DNA of 50,581 bases, taken from contig CAIOZA010000114.1 in assembly GCA_903862655.1 (NCBI GenBank), forward strand, positions 1-50,581, read 5' to 3'. Below the pieces are notes generated by a model, which was not told the origin of the DNA, searched no databases, and worked only from the letters and a program-made list of their open reading frames with translations. Source of the DNA: an uncultured Ignavibacteria bacterium. GTDB taxonomy: Bacteria > Bacteroidota > Ignavibacteria > Kapaibacteriales > UBA2268. This document shows positions 1-50,581 of the stretch, piece after piece (position 1 is the first letter of the stretch; each line of letters starts with the position of its first letter). The position numbers were made by a program, and so were the translations under genes.

Positions 1-287
1 GGAGGGATGATATGGCAAGGAAACGGTTTTTATATTATATTAAAAAGAAATTTAAAAAAAATATAATTAAGATATTGATAATTGAGAATTGATGGTCTGG
101 CAGGGATGCATGACCTACCGGAGGCAAGGGAATGACTAAGGAATACAGAATTGTCCTCACCCCTACCCTCTCCGACAATCGGAGAGGAAGGACTAAAGGC
201 ACCCCGACCGTTCCCATGCTTGGAGAGGGAGCACTAAAGCAACTGTTAATAGTGGGAAACACTAGATCTTATTTGAACAATGGAGAT
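1..287. other. Gene-free left edge with a palindromic repeat element
   Basis: I see no credible gene here. The first 90 bases are AT-rich. From about 95 the composition turns GC-richer and repeat-like, including a perfect 9-bp stem with a 3-base loop (167-175 pairs with 179-187, CCTCTCCGA / TCGGAGAGG). A similar word (gagaggg) recurs at about 222. The 75-codon open frame on the minus strand across this stretch is proline/leucine-rich, has no family resemblance and overlaps the palindrome, so I read it as non-coding repeat DNA of the same general kind as the island at 1531-1803. Confidence 0.6.
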
Positions 288-315
288 AAAAAAAGGTGAG
301 TTCAGAACTCACCTT
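288..315 (-). terminator. Intrinsic terminator of the HsdR-N-like gene
   Basis: A 10-bp perfect stem (AAGGTGAGTT / AACTCACCTT) with a 3-base loop lies at 293-315. Read on the minus strand it is followed by a run of seven T (288-294 on the plus strand are A). It sits 24 bases beyond the stop codon of the minus-strand gene. A second A run on the other side means it may also work for plus-strand transcripts. Confidence 0.8.
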
Positions 316-339
316 AAAAAAATGATAGAATATTAAATT

Positions 340-1452
340 CTAATTAGACATATCAGGACTTGGGGTTGTAGCTGATTTAGGTGGTTTTTCCCCACTAGCT
401 AATCGTTCTGTAGTTCTAATAATCTGATCATTATACTGATAGATATCATCCAATTTTTTGAGCTCGTATTTAGTTTCCTTTTTGTTCTCATCAAAAATAC
501 CAATTTGCTTTTTACCATCGTGCAAATATAGTCTACAAACTGTTTGCCTTATAGAATCATCGAGAAGTATACTAAAGAAGTATTGGAAATCTCGATAATG
601 GATTCTACTACTTTCAAATTTAGCTCTCAGAATAGATTTTACTATAAAATAAGCTTCCATCTCTTCTTCCGTAGTAACAATAATACTTTCTTCCACAGCC
701 GGTGAAGTTGTTTGTTTGATTATTTCGGCTTCCTTTGTTTTTTCTGTTTCGATGGCGGTTTTAAGAGTATCATTGATCTTATCACTAATGAATTGGTTGA
801 ATGATCTCTTAACAATATCTTTAAATTGAGTCAAAACTTTTTGAGTTCCCACTCCGCTATAAACCTGACTTACAAAGAATTTAACAAAATTGACTGTAGG
901 GTCGTTCAGTTCGTCATTAATAATAGATTTTATGTGATTTGAATATTTAAGTTCACTAGCCGAATTAAAAATATTATTGATGTCAAAATATGATTTATGG
1001 AATTTCTTTAATTCAGTTATTACTTGCTCTTTAAGATTTAACAAATCAACTTCCAAGAAAGGCTTTTCATCCATCTTGTTAGGTTCTAAAAGGTCAGTAT
1101 AAAATCTATAAACAATGCCATTTGTCAATATTCCAAATTTTGCCTTAGATGTATGGTAATATCTAAATAATTGCGAATTATGAGGATCTAAATTTTCGGA
1201 ATGATGTTTGCACTCAATAAGGATTACAGGCTCACCATCTTTCATAATCGCATAATCAACTTTTTCGCCTTTTTTTATTCCAATATCAGCTATATATTCT
1301 GGATTAACCTCAAATGGATTGAAAACGTCATAACCTAAAATTTGTATAAAAGGCATAACCAAGGCATTCTTTGTAGCTTCTTCAGTTTGAATCTTTGGTA
1401 ACATTTTATCAACTCTTGATGTGAGCTGATTGACTAAATCAATAAAATCCAT
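340..1452 (-). CDS. Solitary HsdR-N / PD-(D/E)xK nuclease-like protein
   Basis: A 370-aa soluble protein. Residues about 20-140 match the type I restriction enzyme HsdR N-terminal fold: a helix with EEATKNALVMPF, the phrase LGYDVFNPFEV, then KVDYAI...PVILIECK, which carries the D...ExK catalytic pattern of PD-(D/E)xK nucleases. There is no helicase domain, and no hsdM or hsdS neighbour, so it is not a type I system as such. The C-terminal half (from about 260) has a second alpha/beta region, EEEMEAYFIVKSILRAKF, that I cannot name. The ATG start has AGGAG seven bases upstream. Single-protein members of this group are common in Bacteroidota and many are found near mobile DNA; the biological role is not settled. 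Flanked by repeat islands on both sides, it may be a recent arrival. Confidence 0.75.
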   Translation of the reverse strand: MDFIDLVNQLTSRVDKMLPKIQTEEATKNALVMPFIQILGYDVFNPFEVNPEYIADIGIKKGEKVDYAIMKDGEPVILIECKHHSENLDPHNSQLFRYYHTSKAKFGILTNGIVYRFYTDLLEPNKMDEKPFLEVDLLNLKEQVITELKKFHKSYFDINNIFNSASELKYSNHIKSIINDELNDPTVNFVKFFVSQVYSGVGTQKVLTQFKDIVKRSFNQFISDKINDTLKTAIETEKTKEAEIIKQTTSPAVEESIIVTTEEEMEAYFIVKSILRAKFESSRIHYRDFQYFFSILLDDSIRQTVCRLYLHDGKKQIGIFDENKKETKYELKKLDDIYQYNDQIIRTTERLASGEKPPKSATTPSPDMSN

Positions 1453-1484
1453 ATTAACACTCCTAAATAAATAACTATATTACA

Positions 1485-1515
1485 CAAAAATAATAAAAAT
1501 TAATTTGAATACGAA
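1485..1515 (-). promoter_or_regulatory. Bacteroidota-type promoter for the HsdR-N-like gene
   Basis: Read on the minus strand, TATTTTTG (1485-1492) matches the -7 consensus TAnnTTTG exactly. Nineteen bases upstream is TTCG (1512-1515), three of four matches to the -33 element TTTG. The -7 box lies about 35 bases before the ATG. Confidence 0.5.
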
Positions 1516-1530
1516 AATAAATATATATAA

Positions 1531-1803
1531 TCCCTATGGGATAAAGGATTTTTTTTAATTTTTCTACAAATATTAAATCCCGATGGGATAGAAGACAAGG
1601 ACATGGCACGCCGTGTCCCTACGAGAAGAAAATGAGAAGGGCGGGTTTAGAACCCGCCCCTACAAGGAAATAAATACAGCGATTCCTCACTTCGTTCGGA
1701 ATGACAGGCAAATATAACTGGATTCCTCACTGCGTTCGGAATGACAATACAAATACAAAGATTCGCTACGCTAGGCCTAGGGCACCTGCATGCGCAGGAA
1801 TGA
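1531..1803. repeat. Repeat island of short palindromes and dispersed repeats
   Basis: This gene-free spacer between two minus-strand genes is packed with short repeats: TCCCTATGGGA (1531-1541) and TCCCGATGGGA (1578-1588), a degenerate 20-bp palindrome (1599-1618), a 9-bp perfect stem with 3-base loop (GGGCGGGTT / AACCCGCCC, 1639-1659), and two tandemly spaced copies of gattcctcact-cgttcggaatgaca (1681-1706 and 1721-1746). The last 49 bases are annotated separately because an identical copy occurs 13 kb away. No terminator-like U tract is obvious for the gene that ends at 1812 on the other side. Confidence 0.8.
1755..1803. repeat. 49-bp dispersed repeat, copy 1
   Basis: Identical over 49 bases to 14730-14778. 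It contains the palindrome CTAGGCCTAG and a stem-loop CCTGC-ATGC-GCAGG, and ends in GGAATGA, the same ending as the shorter gattcctcac...ggaatgac units beside it. Confidence 0.9.
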
Positions 1804-1811
1804 CAGAGTTT

Positions 1812-3035
1812 TTAGAAATCGCGTTTGAAGGGTTGGAACCAGTAGTCGCCTAAGCTGATGGAGATTGTCATTCTGCCGAATTTCTCACTTACAAGACCAT
1901 TGGTTGTTGCACCACGTACACCGAAGGCAAAGGCTGCATCGAGGAATGCGTTGCCGACTATTGGCAATGAGAAACCGAATGAACCTGATAGTTCGTTGAT
2001 TTCAGTATTATTGACGATCAGGTAGTTTTGCTTGTATGTGATTCCGAAATTATATGTTGTTCTGTCGGTTAGAGGAGCTGAAACATTGGGATTGCCCAAT
2101 CTGGAAATTCCGAAGCTAGCCGCTGTATATTTTCTGAACTTTGCATTTGGACTTATGTTGTAATTCAGATTAGAAAAATCCTGCCACATATAATCCCCGG
2201 CAAACATGAACTTCCCTGTAGTATATGACAAGCCGAATCCATACTGATTAGGTAGCTGTTTGGTAACGTCAAAGGTGTATGTACTATCAGGAAGATATGA
2301 TGAATAGTAGAAATAGTTCTGAGTTATGTCGAGATTTGAATGAATTTCACTGTATGCTCCAACAAACAGCTTTTCAATAGGCTCATATATCAAACCAAGT
2401 CTGAAAGCCATACCATTGTAAGTATCGATCAAATCGGTTCTTGTTGGAGTAGCATTTGCAATATCAAGAACAGTTGAATTTGATTTAGTGCTATTGCCGA
2501 ATAAAGAGATAATTGAAGCGCCGATTGAAAGATTCCTGAGAGGTCTGATTGATGTACCGATATATGCCTGGGCAAGTCCGCCCTGCCCCTGATAGTCCAT
2601 TCTACCAGTGACTGTTCCCAAATCATCATTTATAGATACCGGTGATGATATAAGATAATTGGTAGATGAGTAGGGACCGAACCCTATGTCTACTGCGGCA
2701 CCGATAGTAGTATCAACGGCAAAATTAATAAGGAAACCATCAACTTTACCATTATTCTGATAAATTGTATTAGTTGAATTAGTAACCAATTGCTGAGAAA
2801 ACCTGTATCCTGCCTGAATTCTAGTGGAAGAAATAAAAGACCACTGAGCCGGGTTGCGAGTGCTGATAGAATGACTGAAAGGAACAGCTATAGATGTACC
2901 GCCCAAACCGTCGAACGCGGCACCAAGACCATTTTGCAAGTCCCCTATCCCATAGACTGAGTAGTTTGAGCCACCCTGTGAATATAGATTAATACTAAAT
3001 CCAATTATAATCAATATGTAAAGTTTAAATTTCAA
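1812..3035 (-). CDS. Outer-membrane beta-barrel protein (FadL/PorV-like)
   Basis: 407 aa with a signal peptide (MKFKLYILIIIGFSINLYSQ) and then a long alternating beta-strand pattern without transmembrane helices. The early phrase STRNPAQWSF resembles the NPA motif near the N-terminus of FadL/PorV-type barrels. It is expected in the outer membrane; the substrate is unknown. The only start that includes the full signal peptide is a TTG (complement of 3033-3035) directly abutting the TAA of the preceding gene, so translation is probably coupled. It is the last gene of a three-gene minus-strand unit after a GlgA-like enzyme and a lipoprotein. The family call rests on general barrel features and I would not push it further. 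Confidence 0.65.
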   Translation of the reverse strand: MKFKLYILIIIGFSINLYSQGGSNYSVYGIGDLQNGLGAAFDGLGGTSIAVPFSHSISTRNPAQWSFISSTRIQAGYRFSQQLVTNSTNTIYQNNGKVDGFLINFAVDTTIGAAVDIGFGPYSSTNYLISSPVSINDDLGTVTGRMDYQGQGGLAQAYIGTSIRPLRNLSIGASIISLFGNSTKSNSTVLDIANATPTRTDLIDTYNGMAFRLGLIYEPIEKLFVGAYSEIHSNLDITQNYFYYSSYLPDSTYTFDVTKQLPNQYGFGLSYTTGKFMFAGDYMWQDFSNLNYNISPNAKFRKYTAASFGISRLGNPNVSAPLTDRTTYNFGITYKQNYLIVNNTEINELSGSFGFSLPIVGNAFLDAAFAFGVRGATTNGLVSEKFGRMTISISLGDYWFQPFKRDF

Positions 3036-4268
3036 TTACTTTTTGAACCTGTTACTGTATATAATTCGTAATTTAGGTCTTAAATTAGGATTTGGATCAT
3101 TTGATCCGTAGAAAGCCATCTGGTCAATTTTTCTAACCATACTCCAGCCGGCTGGATAAATAATAATATCACCCTTGCCGCCATTCCTGATGATTTCTTC
3201 GACTATTTGATTCAGCTTAGGAGCCAGAAATCTAATAGTATCGGCAGGTATTTGTTTTTCAAAGTAGAACTGATATTTGGGTGCAGTATCAATATTTGAA
3301 GTAATGAAAACACCTCCAGCGACGAGTGAATCTAAGAGATAATTTCCCTTTTTGACTTTTGATGGATTCAATGTTAACTCAAGCTGGGCAGATAAAATTG
3401 CAGATTCAGGAGGAATACTGCTAAAATCGAAACTAAGCTTGTTTTGAACATTAACAGAACCCTGAGTGATTATGTCAGTTCCGGAGTAAGATCTCTTACT
3501 GCACACGACGGATGCGTCAATTGCAGTAAAGAGGTTGAGAGTGTCCAGAGTTCCTGTCGTATCTTTGTAAATAACATAAAGCTCAGTATGGGGATTGGAT
3601 TCTGCAAGTGCCTGAGCTGAGAACTGATGAATAACATTGCTGTTGTCGTTAGGAACGAGAGCGATACCCCAGTTAATTTTGGTTGTATCCTTCAATGCTG
3701 ATAACTTAAACCATTCAATCATTAAATCTTTGTTTATATCAACTTTGATTGGATTCATAACATCGGAAAGCTTTATTGAAGTGTTATAAGATCCTAATGA
3801 TTTGGTATCAAAGAAATCAGATTTTCCCCAGACACCATTGAAAAGTGAATCATCGTTTGTTTTGCTGGTCCAGTATTTATTTATTTTGAAAATATCAAAG
3901 CTCATAGCATTGCTAATTGAATCGCCATAAGCATATCTTGTGGGATACATGATGATATAGGAAGAAATTATTGAATCAGCAGTAAGATAACTTAATGAAT
4001 CAGGAATATATCCGAATCTGAGCATTGAAACCGCAAACAGGCTATCTGTTCTTCCAAGGTAAAGTGCTCCGGAATTGAATATTTGAATCTTATGATGAAG
4101 ATTTGTGCTGGATGCAATTAGTAGGTTGTCTTTTGAATTCACAGACCTTAGAGACAAGGTATCGAACAGCATAGAATAACCCACATCAGTGGGCAGATCA
4201 TTGCAACTGGTGAAAAACAACAAAGCTACAAAAGTGAATAAGGGAAGAACTAATTGTCTAAATTTCAT
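3036..4268 (-). CDS. Lipoprotein with DNRLRE-like beta domain
   Basis: 410 aa. The N-terminus MKFRQLVLPLFTFVALLFFTSCNDLP is a lipoprotein signal with the cysteine in FTSC. The body is beta-rich and contains segments typical of DNRLRE/jelly-roll domains (ESAILSAQLELTLNP near residue 285, and a closing FYGSNDPNPNLRPKLRIIY near the C-terminus). It may belong to the DUF4270 group of Bacteroidota lipoproteins, but I cannot confirm that. Its TAA stop abuts the TTG of the following barrel gene, and its ATG follows the TAA of glgA with no gap, so all three are surely one transcript. Probably an outer-membrane-anchored partner of the barrel. Confidence 0.65.
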   Translation of the reverse strand: MKFRQLVLPLFTFVALLFFTSCNDLPTDVGYSMLFDTLSLRSVNSKDNLLIASSTNLHHKIQIFNSGALYLGRTDSLFAVSMLRFGYIPDSLSYLTADSIISSYIIMYPTRYAYGDSISNAMSFDIFKINKYWTSKTNDDSLFNGVWGKSDFFDTKSLGSYNTSIKLSDVMNPIKVDINKDLMIEWFKLSALKDTTKINWGIALVPNDNSNVIHQFSAQALAESNPHTELYVIYKDTTGTLDTLNLFTAIDASVVCSKRSYSGTDIITQGSVNVQNKLSFDFSSIPPESAILSAQLELTLNPSKVKKGNYLLDSLVAGGVFITSNIDTAPKYQFYFEKQIPADTIRFLAPKLNQIVEEIIRNGGKGDIIIYPAGWSMVRKIDQMAFYGSNDPNPNLRPKLRIIYSNRFKK

Positions 4269-5747
4269 TTATGATTCTTTGAACACATTCTTATAAATTT
4301 CGTCATACTTACGAACTGATTTAGTCCATGTCAGATCTGTGGATAGTGCATTCTCCATCAGAGTATTCCAAATTTCTCTATCATTGAACAATACGAGTGC
4401 ACTTTTCATTTGTTTCAAGAAATCATTTGAAGTACTTTCGGTTAAGACGAAGCCATTTCCCTTTTTAGTTTTTGCATTGAAATTTATTATGAAATCCTGA
4501 TGTGCTCCAGTGGCAACAACTACCGGTAAGGTTGCCATATTAAGAGCAAACATAGCACTAAGTCCGGATGGAGCATAAGAACCAGGTGACAGGAACAAAT
4601 CAGATCCTGCATAAATCTGGTGTGCTAATTTCTCATTATATTCATCGATATAAATAAATCTCTGTGGATATTTTGTAGCGATTTTCTTGAGTTTCGCTTT
4701 TAATTCTGAATTACCCTGACCGAGGACAACAACATTAACATTTTCTTTCATAAGCTTATCGACAGATTCAATAAGCAAAGGAATACCTTTTTGATCGTTA
4801 ATTCTGGAGACCATGCCGACCAAAGGAACATTTAACTGGAAGGGCATCCCAATATCTTTGCAGAGTTGCTTTTTATTCTCATTTTTAAATTGCAATGTGT
4901 CGTCGGTTAGCTTTTTGGCAATTTCCGGATCATGTTTAGGGTTGAAATGATAGCCATCAAGCCCTAGCAATATGCCGGAAAACTTATCAGATTTCTCTGC
5001 CAATACTTTATTTAATCCGTCGCTATAATCTGCATCTTTTAGCATTTCCTCAGCATAAGTCGGACTGTTGGTAGTAATGTAATCAGCAAACATCAAACCG
5101 GCTTTCATAAAATTGAAACTGTTCTTATGAATAAAACTCTTCTTAAGTTCTTTGCCGAATCCAGTTTTTTCAAATGTGGAAGCAGGAAAAACACCCTGCC
5201 TTGCAAAATTATGAATGCTGAAAATAACTTTAGTTTTTTTGAATTTTGAGGGGTACATCATTTTAACATAAGCAGGTATTAGTGCAGAGTACCAGTCGTT
5301 GCAGTGAATGATATCGGGTACCCAGCCAAGAAGCATGCATGTTTCCACAACGCTACGTTGGAAGAAAATAAACCTTTCATCATTGTCGGGTAAATCTAGG
5401 CCTGTCTTAACATCGGTATAAAATGTTTTCTTTAAATCGAAGTATTTCTGATTTGTTGTAATGTAAGCTTGCACCTTAGTTCTAGGGCTCGCCATCGAAG
5501 AAGATTTAACGGTAGCCAGATCAGATTCCTTTCCAACAGGAATAGGAATATCCTTTAGTCTGTTAATCTCGTGAATTTTATTTTTTCTTTCGGAAACGTT
5601 TCCGTATTTTGGTAACATGACTCTTATATCGTGTCCGAAATCTCTAACCGCAAGAGTAAAAGCGTGGGATGCATCTGCGAGACCACCTACTTTAGCGAAA
5701 GGAAAAACTTCACTAGTAACATACAATATGCTTAATGACTTTGCCAT
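4269..5747 (-). CDS. glgA: GlgA-like glycogen/starch synthase (GT5) lacking the catalytic Glu
   Basis: 492 aa, the usual GlgA length. The N-terminal GT5 domain has the ADP-glucose-binding KVGGLAD motif (residues 19-25), HCNDW, and SIHNFARQG; the C-terminal domain has SRINDQKG. Family function is ADP-glucose:alpha-1,4-glucan chain elongation. The segment that reads PSRFEPCGL in typical GlgA proteins is here PGSYAPSGL, so the essential Glu (E377 in E. coli) is Ala392, and the Arg before it is Ser. No other glycogen gene is nearby; instead it heads an operon with a lipoprotein and an outer-membrane barrel. It could be inactive as a glycogen synthase, or use another acceptor or donor. The fold assignment is secure; the activity is not. 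Confidence 0.85.
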   Translation of the reverse strand: MAKSLSILYVTSEVFPFAKVGGLADASHAFTLAVRDFGHDIRVMLPKYGNVSERKNKIHEINRLKDIPIPVGKESDLATVKSSSMASPRTKVQAYITTNQKYFDLKKTFYTDVKTGLDLPDNDERFIFFQRSVVETCMLLGWVPDIIHCNDWYSALIPAYVKMMYPSKFKKTKVIFSIHNFARQGVFPASTFEKTGFGKELKKSFIHKNSFNFMKAGLMFADYITTNSPTYAEEMLKDADYSDGLNKVLAEKSDKFSGILLGLDGYHFNPKHDPEIAKKLTDDTLQFKNENKKQLCKDIGMPFQLNVPLVGMVSRINDQKGIPLLIESVDKLMKENVNVVVLGQGNSELKAKLKKIATKYPQRFIYIDEYNEKLAHQIYAGSDLFLSPGSYAPSGLSAMFALNMATLPVVVATGAHQDFIINFNAKTKKGNGFVLTESTSNDFLKQMKSALVLFNDREIWNTLMENALSTDLTWTKSVRKYDEIYKNVFKES

Positions 5748-5784
5748 TCAGTATCTTCTCAAATTAACAATAATCTATAACTTA

Positions 5785-5815
5785 CAAAAATAAAGAAATT
5801 TTGTGAAATAATAAA
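5785..5815 (-). promoter_or_regulatory. Candidate promoter of the glgA operon
   Basis: On the minus strand TATTTTTG (5785-5792) is an exact -7 box (TAnnTTTG), about 38 bases before the glgA ATG. The -33 position holds TTTA (5812-5815, spacer 19), three of four matches. Confidence 0.45.
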
Positions 5816-5866
5816 GGATTTAAGTAATTTAATGTCGATAATATGGACTTTTAAATCTAAAGTAAA

Positions 5867-6970
5867 ATGAGAGTTGATAACAAGCATTATAGAAGTATTT
5901 TCCTAAATGATGACTGCAGTGCAGTAAATGTCATCGACCAGAGACAATTACCATTCAGATTTGAAATATTAAAGCTTAAGACTGCAGATGATGTAATTTG
6001 GGCAATAAAGGAAATGGTAGTTCGCGGAGCTCCGCTTATTGGTGCAGCAGGTGGTTTCGGAGTATGGTTAGCCATGAAGGATAGTATAAATTCAGCAGAT
6101 TTTGTAGATAAATTTTATAATAAAGTTAACGAGCTGAAATGGGCAAGACCTACGGCTGTCAACCTACAATGGGCAGTTGACAGACAACTGGACAGTATAA
6201 AAGATGTATCAGACTGGGAAGAAAAAGCAAGAATTTTGCTAGAGACGGCTTCAAGCATTTGTGAGGAGGATATTTCTCAAAATAAAGAAATAGGAGTTCA
6301 TGGGCTGGAATTAATCAGATCAATTATAAAAGAAAAAAATCTCAAACAAATCAATATTTTAACTCATTGTAATGCCGGATGGCTGGCTACAGTTGACTAT
6401 GGCACAGCTCTAGCTCCAATTTATCTTGCACATGAAGCCGGGATCGATATTCATGTTTGGGTTGATGAAACAAGACCAAGAAATCAGGGAGCTAAATTGA
6501 CAGCATGGGAGCTAATGAATGAGAATATACCACATCATCTTATTTCAGATAATTCTGGTGGACATTTGATGCAGAACGGTATGGTGGACATGGTAATAGT
6601 TGGTACAGACAGAACTACCCTTAATGGCGAAGTTGCCAATAAAATCGGCACCTATCTTAAAGCACTATCAGCTTTTGATAATAATATTCCGTTTTATGTG
6701 GCGGCCCCTTCCAGTTCTATTGACTTCCAAATGAAGGGCGACGGCACAAAGATTACGATTGAGGAACGTGATTCTGACGAAGTGAATTATATGGATGGGC
6801 TTTGCGACAACGAAATAGTAAGAGTAAGAATTTCTCATCAGGACACTCTAGCACGCAATTGGGCATTTGATGTAACTCCGGCAAGGCTAGTAACCGGATT
6901 AATAACTGAACGTGGAGTATGCAAATCAGATAAAAATTCAATTCTTAAACTTTTCCCGGAGCGGATATGA
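5867..6970 (+). CDS. mtnA: S-methyl-5-thioribose-1-phosphate isomerase
   Basis: 367 aa, full family length. It converts 5-methylthioribose-1-phosphate to the ribulose form in methionine salvage; relatives also accept 5-deoxyribose-1-phosphate. Seen in the sequence: the RGAPLIGAAGG substrate loop (about residues 51-61), LTHCNAGWLATVDYGTAL with the catalytic Cys, WVDETRPRNQGA, and the catalytic Asp in VGTDRTTLNGEVANKIGTY. The ATG of the next gene overlaps the stop by four bases (ATGA), so the two are translationally coupled. It is divergent from glgA across a 119-bp spacer; TTTG at 5800-5803 and TAATTTAA at 5825-5832 (spacer 21) form a weak promoter candidate. Confidence 0.95.
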   Translation: MRVDNKHYRSIFLNDDCSAVNVIDQRQLPFRFEILKLKTADDVIWAIKEMVVRGAPLIGAAGGFGVWLAMKDSINSADFVDKFYNKVNELKWARPTAVNLQWAVDRQLDSIKDVSDWEEKARILLETASSICEEDISQNKEIGVHGLELIRSIIKEKNLKQINILTHCNAGWLATVDYGTALAPIYLAHEAGIDIHVWVDETRPRNQGAKLTAWELMNENIPHHLISDNSGGHLMQNGMVDMVIVGTDRTTLNGEVANKIGTYLKALSAFDNNIPFYVAAPSSSIDFQMKGDGTKITIEERDSDEVNYMDGLCDNEIVRVRISHQDTLARNWAFDVTPARLVTGLITERGVCKSDKNSILKLFPERI

Positions 6971-7575
6971 AGATCAATGATGCTTATATTAAATTCGATT
7001 GCACTTTGATTGAAGGTATTGCAACCTTTTATGATTCAATAAAAGAAATGAACAAAATTCGAACAGAACTTTTTGATTTAGGATTGATAGGTATTAGTGG
7101 CGGTATCGGATATGGAAATATTAGTATCAGAACTTCAAATGATTCATTTCTGATAAGTGGCACTCAGACCGGAGGAAAGCGCATTTTGGATACAAGAGAT
7201 TATGTTGAAGTACTTTCATATAATTTTGGTGAAAATAGTGTAATATGCAAAGGATTTGTCAATGCATCCTCAGAATCGCTTACTCATGCGGCTGTGTATG
7301 AATATAATGAGAATATTGGAGCAGTAATTCACGTTCATCATCAATCCTTTTGGGAGAAAATTCTCAACAAAGTTCCTGCAACAGATATTGACAATGAATT
7401 CGGTACAGTTGACCTTGCGTTAAATATAATTAAGCTGTTCGAGACAAGTGATCTCGCTGAGACAAGAATCATAGCGATGGCAGGGCACAGTAGTGGAATA
7501 ATTTCTTTCGGAGAAGACATATCATCTGCCAGGGATGTATTGCTCGAATATTATCATAAGTTCGGAATCAGCTAA
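6967..7575 (+). CDS. Class II aldolase/adducin-fold protein (MtnB-like or 5-deoxyribulose-phosphate aldolase)
   Basis: 202 aa. The class II aldolase zinc-site pattern is visible: Glu in ASSESLTHAAVY (about residue 100), two His in VIHVHHQ (about 121-124), and a distal His in MAGHSSGIISFGED; GNISIR near residue 47 is the family's early glycine motif. Being coupled to mtnA it should act on the ribulose-1-phosphate product: either dehydration of methylthioribulose-1-phosphate (MtnB) or retro-aldol cleavage to DHAP plus an aldehyde, as in the DHAP shunt for 5'-deoxyadenosine and methylthioadenosine. The sequence alone does not separate these, and no mtnC, mtnD, mtnK or mtnP is within view. Its last eight bases overlap the convergent cruF-like gene. 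Confidence 0.75.
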   Translation: MKINDAYIKFDCTLIEGIATFYDSIKEMNKIRTELFDLGLIGISGGIGYGNISIRTSNDSFLISGTQTGGKRILDTRDYVEVLSYNFGENSVICKGFVNASSESLTHAAVYEYNENIGAVIHVHHQSFWEKILNKVPATDIDNEFGTVDLALNIIKLFETSDLAETRIIAMAGHSSGIISFGEDISSARDVLLEYYHKFGIS

Positions 7576-8221
7576 AAAATACGACCAAGAAAAATAATAT
7601 CTGAGCTAGATAGAGATGCACTGCGATTGAAGGTAATTGTTCGGTTAATACTTTCAATTTGAGTCCAATTAATCCCATCAAAGTACCGAAGCAAAACAAT
7701 ACGATGTAGTTCAAAATCGGGATACTAGCCCCACCCCAGTACCAAAAGCCCAAACTCCCGGCAGCCGGTTCGAGGTATATATCAAAAACAAGAAAACTCA
7801 AACCTATAAGAAGTGATTTTGTGATTACATTGAAGTTATTGAAAGAATGAAATCTTTGAATAAGAGCAGTTGCAACGAATATAGCATTCAGCCAGATAAA
7901 TCCGGCAGTTAGTGGAATGGAAAAAATTTGAGGTTTGAGTATTGTTCCAAAGTGAAAACTCGTTACAAATGCATCGTTTCTAAACACCAGTAAAGAAACG
8001 ATTAATGATAAGGAAAATACAATGAAAGAAAAAATTGAAATGTTTTTGCTACTATCAGTTTGTATCGTTATCCGAACAACAATCCAAACGAAAATTAAAA
8101 CAAACAGTGGGCTGTAAAGATTATTAATCTGTATGGTGAAAATATTTTGGGAGTGAAAAGCACTCATCAACACGAAAGTAATGTAGCAGATAAATACTTC
8201 AATTTTGTTTTGTTTTGTCAT
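7568..8221 (-). CDS. CruF-like carotenoid biosynthesis membrane protein (DUF422)
   Basis: 217 aa with about six or seven hydrophobic segments. The segment FDIYLEPAAGSLGFWYWGG followed by IPILNYIVLFCFG matches the conserved core of CruF/DUF422 proteins (carotenoid 1',2'-hydratases), where the Asp and Glu residues in the DxxxEP part are characteristic. Expected in the cytoplasmic membrane. Members in Bacteroidota are of this shorter length. No phytoene synthase or desaturase gene is in the window, so its place in a carotenoid pathway is inferred from family only. It converges on the mtnB-like gene with an 8-bp overlap of the coding ends. Confidence 0.75.
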   Translation of the reverse strand: MTKQNKIEVFICYITFVLMSAFHSQNIFTIQINNLYSPLFVLIFVWIVVRITIQTDSSKNISIFSFIVFSLSLIVSLLVFRNDAFVTSFHFGTILKPQIFSIPLTAGFIWLNAIFVATALIQRFHSFNNFNVITKSLLIGLSFLVFDIYLEPAAGSLGFWYWGGASIPILNYIVLFCFGTLMGLIGLKLKVLTEQLPSIAVHLYLAQILFFLVVFFS

Positions 8222-8367
8222 TTCTAAATTTGTTCCAATTAGTTCTATTCAGTATTTACATCAATTATCATATTTCATTTGATATAAACGTTAGAATCAG
8301 AATATTATGTTTTTTTTTATTTATCATTTTGCTTTACGTTCACCAAATAATAATTTTAAAATTTTTA

Positions 8368-8399
8368 TTTGATAATCAATTAATTAATAATTATTTTCG
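8368..8399 (+). promoter_or_regulatory. Bacteroidota-type promoter of the 8464-14276 envelope unit
   Basis: TTTG (8368-8371), a 20-base spacer, then TATTTTCG (8392-8399; seven of eight to the -7 pattern). It lies 64 bases before the first ATG of the three-gene plus-strand unit. The rest of 8222-8463 is very AT-rich and I see no gene in it. Confidence 0.5.
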
Positions 8400-8463
8400 G
8401 GTTATAATCTGATTGAAAGCAATAAAGTACAAACATAATTCACTATAAAAAAATAAAAGAACT

Positions 8464-9474
8464 ATGAGACCCAAATTACCAATCCAGTTAAAAAGTAGGC
8501 TGATACTTCTAATTTTTGCAGTCACTATTTCTTCTTTTCTTTTCTCTTGTTCTACTCAAAAGAATGTGATTCAATGGAATGTTGAATTAAAAGAAAGTGA
8601 TCTGCCTATAACGAACAGATGTGATCCTAATCAAAAGTTGACATCAATTAAATCAGCTGAACAACCCAAGCTAATTCCTGCATCTGAGGACAGGGAAGCA
8701 CGTGTTCGCGTAGAAGGTATTCCATGTGCTGAAAAGGAAGAACCACCTATTTATGAGGTTCCCATTAATAGGGTTAAGAGAGTTACTTATGTTTCCGATC
8801 CTCTGGAACCACCTAAAGAAATTGCTTCTAATGATCTCGCACCGATTGAAGGTTGTTGCCGCATTCGTAATGGTTGGTGGATATTCGATAAACTCGAAAT
8901 AAGGGGTGATTTAGGATATCGCGGCACAAAAGATTCAGTTGTCTATCCATCTTCTAATGGAACAACAGTTTACAATTCTAAATTCCTTGGGTTCGATCGA
9001 GGCGGTTCTTCGCTTGTGCTCGGATTAGAGCTTGCCGGAATGTGGGATTTGCTTTTTATTGATAAGGCTCATCATTTTCAAGGAGGATTTATTTTGGGAG
9101 CCTGGCCAGTCGATGAGTCGATTTTCATTCCTCTGGGCTTGAATCTGAGGTATACTTTCAATCAATTCCCGGCAAAATTCTCTGATAACTGCAACAGCTG
9201 GTATATCTATGGTAACTCAGGTTTACCTCTTGACTTCAAATCGAAAGCACCTATGTTTGGCAAAGATATGAAGAGCCAAAGATTTTTTTATGGGATTGGT
9301 ATCGGCTATGATTGGGCAATTAATTGTAATGTTGATTTTTCTGTTGATCTAGGTTATAGATATATGAATCTCCCTTTACCAGAAATTACTTGTTGTCCGG
9401 GGATTCCTGACGGTGAGAGAAATCCTTACCGTGCTTCTAATGTCCTTTTATTGAGATTCGGCATTACTTATTAA
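8464..9474 (+). CDS. Lipoprotein with C-terminal outer-membrane barrel-like domain
   Basis: 336 aa. The N-terminus has a hydrophobic stretch ending in FLFSC (Cys at about residue 29), a lipobox. Residues 30-145 are polar with several Cys and Pro; from about 150 (LEIRGDLGYRGTKD) to the end (LLLRFGITY) the pattern is of alternating beta strands, such as GGFILGAWPVDE and DFSVDLGYRYMNL, like an 8-strand outer-membrane barrel. No family is recognised. It is first in a unit with the 703-aa lipoprotein (42-bp gap) and the PD40-OmpA-SPOR protein, so it is probably part of one envelope structure. A lipid anchor plus a barrel in the same chain is unusual, and the barrel may instead be a soluble beta domain. 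Confidence 0.7.
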   Translation: MRPKLPIQLKSRLILLIFAVTISSFLFSCSTQKNVIQWNVELKESDLPITNRCDPNQKLTSIKSAEQPKLIPASEDREARVRVEGIPCAEKEEPPIYEVPINRVKRVTYVSDPLEPPKEIASNDLAPIEGCCRIRNGWWIFDKLEIRGDLGYRGTKDSVVYPSSNGTTVYNSKFLGFDRGGSSLVLGLELAGMWDLLFIDKAHHFQGGFILGAWPVDESIFIPLGLNLRYTFNQFPAKFSDNCNSWYIYGNSGLPLDFKSKAPMFGKDMKSQRFFYGIGIGYDWAINCNVDFSVDLGYRYMNLPLPEITCCPGIPDGERNPYRASNVLLLRFGITY

Positions 9475-9516
9475 TATTTAATTATCGATTGTAGAACTTA
9501 ATTAAGATAGATTGTT

Positions 9517-11628
9517 ATGAAATCAAATGTAATAAAACGGAATACCAATTTCCTGCTATTTGGGATGTTCGCCGTTCTGGTTATGATTTTTCTTGTTGTT
9601 GGCTGTATGGAAACTACTGCTCCATCTAATAACAACAACAGGAAACTAAGTGTCTTGGCTTATCAGATTGATCAGGGTAACCCCAAAGTTAAAATTCCTA
9701 TTAAGGGTGCCGATATTCGTCTAGCTCCTATCAATACTACAGGGACTCCTCTTCAGGGTTTTACCAATGATCTGGGTGCGACTGTATTTACTGTCACAAC
9801 CCCTCTAATTGGAACAAACTACAATATATCGGCAACTTATAATGGTAAAACTCAACTTAAATCTAGTCTTCTTATTTGTACCGATACAACTGTTGTCTTC
9901 TTATTTGATACTGTCAGTGTTACGAACATTGATTGTAATTCCCTCAATGGAACTGAAACACTCAAATTTGTTGATGATATTGGAAATTTACAGCTAAAGC
10001 AGAATACACCTATTAATGTGAATAAGTATGACAGATGCTCTGCCGGTATTTTCAATAACAGCCAGCAAGATATGACAATTACTCTGCCTGCATTTAATGA
10101 TCAGACTTTTACTTTAAATTCCGTTGTTATTGATGGATTACCTGTTCAAGCCTCAAACGGTTCATACATACTTAAACCTGGACAGACACTTGTGATTTGC
10201 TTCTCTGTATCGACCAAAACAGCAGGAACATTTAATTCTACATTACCTATAGCCGTAAAATGCGGAGCAAACCAAACGGGGACATACACTATCAATCTAA
10301 ATGCTGAAGTTGTAGCTCCTGATTGCAACTGCGATCCGGCTAATACTTCTTTCACAATGACTTTGACTGACAGACTTCCTATCGGCCAATCAAAAGATAT
10401 TCAAAATTCAGTATTCACCAATAATTCTCCATGTGCTGTAACATTAAGCCAGGTATCTTTTGATGGCAATGATGGTTGGCAAATTCTCAGTCCTACTTTC
10501 CCTGTAACATTGGCAAAAGGTCAATCTCTCAGTATTTCAGCAAGGTTCACAGCCGTCAAGGCAAAAAACTCTGTTGATACACTCAAATTAAATATTCTTT
10601 ACGAAGGAACTAACAATCACTGCGATTTTGATGTATATCTGAATGGAGATGCATGTTCGTCATCATGTCCATTCTACAGTCTTGACAGAAGTCAGTTTAT
10701 AGCATTTAATCCGACTCAGGTCTTTGATACATTATCAAACCGTGTTGACAAGAGGGTTTTTGCATCAGTACCCACTATAGATCCTCCAATATTGAGTTCT
10801 GTAACTAAGACTTATTATTTCAGAGTCCCCGATACTGCTTGTACTGATGTTAACATCACTTTCTCAGTGCAGTATCCGGATAATTATTCCCAAAAGTATT
10901 ATACGGTAAGTCCTCAATCATTGAGTTTGTCACCGGGAGATATTGGATCTATACAGGTTACTTTCACGGCTCCAACAATTGATGAAATGGCAGTTATAGT
11001 AGCTGCACGAGGTAACAACAAACGAACATCTGACAGTGCATTCAGTATCCGAATAATTGCTACAACACCCGGATGCACTCAGACTATTAATGCAGCTGCA
11101 GTTGTCTCGATTTATCCTGATATAAGCCCTATTATAAATCTTAGAGCTTACGATCAGAAAACTCCACTGAAATCTGATCCGGAGAATGAAGTATATTATT
11201 TTGGTGATGGTGCTCGTACAATCACAAAAGGACCTGGAAATACACCGGGACCTTTTCCGCCATTGAAGGGTAATATCTGGGTGGATGTTGATGACAATAA
11301 CGCAAGTGCTAATCCGCCACAGGAACCAATATTGAAATCTATCAGCTCTTTTATAGGTATGAAAGTCTGGAGAAGTGGGGTTCCTGAAGCTCAATTCTCG
11401 AATGTCGCAGGAATTTACAATCAATTCGTTGCCGATCCAAATTATGCAACAGGCTATTCGACCAATCCATTGCGTGGACTGAAAGTCGGAGACATTATTG
11501 CATTCCAGATTAGTGCAAAAACTTATGCTCTTATCTATATAAGAAGAATAGATACAGGTATTGAACAAACATCGAGTAAACAGTCCGGAATCGAATTCCG
11601 CTCAATTTATCCAATTTATATACCTTGA
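9517..11628 (+). CDS. Large lipoprotein with repeated Ig/ASH-like domains
   Basis: 703 aa. The lipoprotein signal ends in VVGCMETT (Cys at about residue 30), followed by an Asn-rich linker. Residues about 42-120 look like a carboxypeptidase-regulatory/Ig-like domain (GADIRLAPIN...GFTNDLGATVF). Three further segments each carry Cys residues and the cadence 'G-Q-x-L-x-I-x-x-x-F-x-A' of ASH/choice-of-anchor Ig domains: about residues 200-260, 285-350 and 440-500. The C-terminal part (GMKVWRSG...LRGLKVGDIIAFQI) is a separate beta domain. Likely surface or periplasm-facing on the outer membrane; function unknown. Its TGA lies 11 bases before the ATG of the next gene. Confidence 0.7.
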   Translation: MKSNVIKRNTNFLLFGMFAVLVMIFLVVGCMETTAPSNNNNRKLSVLAYQIDQGNPKVKIPIKGADIRLAPINTTGTPLQGFTNDLGATVFTVTTPLIGTNYNISATYNGKTQLKSSLLICTDTTVVFLFDTVSVTNIDCNSLNGTETLKFVDDIGNLQLKQNTPINVNKYDRCSAGIFNNSQQDMTITLPAFNDQTFTLNSVVIDGLPVQASNGSYILKPGQTLVICFSVSTKTAGTFNSTLPIAVKCGANQTGTYTINLNAEVVAPDCNCDPANTSFTMTLTDRLPIGQSKDIQNSVFTNNSPCAVTLSQVSFDGNDGWQILSPTFPVTLAKGQSLSISARFTAVKAKNSVDTLKLNILYEGTNNHCDFDVYLNGDACSSSCPFYSLDRSQFIAFNPTQVFDTLSNRVDKRVFASVPTIDPPILSSVTKTYYFRVPDTACTDVNITFSVQYPDNYSQKYYTVSPQSLSLSPGDIGSIQVTFTAPTIDEMAVIVAARGNNKRTSDSAFSIRIIATTPGCTQTINAAAVVSIYPDISPIINLRAYDQKTPLKSDPENEVYYFGDGARTITKGPGNTPGPFPPLKGNIWVDVDDNNASANPPQEPILKSISSFIGMKVWRSGVPEAQFSNVAGIYNQFVADPNYATGYSTNPLRGLKVGDIIAFQISAKTYALIYIRRIDTGIEQTSSKQSGIEFRSIYPIYIP

Positions 11629-11639
11629 TCGAGGTTGTT

Positions 11640-14276
11640 ATGATGAAAAAAATGAAGTTATTATTATTTGTATTGATTCTCAGCTGCTCAACACTGATCA
11701 ATGCAACGGCTAAGGACGATCTCAAAGGTGGTATTCTTAGTTCAAAAGTTAATGGTAGTGATGAGGATTATAATGCATGGGTTATTTTCGGTGACAAAGA
11801 AGATACTCTCTTTTTCACATCTTCACGACCGGTTCCTAACAGAAGGCCTATTGCTATATCAGCTGAAATCTTTTATACAACCAGGCCGACTTCAATGAGA
11901 AACATGAGTACACCATGGAACGAAGGCTGGACGGACTCGAAACAAATTGTTACTAATGCTTCGAGAATAGCACAGTTCACACGAGGATCACAGGCTATCA
12001 GCGGTGACAGAATTATTTTCGCTGCTGAAAGAGATATGTCCACAAATACTGCTTCTGGAACCAGCTACTTGTTTGATCTGTGGCAGATGACTAAAAGGAT
12101 TGACGGTTATTCATTTCCGGAACCACTGACAAATGTTAACGATCCGGAAGCATGGGATTCTCAACCGGCTTTGTCACTCGATGGGAAAGTTCTGGTTTTT
12201 GTAACAAATCGTGCCGATGGCAAGGGTTCACTTGACCTTTGGTATTCTGTTCTCGATGGACAGGGTGTTTGGTCAAAGCCTGTTCCGGTACCTGATATCA
12301 ATACTCAGGGTGACGAGTTCTCACCACATTTTGGTGCAGATGGCAAATTCTATTTCTCAACAAATTGGGATTATAAAAAGAACGAGAAAGGGAAAACCGG
12401 CAAAGATATTTATCGGGCTGATTTCAAAAATGTAGGTGGCATTCAGCTTCCGGAAAATCCAATTATTCTTGATGATGCTATTGCTGATGATGCAGCTAAA
12501 TATGGTTTGAGCATTCCAAAGAATTTAAGGTATAATTCGGATGCTGACGATGAATTCCCATTTATTACACCCGATAGATCTGCAATATTTATAACTTCAA
12601 ATCGCAAAGGTGAATTCAATAAAAGGAATCTTTTTGCTTATTCACTGCCTAAATCCAAGATTAGAATTCAGGTAGATGTTGAAGAACGTATTCTGGATTC
12701 GAGAGGGAATGAACTTGTTCCTCCAACAATCAAGAATGGTCTTTCAATGACATTATCGGAGTCCGGATCAAAAAGCAATGTGAATATAACTTCCGGCTCG
12801 GAATATGAAGTAGAAGCAAATAAGAATTATGACATCAAATTCTCTAAATTTGTGAATGAGGAATGTTATTCGAATAAAGTAGAAGGACCGGACGGGCTTA
12901 CAATAAATACAGTACGCCCCTTTAGCATGGATACATTGTTCCATCGTAAGGTTTTGATATCCAGACAAAAAGTTGAAATTCCACCGATAGTATTTCAATC
13001 AACTGACACTCTCCCCTACTTTGTTACTGGTTACTGGTATCCAAATACAACAACAAACCTGATTGAATACCGTAAACGTGAAGCAAATGGATTTTTTAAT
13101 CGTACCGGATTTGTTGATTCTACCGGTCATGATTATACTGGTGCATCAAAAAAAATTGATCAGAATTTCTCTGAACAAATTTATAAACCGTTGATTAAAC
13201 TGCTCCCTTCATTCCAGGAATTCTGTCGTGATACTTTGTATCTGAAAGTTACAGTTCATGGTTATACAGATCCACGTGGACTGTCCGGTGGGGAAGACCA
13301 TCCATACCGTTCTTCCTCCAAGAACAAACATGATTATCCTGATGAAACAATTACTGTTGGTGTTGATGAAAGAGGTCAACCGGTTTCAATCCCAACAGGT
13401 ATTGATATGTGGAAACATGGCTGGCCTTCAGACCCGAACGAACCAAAAGGGAAATGGGTAAGTCTTCAGGATGAAGGACAGAATGGGAATATTATTCTAT
13501 CGAAACTCAGAGCATATTACACATTCGTTACATTTGACATTGAAATGAAAAAGCTCTCACCTATTTACAGTCAGATGAGAGATCAAGGAAGAGTTATTCT
13601 CGATGCTGAGGGATTCGGAATTGACAAAAGTGGATTTGAGCAAAGAAGATTGAGGGACGATCCGCAGAGCAGAAGAATTGAGATTTATCTTGACATCGTC
13701 CGTCCCGAGGAAATTAAGTACCACAGACGTCTGCCCGGTGGTGAAGTTAAGGAAGCACCGATTAAATTGATGAGTATAGAAAGCTCCGAGCAAATTAAAT
13801 CTGAAGAGAATAAAATCAGTAAAGCTTCTGAGTCTCCTACAGCTATACCTGAAGTTCAAAAACCAGAATTTAATGAAGAGAAGAAAGCATCCAAGGTAGT
13901 GACGATAGAGGCGAATCAGAAAGAACATATTAGCATTTCCGAAGTACAAAAGGAAAACATACTTCAGGAATCACCGCCACCATTACCGCCTTCGAAAGAT
14001 GAACCGAAACCAGTTGACATAAAAATGTGTTATGCGATCCTATTCAATAGCTATAAAGATAAGAGCGAAGTTGACAAAGCATTGAACGCTATTCAGAAAT
14101 CAGGACTTTCTGAAGCATCTATTTCAGAATATTACGATTCTTTTGGGAACGTGAATTATAGACTGAAATATGGTTGTTACAAGACGCAGGAAGAAGCTGT
14201 CCGCGGCATTAAAGATTACACATGGGTTAGTCAGAAATTAAATCTGAATAAAAAACCGATAATTATCAGAGAGTAG
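11640..14276 (+). CDS. PD40 beta-propeller / OmpA-like / SPOR envelope protein
   Basis: 878 aa from the ATG at 11640, chosen because GAGG (11631-11634) lies five bases upstream; a TTG at 11625 overlaps the previous stop. After a signal peptide come PD40/TolB-like propeller blades (WDSQPALSLDGKVLVFVTNR near 172, GDEFSPHFGADGKFYFST near 224, DDEFPFITPDRSAIFITSNR near 302), an OmpA-like peptidoglycan-binding region carrying an insertion (VTVHGYTDPRG near 535 to RRIEIYLDI near 690), an acidic/Pro-rich linker, and a C-terminal SPOR-like domain (MCYAILFNSYKDK... from about 797). PD40 plus OmpA is reminiscent of PorE of the type IX secretion system, though PorE has TPRs and no SPOR. It probably links the outer membrane to the wall. 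Confidence 0.8.
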   Translation: MMKKMKLLLFVLILSCSTLINATAKDDLKGGILSSKVNGSDEDYNAWVIFGDKEDTLFFTSSRPVPNRRPIAISAEIFYTTRPTSMRNMSTPWNEGWTDSKQIVTNASRIAQFTRGSQAISGDRIIFAAERDMSTNTASGTSYLFDLWQMTKRIDGYSFPEPLTNVNDPEAWDSQPALSLDGKVLVFVTNRADGKGSLDLWYSVLDGQGVWSKPVPVPDINTQGDEFSPHFGADGKFYFSTNWDYKKNEKGKTGKDIYRADFKNVGGIQLPENPIILDDAIADDAAKYGLSIPKNLRYNSDADDEFPFITPDRSAIFITSNRKGEFNKRNLFAYSLPKSKIRIQVDVEERILDSRGNELVPPTIKNGLSMTLSESGSKSNVNITSGSEYEVEANKNYDIKFSKFVNEECYSNKVEGPDGLTINTVRPFSMDTLFHRKVLISRQKVEIPPIVFQSTDTLPYFVTGYWYPNTTTNLIEYRKREANGFFNRTGFVDSTGHDYTGASKKIDQNFSEQIYKPLIKLLPSFQEFCRDTLYLKVTVHGYTDPRGLSGGEDHPYRSSSKNKHDYPDETITVGVDERGQPVSIPTGIDMWKHGWPSDPNEPKGKWVSLQDEGQNGNIILSKLRAYYTFVTFDIEMKKLSPIYSQMRDQGRVILDAEGFGIDKSGFEQRRLRDDPQSRRIEIYLDIVRPEEIKYHRRLPGGEVKEAPIKLMSIESSEQIKSEENKISKASESPTAIPEVQKPEFNEEKKASKVVTIEANQKEHISISEVQKENILQESPPPLPPSKDEPKPVDIKMCYAILFNSYKDKSEVDKALNAIQKSGLSEASISEYYDSFGNVNYRLKYGCYKTQEEAVRGIKDYTWVSQKLNLNKKPIIIRE

Positions 14277-14326
14277 ATTTGCTCTTGATTTAGATTTATT
14301 TGTATGCAAAGTGGATGTTAGTAGGG

Positions 14327-14363
14327 AACCCCAAAAGTTTGACAAAAACTTTTGGGGTTTTTT
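14327..14363 (+). terminator. Strong intrinsic terminator
   Basis: A perfect 14-bp stem (14327-14340 with 14346-14359, AACCCCAAAAGTTT and its complement), a 5-base loop and a T run ending at 14363. It closes the three-gene envelope unit 50 bases after its last stop codon. Confidence 0.95.
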
Positions 14364-14500
14364 ACGTGAAAAACATTTAGATATTAATATAAACAAAACA
14401 TAATAATACTCTATAATTTACGAAACAATTAAAGATATTCTAAAAATATCAATTTAAATATCTTTTTCAAAAATTGCCTCCTCAAATATAATAATGACAC

Positions 14501-14617
14501 ATGAAAAGCCAAAACGTCTCACAGATTTTGAAAATACTTTGTAACGAATTATCAGATGCTGATTTAGAAGGATTGCGAAAAATTGAGAAAGATGAGGATT
14601 TTAGTCATTTTAGATAG
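14501..14617 (+). CDS. Possible 38-aa small ORF or gene remnant
   Basis: An ATG-started frame encoding 38 residues (MKSQNVSQILKIL... DFSHFR) with plausible amphipathic content and no clear ribosome site; CTCCTC rather than a purine-rich box precedes it. It stops just before the repeat block at 14657. It could be the 5' stub of a gene interrupted by the repeats, a small protein, or chance. The remainder of 14364-14800 holds repeats and AT-rich DNA, with no other gene seen. Confidence 0.2.
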   Translation: MKSQNVSQILKILCNELSDADLEGLRKIEKDEDFSHFR

Positions 14618-14656
14618 ATTGACAATTGAATTGATTCTGAAATGCAAAAGAATACA

Positions 14657-14710
14657 CTGGATTCCTCACTGGATTCCTCACTGGATTCCTCACTGCGTTC
14701 GGAATGACAG
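14657..14710. repeat. Three tandem 12-bp repeats fused to a dispersed repeat
   Basis: The 12-mer ctggattcctca is repeated exactly three times (14657-14668, 14669-14680, 14681-14692) and runs into ctgcgttcggaatgacag (14693-14710), the second half of the unit seen at 1681-1746. The block therefore looks like slippage expansion of the first half of that dispersed repeat. Confidence 0.9.
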
Positions 14711-14729
14711 CGTCTATGGATGCGGGATT

Positions 14730-14778
14730 ACAAAGATTCGCTACGCTAGGCCTAGGGCACCTGCATGCGCAGGAATGA
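14730..14778. repeat. 49-bp dispersed repeat, copy 2
   Basis: Identical to 1755-1803, with CTAGGCCTAG and the CCTGC-ATGC-GCAGG stem-loop. As in the first copy, it lies just downstream (plus-strand sense) of a gattcctcac...ggaatgaca unit, so the two elements travel in the same order and orientation. It ends 26 bases before the stop of the transposase-like gene. Confidence 0.9.
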
Positions 14779-14804
14779 ACTGTGTTAAAATATCAATTCT
14801 AAAT

Positions 14805-15962
14805 TTAGAATAAACTGCAGCTGTCGGTAGTCATGTTGCATTTTGAGTAGAATATTGGCACCTGGATGCATCTGGCGGCGATTTCAATAACAAAGGTCTT
14901 GAGTATTGCACTGTCCTTTTCAAGTTCGATTATCACAGGCTTCTGACCGCAGGAAAATAACTTAAATGATGATCTTGCGGGGAGCTGAGAATAAATCGTT
15001 AGTCTGCTGAAACCGGAGTCTAGTTGGGATATCATAGTTTTTGCAATCCAGCCATTAACAAGTGGGTATGGATCTTCCTTGAGCATGTGGAATTTCTCAA
15101 ATCGAGTCTGGAAAGCAGTAGTCAAACCTTCAATTCTAATTTTAGGTCTGCTGTCGAGTCTTTCTTTTAATCTCTTAGTAAATAGCTCAGGATTAGTTTG
15201 TAGAAAATCGTTCAGATTGATACTGAAATTTTTCTGAAGATAATTGTTCAGATTCTGGTTATTCATACTTTCGTATGAAGTAAGAGCGTCATTGATTAAC
15301 TTTATATTGATAGGTAACTTATTAAGACAGCACATTAGCTCCTGATCTCGGTAAGCACTATGATAATAAATCCTGAGATGAGCATCGGGATAAATACTCA
15401 ATACTGCTTCCTCAATATGCTTAGAGCCATTAGTCATGAATGTCTGAGTGAATATTCCGCGTTTGTCGAGCCTGGTTAAAAGGGTCTGCCAGACACTTCT
15501 GGAATCCTTAAGCCCAATCTCAAACCCGAGAACCATCGATGATAAAGCTTCGACAGCCATTGCCACATACATGGTATTATTTTTTGACCCGGGAATAGAG
15601 CAGGAAAAATTCTTACCAATGAGATAAACTAGTTTTGTATCATGATTAATAACACAAGCATCCAGAAAATCTTCCCAATCGGGACATCCTTCTAAAAATT
15701 CTCTGATCTTCTGATTTATTCTCAACGGCGAACTTTTGTAGGTGTCGACAAGTTCACGATATGTTTTACCGCTCAGGTAAGACTCGACAACATCTGAGAT
15801 GTCGGGTCTATTCATATCTTTACGTTCTTGTATCCATGTCTTGCTGCAATTACGACATCTGTATCGCTTGTGGCCTTTGGAAGTTGTTCCGTGCCTGATT
15901 ACCTTACTGCTTTTACAGTAAATACAAGTTATTTCATCAATATATTCTTCAATCAAGTACAT
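14805..15962 (-). CDS. Transposase-like protein with degraded DDE site, possibly domesticated
   Basis: 385 aa, uninterrupted. The N-terminal zinc ribbon has C13-x2-C16 ... C36-x2-C39 in the sequence CIYCKSSKVIRHG...KRYRCRNCSKTW, as in IS1/InsA and related transposases, followed by a helix-turn-helix-like stretch. The central region follows the plan of MULE/IS256-type RNase H domains: LDACVI near D101, a strand YVAMAVEALSSMVLGFEIG, and FMTNGSKHIEEAVLSIYPDAHLRIYYH. The second catalytic Asp, normally in TDG, is Asn178, and no third acid is evident. It has a good promoter of its own, and I see no terminal inverted repeats or target duplication. A DNA-binding host protein derived from a transposase, or a recently dead copy, are both possible; the intact frame favours the former. 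Confidence 0.65.
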   Translation of the reverse strand: MYLIEEYIDEITCIYCKSSKVIRHGTTSKGHKRYRCRNCSKTWIQERKDMNRPDISDVVESYLSGKTYRELVDTYKSSPLRINQKIREFLEGCPDWEDFLDACVINHDTKLVYLIGKNFSCSIPGSKNNTMYVAMAVEALSSMVLGFEIGLKDSRSVWQTLLTRLDKRGIFTQTFMTNGSKHIEEAVLSIYPDAHLRIYYHSAYRDQELMCCLNKLPINIKLINDALTSYESMNNQNLNNYLQKNFSINLNDFLQTNPELFTKRLKERLDSRPKIRIEGLTTAFQTRFEKFHMLKEDPYPLVNGWIAKTMISQLDSGFSRLTIYSQLPARSSFKLFSCGQKPVIIELEKDSAILKTFVIEIAARCIQVPIFYSKCNMTTDSCSLF

Positions 15963-15993
15963 TTAATTATCTGAGATTTGCAACATAAGATTA

Positions 15994-16024
15994 CAAAAAT
16001 ACCATTATCCGGCTCAATCACAAA
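15994..16024 (-). promoter_or_regulatory. Promoter of the transposase-like gene
   Basis: On the minus strand TTTG (16021-16024), spacer of 19, TATTTTTG (15994-16001): full matches to both elements. The -7 box with 11 following bases (15983-16001) is identical to the rpoZ promoter at 40192-40210. Confidence 0.65.
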
Positions 16025-16055
16025 AAAAAATTAATTGATAGATAAAAAAAAAGAA

Positions 16056-16087
16056 TTTGGAGATTAAAATATTTGTTAATATTTTTG
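16056..16087 (+). promoter_or_regulatory. Promoter of the tetR-efflux unit
   Basis: TTTG (16056-16059), 20-base spacer, TATTTTTG (16080-16087): exact matches to the Bacteroidota -33/-7 pattern. The expected transcription start falls inside the palindrome at 16091-16115. Confidence 0.7.
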
Positions 16088-16090
16088 ATT

Positions 16091-16115
16091 AATTAGTTTA
16101 ACCGTTTAGTTAATT
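16091..16115. promoter_or_regulatory. Candidate TetR operator (25-bp imperfect palindrome)
   Basis: Outer arms AATTA / TAATT and inner arms TTAAC / GTTAA-type pairs give symmetry around 16103 with a few mismatches. It sits between the -7 box and the tetR ATG (16119), where bound repressor would block initiation. The half-site AATTAACTAAA of its complement recurs at 16741-16751 before the tolC-like gene. AT-richness means some chance symmetry must be allowed for. Confidence 0.5.
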
Positions 16116-16118
16116 ACT

Positions 16119-16724
16119 ATGAAAATTGAATTAACAACCGAAGAGAAAATATATGAGGCTGCCAAAGAAATCTTTTACAGAAAAGGTCTCGATGGAGCAA
16201 GAATGCAGGAAATTGCTGATCTGGCAGGCATCAATAAAGCCCTGCTACACTACTATTTCAGAACAAAGGAAAAATTGTTTGGAGCAATTGTGAAAAGGGT
16301 AGCAGAAGTATTTTTTCCGGTACTCTTCTCTACATGGAATATGGACATCCCATTTGAAGCCAAGATATATACTTTTACTGACAAGTATATTGATTTTCTT
16401 ATTAAACATCCGTTCATTCCAAATTTTGTAATCAACCTGATTCATCAGAATCCAGATAAGGTAAAATCTCTGTTGAATTTTGACAAACTTCCAATCAGTG
16501 CTCAGCTCGAAGAACAAATACGCGTAGAAATCGAAGCAGGAAATATTATAGATGTTGACTGGCGTCAGATAATCATTTCGATAATTAGCCTTAGTGTGTT
16601 CCCATTTATTGGAAGTCCAATGCTGAAAATAATTTTTAAACTTGATGACGAAGAATTTTTGAAAATTATGGAAGAACGTAAGCTAATAATTCCCAAAATG
16701 GTAATGGCTTGGTTAAAACCATAA
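16119..16724 (+). CDS. TetR/AcrR family repressor (CecR-like)
   Basis: 201 aa. The N-terminal helix-turn-helix is typical: EKIYEAAKEIFYRKGLDGARMQEIADLAGINKALLHYYFRTKEKLF (residues about 8-53, described here by its parts: ILEAA-type helix, recognition helix INKALLHYYF). The C-terminal ligand domain is variable. It leads a unit of TolC, HlyD, two ABC ATPases and two ABC-2 permeases, the same set that CecR (YbiH) controls with ybhGFSR in E. coli. With a palindrome on its own transcription start, auto-repression and control of the exporter are likely. The ligand cannot be read from the sequence. Confidence 0.9.
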   Translation: MKIELTTEEKIYEAAKEIFYRKGLDGARMQEIADLAGINKALLHYYFRTKEKLFGAIVKRVAEVFFPVLFSTWNMDIPFEAKIYTFTDKYIDFLIKHPFIPNFVINLIHQNPDKVKSLLNFDKLPISAQLEEQIRVEIEAGNIIDVDWRQIIISIISLSVFPFIGSPMLKIIFKLDDEEFLKIMEERKLIIPKMVMAWLKP

Positions 16725-16740
16725 TTATATGTTCAATATA

Positions 16741-16751
16741 AATTAACTAAA
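16741..16751. promoter_or_regulatory. Repeated operator half-site before tolC
   Basis: AATTAACTAAA, identical to the first 11 bases of the complement of the 16091-16115 palindrome. It lies in the 69-bp gap between the tetR stop and the tolC ATG. The second half is not well conserved. Confidence 0.3.
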
Positions 16752-16793
16752 TAATTAAAATTTATGATTAAATATTTTATCACAGAGGTCAGG

Positions 16794-18059
16794 ATGCTAA
16801 AAAATATTTTTGTATTAGTGTTAACAATTAGCATCGTTTTTGTTTCAAATGCGAAGGAACTTGATTTGAAATATGTTCAGCAGAAAGCAATGTCTACATC
16901 ACCATTGACAAAGCAGAGGAACTATTATCAAACAATAAGTGATCTTGAGAAAAAATCAACCAGGACGGTTTATCTGCCGCAGTTTACGATTGATGCTCAG
17001 GGTACTTATCAATCCGATGTATTCGAATTGCCATTTAAACTTTCAATTGTTACAATTCCGGTTGTGCCTAAAGATCAATACAAGGTAACTCTTAACGTAA
17101 ATCAAATGATATGGGATGGCGGAGTCGCTTCGTTTAACTCAGATAAAAGCAATATCGATTTGTCGGTTAACAATCAACAGACGGAAGTGAACTTATTTAA
17201 AGTCAAGGAAGCAGTTAACCAAATATATTTCAATATTCTTTTCGTTCAGGAGAACTTAAGAATTTTAGAGATAGTTAAATCCCAGCTTGATTCTAACAGA
17301 TATATTATTGAATCAGCCGTTAAGAATGGTGTAATGCTTAAAAGTAATTTACAGAGCATAGAAATTGAAATTATTCGAACAGAACAGAAAATATCTGAAA
17401 TTACTTCAGACAGAAAGGCACTTCTTAAGATGCTGTCTATGTGGATTGAAGAAGAACTAACAAACGATGTTGTCCTAAATGTTCCTGATGAATTGCAAAA
17501 AAATACTGATCTAATGAATAGACCTGAATATCCATATTTTGAACTTAAGAAAAAACAGCTTGATAATGGAAAAGATTTGATATCATCAATTCTGAATCCG
17601 AAATTTTTTGCTTTTGGCCAAGGGTCATACGGCTCTCCCAATCAGTTGAATATGTTTGAGACAACAGGCAGTTTCTTTTATATAGTTGGACTTAAAATGC
17701 AGTGGACGCCGTTCGACTGGTTTAATAATTCAAGGAAGCAAGAAATACTTGAGATTAACAAATCATTTGTGAATATCGAAAAAGAAAATTTTGATAAGAA
17801 TCTGAAAATAAGTCTAATTAAGGATTCTGAAGATATCGAGAAATACAATATGCTGATAACCCGAGATGAAGATATTTCATCCAGACAAAAATTAATTGTT
17901 GCTGAGTACTTTTCTAAACTTAAGAATAATACCATAACGATTACAGACTTTCTCAATCAGTTTAATCAGCAGACTCAAACAGAAATATCTCTAAAATTGC
18001 ACAAGCTTCAGAAATTGAATGCATTGATTAATCTTTTAACTAAATCAGGAAATTATTAA
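16794..18059 (+). CDS. TolC-like outer-membrane efflux protein
   Basis: 421 aa from the ATG at 16794, preferred because GAGG (16785-16788) lies five bases upstream and the product then begins with a clean signal peptide (MLKNIFVLVLTISIVFVSNA). An ATG 30 bases earlier has no ribosome site. The chain shows the outer-membrane efflux protein pattern: long coiled-coil helices (residues about 140-220 and 340-410) with two beta stretches (about 60-115, QFTIDAQGTYQSD, and 270-310). It should trimerise as the outer-membrane duct for the HlyD/ABC components encoded directly downstream (gap 22 bp). Confidence 0.85.
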   Translation: MLKNIFVLVLTISIVFVSNAKELDLKYVQQKAMSTSPLTKQRNYYQTISDLEKKSTRTVYLPQFTIDAQGTYQSDVFELPFKLSIVTIPVVPKDQYKVTLNVNQMIWDGGVASFNSDKSNIDLSVNNQQTEVNLFKVKEAVNQIYFNILFVQENLRILEIVKSQLDSNRYIIESAVKNGVMLKSNLQSIEIEIIRTEQKISEITSDRKALLKMLSMWIEEELTNDVVLNVPDELQKNTDLMNRPEYPYFELKKKQLDNGKDLISSILNPKFFAFGQGSYGSPNQLNMFETTGSFFYIVGLKMQWTPFDWFNNSRKQEILEINKSFVNIEKENFDKNLKISLIKDSEDIEKYNMLITRDEDISSRQKLIVAEYFSKLKNNTITITDFLNQFNQQTQTEISLKLHKLQKLNALINLLTKSGNY

Positions 18060-18081
18060 TAAAATAAATTAGGGTGTTCTT

Positions 18082-18975
18082 ATGAATAAAATTTTAATGC
18101 TATTTATAGCGATGACTTTACTCTGGGGCTGTAACGGTAACGGCAATAAATCTGATGCTTTTGGTAATTTTGAGACTGATGAAGTAATTATATCATCAGA
18201 ATCATTTGGCAAAATCTCCGGGTTAACGATCACTGAAGGCTCAGCAGTTCAAAAGGGTCAGTTTTTGGCTTTGATTGATACCGTTCAGCTTCATATTCAG
18301 AAATCCCAGGTGCAAGCTGCAGTTGGAGCAATTTCATCGAAGACACAGGATGTTCAAGTTCAGATTAATGTTCTACAGGAAAGAAAGAGCAACTTGCTAA
18401 GGGAGAAGAAGAGAATCGAATCTCTGTTAGCTGATGGAGCTGCAACCCAGAAGCAGTTAGATGATATGAATGGTGAAATTGAGGTAGTTGATAAAAGCAT
18501 ACTCGCCACAAGAACTAGTATGAATATTGGGAATCAAGGATTATTAAGCGAAATTAAACCACAACAGGAACAATTAAAACTAATAGAAGATAAGATAGTT
18601 AAATGCCAAATAATATCTCCGATTGATGGAACAATACTCGTCAAATATGTAGAGAACAATGAATTTGCAACACAAGGCAAGCCTCTCTTCAAAGTAGCAG
18701 ACACTAAGAATATGTATCTTAAAGCTTTTGTGAGTGGTGATCAGCTTTCAGAGGTAAAGATAGGAAGTAAAGTCAAAGTTCTCATTGATAATGGTAAAAA
18801 GGATTACTATACTTATGACGGCGTAATAACATGGGTATCAGAAAAAGCTGAATTTACCCCAAAAGTAATTCAGACCAAAGAAGAACGCACAAATCTTGTT
18901 TATGGATTCAAAGTTCAGGTTGTGAACGATGGAAGAATTAAAATTGGAATGCCGGGAGAAATCAAATTTAAATAA
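18082..18975 (+). CDS. HlyD/YbhG-family periplasmic adaptor lipoprotein
   Basis: 297 aa. The lipobox LLWGC places Cys at residue 17. The first half-lipoyl segment (ISGLTITEGSAVQKGQFLALID) and the second (IISPIDGTILVKYVENNEFATQGKPLFKVAD) flank a long coiled-coil hairpin (about residues 75-170), followed by a beta-barrel region (MYLKAFVSGDQLSEVKIGSKVKV). This is the standard membrane-fusion protein order. It should bridge the inner-membrane ABC complex and the TolC-like duct. Two bases separate its stop from the ATPase gene. It is the counterpart of YbhG in the E. coli ybhGFSR system, but lipid-anchored. Confidence 0.9.
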   Translation: MNKILMLFIAMTLLWGCNGNGNKSDAFGNFETDEVIISSESFGKISGLTITEGSAVQKGQFLALIDTVQLHIQKSQVQAAVGAISSKTQDVQVQINVLQERKSNLLREKKRIESLLADGAATQKQLDDMNGEIEVVDKSILATRTSMNIGNQGLLSEIKPQQEQLKLIEDKIVKCQIISPIDGTILVKYVENNEFATQGKPLFKVADTKNMYLKAFVSGDQLSEVKIGSKVKVLIDNGKKDYYTYDGVITWVSEKAEFTPKVIQTKEERTNLVYGFKVQVVNDGRIKIGMPGEIKFK

Positions 18976-18977
18976 GT

Positions 18978-19898
18978 ATGAAAAATGCAATTGAAATATA
19001 TGATATAAACAAGAGTTACAGGAATAAGCCTGCGTTGAAGAATATCAATCTGCATGTAGAACCCGGTGAAATATTTGGTCTGATTGGGCCTGATGGTGCC
19101 GGCAAAACGACACTTATAAGAATCTTAACGACTCTTCTGCTTGCAGATAGTGGGACAGCGACTGTTAACGGATGCGACATAGTGAAGGACTACAAACACA
19201 TCAGAACTAGTGTTGGATATATGCCCGGAAGATTTTCTCTTTATCAGGATTTGACAGTCGAAGAAAATATGAATCTTTTCGCTAAGATATTTGGGACTAC
19301 AATAGCTGAGAACTACTCACTAGTTGCTGATATATACTCCCAGATAGAACCATTTAAGAATCGCCAGGCAGGTCAGCTATCAGGTGGGATGAAGCAGAAG
19401 CTTGCATTATCATGTGCATTAATTCATAAACCTGATATTCTTTTCTTAGACGAACCTACAACAGGTGTTGATCCAGTTTCCCGTAAGGAACTCTGGGACA
19501 TGCTGAAAAAGCTCAAAAAAGAAGGCATAACTGTTTTTGTTTCTACTGCATATATGGACGAAGCTACATTATGCGATAGAGTTGCATTGATACAAGATGG
19601 AGTTCTTTTGTCTGTAGATTCAGTTGATGGGATAATTAATTCATTCAGGAAAAAGTTGATAAGTGTTAAAAGCGATGATATATACAGATTAATCGGTGAT
19701 CTCCGCAAACTAGATTTTGTAGAGAAAGCATATCCATTTGGTGATTGTGTGCATACCATCTTGTTGGATTCAGAGGCTGATGAGAATATGATTTTAGACG
19801 CACTTAAGAATCACAATCACATTAATTTATCAGCTAAACAAGTAATCCCGACTATTGAAGATTGTTTCATTGATCTCATGGAAAATCATAATGGATGA
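18978..19898 (+). CDS. ABC transporter ATPase 1 (YbhF N-half type)
   Basis: 306 aa. Walker A is GPDGAGKTT (about residues 36-44), the signature is LSGGMKQKLAL and Walker B is ILFLDEPTTGVDP; the GPDGAGKTT variant is the one seen in the N-terminal half of YbhF. About 80 C-terminal residues beyond the ATPase form a small accessory region. Energises export with the second ATPase, whose ATG overlaps this gene's final eight bases. In E. coli the two ATPases are one fused protein, so here the system is encoded in split form. Confidence 0.92.
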   Translation: MKNAIEIYDINKSYRNKPALKNINLHVEPGEIFGLIGPDGAGKTTLIRILTTLLLADSGTATVNGCDIVKDYKHIRTSVGYMPGRFSLYQDLTVEENMNLFAKIFGTTIAENYSLVADIYSQIEPFKNRQAGQLSGGMKQKLALSCALIHKPDILFLDEPTTGVDPVSRKELWDMLKKLKKEGITVFVSTAYMDEATLCDRVALIQDGVLLSVDSVDGIINSFRKKLISVKSDDIYRLIGDLRKLDFVEKAYPFGDCVHTILLDSEADENMILDALKNHNHINLSAKQVIPTIEDCFIDLMENHNG

Positions 19899-20622
19899 AA
19901 AATGGATAGTCGAAGTTGAAGGCATGACGAAGAAATTCGGAGATTTTACTGCAGTAGATAGTATTTCATTTAGAGTGAAAAAAGGTGAAATATTTGGCTT
20001 TCTTGGGGCAAATGGAGCAGGTAAAACTACAGCGATTAAGATTCTTTGCGGTCTTTCGAGACCGACCTCTGGTAAGGTTACCGTAGATGGACTGAATGTA
20101 TACACACAAGCTGAAAAAATCAAGGAAAAAATCGGTTACATGAGTCAGAAATTTTCTTTGTATGATGATCTAAACATTGAAGAAAACATCAGGCTCTTTG
20201 GTGGTATTTATGGCTTATCGAATAAGGAAATCAAGGAAAAAAGCGAGATTCTGATAAATAAGCTTGGGCTTCAAGATGTGAGAAAAGAATTGTTAAAATC
20301 CTTACCATTAGGCTGGAAACAGAAGTTAGCTTTTTCAGTGGCAATCATACATGACCCATCTATCGTGTTTCTTGATGAGCCAACTGGAGGAGTAGATCCA
20401 ATAACGAGACGTCAGTTTTGGGAAATGATCTACGAGGCTTCATCAAAGGGTGTAACAATTTTTGTTACTACTCATTACATGGATGAGGCTGAATACTGTT
20501 CGAGAATCTCGATGATGGTCGATGGGCGGATTGCAGCGATGGGAAAACCTTCAGAATTAAAAAAGGAACTTGGCGTAAGGAATATGGATGAGTTTTTCGT
20601 AAAATTGGCAAGGAGTAAATGA
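19891..20622 (+). CDS. ABC transporter ATPase 2 (YbhF C-half type, altered signature)
   Basis: 243 aa from the ATG at 19891 (MDEKWIVEVEGMTKKFG), which places the first strand at the usual distance from Walker A (GANGAGKTT); a frame extending to 19855 would lie inside the upstream gene. Walker B is IVFLDEPTGGVDP. The signature motif is LPLGWKQKLAF instead of LSGGQ, a change that is typical of the C-terminal ATPase in YbhF-like and other DrrA-type pairs, so one of the two ATP sites may be weak. It overlaps the first ATPase gene by eight bases and touches the first permease gene. Confidence 0.92.
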   Translation: MDEKWIVEVEGMTKKFGDFTAVDSISFRVKKGEIFGFLGANGAGKTTAIKILCGLSRPTSGKVTVDGLNVYTQAEKIKEKIGYMSQKFSLYDDLNIEENIRLFGGIYGLSNKEIKEKSEILINKLGLQDVRKELLKSLPLGWKQKLAFSVAIIHDPSIVFLDEPTGGVDPITRRQFWEMIYEASSKGVTIFVTTHYMDEAEYCSRISMMVDGRIAAMGKPSELKKELGVRNMDEFFVKLARSK

Positions 20623-21728
20623 TGGAAAGATTTTTAGCATTCGTTAAAAAGGAATTCATACATATTATGCGTGATAAACGGAGTTTGATTATACTTTTCG
20701 GAATTCCTATAGCTCAGATTCTAATCTTTGGATTTGCAATAACAAACGAAATTAAAGATGCAAAAATTGGAATACTCGATTTCTCGAAAGATGCAACAAC
20801 CGAAAAAATCGTTAATAAATTGCTCTCAAGCGGATATTATCAGCTGTATTCTTATCTGAAAGATGATGGCCAGATTGAACAGGTTTTTCGTGAAGGTAAA
20901 GTTAAACAAGTTGTTGTTTTTCAGGAGAAATTCGAAATAAATCTGAAACAAACAGGAAAAGCTTCTATACAAATAATTTCAGATGCTTCTGATCCAAATA
21001 CCGGCAACACTCTTATAAATTACACTTCAGCTATAATAAATGATTATAATAGTGAAATTAATAGAAATAATCTATCAGGCTTGAGAATTATTCCAGAATT
21101 AAGAATGAGATATAATCCAGAGCTAAAAGGGGTGTATCTTTTTATCCCGGGTTTGATTGTTATAATCCTTATGCTTGTTTCCGCTATGATGACATCAATA
21201 TCCATCACCAAAGAAAAGGAACTGGGTAGCATGGAGATACTACTTGTATCGCCTTTGAAGCCAATAATTGTCATTATTGCGAAAGTAATTCCCTATTCAT
21301 TACTCTCATTTGTAAACGCTGTTTCCATATTGCTTTTGGGAAAATTTGTTTTTGAAGTACCTGTACATGGCAGCTATTTTTTGCTGTTAGGCGAGGTTAT
21401 CTTATTTATAACAACTGCTTTGTCTTTCGGTATTTTTATTTCGACGAAAACATCTTCTCAACAGGTTGCACTTATGATATCTTTAGTAGGGCTAATGTTG
21501 CCGACAATTTTACTGTCCGGATTCATTTTCCCGGTCGAAAATATGCCGATACCTCTACAGGTAATTGCTAATATCATGCCTGCAAGGTGGTTTCTGATTA
21601 TTATAAGAGATATTATGCTTAAAGGCTCGGATATAACTTTTATTTGGAAAGAGACGTTGGTTTTGTTCGGTTTTACAGCTTTATTCATTGGTCTTAGTAT
21701 TAAAAATTTCAAAGTGAGATTGACATGA
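20622..21728 (+). CDS. ABC-2 type permease 1 (YbhS/YbhR-like)
   Basis: 368 aa. One N-terminal membrane helix (about 20-40, LIILFGIPIAQILIFGFAI), a large periplasmic domain (about 45-170), then five helices in the C-terminal half with the ABC-2 core KEKELGSMEILLVSPLKP. AGGAG at 20611-20615 is six bases before the ATG at 20622; an ATG at 20619 is also possible but is only three bases from the box. Pairs with the next gene to form the membrane channel of the exporter. Confidence 0.9.
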   Translation: MERFLAFVKKEFIHIMRDKRSLIILFGIPIAQILIFGFAITNEIKDAKIGILDFSKDATTEKIVNKLLSSGYYQLYSYLKDDGQIEQVFREGKVKQVVVFQEKFEINLKQTGKASIQIISDASDPNTGNTLINYTSAIINDYNSEINRNNLSGLRIIPELRMRYNPELKGVYLFIPGLIVIILMLVSAMMTSISITKEKELGSMEILLVSPLKPIIVIIAKVIPYSLLSFVNAVSILLLGKFVFEVPVHGSYFLLLGEVILFITTALSFGIFISTKTSSQQVALMISLVGLMLPTILLSGFIFPVENMPIPLQVIANIMPARWFLIIIRDIMLKGSDITFIWKETLVLFGFTALFIGLSIKNFKVRLT

Positions 21729-22855
21729 GAAGAATCAGGTTCCTTGTTATCAAAGAATTTAAGCAGATTTTCCGAAGCAGGGCAATGCTGCCGATTATCT
21801 TTGTTATGCCGATATTACAGCTATTAATCTTAGCCAACGCAGCAACATTTGAAATCAAAAATCTCAATTTGATAATTGTTGACAAAGATCACTCTCAATT
21901 TTCGAGAGATATATCGTCGAAATTCAGAGGTTCGCCATATTTTAAGATTTTGAATAGAACTTTCACAAATACCGAAGCAGAAGATCAGATGAAGCTAAGA
22001 AATGTGGATATTTATCTGGAAATTCCTGTTAATTTCGAGAAGCAGCTGATTCGCGAATCCAGTACTAAGATACAAATAGTTGTTAATGCTATTGATGGTT
22101 CTAAGGGATCTCTTGCCGGTTTTTATGCAAGTAATATTATCCAGGATTATTCTAAAGACTTATCCATAAAATACGGGATTAGAGCAAATTTGATTTCACC
22201 TAATACTGACATGAAACAGATTGATGTTACATACTCAAATTGGTTCAATCCGAATCTGGACTATAAAACATTTATGGTACCAGGACTTTTGGTTCTATTA
22301 GTGTCTTTGATAAGTGTATTCCTTTCATCAATGAATATTGTCCGTGAAAAAGAAATAGGAACCATTGAAAGTATAAATGTTACTCCAATTCGTAAATATC
22401 AGTTCATACTTGGCAAGTTAATTCCTATATGGATTCTAGGTATGTTCGAATTAATCTTTGGATTGGTTATAGCTCTCCTAATTTATAAGATACCACTTTT
22501 GGGCAGCCCTTGGGTTCTTATTTCATTTGCAGCACTCTATCTTATAGCAAGTCTTGGTATGGGACTGTTTATCTCAACTATCACCGATACACAACAGCAG
22601 GCAATGTTCTTTACCTGGTTCTTTATGATCCTTTTTATAATGCTTGGAGGACTCTTTACTTCGATAGAAAATATGCCAAAATGGGCTCAAACATTGACAT
22701 ATTTCAATCCGATCCGATATTTTATTGAAGTGGTGAGAATGGTTATGCTCAAAGGCTCTGGATTTTATGAAGTACGTTTGCATTTTGGTGTTATGGCATT
22801 TATGGCAATAGTCATAAATACTTTAGCAGTAATGAGATACAGAAAGACAGCCTAG
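21725..22855 (+). CDS. ABC-2 type permease 2 (YbhR/YbhS-like)
   Basis: 376 aa with the same plan as its neighbour: an N-terminal helix (MLPIIFVMPILQLLILANAA), a periplasmic domain, then REKEIGTIESINVTPIRK and a helix bundle ending in the family's FNPIRYFIEVVR motif. The start overlaps the previous stop (ATGA). Last gene of the TetR-led efflux unit. No clear terminator follows; 22856-23085 is AT-rich leader DNA before dsrC. Confidence 0.9.
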   Translation: MRRIRFLVIKEFKQIFRSRAMLPIIFVMPILQLLILANAATFEIKNLNLIIVDKDHSQFSRDISSKFRGSPYFKILNRTFTNTEAEDQMKLRNVDIYLEIPVNFEKQLIRESSTKIQIVVNAIDGSKGSLAGFYASNIIQDYSKDLSIKYGIRANLISPNTDMKQIDVTYSNWFNPNLDYKTFMVPGLLVLLVSLISVFLSSMNIVREKEIGTIESINVTPIRKYQFILGKLIPIWILGMFELIFGLVIALLIYKIPLLGSPWVLISFAALYLIASLGMGLFISTITDTQQQAMFFTWFFMILFIMLGGLFTSIENMPKWAQTLTYFNPIRYFIEVVRMVMLKGSGFYEVRLHFGVMAFMAIVINTLAVMRYRKTA

Positions 22856-23085
22856 ATTTATGAATTTTTTGGGAATTTAAGAATCAAAATATTTCTTTGT
22901 AATCTAAATGTAAACGGTTAATTTGCAATTCGAAGATAAACAAAGATGATATCTTTATTATCCAACCAAACAATTTTTTACTTTTTATTAGTTTTTTTCT
23001 TAGCTGACCTCAGTTGCGCAGGTTAGCCAAAGCAATTTTTTGGGTTTCCTGTTTTTGTTTAATTTTTTTTCTAAAAGGAGTAATT

Positions 23086-23403
23086 ATGCCTCTGTTTGAA
23101 TGGCACGATGTGAAAATAAATGTGGATGATGATGGTTTTATGGAGAATCCTGATCAGTGGAATGAGGATATAGCTGTAGCATTGGCTTCGACTGAGGATC
23201 TGATTATTCTAACTGATGAACATTGGAAGGTTATTAATTATTTGCGGGATTACTTTAAGCAATATGGAATAGCACCCATGATCCGTAAGTTATGCAACGA
23301 AACAGGATACGACCTGAGAAAAATATATGAACTCTTTCCATCCGGACCTGCTAAAGGAGCATGCAAAGTTGCTGGGCTATCAAAGCCGACTGGCTGTGTT
23401 TAG
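23086..23403 (+). CDS. dsrC: DsrC-family sulfur-carrier protein with both redox cysteines
   Basis: 105 aa from the ATG at 23086, which follows AAGGAG by five bases; upstream in-frame codons are not needed by the family. The chain is collinear with DsrC/TusE: DDDGFMENPDQWNEDIA, ILTDEHWKVINYLRDYF, and the C-terminal arm GPAKGACKVAGLSKPTGCV. Two Cys, the penultimate residue and one eleven before it, are both present, which marks true DsrC rather than TusE, where only the last is kept. DsrC carries the trisulfide product of sulfite reductase DsrAB. No dsrAB, dsrMK or tusBCD genes are in the window, so partners lie elsewhere or it serves another sulfur-relay or regulatory role. Confidence 0.9.
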   Translation: MPLFEWHDVKINVDDDGFMENPDQWNEDIAVALASTEDLIILTDEHWKVINYLRDYFKQYGIAPMIRKLCNETGYDLRKIYELFPSGPAKGACKVAGLSKPTGCV

Positions 23404-23425
23404 GTAAGTAGGTAACAGAAATTAG

Positions 23426-24283
23426 TTATCCTCGTTGGGTAACAATTACTCCAATTATTGTTAATATCCCGCCAATTATAAAATAAACAGTTAGGGAATA
23501 ATCGAGGAATATTATTGCCAAAATTGTGGTAAGAATTGGCTGCAGATTGCTAAAAACAGCAAGTTTTCCTGCTTCCATCTTCTTGAGAGCAAAATACCAA
23601 AGAACATAAGCTACTCCTGATGTAATCAAACCCAAATAAAAAATCTGTCCCCAAAGAGCTGAATCTATCTGTGATAGAGCAAAATCAGGTCGAAGAAAAT
23701 AATAGATTGGCAGGAAGGCAATCAGCCCAAACCACATAGCGACAGCTGTTGTGTAGATAGCTCCGTATTTTAATACATACTTCTTTCCGACAATTGTATA
23801 AATAGCCCATGCTAGGGATGCAGATAAAGCTAATATATTTCCAAGAAAATTCTCAGAACTGATATTCAAGCCTTTTTCGAATAAAATCAGCAACGTTCCG
23901 CTTAGGGCTATCAGAATCCCTAAAGTTTTGAGCCTGCTCAGTTTCTCTTTAAGAAAAAAATATGCTATGACAAGAATAAAAGCCGGCGTTAAGGCGTAAG
24001 CAAGAGCCACATTTGGCGGACTTGTATATTTAAGGCTCATGAAGAACAGGAATTGGTTAACCGGAATATTCAGAATTGCCAGAATGATCAATCCAAACAT
24101 ATCTTTGCGTTCAATTCTGAAAAGCTTTTCTTTTTTGAACAACAGATAAATTATGTATCCAGTTGAAGCTATAGATGCCCTCAGAACAAGCAAGAGAGGA
24201 GAAGGTACTGACAACAAGACATTCTTTGCGATTATGTGTGTGGTTGAAGCGATTATCTGTTGCAGGATAAGGATATAATACAT
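23426..24283 (-). CDS. EamA/DMT-superfamily transporter
   Basis: 285 aa with ten predicted membrane helices in two EamA halves (about residues 5-135 and 145-283); the first half ends in FLKEKLSRLKTLGILIALSGTLLI and the second in FLDYSLTVYFIIGGILTIIGVIV, the familiar paired motifs. Likely a metabolite exporter or importer in the inner membrane; the substrate is unknown. One base separates it from the upstream glycosyltransferase gene. Convergent with dsrC across 22 bp. Confidence 0.9.
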   Translation of the reverse strand: MYYILILQQIIASTTHIIAKNVLLSVPSPLLLVLRASIASTGYIIYLLFKKEKLFRIERKDMFGLIILAILNIPVNQFLFFMSLKYTSPPNVALAYALTPAFILVIAYFFLKEKLSRLKTLGILIALSGTLLILFEKGLNISSENFLGNILALSASLAWAIYTIVGKKYVLKYGAIYTTAVAMWFGLIAFLPIYYFLRPDFALSQIDSALWGQIFYLGLITSGVAYVLWYFALKKMEAGKLAVFSNLQPILTTILAIIFLDYSLTVYFIIGGILTIIGVIVTQRG

Positions 24284-24284
24284 A

Positions 24285-25418
24285 CTATTTCACCAATTCC
24301 CTGAACACGTTCATCTGGTTTTCAAAGTAAAATTCCTTTGAGGCATTTTTACAGTTATCTATATATTCATTTCTAGAGGATTGGATTTTATTGACCGCTT
24401 CTACTATATCATCAGGATTTGGATTAGGCGAAATACATACTCCCACATGATATCTATCAATTATATCTTTCATTGCCGGGAGGTCTGTACTTATTACCGG
24501 TAGTCCAGCCATAATGTATTCAAACATTTTATTAGGTAATGCAAGACTATATGATAACGTGATGGGTTCAATCAATGATATCCCGATATCAGCAGAACAT
24601 GTCCATTCATGAAGCTGATCGTAGTCCTTGGATCCTGCAAAGATTACTCTATCGGATACTCCAAGTTCTTCAGCAAGCTTAATAGCTTTATCGCGAAACA
24701 TGCCTGATCCCAATAGAACAAAGACTAAATCAGGACTTTGAGATAAAGCTTTGATTACGGCTTCTATTCCACGTCCGGCTAACAACATTCCTTGATAAAG
24801 TAATATGATTTTATTTTTTGAAATATTATTTTGATTTCGAATTTTATCTGATTTCATCATTGGTCTTGCCGGAGGCAAATTCATGATAAGATGGTAACTG
24901 AATTTATCCCCAAGAATATTTTTTAATATTTCTTCATCCAATTTCCCAGTTACTATAATATCGCTAACATATTTCAGGTAATGTTTCTCTACCAAAGCTA
25001 TGAATTTCTGTTTGAATTTTCTTCCAGCTAATGGTCCCATTTCAGAATAAATCTCACGGGAATCATATATGAATTTCGCTTTACATTTTTTCTTCAATTT
25101 GTAAGCTGTAGGTAGTGAATATATATCCTCTGCAAAAACTATATCAGCAGTAATTTTTCTTAGAATGTTAATTGTGTCAGGATAGAAATAAAGCCACTTC
25201 TGCCAGGCTTTATTAAATTTGGGATAATTAATTAGTTCAAAATCAATATTCGGTTCATTTTCTTTACGGTACTTTGATCTTAGATCCTTGCTCTTAGCAT
25301 CCAGTGCTATAACAACAACCTTTTTACCTAAATTTGCCATAGTTCTGGCAAAATTTAAAGTCCTGGCATCAATTCTGATTTCCTCAAAAGATATTAGGCA
25401 AACATCATAGTGTTTCAT
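24285..25418 (-). CDS. GT4-family glycosyltransferase
   Basis: 377 aa, two Rossmann-like domains. The C-terminal domain carries LLYQGMLLAGRGIEAVIKAL and the donor-binding ISLIEPITLSYSLALPNKMFEYIMAGLPVISTD, with the Glu residues expected of GT4 enzymes. The N-terminal acceptor domain starts CLISFEEIRIDART. Sugar and acceptor are not predictable. It is separated by two bases from the GNAT/FemAB-like gene and by one from the DMT transporter, so all are cotranscribed; surface polysaccharide or glycan assembly fits the murA neighbourhood. Confidence 0.85.
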   Translation of the reverse strand: MKHYDVCLISFEEIRIDARTLNFARTMANLGKKVVVIALDAKSKDLRSKYRKENEPNIDFELINYPKFNKAWQKWLYFYPDTINILRKITADIVFAEDIYSLPTAYKLKKKCKAKFIYDSREIYSEMGPLAGRKFKQKFIALVEKHYLKYVSDIIVTGKLDEEILKNILGDKFSYHLIMNLPPARPMMKSDKIRNQNNISKNKIILLYQGMLLAGRGIEAVIKALSQSPDLVFVLLGSGMFRDKAIKLAEELGVSDRVIFAGSKDYDQLHEWTCSADIGISLIEPITLSYSLALPNKMFEYIMAGLPVISTDLPAMKDIIDRYHVGVCISPNPNPDDIVEAVNKIQSSRNEYIDNCKNASKEFYFENQMNVFRELVK

Positions 25419-25420
25419 TC

Positions 25421-26398
25421 CTAATCCCTGAATTTATAATGGAATGTTGTTCTAAGCACTCCACGCGAATCAAAACGTTCCTTGAATGTTATCAGGTTTA
25501 GCGATGGTGTCATTGGATCTTCTGCCTTAGTATCTTGTGATACGCCTATATCGACCCACTCGTAACCATTTTCTACAGCCCATCTGACAGTTTCATACAT
25601 AATAAGGTAAATTGGCTTTAGATGTTCATATTCGTAATATAACATATTATAGAAGCAAAGAACCACTTGTGCATTGCAAAGGAATAACCAAGATCCTGCA
25701 ATCGGAATATCACCATTATAAACGATGAGAAGCTTCACTTTATCGGGCATCAGATCCCTGATCTTAAGCATATCCTCCAAAGTATGAGTTGGCTTAACAT
25801 CATGCCTGGCTTTGTTGCTTAATAGTATTTTATTGAATGTCTCATAGTCATCACTATCTTCAATTCTTATTATTTTCTCTCGCTGAATTTTATGTAAAGC
25901 TTTTCTAGCCGTTTTGTCAAAATGCGCTAAAAATTCATTTCCATGCTTGAGGTGGATAGCATGGGAAATATAATGAAGTTCAAAGCCGAATTTTCGATAA
26001 AGCATAGCATATTCGATATGCTGATTGTAGTTTTCACCATAAATTATAGGAGGTGGAATTAGGAATAATTCTTTCCAATTCTTGTTCTTTCCATATTCAA
26101 GAAGAGCATCAATCATATCCTGAGCTTCTTCGTAATAAATGTCTTTGGTTACAATTGAACCATAACTGGCACCCATAGGTGACCAGTAAGATTCATCGTT
26201 TTTAAGTCCACCGGGAAGAACTCCTACCAGCTCGTCATTTTTAAAAAACATTAGATGATAAAAATTGAATTTACCAATGGGATGATAATCCAAAAATTTC
26301 TGGGTATGGAACATAGTTCCGTTATTAGCTTTATCTACAAAACTCTCCCAAAGATCCTTATATTCTGGTTTATATTCTCTAATCTCAATTATTGCCAT
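25421..26398 (-). CDS. FemAB/GNAT-fold acyl- or peptidyl-transferase
   Basis: 325 aa. It has the double-GNAT plan of BioF2-like/FemAB proteins (Acetyltransf_6): LWESFVDKANNGTMFHTQKFLDYH at the N-terminus, GKNKNWKELFLIPPP, KTARKALHKIQREK, then IPIAGSWLFLCNAQVVLCFYNM and a C-terminal YEWVDIGVSQDT. Members transfer amino acids in peptidoglycan bridge formation or acyl groups to polysaccharides. The position between murA and a glycosyltransferase gene argues for an envelope role. Substrate unknown. Confidence 0.75.
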   Translation of the reverse strand: MAIIEIREYKPEYKDLWESFVDKANNGTMFHTQKFLDYHPIGKFNFYHLMFFKNDELVGVLPGGLKNDESYWSPMGASYGSIVTKDIYYEEAQDMIDALLEYGKNKNWKELFLIPPPIIYGENYNQHIEYAMLYRKFGFELHYISHAIHLKHGNEFLAHFDKTARKALHKIQREKIIRIEDSDDYETFNKILLSNKARHDVKPTHTLEDMLKIRDLMPDKVKLLIVYNGDIPIAGSWLFLCNAQVVLCFYNMLYYEYEHLKPIYLIMYETVRWAVENGYEWVDIGVSQDTKAEDPMTPSLNLITFKERFDSRGVLRTTFHYKFRD

Positions 26399-26413
26399 TA
26401 ATTTACCGTATAA

Positions 26414-27676
26414 TTAAATTAGTTCTGATTTTACGCGTTTAACGATTGCTCCCAATCCGATTAATTTCTTCTCAATTGCCTCATAACCTCTGTCCAGATG
26501 GTAAATTCTAAGAACTTCACTTGAACCATCAGCCACTAATGCAGCAAGGATCAAGGAAGCACTTGCTCTAAGATCAGAGGACATCACTGTTGCTCCTGAG
26601 AGTTGTTTCCCACCTTTGATGATGGCAACATTGTCGGCTATCTGAACGTCGGCTCCAAGTCTTAGCAATTCGGGAACATGCTTGAATCGATCTGTATATA
26701 TATTTTCTGTTATCTTCGAAGTGCCATCAGCTTTTAGCATATAAGCCATCCATTGAGCCTGAATATCAGTTGGTATTCCGGGATATATAGATGTTGTTAT
26801 ATCAACAGGTTTAGGGATATCCTCCATCTCGAGAAGGATACTTTCACCGGTAACATCAATTTTGCATCCTGATTCTTCTAGCTTCTCAAGAACAGAAGTC
26901 AAATGATAAGGATTCGTGTTTTCAAGTATTATTTTGCCTTTGGTCATAGCTCCGGCAATAAGAAAGGTAGCGGCTTCAATTCTATCTGGTATTGTCTCGA
27001 AATCAACTGCATTCAAGGTGTCGACACCCTCAATTTCTAATTGTGAAGTTCCTATACCGTCAATCTTTGCCCCCATCTTAACCAGCATTCTGGCTAATGA
27101 TGTAATTTCTGGTTCAATTGCAGCATTTGACAATAAGGTGGTTCCTTTTGCCAATGTTGCAGCCATAAGAACATTACCTGTAGCGCCGACTGAAGATATG
27201 TCAAAGTGGAATTTGGCACCTTTTAGTTTTTGACATTTGGCATGGACATAACCAGCTTCGAGTGTAATTTCTGCACCAAGTTTTTCCAATCCTTTTAGAT
27301 GGAGATCGACAGGTCTGGGTCCCCAGGCACAACCGCCTGGCAATGACACTCTGGCTTCGCCGAATCTTGCGATAAGCGGACCAAGAACATAAAAAGATGC
27401 ACGCATTTTCTTTACAAGCTCATAGGGTGCTTCAAGACTTGTAATATTATTGGCATCGATTAATAAATCATTTCCATTCAGTTCGCAGAACAATCCCATA
27501 GAACCCAATAGTCTAGACATTGTATAAACATCACGAAGATTAGGAGTGTTGCTGAAATGATAAACACCTGAGGCAAGTAGAGCAGCAGGCATCATTGCAA
27601 GGGAAGCATTTTTTGCACCTGATATTGTTACTCTTCCATGAAGACGTTTACCACCTTCTATAACTAATTTATCCAT
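26414..27676 (-). CDS. murA: UDP-N-acetylglucosamine 1-carboxyvinyltransferase
   Basis: 420 aa, full length. First committed enzyme of peptidoglycan synthesis, in the cytoplasm: adds enolpyruvate to UDP-GlcNAc. Seen: SGAKNASLAMMPAAL with the Lys-Asn pair (residues about 20-30), LRDVYTMSRLLG, and the loop LPGGCAWGPRPVDLHL with the Cys attacked by fosfomycin; Trp replaces the usual Ile after Cys-Ala. Downstream genes for a FemAB-like protein, glycosyltransferase and DMT transporter follow within 15, 2 and 1 bp. A 70-bp gap to dapB contains a weak internal promoter candidate. Confidence 0.97.
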   Translation of the reverse strand: MDKLVIEGGKRLHGRVTISGAKNASLAMMPAALLASGVYHFSNTPNLRDVYTMSRLLGSMGLFCELNGNDLLIDANNITSLEAPYELVKKMRASFYVLGPLIARFGEARVSLPGGCAWGPRPVDLHLKGLEKLGAEITLEAGYVHAKCQKLKGAKFHFDISSVGATGNVLMAATLAKGTTLLSNAAIEPEITSLARMLVKMGAKIDGIGTSQLEIEGVDTLNAVDFETIPDRIEAATFLIAGAMTKGKIILENTNPYHLTSVLEKLEESGCKIDVTGESILLEMEDIPKPVDITTSIYPGIPTDIQAQWMAYMLKADGTSKITENIYTDRFKHVPELLRLGADVQIADNVAIIKGGKQLSGATVMSSDLRASASLILAALVADGSSEVLRIYHLDRGYEAIEKKLIGLGAIVKRVKSELI

Positions 27677-27706
27677 TTATTTCTTTGATTGAAAATGATT
27701 AAAGTG

Positions 27707-27737
27707 CAAACTTAAGGCTAATTTATTCAAACTAAAA
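27707..27737 (-). promoter_or_regulatory. Weak internal promoter candidate before murA
   Basis: On the minus strand TAAGTTTG (27707-27714) matches TAnnTTTG in full, but the -33 position at spacer 19 (27734-27737) reads TTTT. It lies in the dapB-murA gap, 31 bases before the murA ATG. Confidence 0.25.
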
Positions 27738-27746
27738 ATTTATGAT

Positions 27747-28490
27747 TTATTTGATTATTTTATCGAATATTTCGTTGAAATCATAGAAGCCTTTGCGCTT
27801 ATATATCCATTTAGCTGATTCTACGGCACCGGAAGCAAATCCGGTTCTGTTTTTTGCCCTGTGAGTTAATTCAATTGTATCAGCATCAGAATCAATATAA
27901 ACAGTATGTGTGCCTGTGATTTCACCACCACGTGTGGAAGTAACATGAAGTTGCTTTGGATCAATCAGTCCTTTGGAAATTTCATCATTTATCACCTTTT
28001 TTCTTTTGATTTCTTTGAGGATTATGTTTGCTAAAGTAATAGCAGATCCGCTTGGGGAGTCTTTTTTGTGCTTATGGTGGAGTTCATGAAGAATTATATC
28101 ATAATCTTCAAGACTATTAGTTAGTGAAGCAGCTAATTTAGTAATTCTAATAAACATCTGCATGCCGATGGAAAAATTTGTTCCATAGACCAGCCCTGTA
28201 CCTGATTTTTTAATAATTGCTTCGGCTTGATTAATATTATCGAGCCATCCAGTTGTTCCGACGACGATGTTCTTGCCGAGTGATGCGACCAATTCGACAT
28301 TATTTAGGACTGATGTTGGCTGAGTGAAGTCAATTGCAACATCAAATTTATATTTACCATCAGGTTCGGGAAGATTATCGATATCGAATATTTCAGAAAC
28401 AGTAATTTCCTGTTCTTTGGCTATTCTTTCAACTTCTTTACCCATAGAACCGTAACCTATTATTGCAATCTTTGGCTTGTCTTTGTTCAT
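27747..28490 (-). CDS. dapB: 4-hydroxy-tetrahydrodipicolinate reductase
   Basis: 247 aa, at the short end of the family. Reduces the dihydrodipicolinate precursor with NAD(P)H in lysine/diaminopimelate synthesis. The nucleotide-binding loop is IIGYGSMGKEV; the catalytic and substrate motif is ELHHKHKKDSPSGSA (His-His, Lys, DSPSGS), and the C-terminal RAGNR-type segment is ELTHRAKNRTGFASGAV. Its product feeds the peptidoglycan precursor made with murA, next gene. 27 bp downstream of the DUF2231 gene, so probably the same transcript. Confidence 0.95.
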   Translation of the reverse strand: MNKDKPKIAIIGYGSMGKEVERIAKEQEITVSEIFDIDNLPEPDGKYKFDVAIDFTQPTSVLNNVELVASLGKNIVVGTTGWLDNINQAEAIIKKSGTGLVYGTNFSIGMQMFIRITKLAASLTNSLEDYDIILHELHHKHKKDSPSGSAITLANIILKEIKRKKVINDEISKGLIDPKQLHVTSTRGGEITGTHTVYIDSDADTIELTHRAKNRTGFASGAVESAKWIYKRKGFYDFNEIFDKIIK

Positions 28491-28517
28491 ACATTTTCCA
28501 TAAAATTTTTGAAATAA

Positions 28518-29066
28518 TTAATCATTATCAGGATTGAATTTAAGAGGCATCGGTGGCTGCTGACCACTCGTTCCTTTTATCGATGATTTGATGCCGAATT
28601 CATGAACTAGTCTTCCGCCATAATGCGCTGTGTTAACAAGTGCTAAAATTCCGAGACAGAAGAATAAGACGAAAACAATATTACCTATAAGATGAAGCTT
28701 GGGACTTATTGCCTTCTTTAATATTACAGGTAAAAAGAGAAATGCAGAATAAAGCAAGGTAAGGATAATATAGATATTCCTTGTCGTTTCTGCTAATTCT
28801 TCATGTTCTTCAAGGATAGCTTTGCTGCTACCAATAGTCGCTTCGGCTACCTTAGCGGCAGCTGATCCAGTAGCAACGGCTAGAATTGTTCCTATCGTAC
28901 CGACTAATAATAACAGAAATGCGATCAGATAAAATGTCTCTTTGTTTTTTTGAGCAATTAATCCGAGAATAACAAGAAAAGGTAAGCATAAGAGCAATCC
29001 AATGGGAATATGAACAATGAGAGGGTGCAATCCTTCCCAGCTCTGCATTGGCGGTAGTTCAAACAT
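28518..29066 (-). CDS. DUF2231 membrane protein
   Basis: 182 aa from the ATG at 29066, chosen because GGGAG lies five bases upstream on the minus strand; a GTG at 29090 would overlap its own purine-rich box. The family motif HPLIVHIPIGLL is near residue 15; four membrane helices follow (about 20-38, 45-65, 95-115, 125-145) and the C-terminus has TAHYGGRLVHEFG. Homologues have His residues in these positions and are sometimes linked to cytochrome or heme proteins, but function is unproven. Upstream of dapB by 27 bp and 141 bp after the Omp85 gene. Confidence 0.8.
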   Translation of the reverse strand: MFELPPMQSWEGLHPLIVHIPIGLLLCLPFLVILGLIAQKNKETFYLIAFLLLLVGTIGTILAVATGSAAAKVAEATIGSSKAILEEHEELAETTRNIYIILTLLYSAFLFLPVILKKAISPKLHLIGNIVFVLFFCLGILALVNTAHYGGRLVHEFGIKSSIKGTSGQQPPMPLKFNPDND

Positions 29067-29207
29067 TATAACTCCCATAAAATATAACACTCCAAAATAT
29101 TTCTAGGTTATTTACTTAAAAATTCTAATTTGATTTAGTATGACGTTCTAATCTAATTTAATGTATTTTTAAATTTATTACTCATTTCGCTGAACTGAAT
29201 GAATATT

Positions 29208-31526
29208 TTAGAATGAATGCCCTAATGCTATGTGGAATTGAACAGTATTGAGAACATTATTTCTTTGGAACAACCAAGCATCATTAGTTCTCATAGGATC
29301 GTAAAAGGGCCATCCGAAATCAACTCTCAGTGGTCCGACGGGTGTTTCATAACGAAAGCCTACTCCAGCAGCAATGGCAAGTTTAGTAATGTAATAATAC
29401 CATTTATAATTAGACAGATAATTTCCGGTTGAATCAACCGACAACCATTGGAATGCATTTCCTACATCTATAAAAGCTGTGAATCCGACATTGGAGATCT
29501 GTTCGGCTATGACTCCATATATTCCCCTTGGGCGATTAAATCTGAATCTCCACTCAATTGATCCTTCAATCAAAGTTGAATTGCCAATATAATCCTGAGC
29601 AAAAGTCGAGAGAGTTGAGGATACACTTTCTATCTGATCCTGATTTGTTAAATAGCGTAACCGCCTTGATGGCCAACCTCTAACGCTATTTGCACCGCCA
29701 GCAAAGAATTGACGATCTGTTGGGACATAGCTATTGTTCTTATCCCACCAATATATATATCCCACCTTGCCCTTTACGGCCAATGTAGATTGATGATCGA
29801 TAACCCAGAAGCCTAAATACATCATCTGAAATCGAAGATATTCAGCAATTCCTTTTAGTTTATCAAATGGCAGAAACATTGGATTAATCAGATCGAAACC
29901 TATAGAAGTAAAGTTTCCTTTTGATGGTGAAAATGGGTTATCGCGTGTGTCGCCAAATATATTGAATCCAATTGTATTGGAAGTCATCCATGGTTTAGAA
30001 TCATATACATAAGAATTAAGGTTTCGATAAAGAGAAATAGTCTCTTCGATAGCTATTTTATCGTCGGGATTGGTGGTTTGATTCTTTAACGAATCGAGGT
30101 CGCTGAAATTTATTGGTTTTTGATATTCAGGAACAAATTCTATTGATAAATTCTGAAAATAAGTAACCTCCGGCAATCGTACAGGAAATTTAATTGGGAC
30201 ACTATAGGACTGAAGCTTCAAGTATTTATTATATGATTTTTGAGAATAATTTGGCTGAAATGAGAATCCTACTCTTGAATTATCAAGTGTGAAGAGAAGA
30301 GGTTGCGAGAAATTAATACCTATTGAAATTTCTCGTTCAATGGGTGAATAGTTTGAGAAAAAAGTGTTCAGATCCAATGAAGAGAGCTTTGAAAAAAAAT
30401 TATTTATATCGAGTATTGAAAATCTTATATAAGGGTTGAGGATTTGTGCAGCATTGAAGGCATTGGTATGTGTATAGTAGGCTTCTACACCCAGATTGGT
30501 TCTTGCGTTCCAACTTGTTTGATTCAGAAAAAGAGCTACACCATAATTCTGTTGTTTCCGGTATTGAAGATTAATCAGTAATGATAGAAGAGAATCTGAT
30601 TTATTTAAGTAAGTTCCTATAGTATCAATCTTTACCATATCAAATGTACCCAATGAATATAGATTGAGCTCGGATTGATCAACTTTAGATGGATTATACC
30701 ACTCTTTTTCTTTGATTTTTAGTTGTGCCTTCTTCATATCCATTGCAACAACAGATTGACCTTTTAAACTATCAATAAAAGTAATATTAGCGATTTTTTG
30801 TCTGACACCTGGATTAAAATGAACAGTAACTGAATCATAATAGAAAGCTGTATCAATACTTATCGGATCCTGATCAAATTTGGAATAATAATATCCAAAG
30901 TTTCTCAGAGTCTGATGAATCTGGCTTATTTCATTCATAAGACGGTATTCATCGAAGTCATCGTCTTTTTTAATTTTTTTTAGTAAATTAATCTGGGTCA
31001 ATACTTCAAGTGCTATAGTGTCAAGACCATAATACACCACATTTGTGAACTTCCATCTTTTTCCGGGAGAAATTCGGAATTCAAGAGTATTCTTTTTTGC
31101 TTGTTTTATGCCGTAAAAAAAGATATTGATGACTATGTTATGGAATCCCTTCTGATAAAAGAAATTATGTACTCTGACAGAATCCAATTCAATATTTTGA
31201 GCGTTATAGAACTGGAATTCTCCTTTCCATTCTCCCACAGCTTCAAGCAGATTTTTTTTAACGAAATCGGGAGCAAACCGGTTGAGCTTGGACTGTTCAT
31301 AAAGAAAACGTAAGCCTCGGTGAAATAAGTTTAGATCTGTTTCCTGAGTAAGTATAACTCTTTTGAGCTCTTCCTGAGGGAATTCGGTAGTTCCAGTAAA
31401 TATGATATTATTTATTTCTAATCGAGTGCTATCTGCCTTTGATGGAAACGGTGCTTCATTTCCATTTGCATAAGAGCAATTAATCGACGTAAACAAGGAT
31501 AATATCAGTAAACAGGCTTTTATCAT
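29208..31526 (-). CDS. TamA/BamA-like Omp85 outer-membrane assembly protein
   Basis: 772 aa. A signal peptide (MIKACLLILSLFTSINCSYA) is followed by about three POTRA-like units (IIFTGTTEFPQEELK near 42; the stretch near 115-180; IANITFID...LGTFDMVKID near 255-310) and a C-terminal 16-strand barrel. The barrel contains the signature FFAGGANSVRGWPSRRL and ends RVDFGWPFYDPM...HIALGHSF with a terminal Phe. Three POTRA units suggest TamA or an unusual BamA; the canonical BamA has five. The product would insert proteins or lipids into the outer membrane. 264 bp of AT-rich DNA without a gene (31527-31790) separates it from the divergent response regulator. Confidence 0.85.
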   Translation of the reverse strand: MIKACLLILSLFTSINCSYANGNEAPFPSKADSTRLEINNIIFTGTTEFPQEELKRVILTQETDLNLFHRGLRFLYEQSKLNRFAPDFVKKNLLEAVGEWKGEFQFYNAQNIELDSVRVHNFFYQKGFHNIVINIFFYGIKQAKKNTLEFRISPGKRWKFTNVVYYGLDTIALEVLTQINLLKKIKKDDDFDEYRLMNEISQIHQTLRNFGYYYSKFDQDPISIDTAFYYDSVTVHFNPGVRQKIANITFIDSLKGQSVVAMDMKKAQLKIKEKEWYNPSKVDQSELNLYSLGTFDMVKIDTIGTYLNKSDSLLSLLINLQYRKQQNYGVALFLNQTSWNARTNLGVEAYYTHTNAFNAAQILNPYIRFSILDINNFFSKLSSLDLNTFFSNYSPIEREISIGINFSQPLLFTLDNSRVGFSFQPNYSQKSYNKYLKLQSYSVPIKFPVRLPEVTYFQNLSIEFVPEYQKPINFSDLDSLKNQTTNPDDKIAIEETISLYRNLNSYVYDSKPWMTSNTIGFNIFGDTRDNPFSPSKGNFTSIGFDLINPMFLPFDKLKGIAEYLRFQMMYLGFWVIDHQSTLAVKGKVGYIYWWDKNNSYVPTDRQFFAGGANSVRGWPSRRLRYLTNQDQIESVSSTLSTFAQDYIGNSTLIEGSIEWRFRFNRPRGIYGVIAEQISNVGFTAFIDVGNAFQWLSVDSTGNYLSNYKWYYYITKLAIAAGVGFRYETPVGPLRVDFGWPFYDPMRTNDAWLFQRNNVLNTVQFHIALGHSF

Positions 31527-31790
31527 AAGTATTTTAGGAGTATCCTCAATATTCTAATAAATAATTTTTGGATTAATAAATTAGCAAGTTATCAAAAATT
31601 GTAAAATTTAAAAATAAATAATTAAAGTAATTGCGCTGAATTACCGATCCTATCATTAATAAATTGGATAATTTAATGATTATCCATCTTTTTTTTCAAT
31701 ATTTTTTTTATATTGTAGTTTAGTAAATGTATATTTGTAAAAATACTAAATAGAATAAAACTTGATTCAGATAAATATATGGGGAAAATT

Positions 31791-32279
31791 ATGGCTCAAC
31801 CCTTCATTTTAATAGTAGATGATAATAAAATCACACTGAAGCTTCTAAGAAAATATCTGGAAGCAAATGGGTTTGAAGTAGATGAAGCTTATGATGGTAT
31901 TGACTGCTTGGAAAAAGTTGATGCCCGTATGCCCGATGCAATAGTTCTTGACGTTATGATGCCCAGACTTGATGGGTATGAAACAGTAAAGCGTCTAAAG
32001 GAAAATTCAGTAACTGGTCAGATTCCTGTAATCATTGTTACAGCTTTGAATGATGTAGCAAATCAGATTAAATCTATTGATGCCGGGGCTGATGACTTCT
32101 TAAGTAAACCAATTGAGGAGAAACTTTTGATAGCGAAAGTCAGACTACTAGCTAACTGGGCTATAGAAGTCAGAAGAACAAATTGTTTGAAAGCAATTAT
32201 TTCCAAGTCTATAGCAGGTGAATACAGCTTTGGAGGTAAAACTCTTGATGTAGTATTAACTGACGCCAGCTACAAATAA
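31791..32279 (+). CDS. Single-domain response regulator with C-terminal tail
   Basis: 162 aa from the ATG at 31791 (GGGG at 31781-31784, six-base spacing); an ATG twelve bases earlier overlaps this box. The CheY-like receiver has the acidic pair (VDDN), phospho-acceptor Asp in IVLDVMMPRLDG, Thr in VTALND and Lys in LSKPI. A 45-residue tail (WAIEVRRTNCLKAI...) has no HTH or enzyme domain. No histidine kinase lies alongside, so its partner is unknown. TATATTTG at 31730-31737 upstream fits a -7 box, but there is no good -33. A clear terminator follows. Confidence 0.9.
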   Translation: MAQPFILIVDDNKITLKLLRKYLEANGFEVDEAYDGIDCLEKVDARMPDAIVLDVMMPRLDGYETVKRLKENSVTGQIPVIIVTALNDVANQIKSIDAGADDFLSKPIEEKLLIAKVRLLANWAIEVRRTNCLKAIISKSIAGEYSFGGKTLDVVLTDASYK

Positions 32280-32300
32280 TATTTTTTTTACATTTCTTTA

Positions 32301-32334
32301 AAACCTGTTACATATTACTGTGACAGGTTTTTTT
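32301..32334 (+). terminator. Intrinsic terminator after the response regulator
   Basis: An 8-bp stem (AAACCTGT 32301-32308 with ACAGGTTT 32323-32330) and a T run to 32334, 22 bases after the stop. Confidence 0.8.
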
Positions 32335-32405
32335 ATTACATTTAACAATATTAGTGATTCAATAACTTCATTTTTACTGTTTGTGTAACCCATAAAGTAA
32401 AAACA

Positions 32406-33032
32406 ATGAAAAATAAATTTTCCTTGATTATTTTGATCGCCTTTACAGTTCTTTCTTTCTATAGCTGTTCTTCTATCAGTAAAATTACCCAGCAGTTGAC
32501 TAACTTGCAGAGATTACAATTTAAACTTGAGAATGTTAATAATTTTAATCTGATGGGTATTGGACTCAGTAACAAGAAAGGTCTTTCGGATTTCTCGCTT
32601 AGCGATGGTATTAAATTTGCATCTGCTTTATCCTCTAACAGTTTTCCTGCGGAATTTACTCTTAATATTGCAGCTATGAACCCCAATACAGGTTCTGATG
32701 GCAGTGTAAGCTCTTCAGCAACTTTAGCAGGACTTGACTGGCAGTTGTACATAGACGATGTACCAACAATCAGTGGAAATATTTCAAGTCCGATCGAGAT
32801 ACCAGGGACTGGACAGAGTACAATTATTCCATTGACTATGAGACTTGACTTATATAAATTCTTTAGTGGCAAAGGTAAGGACGGGATTGTTAATCTAGCT
32901 CTGGCATTGGGCGGAGTAAATGGATCAGCCTCAAGATTAAGGCTTGACGCTCAACCAACTGTAAATACTCCATTCGGACCATTGGTTTATCCTGGAAAAA
33001 TCACAATAATCGATAAGAAGTTCAGTTCTTAA
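32406..33032 (+). CDS. LEA14-like (LEA type 2) lipoprotein
   Basis: 208 aa. The lipobox in LSFYSCSS places Cys at about residue 21. The middle resembles the water-stress/LEA14 domain: FNLMGIGLSNKKG, FTLNIAAMNPN, LAGLDWQLYIDDVPTISGNI and the closing IPLTMRLDL. Such lipoproteins are common in Bacteroidota; function is not established. Located 17 bp before the CNNM/CBS gene on the same strand. Confidence 0.75.
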   Translation: MKNKFSLIILIAFTVLSFYSCSSISKITQQLTNLQRLQFKLENVNNFNLMGIGLSNKKGLSDFSLSDGIKFASALSSNSFPAEFTLNIAAMNPNTGSDGSVSSSATLAGLDWQLYIDDVPTISGNISSPIEIPGTGQSTIIPLTMRLDLYKFFSGKGKDGIVNLALALGGVNGSASRLRLDAQPTVNTPFGPLVYPGKITIIDKKFSS

Positions 33033-33049
33033 TTGATTTCAGCTTGAGT

Positions 33050-34132
33050 ATGTTTTATTATTATTCGGAGTCTGTTTTTCAATATCTTTTACATATATAT
33101 CTGGCAGCTTTCTTTCTGTTAACTGGAGGGATTTTCTCTTTGTTTGCCTCCATTCTAGACAATCTGACTCAAGAGGAGATAAGCAACCTAGAGATTAAAA
33201 ACGGTATAGACGGTTCAAAAATCATCCATCTTTACGCTCATCACGAGAAATCTGTTAATGGTATTTATCATTTTGAAGTAATCGCATATATTCTATCTTC
33301 TGGATTTCTTGTAACATTTCTGTTTGAGACATATCTTGACTGGATTAATATATCTGTTGTTTTCATTGTGCTTTTAATCATTGTCTATCTGCAGCGAATG
33401 ATTTTGTCTGGCATCGGAAAGAGATTCACTCTCATACTAGCTTCAAAATTATTTTCTGTTTTGAATCTTACATGTCATTTGGGTTATTTAGTAAATAAAT
33501 TTAATCTTTCCATATTATCAGTAATAACAGGCCTCAAACAAGAAGAGATTGCCCGTGATGAAATTAATGCATTAGTTGAAACAGCAAAAGAAGATGGATC
33601 AATAGATGAGGATGAGTATCGCATAATGAAAAATGTTATGCACTTTGGAGAAGTACTAGTCTCCGATGTAATGACTCCACGGACTGTTGTGTCAAGTCTT
33701 GAGGCTGATCTAACTATCGGAGAAGTTGTAAATCTTCCCGAACTCCAGATGTACTCTCGCTTTCCTATTTGGGAGGGCAGGACAATAGACGATGGTGTGT
33801 TGGGATATGTTATGACAAAAGATATTCTGAATTCCGCTTTGAAGAGACAGGAGCTAATCCGGCTTAGAGAAATTGCACGAGAAATCAGCTTCATTCCAGA
33901 GAATGCTGCTTTGGACGACGCATTGGAGCAATTTCTCAAGCAACGTCAGCACATGTTCCTCGTTGTTGATGAGTATGGTCAAATAGATGGTATTCTGACT
34001 ATGGAGGATGTGATGGAAAATATAATCGGAGCCGAAATTGTAGATGAAGCCGATAAAGTTGTAGATTTACGAGAACTTGCAAAACAGCGCAGAGACAAGC
34101 GTATCCAGAATATTCCTTTGACGTTCGAATAA
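33050..34132 (+). CDS. Short CNNM/CBS-domain membrane protein
   Basis: 360 aa. The N-terminal DUF21/CNNM-like transmembrane region (about residues 10-160) is followed by EIARDEINALVETAKEDGSIDEDEYRIMKNVMHFGEVLVSDVMTPRT and a pair of CBS domains, the second with MFLVVDEYGQIDGILTMEDVMENIIG. Proteins of this plan are magnesium/cobalt efflux components. It ends soon after the CBS pair (RDKRIQNIPLTFE), lacking the CorC_HlyC domain found in the larger paralogue at 37226. A TTG six bases earlier is an alternative start. Next to tRNA-Pro. Confidence 0.8.
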   Translation: MFYYYSESVFQYLLHIYLAAFFLLTGGIFSLFASILDNLTQEEISNLEIKNGIDGSKIIHLYAHHEKSVNGIYHFEVIAYILSSGFLVTFLFETYLDWINISVVFIVLLIIVYLQRMILSGIGKRFTLILASKLFSVLNLTCHLGYLVNKFNLSILSVITGLKQEEIARDEINALVETAKEDGSIDEDEYRIMKNVMHFGEVLVSDVMTPRTVVSSLEADLTIGEVVNLPELQMYSRFPIWEGRTIDDGVLGYVMTKDILNSALKRQELIRLREIAREISFIPENAALDDALEQFLKQRQHMFLVVDEYGQIDGILTMEDVMENIIGAEIVDEADKVVDLRELAKQRRDKRIQNIPLTFE

Positions 34133-34194
34133 TAATTATACGAATAAATTTGGAATAATCATAAAAAATAGCGAAATTTGTATTCTTGCTTTTT

Positions 34195-34269
34195 CGGGGC
34201 ATGGCGCAGCCCGGTTAGCGCGTCTGTTTTGGGAGCAGAAGGTCGCAGGTTCGAATCCTGCTGCCCCGA
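34195..34269 (+). tRNA. tRNA-Pro (anticodon TGG)
   Basis: 75 nt without an encoded CCA. Acceptor stem CGGGGCA / TGCCCCG, D arm with GCGCAGCCCGGTTAGCGC, anticodon stem TCTGT / GCAGA around the loop TTTGGGA giving TGG, and T arm GCAGGTTCGAATCCTGC. The discriminator base is A. It reads CCN proline codons. TATTCTTG at 34181-34188 just upstream is a near match to the -7 element. Confidence 0.97.
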
Positions 34270-34284
34270 CTGAAAAAAGAGTAT

Positions 34285-34325
34285 AAATCCTTGTAATTGT
34301 TAAAGTTACAGGGATTTTTCTTTTT
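34285..34325 (+). terminator. Terminator after tRNA-Pro
   Basis: A 12-bp stem with one G-T wobble (AAATCCTTGTAA 34285-34296 with TTACAGGGATTT 34306-34317), then a T-rich run to 34325. Confidence 0.8.
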
Positions 34326-34429
34326 CACGCCATTGATTTTTACATTTTATTGACAAATCTTTGACAATTCTGATTTCTTCCAGACCTAATTTGCTTTCGA
34401 AATAAATAAATTTAGAAAAAGAGGATCTC

Positions 34430-35767
34430 ATGGAAAATCGTGTTTATATAATCCAGCCTTCTTATAAAACAATGGATGGGAAGCTCATAAAAAGACTACC
34501 AGTGTTTAATTTCTCAAATAATCTGCCAATCATTAGTGCTACTATTCCTCTGAATTGGGAGAAACGCATCTGTATTGAATATTTCGACGAAATTGATTAT
34601 AATGATCCAGCATCTGTAGTCATTTTAACTTCAACAGGTTATGATATTGTTCATGCCTTCGAAGTTGCGAAGAAATTCCATGATAAAGGTAAGTTTGTTG
34701 TTATAGGAGTTCTGATGGAAAATATCAGTAGGGTAGTTCTGCTAGATGTTGTTGACTCCTTTTTTACTGGTTATCCAAATCCACAATCGATGAAGGATAT
34801 GCTGAATGATATAACTAATGGAAGTTTAAAACCAGAGTATGATTTAGGTATGAATCTCGATTTTCCATTCGATTATACTGTTTTTGAAAATCACAAAATG
34901 TGGTTTTATCCTGCTATGACGAGTGCCGGATGCAAATATTCCTGTTCTTATTGTTGTTATCCTCAATTTTATCATAGCAAATATAGAGTAAGAAATATTG
35001 AATTTGTTGTTTCTGACCTAAAGGTAATAAAAAAGAAGAATAAATTCATAGGGTTTCTCGATGCAAATTTATTCAATGAGCGTGAATATCTTAAAAAACT
35101 GCTACAAAGAATGATTGATGAGAAACTTCATTTATATTGGGCAGCTCAATCAACCATTGAAATTGGCGATGACACTGAAATTTTGGAGCTTTTGAAACAA
35201 GCAGGTTGCAAAATCCTTTTTTTCGGTATTGAAACTTTAGACAAAACTAACCTAAAGCAACTCAATAAATTTTCTAACGAAAAACGTTATTCTCAGCAAT
35301 TGAAAAATATTAAGATGGCAGGAATTCTTCTTGGTGCTTTCTTCATGTTTGGTCTTGATAATGACACACCCGAATCCTTCGATAAAGTTCATGAGTTCAT
35401 AATTGAAAATAAAATCGATATCCCATATATTCATTTGCTTATTCCATTACCTGGTACTGGTGTTTATAACAAAATTGAGAAAGAAGGAAGAATTTACAAT
35501 AGATTTTATGAAGAATTTCAGAAATTAAACCCAAAGTATAGCATCCCTTGCAGTAAGTTATTCTTTAGTCCGGCAAGAATGAAAGACCATGAAGTCGAAG
35601 AAGCATATCTCAAACTACATAAAAAGATAAGCTCATGGCCTGCTATACTCTTTAGAACATTAAGATGCAATCCTATTTTTTTACCATTAATATTGTATTT
35701 AAATTATGAAGGTAAGCGAAAACTCCGAGCTATGAAAATTAACTATAATGAGATAAAAAACATTTAA
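34430..35767 (+). CDS. B12-binding-type radical SAM protein
   Basis: 445 aa. Residues 1-150 resemble the cobalamin-binding Rossmann domain of class B radical SAM enzymes (VVILTSTGYDIVHAFEVAKKF), but the DxHxxG motif for the B12 lower ligand is absent. The radical SAM core has the cluster motif CKYSCSYC (C-x3-C-x2-C, near residue 166), the GIETL segment, and FMFGLDNDTPESF. The C-terminal part (PLPGTGVYNKIEKEGRIYNRF) is typical of the same group. Substrate unknown; the family modifies lipids, cofactors or antibiotics. GAGG is eight bases before the ATG. It stands alone. Confidence 0.85.
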   Translation: MENRVYIIQPSYKTMDGKLIKRLPVFNFSNNLPIISATIPLNWEKRICIEYFDEIDYNDPASVVILTSTGYDIVHAFEVAKKFHDKGKFVVIGVLMENISRVVLLDVVDSFFTGYPNPQSMKDMLNDITNGSLKPEYDLGMNLDFPFDYTVFENHKMWFYPAMTSAGCKYSCSYCCYPQFYHSKYRVRNIEFVVSDLKVIKKKNKFIGFLDANLFNEREYLKKLLQRMIDEKLHLYWAAQSTIEIGDDTEILELLKQAGCKILFFGIETLDKTNLKQLNKFSNEKRYSQQLKNIKMAGILLGAFFMFGLDNDTPESFDKVHEFIIENKIDIPYIHLLIPLPGTGVYNKIEKEGRIYNRFYEEFQKLNPKYSIPCSKLFFSPARMKDHEVEEAYLKLHKKISSWPAILFRTLRCNPIFLPLILYLNYEGKRKLRAMKINYNEIKNI

Positions 35768-36029
35768 ACGATAGAAATTTTAAGAGCTTAAATTTTCATA
35801 TAGCAGTATTTCAAGCTCTATGTTCGGAAACTGCGATTATATTTTGAAATTGGATGATAGTCGAAATTTAGGCACACTTAATATCAAACTCTTTCCAAAT
35901 CATCGATTGAAATTTCTAGATAACTAGATTTCAAAAATTTTGAATATTAAATTTCATCATTTGAAATTCGTAATTATTTTTCATACATTTATTGCGCTTC
36001 AAATTAGTATATCAAGAATTATTTTTTTT
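35768..36029. other. AT-rich spacer without genes
   Basis: I see no gene in this stretch, which leads into the broken dehydrogenase gene. A weak AT-only stem (35773-35797) follows the radical SAM gene. Confidence 0.4.
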
Positions 36030-36335
36030 ATGAATTTTACTGGAAAAACTGCAATAGTCACAGGTGGATGCCGTGGAATAGGCTATTCGATTCTGCATAA
36101 GCTGGCTGAATTAGGTGTTGATGTCGGTTTTGTTGACATTGCTTCCATTGCAGATGCTCAGAATACGATTGAGCAGGTAAAATTGCTTGGAAGAAAATGT
36201 GAATTTTTTAGTGCAGATATATCCAACCTAAATCAGGCAGAGAGTACCGTAAGATATTTTCTCGATATATTTGGTCATATTGATATTCTAGAAAATAACG
36301 CAGGTGTTAACAAGGATTTTTCTTTTTTAGACTGA
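36030..36335 (+). pseudogene. Truncated short-chain dehydrogenase/reductase remnant
   Basis: A 101-codon frame opens with MNFTGKTAIVTGGCRGIGYSI, the SDR cofactor loop TGxxxGIG, and continues to DILENNAGVNKD, the NNAG motif, then stops after SFLD. The catalytic Ser and the YxxxK active site, which should lie 50-70 residues later, are missing, and I do not find them in the 140 bases before recO in any frame. No ribosome site is evident. Normal FabG-like proteins are about 240-250 aa, so this is a decayed or truncated gene. The parent's activity (NAD(P)-dependent ketone/alcohol redox) is only family knowledge. Confidence 0.75.
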
Positions 36336-36475
36336 ATAATCTGTTTTCGTATATTTCTTGTTTATTGAACAATGTCATCCATGATAAATTCTAATCATTT
36401 TTAGAATAAATTGCATATTTGATAAAGACTTGAAAAAATGATAATTTGCAGATATTAATATGATGAATTGTTAAA

Positions 36476-37210
36476 ATGATTATATCGACAGAGGCAGTAG
36501 TTCTTCATTCGAGAAAATTCGGCGACACAAGCAAGATCGTGAGTTTTTATACTCTTGAAGACGGGTTGATTTCTACCATTGCTAAAGGTTCGCGGGCGTT
36601 GAAAAATAAGTTCGGGAGTTCGCTTGATCCTCTCAACTGTTCGGAAATATGCTATTACAGAAAGCCTAACAGGGATTTGTTTTTGTTGTCTAAGGCTGAG
36701 CTTATTAAGACTTATAAATCAATTTTAACGTCATACGACAAAATGATAGCAGGTTTGGCTGTATTGGAAACAGTTTCACAGTCACAGACTCATCATGAAC
36801 CGAATGGGAATCTCTATAAGCTGATATTCAGGTCTTTGGATGCAATGAATACGTATGAAGATATGGAAACAAGCTTATTGGTGAAATTTTTAATTGATAT
36901 TTGTTCCATATTAGGATTTGATCTTGATTTTCATTTTCTGAATTTTTTGGATGAAATTAAGAATGAGCATATATATTTTTCGGTAGATAGCGGTGAATTT
37001 GGATTGAATCCAACATCGCAGCATAGAATTAAACTGAGGCGAGCAAGCGCAGAATATCTTTTTAAAATTTATTCAATGAGTTGGGATAAGCCTGAAGTTA
37101 AGAACTGTCCCGGAAATATCTCAAATGAATTGCGTGAATTAATTGCGAGATATTTTACTTTCCATTTAGATAAGAAATTTACTTTTCGATCTTATTCAGA
37201 AATTAATTGA
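36476..37210 (+). CDS. recO: DNA repair protein RecO
   Basis: 244 aa. The N-terminal OB fold (IISTEAVVLHSRKFGDTSKIVSFYTLEDGLISTIAKGSR) is diagnostic; the helical middle (LAVLETVSQSQTHHE, FLIDICSILGFDLD) follows. No Cys4 zinc knuckle is visible, so this belongs to the zinc-less RecO type. Acts with RecR in loading RecA at gaps. TTTG at 36418-36421 and TAATTTG at 36442-36448 give a possible promoter. Followed by a CNNM gene after 15 bp. Confidence 0.9.
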   Translation: MIISTEAVVLHSRKFGDTSKIVSFYTLEDGLISTIAKGSRALKNKFGSSLDPLNCSEICYYRKPNRDLFLLSKAELIKTYKSILTSYDKMIAGLAVLETVSQSQTHHEPNGNLYKLIFRSLDAMNTYEDMETSLLVKFLIDICSILGFDLDFHFLNFLDEIKNEHIYFSVDSGEFGLNPTSQHRIKLRRASAEYLFKIYSMSWDKPEVKNCPGNISNELRELIARYFTFHLDKKFTFRSYSEIN

Positions 37211-37225
37211 TTAGATGAAAATTTA

Positions 37226-38542
37226 ATGTTTTTAAATATACTCATAACAGTTTTACTTGTTCTGCTGAATGCATTCTTTGTAGCGGCAGAGTTTGCGATA
37301 GTTAAGGTACGTGAATCCCAGATTGAACTGAAACTCAGATCGGGTAATAGATTTGCTGCTCTTGCAAAAAACATAATTAATCATCTTGATTCATATTTAT
37401 CTGCAACACAGTTGGGTATAACCCTTGCCTCATTGGGTTTGGGCTGGATAGGTGAGCCGGTTGTCAGTAAAGTAATCATGGATATATTTTACGCATTTGG
37501 TTTGAACCTTACGCCAAACCTTGCACATAGCATATCTTTACCGATAGCTTTTACAGTTATTACAGTTCTGCATATTGTATTTGGAGAATTAGCACCGAAA
37601 TCTCTGGCAATTCAGCGTTCGGAGCAGATTACTCTCTTTATTGCTCTTCCTTTGAGGATATTCTACCTGATATTTGCTCCATTTATTAAAATTTTAAATA
37701 GTTTTGCTAATCTTATTCTCAAAATGATTGGGTTTCCACCTATAAGCGAAATGGATCAGCTGCATAGTGCAGATGAATTGAGATATTTACTTGAAGAAAG
37801 CAAAAACAGCGGTATAATTGAGATTACAGATCATAAGCTTTTGGATAATATATTTGAATTTTCGGATAAGGACGTAAAGCAGGTCATGGTGCCAAGAGGT
37901 AGAATTGTTGGAATAGATATAACAAATGATTTCAATATGATTCTGGATAGATTCATTGAAGAAGCATACTCGAGAATGCCGGTTTATGAAAAATCAATTG
38001 ATAATGTGATAGGGACTTTGAACGCTAAGGATGTAATTGCTATAAGCCGTGACCCAAGTCTTAAATCAATCAGGGAATTGATACGTAGTCCATTCTTTGT
38101 GCATGAAGAAGACAAGATAAAGAAAGTCCTCAATTCAATGCTTAAAAATAAGGTTCATATAGCCATAGCACTGGATGAATTTGGAGGAACTGCAGGTATG
38201 GTCACGATGGAAGATATAATCGAAGAGATTATCGGCGAAATACAAGATGAGTATGATGACGAGAAGCCTATTGTTGAGAAATCCGGAGAGAATCTTTATA
38301 TTATTAATACATTAGCGACCATTGATGATGTGAATGAGCATCTACCGGTTCCGCTGCCAGCATCAGATGATTATGAAACGCTTGGAGGACTAATTATGAG
38401 TTTTGAAGGTAGGATTCCTGCAAAGAACGAAGTGATTCAACTTGAAGATTATAGTTGCACAATCCTGATACGATCCGAACGAAAATTAGAAAAAGTAATG
38501 CTAGAATATCTTAATAAATCAGATATTTCAGCAAATAGTTAA
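37226..38542 (+). CDS. CNNM/CorC-type hemolysin-family membrane protein
   Basis: 438 aa with the complete plan: DUF21/CNNM membrane domain (residues about 1-190, VLLNAFFVAAEFAIVKVRES), an acidic linker ending in LLDNIFEFSDKDVKQVMVPRGRI, two CBS domains (VIGTLNAKDVIAI; LDEFGGTAGMVTMEDIIEEIIGEIQDEYD) and the CorC_HlyC domain (YETLGGLIMSFEGRIPA). Proposed to export or sense Mg2+/Co2+. Longer paralogue of the gene at 33050. Between recO and the M16 peptidase gene, with gaps of 15 and 22 bp. Confidence 0.92.
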   Translation: MFLNILITVLLVLLNAFFVAAEFAIVKVRESQIELKLRSGNRFAALAKNIINHLDSYLSATQLGITLASLGLGWIGEPVVSKVIMDIFYAFGLNLTPNLAHSISLPIAFTVITVLHIVFGELAPKSLAIQRSEQITLFIALPLRIFYLIFAPFIKILNSFANLILKMIGFPPISEMDQLHSADELRYLLEESKNSGIIEITDHKLLDNIFEFSDKDVKQVMVPRGRIVGIDITNDFNMILDRFIEEAYSRMPVYEKSIDNVIGTLNAKDVIAISRDPSLKSIRELIRSPFFVHEEDKIKKVLNSMLKNKVHIAIALDEFGGTAGMVTMEDIIEEIIGEIQDEYDDEKPIVEKSGENLYIINTLATIDDVNEHLPVPLPASDDYETLGGLIMSFEGRIPAKNEVIQLEDYSCTILIRSERKLEKVMLEYLNKSDISANS

Positions 38543-38564
38543 TCATGAATCCTAGAATTACGAA

Positions 38565-39815
38565 ATGAACCATTCAACAATCCAAAATAAATCCAGTTAT
38601 TCAAAATCTGTATTACCCAATGGCTTAAGAGTTATATCTGAACAGACACAGGATATGCAGTCATTTGCTCTTGGCATAAGTGTATCCGCAGGCTCTAGAA
38701 ATGATACCCCTGGTCAGGAGGGCATTTCTCACTTTATGGAGCATGCTCTGTTCCGCAGAAGCCAAAACCATACAGGCAGGCAGATTGTTACGGCATTCGA
38801 GCAGATTGGTGCTTATGTAAACGCATTTACTACAAAAGATCACACATGTTACTATGTGAGAGCGTTGAATAATCATTTGGAAGAATGTTTTGAATTATTA
38901 TCTGAAATAGTTCTCCAGCCCAACATAATCGAAACCGATGTGAAAAAGGAACGTGGAATAATTATAGAAGAGATAAAATCTTATGAAGATGAGCCAGAGG
39001 AAATGATTTTCGATATAGGAGAAGAGCTTTTATTCAAGGGGAGTTCACTGGCACATCCAATCTCGGGCTTTATTGATTCTGTAAGGAAAATCAATGCAGA
39101 AGGACTACAGAATTTCCATAAAGATTTTTATAATCCGAAAAATTTAATAATTTCATTTGCCGGTTGTAATCCACACGAAGAGCTGGTCAGGTTTAGTCAA
39201 CAGCTACAACTTAACCCTGAATCAGGCAAATCGACAGACATTTCTATTCCTCCAGAATTACAGCCTACAAAAATTATACAGAAAAAACCCTATCAGCAAT
39301 CACATTTATTGATTACCCGACAGGTGGAAGGCATTACTTCCTCAGACAGGTATCCTATAGCCGTAATTAATTGTATCCTTGGAGATGGTATGAGTTCAAG
39401 ATTGAACCAGTTACTGAGAGAGAAACTTGGATATGTTTATACCGTCTATTCAACAATTTCGTTAATCAAGGAATGCGGTACAATGAGTATATATGCTGCT
39501 TCTGAGAACAACAAAATTGATAAAATAAGAGATACCATACTTAAGGAGATTGAAAAGATATCCGTTAATAATTTGACAAAAAAAGAGATTGAAAGAGCAA
39601 AGGAGCAGATAAAATCAAACTCAATCATGGCTCTTGAAGGAATGTCTGCTAGAATTCAGTCATTGATTAAAAGCGAGATCTCCTTTGACCGCTATGAATC
39701 AATCGAAGATACAATTTTGGAGATTGACTCTGTGACAGCTGAAGATATATTCAACTGTGCAAAAAAATACCTCGCTTCAGATGCTTGGAGCGAGGTAAGA
39801 CTAATTGCTAAGTAA
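38565..39815 (+). CDS. M16-family zinc peptidase (pitrilysin/MPP-like)
   Basis: 416 aa. The inverted zinc motif is HFMEH (HxxEH, near residue 50) with the third ligand Glu downstream in RGIIIEEIKSYEDEPEE. The second half is the non-catalytic M16 domain (LGDGMSSRLNQLLREKLGYVYTVYS). The family's 420-aa processing-peptidase-like members act in the cytoplasm or periplasm; there is no obvious signal peptide here. Three bases convergent (6-bp gap) with the rpoZ-like gene. Confidence 0.93.
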   Translation: MNHSTIQNKSSYSKSVLPNGLRVISEQTQDMQSFALGISVSAGSRNDTPGQEGISHFMEHALFRRSQNHTGRQIVTAFEQIGAYVNAFTTKDHTCYYVRALNNHLEECFELLSEIVLQPNIIETDVKKERGIIIEEIKSYEDEPEEMIFDIGEELLFKGSSLAHPISGFIDSVRKINAEGLQNFHKDFYNPKNLIISFAGCNPHEELVRFSQQLQLNPESGKSTDISIPPELQPTKIIQKKPYQQSHLLITRQVEGITSSDRYPIAVINCILGDGMSSRLNQLLREKLGYVYTVYSTISLIKECGTMSIYAASENNKIDKIRDTILKEIEKISVNNLTKKEIERAKEQIKSNSIMALEGMSARIQSLIKSEISFDRYESIEDTILEIDSVTAEDIFNCAKKYLASDAWSEVRLIAK

Positions 39816-39821
39816 ATCTAT

Positions 39822-40151
39822 TTAGACGATATTCATCTTTTTTTCGATTACAACTGGCTGTTCCGGCATATTGAATTCGATTTTCTCATCCATAATTTCT
39901 CTCATAGCAAGAAACGTTGGTTTGGGAAGAGTATCAAACTCACGACTAATAGCAATCTGATCGTAGTTAGTACCTTCAGTATCGCTATTATCCTGGATAA
40001 CATCAGCCATTCTTTCTGTGATTTCATTCTTAATGTCATCATTAATCTGTCTGGAACGCATTCCCATAGCAACTATCGACTGATAGATACTACCCTTTGC
40101 GGATTCTTTCATACGAACTACGACAGGATTGATTTTAAAGAAGCTTTCCAA
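39822..40151 (-). CDS. rpoZ: RNA polymerase omega subunit-like protein
   Basis: 109 aa. The core GSIYQSIVAMGMRSRQINDDIKNEITERM aligns with the omega/Rpb6 helix (IYEAVVVMAKRARQIN). A variable acidic C-terminus with LPKPTFLAMREIMDEKIEF follows, as in Bacteroidota omega proteins. The product stabilises the beta' subunit in RNA polymerase. It has a complete Bacteroidota promoter (40203-40234) and an about 45-base leader. I call it from the short core, so somewhat less certain than longer genes. Confidence 0.75.
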   Translation of the reverse strand: MESFFKINPVVVRMKESAKGSIYQSIVAMGMRSRQINDDIKNEITERMADVIQDNSDTEGTNYDQIAISREFDTLPKPTFLAMREIMDEKIEFNMPEQPVVIEKKMNIV

Positions 40152-40202
40152 GGTTCACCTCAATGACTAGATAAAGTTAAATTATTACTCGACATAAGAT
40201 TA

Positions 40203-40234
40203 CAAAAATAAGATAAAATTCTCTATTATGCAAA
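40203..40234 (-). promoter_or_regulatory. Promoter of rpoZ-like gene
   Basis: On the minus strand TTTG (40231-40234), spacer of 20, TATTTTTG (40203-40210), both exact. The 19 bases at 40192-40210 are identical to the transposase-like gene's promoter at 15983-16001. Confidence 0.7.
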
Positions 40235-40420
40235 ACCTATTTTTATAAAACTAATTTTGAGTAATTTTATTTTAATATTTAAATAAATTCGGAATATTTA
40301 ATGAATTTTATTAAATTAAGTTTCTAAATCATTTCATTTATATATTTTAGCATATTGAAAAGGATTGAAATATCCATCCTTGATTATCATTTTAATTTGT
40401 TCTACACAGAATTTAAATCA

Positions 40421-40846
40421 ATGCAAAAATTATACTACTCTATTAGCGAAGTGAGCACGATTGTTGATGAAGAACAACATATTCTGCGGTACTGGGAAAA
40501 AGAATTCGAAGGATTGAAACCCAAAAAGAACAGGGGTGGCAACAGAATTTACGCACATAAGGATCTATTAGTAGTTCAAATAATAAAAAAACTGATAAGA
40601 ACTAATAAGTTATCACTCAAAGGGGCTAAAGAACAGCTTAAAAAATATTTAGCACAGGATAATGTAAATTTAGAACATTTCGTACACAATTCTGAAATCA
40701 CTCAAGTTCAGAGCATTAGTTCCGATAATATTTCAAGTGATAAATCGGGTGGTATTCATAAGCCAAAACAATTAGTAACTAAAGAAGAGCTGAAAGAAAT
40801 TTCCATTATACTTGAGGACGCACTAAATTTCCTAAGATCAAATTAA
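40421..40846 (+). CDS. MerR-family transcriptional regulator
   Basis: 141 aa from the ATG at 40421 (MQKLYYSISEVSTIVDEEQHILRYWEKEF). A TTG start 66 bases earlier would add 22 residues without family resemblance. The winged HTH is typical: SISEVSTIVD..., HILRYWEKEFEGLKPKKNRGGNRIY, and RHDLLVV-type dimer-helix region (DLLVVQIIKKLIRTNKLSLKGAKEQLKKY). No Cys-rich metal loop is visible, so a metal-sensing type is unlikely. Regulated genes are unknown; it stands between rpoZ and the WD40 gene. Confidence 0.85.
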   Translation: MQKLYYSISEVSTIVDEEQHILRYWEKEFEGLKPKKNRGGNRIYAHKDLLVVQIIKKLIRTNKLSLKGAKEQLKKYLAQDNVNLEHFVHNSEITQVQSISSDNISSDKSGGIHKPKQLVTKEELKEISIILEDALNFLRSN

Positions 40847-40966
40847 ATTTCGTCGGAATAATGTTAAAATAATTTTTGAATTTTGTTATCTTTACATAAA
40901 GATGAAGTATATAAATAATATTAATTAAATTTTTACAAGAAAATTATTAATTTCTAAGGTAGTGAT

Positions 40967-41974
40967 ATGTTTAAATTATTTCTGAGACTAGTCGTATTCT
41001 TCAGTCTCATTTCACTAACAACATCATTTTCCCAGAATCTGAAGTACACTATGCATACGATGGGAATGCATGATGATGAAGTGCTGGGAGTATTTGTTAA
41101 CGAAGATAATTCAAAAGTTGCAACGTGCAGTTTGGATGAATCGATAAAGATCTGGTCTTTACCGGATGGTAAAGAATTAATGACTCTAAAGGGGCATTTA
41201 GGTCAGGTTAACAATATTTCTTTCTCGGGGAATGATAAATGGCTTGCCAGCGGTTCTAGTGATCAGACTATAAGGATCTGGGATGTTAACACAGGTGAAC
41301 AGCTCAAGGTTCTTAAAGGGCATACTGATCAGGTAATAGGAGTTTATTTTAGTCAGGATGATAGTGCAACATTCGTAGCCAGCACTAGTTTTGACAGAAC
41401 AGTCAAGTTATGGGACATTAGGCTAGGTACAGAAGTAAAGACTTTGAGAGAGCACACTCTGCCGACAAATAATGTTGCATACAGCTATGACGGCAAGACT
41501 ATTGCATCATGTAGTGACGATAAAACAATTAAAATCTGGTCAACTGACCTTACAACCAAAGAATCAATTATGACTCTTCTTGGACATGAATCACCTGTTC
41601 TTACAGTTATTTATAGCTTTGACAGTAAAACATTAGCTTCTAGTGATGAAGGTGGCAATATCCTAATCTGGGCGATGCCCGAAGGTAAACTAATTCGTAA
41701 AATTAAAGCCCATACAGAATTAATCCAGGATGTATCCTTTGCTGAAGATAACCAAACTTTGGTTAGTGCTAGCATAGATAAAACAGTGAAACTTTGGGAC
41801 ACTAAGACTGGAGACAACAAAATGACATTTAATGCCGGTGTTGAGGTTTGGTCTGTCGATCTCGTTAGCGATTATTCCAGGATCATATTAGGATGTGCTG
41901 ATGGCTCTGTGAGAATGCTCACCAGAGAAACTGAGACTACACCGCAACAAGGTAGTAAAAAGGGAAAGAAATAA
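40967..41974 (+). CDS. Secreted WD40-repeat beta-propeller protein
   Basis: 335 aa. The signal peptide is MFKLFLRLVVFFSLISLTTSFSQ. Seven WD-type repeats follow from about residue 30, each ending in WD/WS dipeptides: KIWSLPDG, RIWDVNTG, KLWDIRLG, KIWSTDLT, LIWAMPEG, KLWDTKTG, with H-x-x-x-V cores (GHLGQVNNISFS, GHTDQVIGVYFS). A lysine-rich tail ends the protein. Bacterial WD40 proteins are usually interaction scaffolds; this one is exported. Ten bases from the OmpA-like gene (SD AAGGAG), so they are cotranscribed. TATCTTTA (40887-40894) is a weak promoter candidate. Confidence 0.9.
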   Translation: MFKLFLRLVVFFSLISLTTSFSQNLKYTMHTMGMHDDEVLGVFVNEDNSKVATCSLDESIKIWSLPDGKELMTLKGHLGQVNNISFSGNDKWLASGSSDQTIRIWDVNTGEQLKVLKGHTDQVIGVYFSQDDSATFVASTSFDRTVKLWDIRLGTEVKTLREHTLPTNNVAYSYDGKTIASCSDDKTIKIWSTDLTTKESIMTLLGHESPVLTVIYSFDSKTLASSDEGGNILIWAMPEGKLIRKIKAHTELIQDVSFAEDNQTLVSASIDKTVKLWDTKTGDNKMTFNAGVEVWSVDLVSDYSRIILGCADGSVRMLTRETETTPQQGSKKGKK

Positions 41975-41984
41975 GGAGTAAATT

Positions 41985-42704
41985 ATGAAAATCAAAAAAA
42001 TAATCATATTAATAGTTGCTATAATTTTTTCAGGATTTGCTTATCAGGCTTCAGCTCAGTTGGTTGGACCAGTGATAGCAATTACGGGTAGCGTTTATGA
42101 TGCCATATCAAAGAATCCTGTAACGGCTCTTCTTGTTGTTACCGATGCATCCGGCAAAAGAATCAACGCTTCAAGAAGCAATGCATCTGAGAATGGATAT
42201 TACTTTATTACAAGTTTGAAACCCGGACAAAAGTACACCATAACAGTAACTCAGCCTAATTATCTTAAAGAGAAATACGAAATGGAAATTTCTGATGCTT
42301 ATAAGTACACAGAAGTTTCTCATGATTTTGTGCTTAAACCGATGGAAAAGGATATCAAGATTCCTTTAGCAGTGCCACCTTTCGAATTAAATAAATCAAA
42401 AATGAGATATGGTGCAGAGCAATTACTTGAATCAATAAAATCTACTTTGGCCAATAATCCAACGGTGAAGTTTGAAATTATTTGCTATCCTGATTCTGAT
42501 GAAAATCCTGCGGATAATCAGAAAATGACGACTGAAAGAGCTCAAAACATTGAGACATATCTTACTTCTGCCGGAATTGAAAAGTCGAGATTGTCTATTA
42601 TGGGAAGTTCGAAAACTGATCCCAGCAATCCTCCACCCAAGAAACTCAAGGCAAAAGGCAAAAGATATATTGGAACAACTTACATAAAGATAGTCTCTAT
42701 CTAA
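41985..42704 (+). CDS. CarboxypepD_reg plus OmpA-like periplasmic protein
   Basis: 239 aa. Signal peptide MKIKKIIILIVAIIFSGFAYQASAQ; residues about 33-105 are a carboxypeptidase-regulatory-like domain (ITGSVYDAISKNPVTALLVVTD...GYYFITSLKPGQKYTITV); residues about 115-235 resemble OmpA_C (FELNKSKMRYGAEQLLESI, NNPTVKFEIICYPDSDENPADNQKMTTERAQNIETYL), though the canonical NxxLSxxRA is the variant NQKMTTERAQ. Likely to bind peptidoglycan. It forms a small unit with the WD40 gene and is closed by a terminator. Confidence 0.85.
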   Translation: MKIKKIIILIVAIIFSGFAYQASAQLVGPVIAITGSVYDAISKNPVTALLVVTDASGKRINASRSNASENGYYFITSLKPGQKYTITVTQPNYLKEKYEMEISDAYKYTEVSHDFVLKPMEKDIKIPLAVPPFELNKSKMRYGAEQLLESIKSTLANNPTVKFEIICYPDSDENPADNQKMTTERAQNIETYLTSAGIEKSRLSIMGSSKTDPSNPPPKKLKAKGKRYIGTTYIKIVSI

Positions 42705-42729
42705 TGTTGATTTGATTAAATATTTAAAT

Positions 42730-42756
42730 AAAAGCTGTCTGACTGGCAGCTTTTTT
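42730..42756 (+). terminator. Intrinsic terminator after the WD40-OmpA unit
   Basis: A stem AAAGCTG (42731-42737) with CAGCTTT (42747-42753), extended by a wobble and a C-G pair, and a T run to 42756. Confidence 0.8.
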
Positions 42757-42770
42757 AATTGATAAGAACA

Positions 42771-44390
42771 ATGTCCGCAATTAAACATTTAAACATCATA
42801 TATACAGTATTACTTCTTTTCATTTTTACTTCAATTGAGGTAAGAACACAATATATAGGTAATATTTATATTGACCGAAGAGATGCATTCGATACATTAT
42901 TTCATGATGAGTTCTTCGCATCCGGATTGGCAAATTCACTTCATGTTATTACTAAAGAGTACGTTGTTGATGATGAATGCTTGTTTCAGGAGGGGGATGA
43001 ACTTGATGAAAATAAAATTTATGAAACTGAAAGAAACCTGCGAAACCTGGGTATATTCAGTCAGGTTAAAGTAGAGCTAAAACCTGCAAAAAGGGATGAT
43101 TATGATGTGTTTATAACTACTCAGGATAGGTTTTCATTAGACCCTGCAATTCTTTTTGGCTCTGGTGGTAATTCCTACAACCTAGGTGCTGGGCTTCGTG
43201 AATGGAATCTACTCGGAACAGGAACTCTAGTAAATTTTGAAGCACTTTATCGTTCAGAAAATAGTATCGGATGGCAAGGCTATCTACAATTACACCAACG
43301 AAGATTATTCAGATCAATCTATTCATTAGATGCAAGTATATTAACGAACAAAATAAAAACTGATCAGAGCATAACTTTAGCAAAGCAGTTCTTGTCCTTG
43401 AGTACAGAGAATTCTTATGGAATAGGCTTTATTAATTCATTTGGGAGTATTTATAATTATGTTGAGAATGCACCATACGAATTATTAACATTTCGCAGAC
43501 TGAGGCCTTCAGCATTCTATGCTCAATCATGGCGGAGTGCAGATAGAGTATTTATGACCGGATTGGTTGAGATGGACAATATCAACCGTGGAAAGCCCGA
43601 GTACGCACAAGCTTATGACAACAGTGGCAGAATTCTTCTTGGATTTTCATCTGTATCTGAAGAATACACGCCAGTAAATAAAATAAATACCTATCTAACT
43701 GAGGATTTATGCACTGGTGGCTGGGGAACTGCTATAGTTGGTGTTACATTCAAAACCAGCTACGGAGGAGAGAATCTATTCTATCTCGGAGCTCAGGGAG
43801 AGCGTTCTGTTAATACCAAGGATCTTTATCTTTTTGGACAGGTAACTGGTTCATCATCATTCAGTAAAGCCATTGCCAGATTTACCTATCAGGAATTTCT
43901 CGGAACAGCCTTTTATCGTATTTCTCCATCATTCCTACTAGCAGCAAGAGTACGTCAGCAGTCAGTCTGGAACTGGTATGCAAAGCGACAGCTACTTCTT
44001 GATAATGATGCAGGTTTGCGCGGTTATAAGTTGAATGAACTTGTTGGTGATAACCGATTTATTAATAATCTCGAATTGAGATTTTTCCCGGAATGGGGAT
44101 GGTCATTTTTGAAGTTATCATTTGCGGCTTTTTCAGATTTTGGAACCGCCTGGAACCAGCAAACTGGATTAAGCAAAACTAGATGGCATTCATCTGTTGG
44201 ACTGGGGTTCAGGATTCACAATATGAAAGCCTCAAAAGAGACTGAAGTAGTTAGATTTGACTTTGCATACAATTTCGACAAGATGCAGTTTGGATCGATT
44301 ATAGTATCATCGGGTCAGTTATTTTCGGCGTTTAGTCCCCACAAATATAAACTCCCAGAGATTTATGGTTTGGAATATGACGACGAGTAA
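42771..44390 (+). CDS. Omp85-like outer-membrane protein with one POTRA-like unit
   Basis: 539 aa from the ATG at 42771 (a TTG twelve bases earlier overlaps the terminator region). Signal peptide, then one POTRA-type unit (EGDELDENKIYETERNLRNLGIFSQVKVEL, about residues 70-105), then a beta barrel beginning FSLDPAILFGSGGNSYNLGAGLREWNLLGTG and closing GSIIVSSGQLFSAF. The barrel segment DNDAGLRGYKLNELVGDNR resembles the L6 loop motif of Omp85 proteins. It follows a terminator by 14 bases, so it may depend on read-through. Ends 20 bases from the convergent sprA stop. Confidence 0.75.
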   Translation: MSAIKHLNIIYTVLLLFIFTSIEVRTQYIGNIYIDRRDAFDTLFHDEFFASGLANSLHVITKEYVVDDECLFQEGDELDENKIYETERNLRNLGIFSQVKVELKPAKRDDYDVFITTQDRFSLDPAILFGSGGNSYNLGAGLREWNLLGTGTLVNFEALYRSENSIGWQGYLQLHQRRLFRSIYSLDASILTNKIKTDQSITLAKQFLSLSTENSYGIGFINSFGSIYNYVENAPYELLTFRRLRPSAFYAQSWRSADRVFMTGLVEMDNINRGKPEYAQAYDNSGRILLGFSSVSEEYTPVNKINTYLTEDLCTGGWGTAIVGVTFKTSYGGENLFYLGAQGERSVNTKDLYLFGQVTGSSSFSKAIARFTYQEFLGTAFYRISPSFLLAARVRQQSVWNWYAKRQLLLDNDAGLRGYKLNELVGDNRFINNLELRFFPEWGWSFLKLSFAAFSDFGTAWNQQTGLSKTRWHSSVGLGFRIHNMKASKETEVVRFDFAYNFDKMQFGSIIVSSGQLFSAFSPHKYKLPEIYGLEYDDE

Positions 44391-44409
44391 AGGACATTCA
44401 GCTTAGGAA

Positions 44410-47400
44410 TTATCTGCCGCCAGCGATTGAGAGTTTGAACTCAAGCCCAATCTGTGTTGAGCTGAATCCGGGGGTTGCTGCACCTTCAGTGAAAGTTCCT
44501 TCATAACTTAAGAATGCGGCGGCTGTAACTCTATTGCTTATGTTATACCTGATTTTTGGTTCAACTTTGAACTGAGTGTTGCCATCGAGTTTTCTACCAG
44601 CTTCCCCTGTATAATCCAAAACATCATAAGTAGCACGACTGTTCTTTTTGTATGATGTCAAAAAGCTGAATTCAAGATCATTTTGCAATTGTATATCTAA
44701 CAGTGAGAATGTGAAGCCTCTTAACGTATAGCTAAGCTGAATTTGAAGTTCGTCAGAATTCTGGCGTGTAATCGTTGCTCGGTTAGCGGAGGAGAGCTGA
44801 TATTGATTGTTTGTTGAATACCTCACATTACCTGTAAGTATTCCCTTAAGTTTTTTCTCATCAAATGATACGGTTACGCCAATTAAGGGCTGGAACCCAT
44901 GCTGAATGATTTGCGCTTGAATAGCCCGACCATTATCATTAGTTAGAGCATTCTCGGTGTAGCGGGATGTATATTTATGTTCTATTGATACTTTACGAGT
45001 ACCGATAGATTCGAGTATCCCCCATTTCTCCAAACCTTCCCAGCGGAGAGCCCAGTTTATTGCAGGAAGAAATCGCCCGATAGCACCTTTGAATATCGAA
45101 AAGACTTCCATTCCTTTAACAAATGATTCAGCGAGGGCATTGTTCATAGCCTGGTTCTTCGAGACAGTATCCATAGAAGAGTTAATGATGCCTTCCTTTT
45201 GTACATTGTAGAGTTTAATAATATCATCAACAGAATTATTAAACAGGTTCATACCAAAAACAGAAGGAATTGTTAATATAGATCTGTTGAATGATTCCAT
45301 AGCTATTATGTTAGTAAAAACAGGATTGCCATTAATATCAGTAACAACAGTCTGATTCTTGTTGTATCCAACTTCAGTGCGCCAGTTCAAATCGAGAGTT
45401 GCACCTTCCCATATTGTCCTTGAAGTTCTCATATCAAGAGAAGTTCTTTGATTATAATTATCTTGCATAACGGCACTTGCAGGACGGAGACCATGGAAAG
45501 TTTCGAAGCCAAAGAATGGGAATTTGTCTGAGCCAGTCAACCCGAATGTACCATGAGGATCAGGAGTTAATCCCATCTGGTAAGCAAAACTCGGTCCTGA
45601 AGAGTTGTTATGACCAGAGCCAACTAATCCACCCCAGAAATTTTCGAAACCTGTATTTCCGTAAACACCAGGATTAATTGATGAATTCTGTTGAGTAATA
45701 TCAATTTTGAAGCTTTCCCAATCAAAAAATACAGATTTAATAGTCTTTGCGACATCTTTGAACACATTTGAAGAAAGAGTATTTGTGTCTTTAACAGGTT
45801 TCCCAATGAATTTTTTTTTCGTATCCGTCGAGCCGAATAAATCGTCACTCAATGCTTTTAATCTTAAATTAATACCATATCTTATTTGATTATTCCAGCC
45901 GGCTGATTTAGCAACATCCCGAATTGCTTCGGTAGGTTGAAGAGGATTATTCCATGTATAGTTGGTGACGAAAGCACCAGACATTTCTACGAATCTGGAA
46001 GCATTACCCAGAGGTAGACGAGGTTTAAAGTTAAGTGATACGGTTTGAGTATGTAAGTTGTTTTGCCCCCAATTAACCATCTTCCCATCTTTAAAGAAAA
46101 TAATTGAAGCTAATTCATTTCCTGATCTTTGTCTTCCTGAAGGATCTAATTCAAAGGGGACCAAAGTACTGAATGTGGATACATTGTAATCCCATATCGG
46201 ATTAATGAGTCCACCTTCTGATATTTTCCAACTAAACTGGCCTATTCTCTGAGCAGTGAAGTTTCTGAAAACAGGGCTTGGAAAGCTCAAATATCTGGAT
46301 TGTTCAGTAGTTCTGCCTCTCATCATATTCATACCAAGACTAATAGACTGAGGGAGGAAACTGAGTTTTAGCTCTGAATAAGTTCCAAGGATTGGTACAT
46401 CTTTTGTCCAGGTTAGCAGAGAAAACTGAGCTATATTTGGTATAGTATTTGAATACTGAGCGTTAAGATTCCATTGCCAATTAAATCGATTTTGATAGAG
46501 GAACGAACGTTCAAATTCCTGAGAATAGGCATAACCTAAAGTCATTTTATTAAGGGTCTCGGTAATTAGGATATTATCAATTGGAATTCCCAATCTAACG
46601 CCAGTCAAAGCCCAACTATCCATAATTTTTAGTGATTGTGACCTTGTAATTTTATCCTGATAAATTTTATCTGCTTCCTGCGGCGTGGCATGGTTGACTA
46701 TTGCTTTAGCCTTTGCAGCGGCGGCAGCACTTTCGAGTCTAACATCATTATTTGCTTCATATTGTGGGTCTAGAACATACTCTGAGTGGGTGTAAGTGAT
46801 AGGCAACCTCAATTCCTTAAAGGATTTAGGGGCAAACTTTTCAAGATTTCCCTGCATACTTACGTTCCAACTATTAGTTGTTGTTCGGTTGCCGAAGCGT
46901 TCTTCGAGTTTATGAAAGTTTGGTTGGGAGTAACTTACATTGGCATGTATTGATCCCAAGTCAGCCAGTTTGACTTCAGCAGTAGCAATACCAGCCCAGT
47001 CAGAAGAATTCTCTGGATTGAGCAGGCGCAGTTCATCAATCCAAATTGTAGTAGTCAATTCATTTGGGAACCCATTATTAGGATTAGCAATACCAAAGGC
47101 GAAGTACTGAACTCGAGTTAATATGGGATTTCCTCTGATAGCGAAGCTAGCAAGGGGATCACCGGGCACAGGAAATGACTGCCTGTTGAAATTTGAATCT
47201 TTTAGCTGTTTGATGGCAGTTAGATCTGACAACAGGATTGCAATACTCTGCCAATTCATAACAACAGGTCTTCTATATTCATAATAGTTCATAGAGTCAA
47301 TACCAAAACGTATATACATCATAGCCTTTGCCGGAGCTCCCGGAGCTAAGTTCAGAGGCATCTGACCATCACCATGAACGAAGAATTTTAGTTCTTTATA

Positions 47401-50400
47401 ACTGAATACATCTAAAGGTCTGAAATAGCGAACTGCCATTCTCTCTTCGCCATATCTAAGATTCTTAACATTTAGCGATAATGATTGTTCATTCTGGCGA
47501 ATATCGAGATTAGGATCGGCGTTTAATTGTCTTGGTGCGGAAACTCCGTCGGGCATTTTATAGAAATCTGGTTCTTTGCTGTTTTCTTCCACATTAACAA
47601 ATGAAACAGCCATTACACTATCATCAGCAGGAACACCGCCCTGAAGGTTGCTAAGTCTCTGCCATTGTGATCCGACGAGTTTCCAGTCGGCTATTGTAAC
47701 TTTCGCAATACCACCCTTGAACCAAACTCTGAGATATTGAATATTTGCAAAGCTGGGATTGCCAACTCTTATATTTGGCTTTCTAATAGGAATTCGGTAG
47801 AGAAACCAGCCTTTATCGGGGTTACCGCCAACTATCTGAGAATTAGTAACAGGATTGGGGTCAAGATTTACCTGATAAGAAAAATAACTGTTATCAAGAG
47901 TTAAAGTTTGACCATTGTTTTTATTCAGAATTTCAGTGTCAGGGAACTGACCTAATTCTGCCTTAGCACTTCCTTCAAAGTTATTATAGTTCTTAAAATC
48001 ATCATCAGTTCTTTGGTAGTCATCTTTGCCGAAGTCGAATGAATAATCATCTTTAGAGGGATCTTTTTCCAGATTAAGTGGCCATGGGATTTTCAGAGGA
48101 TCCTGCTCTGTTAAATCGTCAATTGCATCAAGACCAACATCTTCTCCTACATCTATTATTCCATTAGGGATTGGACTTGCCTTAGTGATGCCATCTTCGG
48201 TATTGAGAGTCTGCCCCGGAATAATATCCTCACTAATCATTCCTAAATCGACATACATTTTTGTTTGTCCGGGCTCGTAGGCGTCGAGTTTCATCATAAT
48301 TTCAATAAACTCAATATTCTCATTATCGAAATTAGTATTGAATGAAGAAATTAGTCTTTGAAATCCACCCCATATTTTTGGTTTATTTCCATCGAAGAAA
48401 GCTTGAGCACTATCTGGCTTGAAAGCAGGGTTAGTGCTATCCCGGAATTGGGTATTTTTGTTGTAAATACCTCTTTCATAAGGATTGAAAACAACATATA
48501 AAGGACTGAGATTTGATCTGCCCTGAATTGTTGACCTGTTTGGATATGGATCGGTAACAGGAAGACGTGGTATAAAGGTCTGCCACCAGAAAATCTTCCC
48601 TCTGAATTGAGATGCAATTGTATCAGTGGGAGCGATTAAAGAATCCCTAGGCTGAGAAGAATGCTGCCATTGAAAAGGTGACAAGCCCATCGAAATGAAC
48701 TTTTGTGCTCCCTCGAAATCATCCACATAAACGACTGCCTCATTTTTATCAATTGCAATATCAGATGTTCTTTTGTTTGGTGTCGGCATCATATAAGCCC
48801 ATTCAGCACCAAAATTAATTGACGACTGGGCTTTTGTATCATAAAATGGTAAAGCATCGAGAAGCTTTGTTAGCCACGGAGCATCCCAGTTAAGTTTTGC
48901 ATCAAATCCAATCATTGAATTTGAAACGGGTTCATCGCCAAGTCTGACTCTGTCAATAACGGCAGACTGATCATACATCATTGCTGTGAATCCAAGGTTG
49001 GCATTCAAACGCCTAGATTTGACAAGCTGATAATCAGCCCTCATGCCTATTAATGTTCGGGTCGAGATGTTGAAAATGTCCTGAGCTTCATATTCGATTC
49101 TTAGGTTTGCATTAGGCAAAGAAGCTCTTTGGTTACGTAGAGTGAGTGTACCGGAATAATAATCTATAACATAATCCTCAAATTCCCTTAACTGTTGACC
49201 GTCAAGAATAACACGAACGCTATTGGGAGATAAATTGAAAGCACCGAGAGAAATTCTGTCGGATGCACGTCCGGAGACTTCACCGGAAATCACAAATCGA
49301 TCTCTGTCAGTAGCTCTGCGAGCAGCATCATAAGTAGTGTCATATATTTGAGGATATGTAAACTGAAGTGCTACCTGTGGTGTCCCCTGTTTTGTAAAAT
49401 AATCGACTAACCCTTCACGGAATGGTTCAAGACTTGGGAATGTGATTTCGCCCAGTTGTGAATCGAAGAATGGAGCTCTAAGGTCAAACTGACCGTCAGC
49501 AGGCGGTGTACCTGTTGAATTATTTGTCTGGTCAACTTTCAATATTGTTACCAACTTATCAGGAGCACCGGGTAGAATATCAGTTGAATCATTGGATTGA
49601 TTAACATACCATAATCCAATCTTGGTATCAGTAGTCGAAACCTGAGTAGCATTTATTGAATAAATATTCTTCATTTGTCTAGCCCACAATGTCTTGTAGC
49701 TTGGAAGGATATTTGGCCGGTAAATTAGTTTCAATAAAAGTGTATCTTTCTGACCTACACCAGTGGCGAATGTTCCGTAATAATTATCATCTTCCGAAAT
49801 TAATGGATTTTCTGCCTCTGTTCTATATGCAACAGCATAGTATCTATCTTGCCTGAGATTTATAATAGCAATTGTACCTAAGTTATAATCTACACGAAAG
49901 CGAGTTGAATCCAATCGCATGAAAACACCCTTTTCGACTTCACCGGTTTTAATGGGTGTAAATTTAAGATTTGAGTTATAAGATTCAGGTGGAGTAGCTT
50001 TTAATTTCTTAGGAGCAATAGTATCAAAAGCTACTGCATAAGCCCCATAGGCTGTATTTGTAATTTCGTTTGTTGATTCCCAAACTTCAATTTCTTTGAC
50101 TCTATAATACGAAGCTGTGGTTGGTATCACGGGAGTGGAATACTTGAAATATTCTCTGTAAATGCTTTTATAAGCAGTGTCAAGGAAGAAATGGTTCTTT
50201 GCCCAATCGTAGGCTCTGATCTGGAATGGTTGCTTACTTGATCCTCCTCGAACATCGATAAATTTACGTTCGCCTCTTCGCTGAGATAGAATTCCTTTAA
50301 GGAACAAAGGACCAAATTGGAAATCCGCTCTTACTCCGAAAAGTGCCTGTCCCCCACCTATGAGGCTGGATTGATTGGGAAGACTAACGTTGCCGACTTC

Positions 50401-50581
50401 GATTAAGCGAATGATTTCATCATCTTCACCTTCATAGCCTATTTTGAACTTGTTCTCAGCATCGAATTGTCTGCGGGTGTTCCAATCGGTTCCGATTTTT
50501 AGTTTATCTCCGATACCACCGGTAACGTTGATTCGGATGTCCTGACTGAAAACGGGGGAAGATTGTGTTTGACCAAATGCA
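44410..50581 (-). CDS. sprA: SprA, type IX secretion outer-membrane translocon (5' end cut off)
   Basis: At least 2057 codons; the frame is open to the right edge, so the true start lies outside. SprA is the giant barrel that forms the T9SS channel in Bacteroidota. Visible SprA features: GGIGDKLKIGTDWNTRRQF and VGNVSLPNQSSLIGGGQALFG near the cut end, the repeated beta pattern NVRVDYELGTIAIIN-like stretches, the central plug and cell-surface segments (GLSPFQWQHSSQPRD, VYVDDFEGAQKFI), and a C-terminal GLEFKLSIAGGR. Length well over 2000 aa fits the family. Expected partners PorV, GldKLMN and PorU are not in this window. It faces the Omp85-like gene. Confidence 0.95.
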   Translation of the reverse strand, partial: AFGQTQSSPVFSQDIRINVTGGIGDKLKIGTDWNTRRQFDAENKFKIGYEGEDDEIIRLIEVGNVSLPNQSSLIGGGQALFGVRADFQFGPLFLKGILSQRRGERKFIDVRGGSSKQPFQIRAYDWAKNHFFLDTAYKSIYREYFKYSTPVIPTTASYYRVKEIEVWESTNEITNTAYGAYAVAFDTIAPKKLKATPPESYNSNLKFTPIKTGEVEKGVFMRLDSTRFRVDYNLGTIAIINLRQDRYYAVAYRTEAENPLISEDDNYYGTFATGVGQKDTLLLKLIYRPNILPSYKTLWARQMKNIYSINATQVSTTDTKIGLWYVNQSNDSTDILPGAPDKLVTILKVDQTNNSTGTPPADGQFDLRAPFFDSQLGEITFPSLEPFREGLVDYFTKQGTPQVALQFTYPQIYDTTYDAARRATDRDRFVISGEVSGRASDRISLGAFNLSPNSVRVILDGQQLREFEDYVIDYYSGTLTLRNQRASLPNANLRIEYEAQDIFNISTRTLIGMRADYQLVKSRRLNANLGFTAMMYDQSAVIDRVRLGDEPVSNSMIGFDAKLNWDAPWLTKLLDALPFYDTKAQSSINFGAEWAYMMPTPNKRTSDIAIDKNEAVVYVDDFEGAQKFISMGLSPFQWQHSSQPRDSLIAPTDTIASQFRGKIFWWQTFIPRLPVTDPYPNRSTIQGRSNLSPLYVVFNPYERGIYNKNTQFRDSTNPAFKPDSAQAFFDGNKPKIWGGFQRLISSFNTNFDNENIEFIEIMMKLDAYEPGQTKMYVDLGMISEDIIPGQTLNTEDGITKASPIPNGIIDVGEDVGLDAIDDLTEQDPLKIPWPLNLEKDPSKDDYSFDFGKDDYQRTDDDFKNYNNFEGSAKAELGQFPDTEILNKNNGQTLTLDNSYFSYQVNLDPNPVTNSQIVGGNPDKGWFLYRIPIRKPNIRVGNPSFANIQYLRVWFKGGIAKVTIADWKLVGSQWQRLSNLQGGVPADDSVMAVSFVNVEENSKEPDFYKMPDGVSAPRQLNADPNLDIRQNEQSLSLNVKNLRYGEERMAVRYFRPLDVFSYKELKFFVHGDGQMPLNLAPGAPAKAMMYIRFGIDSMNYYEYRRPVVMNWQSIAILLSDLTAIKQLKDSNFNRQSFPVPGDPLASFAIRGNPILTRVQYFAFGIANPNNGFPNELTTTIWIDELRLLNPENSSDWAGIATAEVKLADLGSIHANVSYSQPNFHKLEERFGNRTTTNSWNVSMQGNLEKFAPKSFKELRLPITYTHSEYVLDPQYEANNDVRLESAAAAAKAKAIVNHATPQEADKIYQDKITRSQSLKIMDSWALTGVRLGIPIDNILITETLNKMTLGYAYSQEFERSFLYQNRFNWQWNLNAQYSNTIPNIAQFSLLTWTKDVPILGTYSELKLSFLPQSISLGMNMMRGRTTEQSRYLSFPSPVFRNFTAQRIGQFSWKISEGGLINPIWDYNVSTFSTLVPFELDPSGRQRSGNELASIIFFKDGKMVNWGQNNLHTQTVSLNFKPRLPLGNASRFVEMSGAFVTNYTWNNPLQPTEAIRDVAKSAGWNNQIRYGINLRLKALSDDLFGSTDTKKKFIGKPVKDTNTLSSNVFKDVAKTIKSVFFDWESFKIDITQQNSSINPGVYGNTGFENFWGGLVGSGHNNSSGPSFAYQMGLTPDPHGTFGLTGSDKFPFFGFETFHGLRPASAVMQDNYNQRTSLDMRTSRTIWEGATLDLNWRTEVGYNKNQTVVTDINGNPVFTNIIAMESFNRSILTIPSVFGMNLFNNSVDDIIKLYNVQKEGIINSSMDTVSKNQAMNNALAESFVKGMEVFSIFKGAIGRFLPAINWALRWEGLEKWGILESIGTRKVSIEHKYTSRYTENALTNDNGRAIQAQIIQHGFQPLIGVTVSFDEKKLKGILTGNVRYSTNNQYQLSSANRATITRQNSDELQIQLSYTLRGFTFSLLDIQLQNDLEFSFLTSYKKNSRATYDVLDYTGEAGRKLDGNTQFKVEPKIRYNISNRVTAAAFLSYEGTFTEGAATPGFSSTQIGLEFKLSIAGGR

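Follow-up and report, generated by a model that had tools for sequence, protein, structure and literature searches.

The gene designated T, which occupies positions 14805-15962 on the minus strand of the window (the whole stretch of 50,581 nucleotides that was analyzed), encodes a domesticated transposase, catalytically dead as read from its sequence, and on balance the protein seems to act as a DNA-binding regulator of dissimilatory sulfur metabolism. The original prediction for this locus had proposed a transposase-like gene kept for a host role such as DNA binding; what it could not see is the link of T to the genes of sulfate reduction.

The claim of an intact full-length frame with a zinc ribbon and an RNase H-like plan was confirmed. 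The open reading frame codes for 385 amino acids at exactly 14805-15962 on the minus strand, and its domains were identified as follows, all on the same strand. The InsA-type zinc ribbon (residues 11-44, positions 15831-15932) was matched by Pfam PF03811 (E 1.9e-8, residues 11-39, score 34.3 against the cut-off of 26.1) and by NCBIfam NF050000 (39.2 against 28), and its four cysteines, C13, C16, C36 and C39, are invariant in 39/39 intact homologues. Helices of the predicted model at residues 55-92 (15687-15800) are read by us as HTH-like. The RNase H-like core (residues 106-200, 15363-15647) was recognized by Pfam, by the predicted model and by structure and profile matches, and between the RNase H halves the model helices, by analogy to the insertion domain of ISCth4, point to a helical insertion (residues 201-270, 15153-15362). 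The alignment of T homologues further revealed a C375-x6-C382 tail (14817-14840), which is present in 18/18 close-clade T copies and also in genera g18, g25 and g16. Among 17 genus representatives, the zinc ribbon and the HTH-like helices are the best-conserved parts of T, with a mean modal residue frequency of 0.70-0.71 vs 0.54-0.67 in the other structured parts.

The match to the Mutator transposase family PF00872 is partial (residues 127-195 only, 23.1 bits against the cut-off of 21), and all whole-protein NCBIfam transposase models scored far under their cut-offs, including the IS256 equivalog (31.8 vs 150 bits) and the IS1 model NF033558 (43 vs 100 bits). The AlphaFold2 model, built from 25 family members, was confident (mean pLDDT 86.8) and, together with the profile alignment, predicts an RNase H/DDE integrase fold of the Mutator type. 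The best structural matches of the model were chains of ISCth4 (Foldseek E 1.2e-7, TM-score 0.39; VIA-align Z 12.9, rmsd 6.9 over 229 residues), followed in VIA-align by retroviral integrase cores (Z 10-12), and the sequence-profile match to ISCth4 gave E 3.6e-5. An exact promoter had also been proposed for the gene, but a scan of the 238 bases upstream of the start codon listed no sigma-70-like site on this strand, the minus strand. Two sequence elements were noted beyond the 3' end of T: short tandem 12-bp repeats (CACTGGATTCCT) at 14655-14700, close to this end, and a perfect 14-nt inverted repeat with a 5-nt loop, followed by thymines, at 14327-14359, which lies 3' of an 883-amino-acid open reading frame and is terminator-like, though the site scan listed none there.

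The catalytic residues of ISCth4 are given as D175, D241 and E348 in the excerpted text of PMC7780238. The corresponding positions in T were taken from the profile alignment, in which the chain positions equal the published numbers plus 3. The second catalytic Asp (D241) aligns with Asn178 (15429-15431, minus strand), as had been predicted, but this change is one of two losses, for Ile115 (15618-15620, minus strand) stands in place of the first Asp (D175). Among the 39 intact homologues, the first position is occupied by I, V, A, S or Q and the second by N (24), Y (8), R (4) or K (3), and an acidic residue was found at neither position (0/39). The prediction that no third acid is evident did not hold: the alignment of the 39 homologues gave the candidate Glu278 (15129-15131, minus strand), which we infer to be equivalent to E348 of ISCth4 and which is E in 25 and D in 14, that is, acidic in 39/39. 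The DDE catalytic triad is therefore broken at both Asp positions in every intact homologue and acidic at the candidate third. A complete triad elsewhere, which had been named as contrary to domestication, did not appear among the aligned positions. That T is an active transposase or recombinase whose active site has changed, as might be proposed from the retained fold and the one retained acidic position, is hardly credible against the replacement of both Asp positions in 39/39 homologues and against a copy number and gene order that speak against mobility.

In its own genome (4.07 Mb, 98% complete) a single match was detected, so that the many copies with flanking inverted repeats expected of an active element did not appear. 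A single-protein search of 60 genomes gave 21 matches including its own, and none in the 24 genomes from other families of the order. By profile search, 34 of the 54 genomes of the family showed some match, consisting of 30 with an intact gene, one (G005) with a split gene and three with the zinc-ribbon end only. A total of 39 intact loci were thus collected from 37 genomes, 30 of the 54 in one Kapabacteria family and seven in one genus (g50) of another. One full-length copy is present in 29 of the 30 family genomes with an intact gene, and two in G014. The single-copy orthologues that the original prediction suggested looking for were accordingly found, but the Asn named there is kept in 24 of the 39 homologues and replaced by Y, R or K in the others. 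In a phylum-wide search of 395 sampled genomes with up to four candidates scored per genome, matches outside the family covered only the first 112 profile positions, and no active close relative was detected. Carriage by viruses or plasmids was also considered and rejected: 46 stretches of viral contigs matched the pattern but none was confirmed as a relative, and the one plasmid match is an IS1595 transposase aligned over residues 9-97.

The full-length homologues of T share 53-65% identity across genera, the others 37-41%, and an internal stop was found only in the split G005 copy. Of the 57 within-genus pairs, 13 had a dS between 0 and 2, and in these the dN/dS ratio of T ranged from 0.015 to 0.055; the remaining pairs were saturated. 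The gene order around T is common to the species of g24, g25, g50 and g19, and partly so in g8, g18 and g21. Within 14280-16120 no inverted pair of at least 12 bases brackets the T frame, in line with the lack of terminal inverted repeats noted before, and the direct repeats found in the same search are too short to mean anything. The split G005 copy (locus L058) was left out of the motif comparison, the dN/dS estimates, the T tree, the residue counts and the conservation profile, and locus L145 out of the second alignment. In G005, where dsrA found no match, the homologue (C30:5835-6976) is divided between two frames, by either decay or assembly error.

That T is a passive passenger, or an insertion sequence immobilized so recently that it has not yet decayed, was already disfavored and is highly improbable: its origin from a transposase family and the split copy in the dsrA-less genome G005 would agree with it, but it is opposed by the low dN/dS, by homologues that have diverged to 53-65% or 37-41% identity without stops except in G005, and by conserved neighbors within genera, absence of terminal repeats and single copy. 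A decaying insertion sequence was likewise rejected on dN/dS, and an active one on copy number, missing repeats and lost Asp residues. Based on the loss of both Asp residues everywhere, the purifying selection, the mostly single copy, the gene order kept at the genus level and the absence of terminal repeats, T was judged to be a domesticated and dead transposase, and the proposal of domestication is thereby supported.

The family is probably the UBA2268 Kapabacteria, a name given to hot-spring carriers of dsr in the excerpted text of PMC10591310. Among the 54 family genomes, dsrA was detected over the cut-off in 14, and all 14 carry T (Fisher p 9e-5, the counts ignoring shared ancestry). The same 14 genomes have aprA, over the cut-off in 13 and split at contig ends in G006. 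In the class sample of 197 genomes, dsrA was over the cut-off in eight, namely G007 and seven g50 genomes, and all eight have T; the g50 genomes G083, G128 and G155 showed no dsrA over the cut-off and were not among the T matches. In g50, T is located 218-494 bp upstream of dsrA in 8/8 loci, both copies of G199 included, and is preceded by a dsrP-like gene at a distance of 0.4-0.9 kb in seven of the eight loci and 5.7 kb in L150. In G025, the order is T, sat, aprB, aprA, two unnamed genes, a QmoC-like gene, dsrA, dsrB and a dsrD-like gene. The second T of G014 is situated between qmoAB-like genes and the series sat-aprB-aprA, two unnamed genes, QmoC-like gene, dsrA, dsrB and dsrD-like gene, and in G035 sat lies 5.6 kb from T. 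In most genera of the family, T does not adjoin sulfur genes within the flanks read. The cut-offs of the NCBIfam models were exceeded for dsrA, dsrB and DsrC in L147 and for sat, aprB, aprA, dsrA and dsrB in L064; the DsrK, DsrO and DsrP models stayed under cut-off, and two DsrD-like proteins matched no NCBIfam family at 1e-5. The genes that we take to be dsrD, dsrN, dsrL, dsrM and qmo at these loci are named from sequence and position.

A second association was found with DsrC. The window contains a DsrC gene with two C-terminal Cys codons at 23086-23403 on the plus strand, 7 kb from T, whose product is a possible functional partner of T by co-occurrence, and no dsrA or aprA match was detected in this genome despite the DsrC gene. 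Of the 54 family genomes, 19 carry close-clade T (the split copy of G005 counted) and 19 carry a DsrC with 63% identity or more (that of G025 being partial); 18 have both, the genome of the window among them (p 3.6e-12, with shared ancestry ignored and with the 63% cut-off set after the list had been seen). The exceptions are G021, which has a close DsrC and no T, and G011 (76% complete), which has T and no close DsrC. Apparent tandem double-DsrC proteins, frames of 218-279 amino acids with two DsrC-like matches each, were observed in G018 (C4:9875-10501), G006 (C153 and C183), G020 (C6), G035 (C18) and G076 (C127).

Other neighbors of T were identified as signaling genes. In five genera (g5, g7, g12, g19 and g26) a gene of one response-regulator cluster is located just before T or a few genes before it, and in g15 another member of the cluster lies about 6 kb from T. 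At locus L046 the member joins a receiver domain to GcvH and has no DNA-binding Pfam domain. In g19 and g12, the response regulator is preceded by a histidine kinase, which carries PAS domains in L046. At L046:6047-9665, a protein-kinase-like gene, the PAS histidine kinase and the response regulator-GcvH gene stand in a row upstream of T, and a similar arrangement was seen in L047 and L048. In the 12 genomes of the divergent clade, none of which has dsrA over the cut-off, T is beside other genes, which we take to be adenylate kinase in g24, g4 and g16 and a glycogen-synthase-like gene in g25.

The T and DsrA trees were compared for the cluster-borne second copy of G014 (G014b). In the T tree this copy joins g50 at 100/99, and the other G014 copy joins G004 at 100/99. 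In the DsrA tree, DsrA of G014 joins that of g50 at 99/98, apart from the 13 other DsrA sequences of the family. The C-x6-C tail is missing from both g50 T and G014b; divergent T of g24 and g4 also lacks it, with one Cys only in g4. The grouping of both G014b T and G014 DsrA with g50 suggests, as the simplest account, that T moved together with the dsr cluster. The exact place of the G014b-g50 group in the T tree is uncertain, as long branches are brought together in it and bootstrap support is only 82-93% at the forks by which the group falls within the family clade.

A candidate regulatory site, TTTTGTAATCTTATGTTG, is located 18 bases upstream of the T start codon (15981-15998, minus strand), and was recognized by its resemblance to half of an element in g50. 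The spacer between T and dsrA in g50 has diverged throughout, apart from one block of about 60 bp that precedes dsrA. The whole block found no good match in the family loci compared; when one half is read on the opposite strand, as TTTTTGTATTCT-GAG-TGTTG, it is similar to TTTTGTAATCTTATGTTG, to the regions before T in other genera and to the regions before sat. The common motif, TTTTGTAWTC-N3-TGTTG, occurs upstream of T and of several sat and dsrA genes, and was first noticed by eye on these same sequences. The g50 half-sites scored above the upstream regions of 164 control genes in front of close-clade T (18 sequences, p 5e-8) and in front of sat (13 of the 14 dsr-positive genomes, the G033 sat region being left out; p 4e-5). 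No enrichment was detected upstream of divergent-clade T (1/12, L144, with a score of 14) or of g50 T, where no conserved sequence was seen. In a scan of all element windows averaged by genus, the best value (p 1.5e-4) was obtained for T plus sat with a 20-mer holding this half, and correction for the 43 windows of this length gave a p of about 0.006, correction for all 141 a p of 0.02. Unsupervised motif discovery was not significant for sat and dsrA alone (4/20 and 6/20 control sets as good); for the pooled set 0/20 control sets were as good, but with 60 starts vs 25 for the controls. The motif statistics are, altogether, moderate and partly in conflict, and the site upstream of T, sat and dsrA is a candidate operator only.

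In addition, genome-wide searches with the pattern in 17 relatives yielded 77 matches vs 29 for the reversed pattern, overlapping matches included, and five of them are T or sat sites. A regulon could not be drawn from the motif in the own genome: its eight perfect gapped matches consist of the T site, three in repeats, three inside open reading frames and one before a BatD-like gene. A motif upstream of DsrC was also rejected, for the window site is similar by eye but the DsrC upstream regions are not enriched (p 0.59, 0.72). A one-mismatch copy of the motif, TTTTGTAATCTTATGTCG, was noted in the window at 40190-40207 (minus strand), 38 bases upstream of an RNA polymerase omega/Rpb6-like open reading frame (39822-40151, PF01192), and three near-identical repeats carrying TTTTGTATTCTCTGTGT lie within 900 bp at G000:C12:52506-53380.

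The motif might instead belong to the core promoter or to another regulator, with T acting in sulfur metabolism by other contacts. Its version in g21 contains the promoter-like TATAATCT, and the response regulator-GcvH gene near T in several genera could be such a regulator, but the L046 protein is without a DNA-binding Pfam domain, and a score of at least 13 was reached by 15/18 close-clade T upstream regions and by only 11/164 controls, which argues that the motif is not a general promoter. We consider this explanation unlikely.

A general DNA-binding role of the dead domesticated transposase, in the nucleoid, in repair or at other genes, with the position in dsr clusters being secondary, is a more serious alternative, yet still a doubtful one. 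In its favor, 17 of the 31 T-bearing family genomes (the split G005 and the window's own genome included) have no dsrA over the cut-off, the divergent clade carries T beside non-sulfur genes and without enrichment of the motif, and a one-mismatch motif copy precedes the omega/Rpb6-like gene in the window. It is opposed by the location of T just upstream of dsrA in all eight g50 loci, by its apparent movement with the cluster into G014, and by its presence in every dsrA-positive genome examined, in the family as well as in the class sample.

The reading of T as a regulator of sulfur metabolism thus draws on its presence in all dsrA-positive genomes, its position before dsrA or within the clusters, the co-transfer and the T-DsrC overlap, and further on the motif scores, on the predicted DNA-binding domains being the best conserved and on the neighboring response regulator-GcvH module. 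Counted against it are the T-bearing genomes without dsrA, the motif nulls for g50 T, divergent T, DsrC and unsupervised sat/dsrA, the G021 and G011 exceptions, the long-branch grouping, and the location of T mostly away from sulfur genes. By its sequence, T is a relative of the IS256/Mutator type that has lost DNA cutting and kept its core together with a predicted DNA-binding front end of zinc ribbon and HTH-like helices; on this reading it would serve as a sequence-specific transcription regulator. In sulfate reducers, T may bind a site that precedes the sat-apr-qmoC-dsr operon or the dsr operon. In the close clade, where T is vertically inherited, it may also bind a site before its own gene, leading to autoregulation. 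In some genera, T could be the DNA-binding output of the neighboring pair of PAS histidine kinase and response regulator-GcvH, and in the genome of the window it might serve in a role, older or left over, that relates to DsrC-type sulfur metabolism. More tentatively, a DDE transposase may have been captured in Kapabacteria as a dedicated switch of dissimilatory sulfate reduction, inherited and transferred with the sat-apr-dsr cluster, controlling itself in the vertical lineage, and perhaps sensing sulfur or redox state through the C-x6-C tail or the linked kinase/regulator pair.

In T, a DDE-type transposase fold has apparently been turned into a long-standing bacterial protein that is probably a regulator and is linked to a respiration of central ecological importance. 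If this is true, T offers a proper label for genes that are otherwise catalogued as transposases and a control switch, open to testing, in sulfate reducers of an uncultured lineage; it also cautions that a gene called 'transposase' within a metabolic cluster may belong to that cluster. The exaptation of transposases is well documented in eukaryotes. A limited search of the open-access literature found no transposase-derived regulator of dsr genes. The main texts of two papers on dsr (PMC6338057, PMC10591310) contain no word beginning with 'transpos', and the term DDE is absent from the available portion of a review from 2022 on the recruitment of mobile elements in prokaryotes (PMC8987985).

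Among known systems, T is similar to ISCth4 of the IS256/Mutator group (PDB 6xg8, 6xgw, 6xgx) in having an RNase H-like core, a helical insertion and helices before the core, but is different from it with respect to the loss of the first two catalytic Asp residues, the InsA zinc ribbon in front, the absence of terminal inverted repeats and of multiple copies, and the CxxH motif of ISCth4, which is unmatched in the profile alignment. The N-terminal zinc ribbon is shared with IS1 and IS1595 (InsA), but the whole-protein model of IS1 was reached at only 43 of the 100 bits. Another likeness is to TldR, the nuclease-dead homologues of TnpB, which are RNA-guided and belong to a protein family unrelated to T. 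TldR proteins are described as RNA-guided transcription factors in excerpts of PMC13418256, and on that account T would resemble them as a transposon enzyme kept as a regulator after the loss of catalysis. T differs from TldR in its DDE-type fold with a zinc ribbon and HTH-like helices of its own, and, in common with regulators of dissimilatory sulfur genes, it is found inside or beside sat-apr-dsr clusters.
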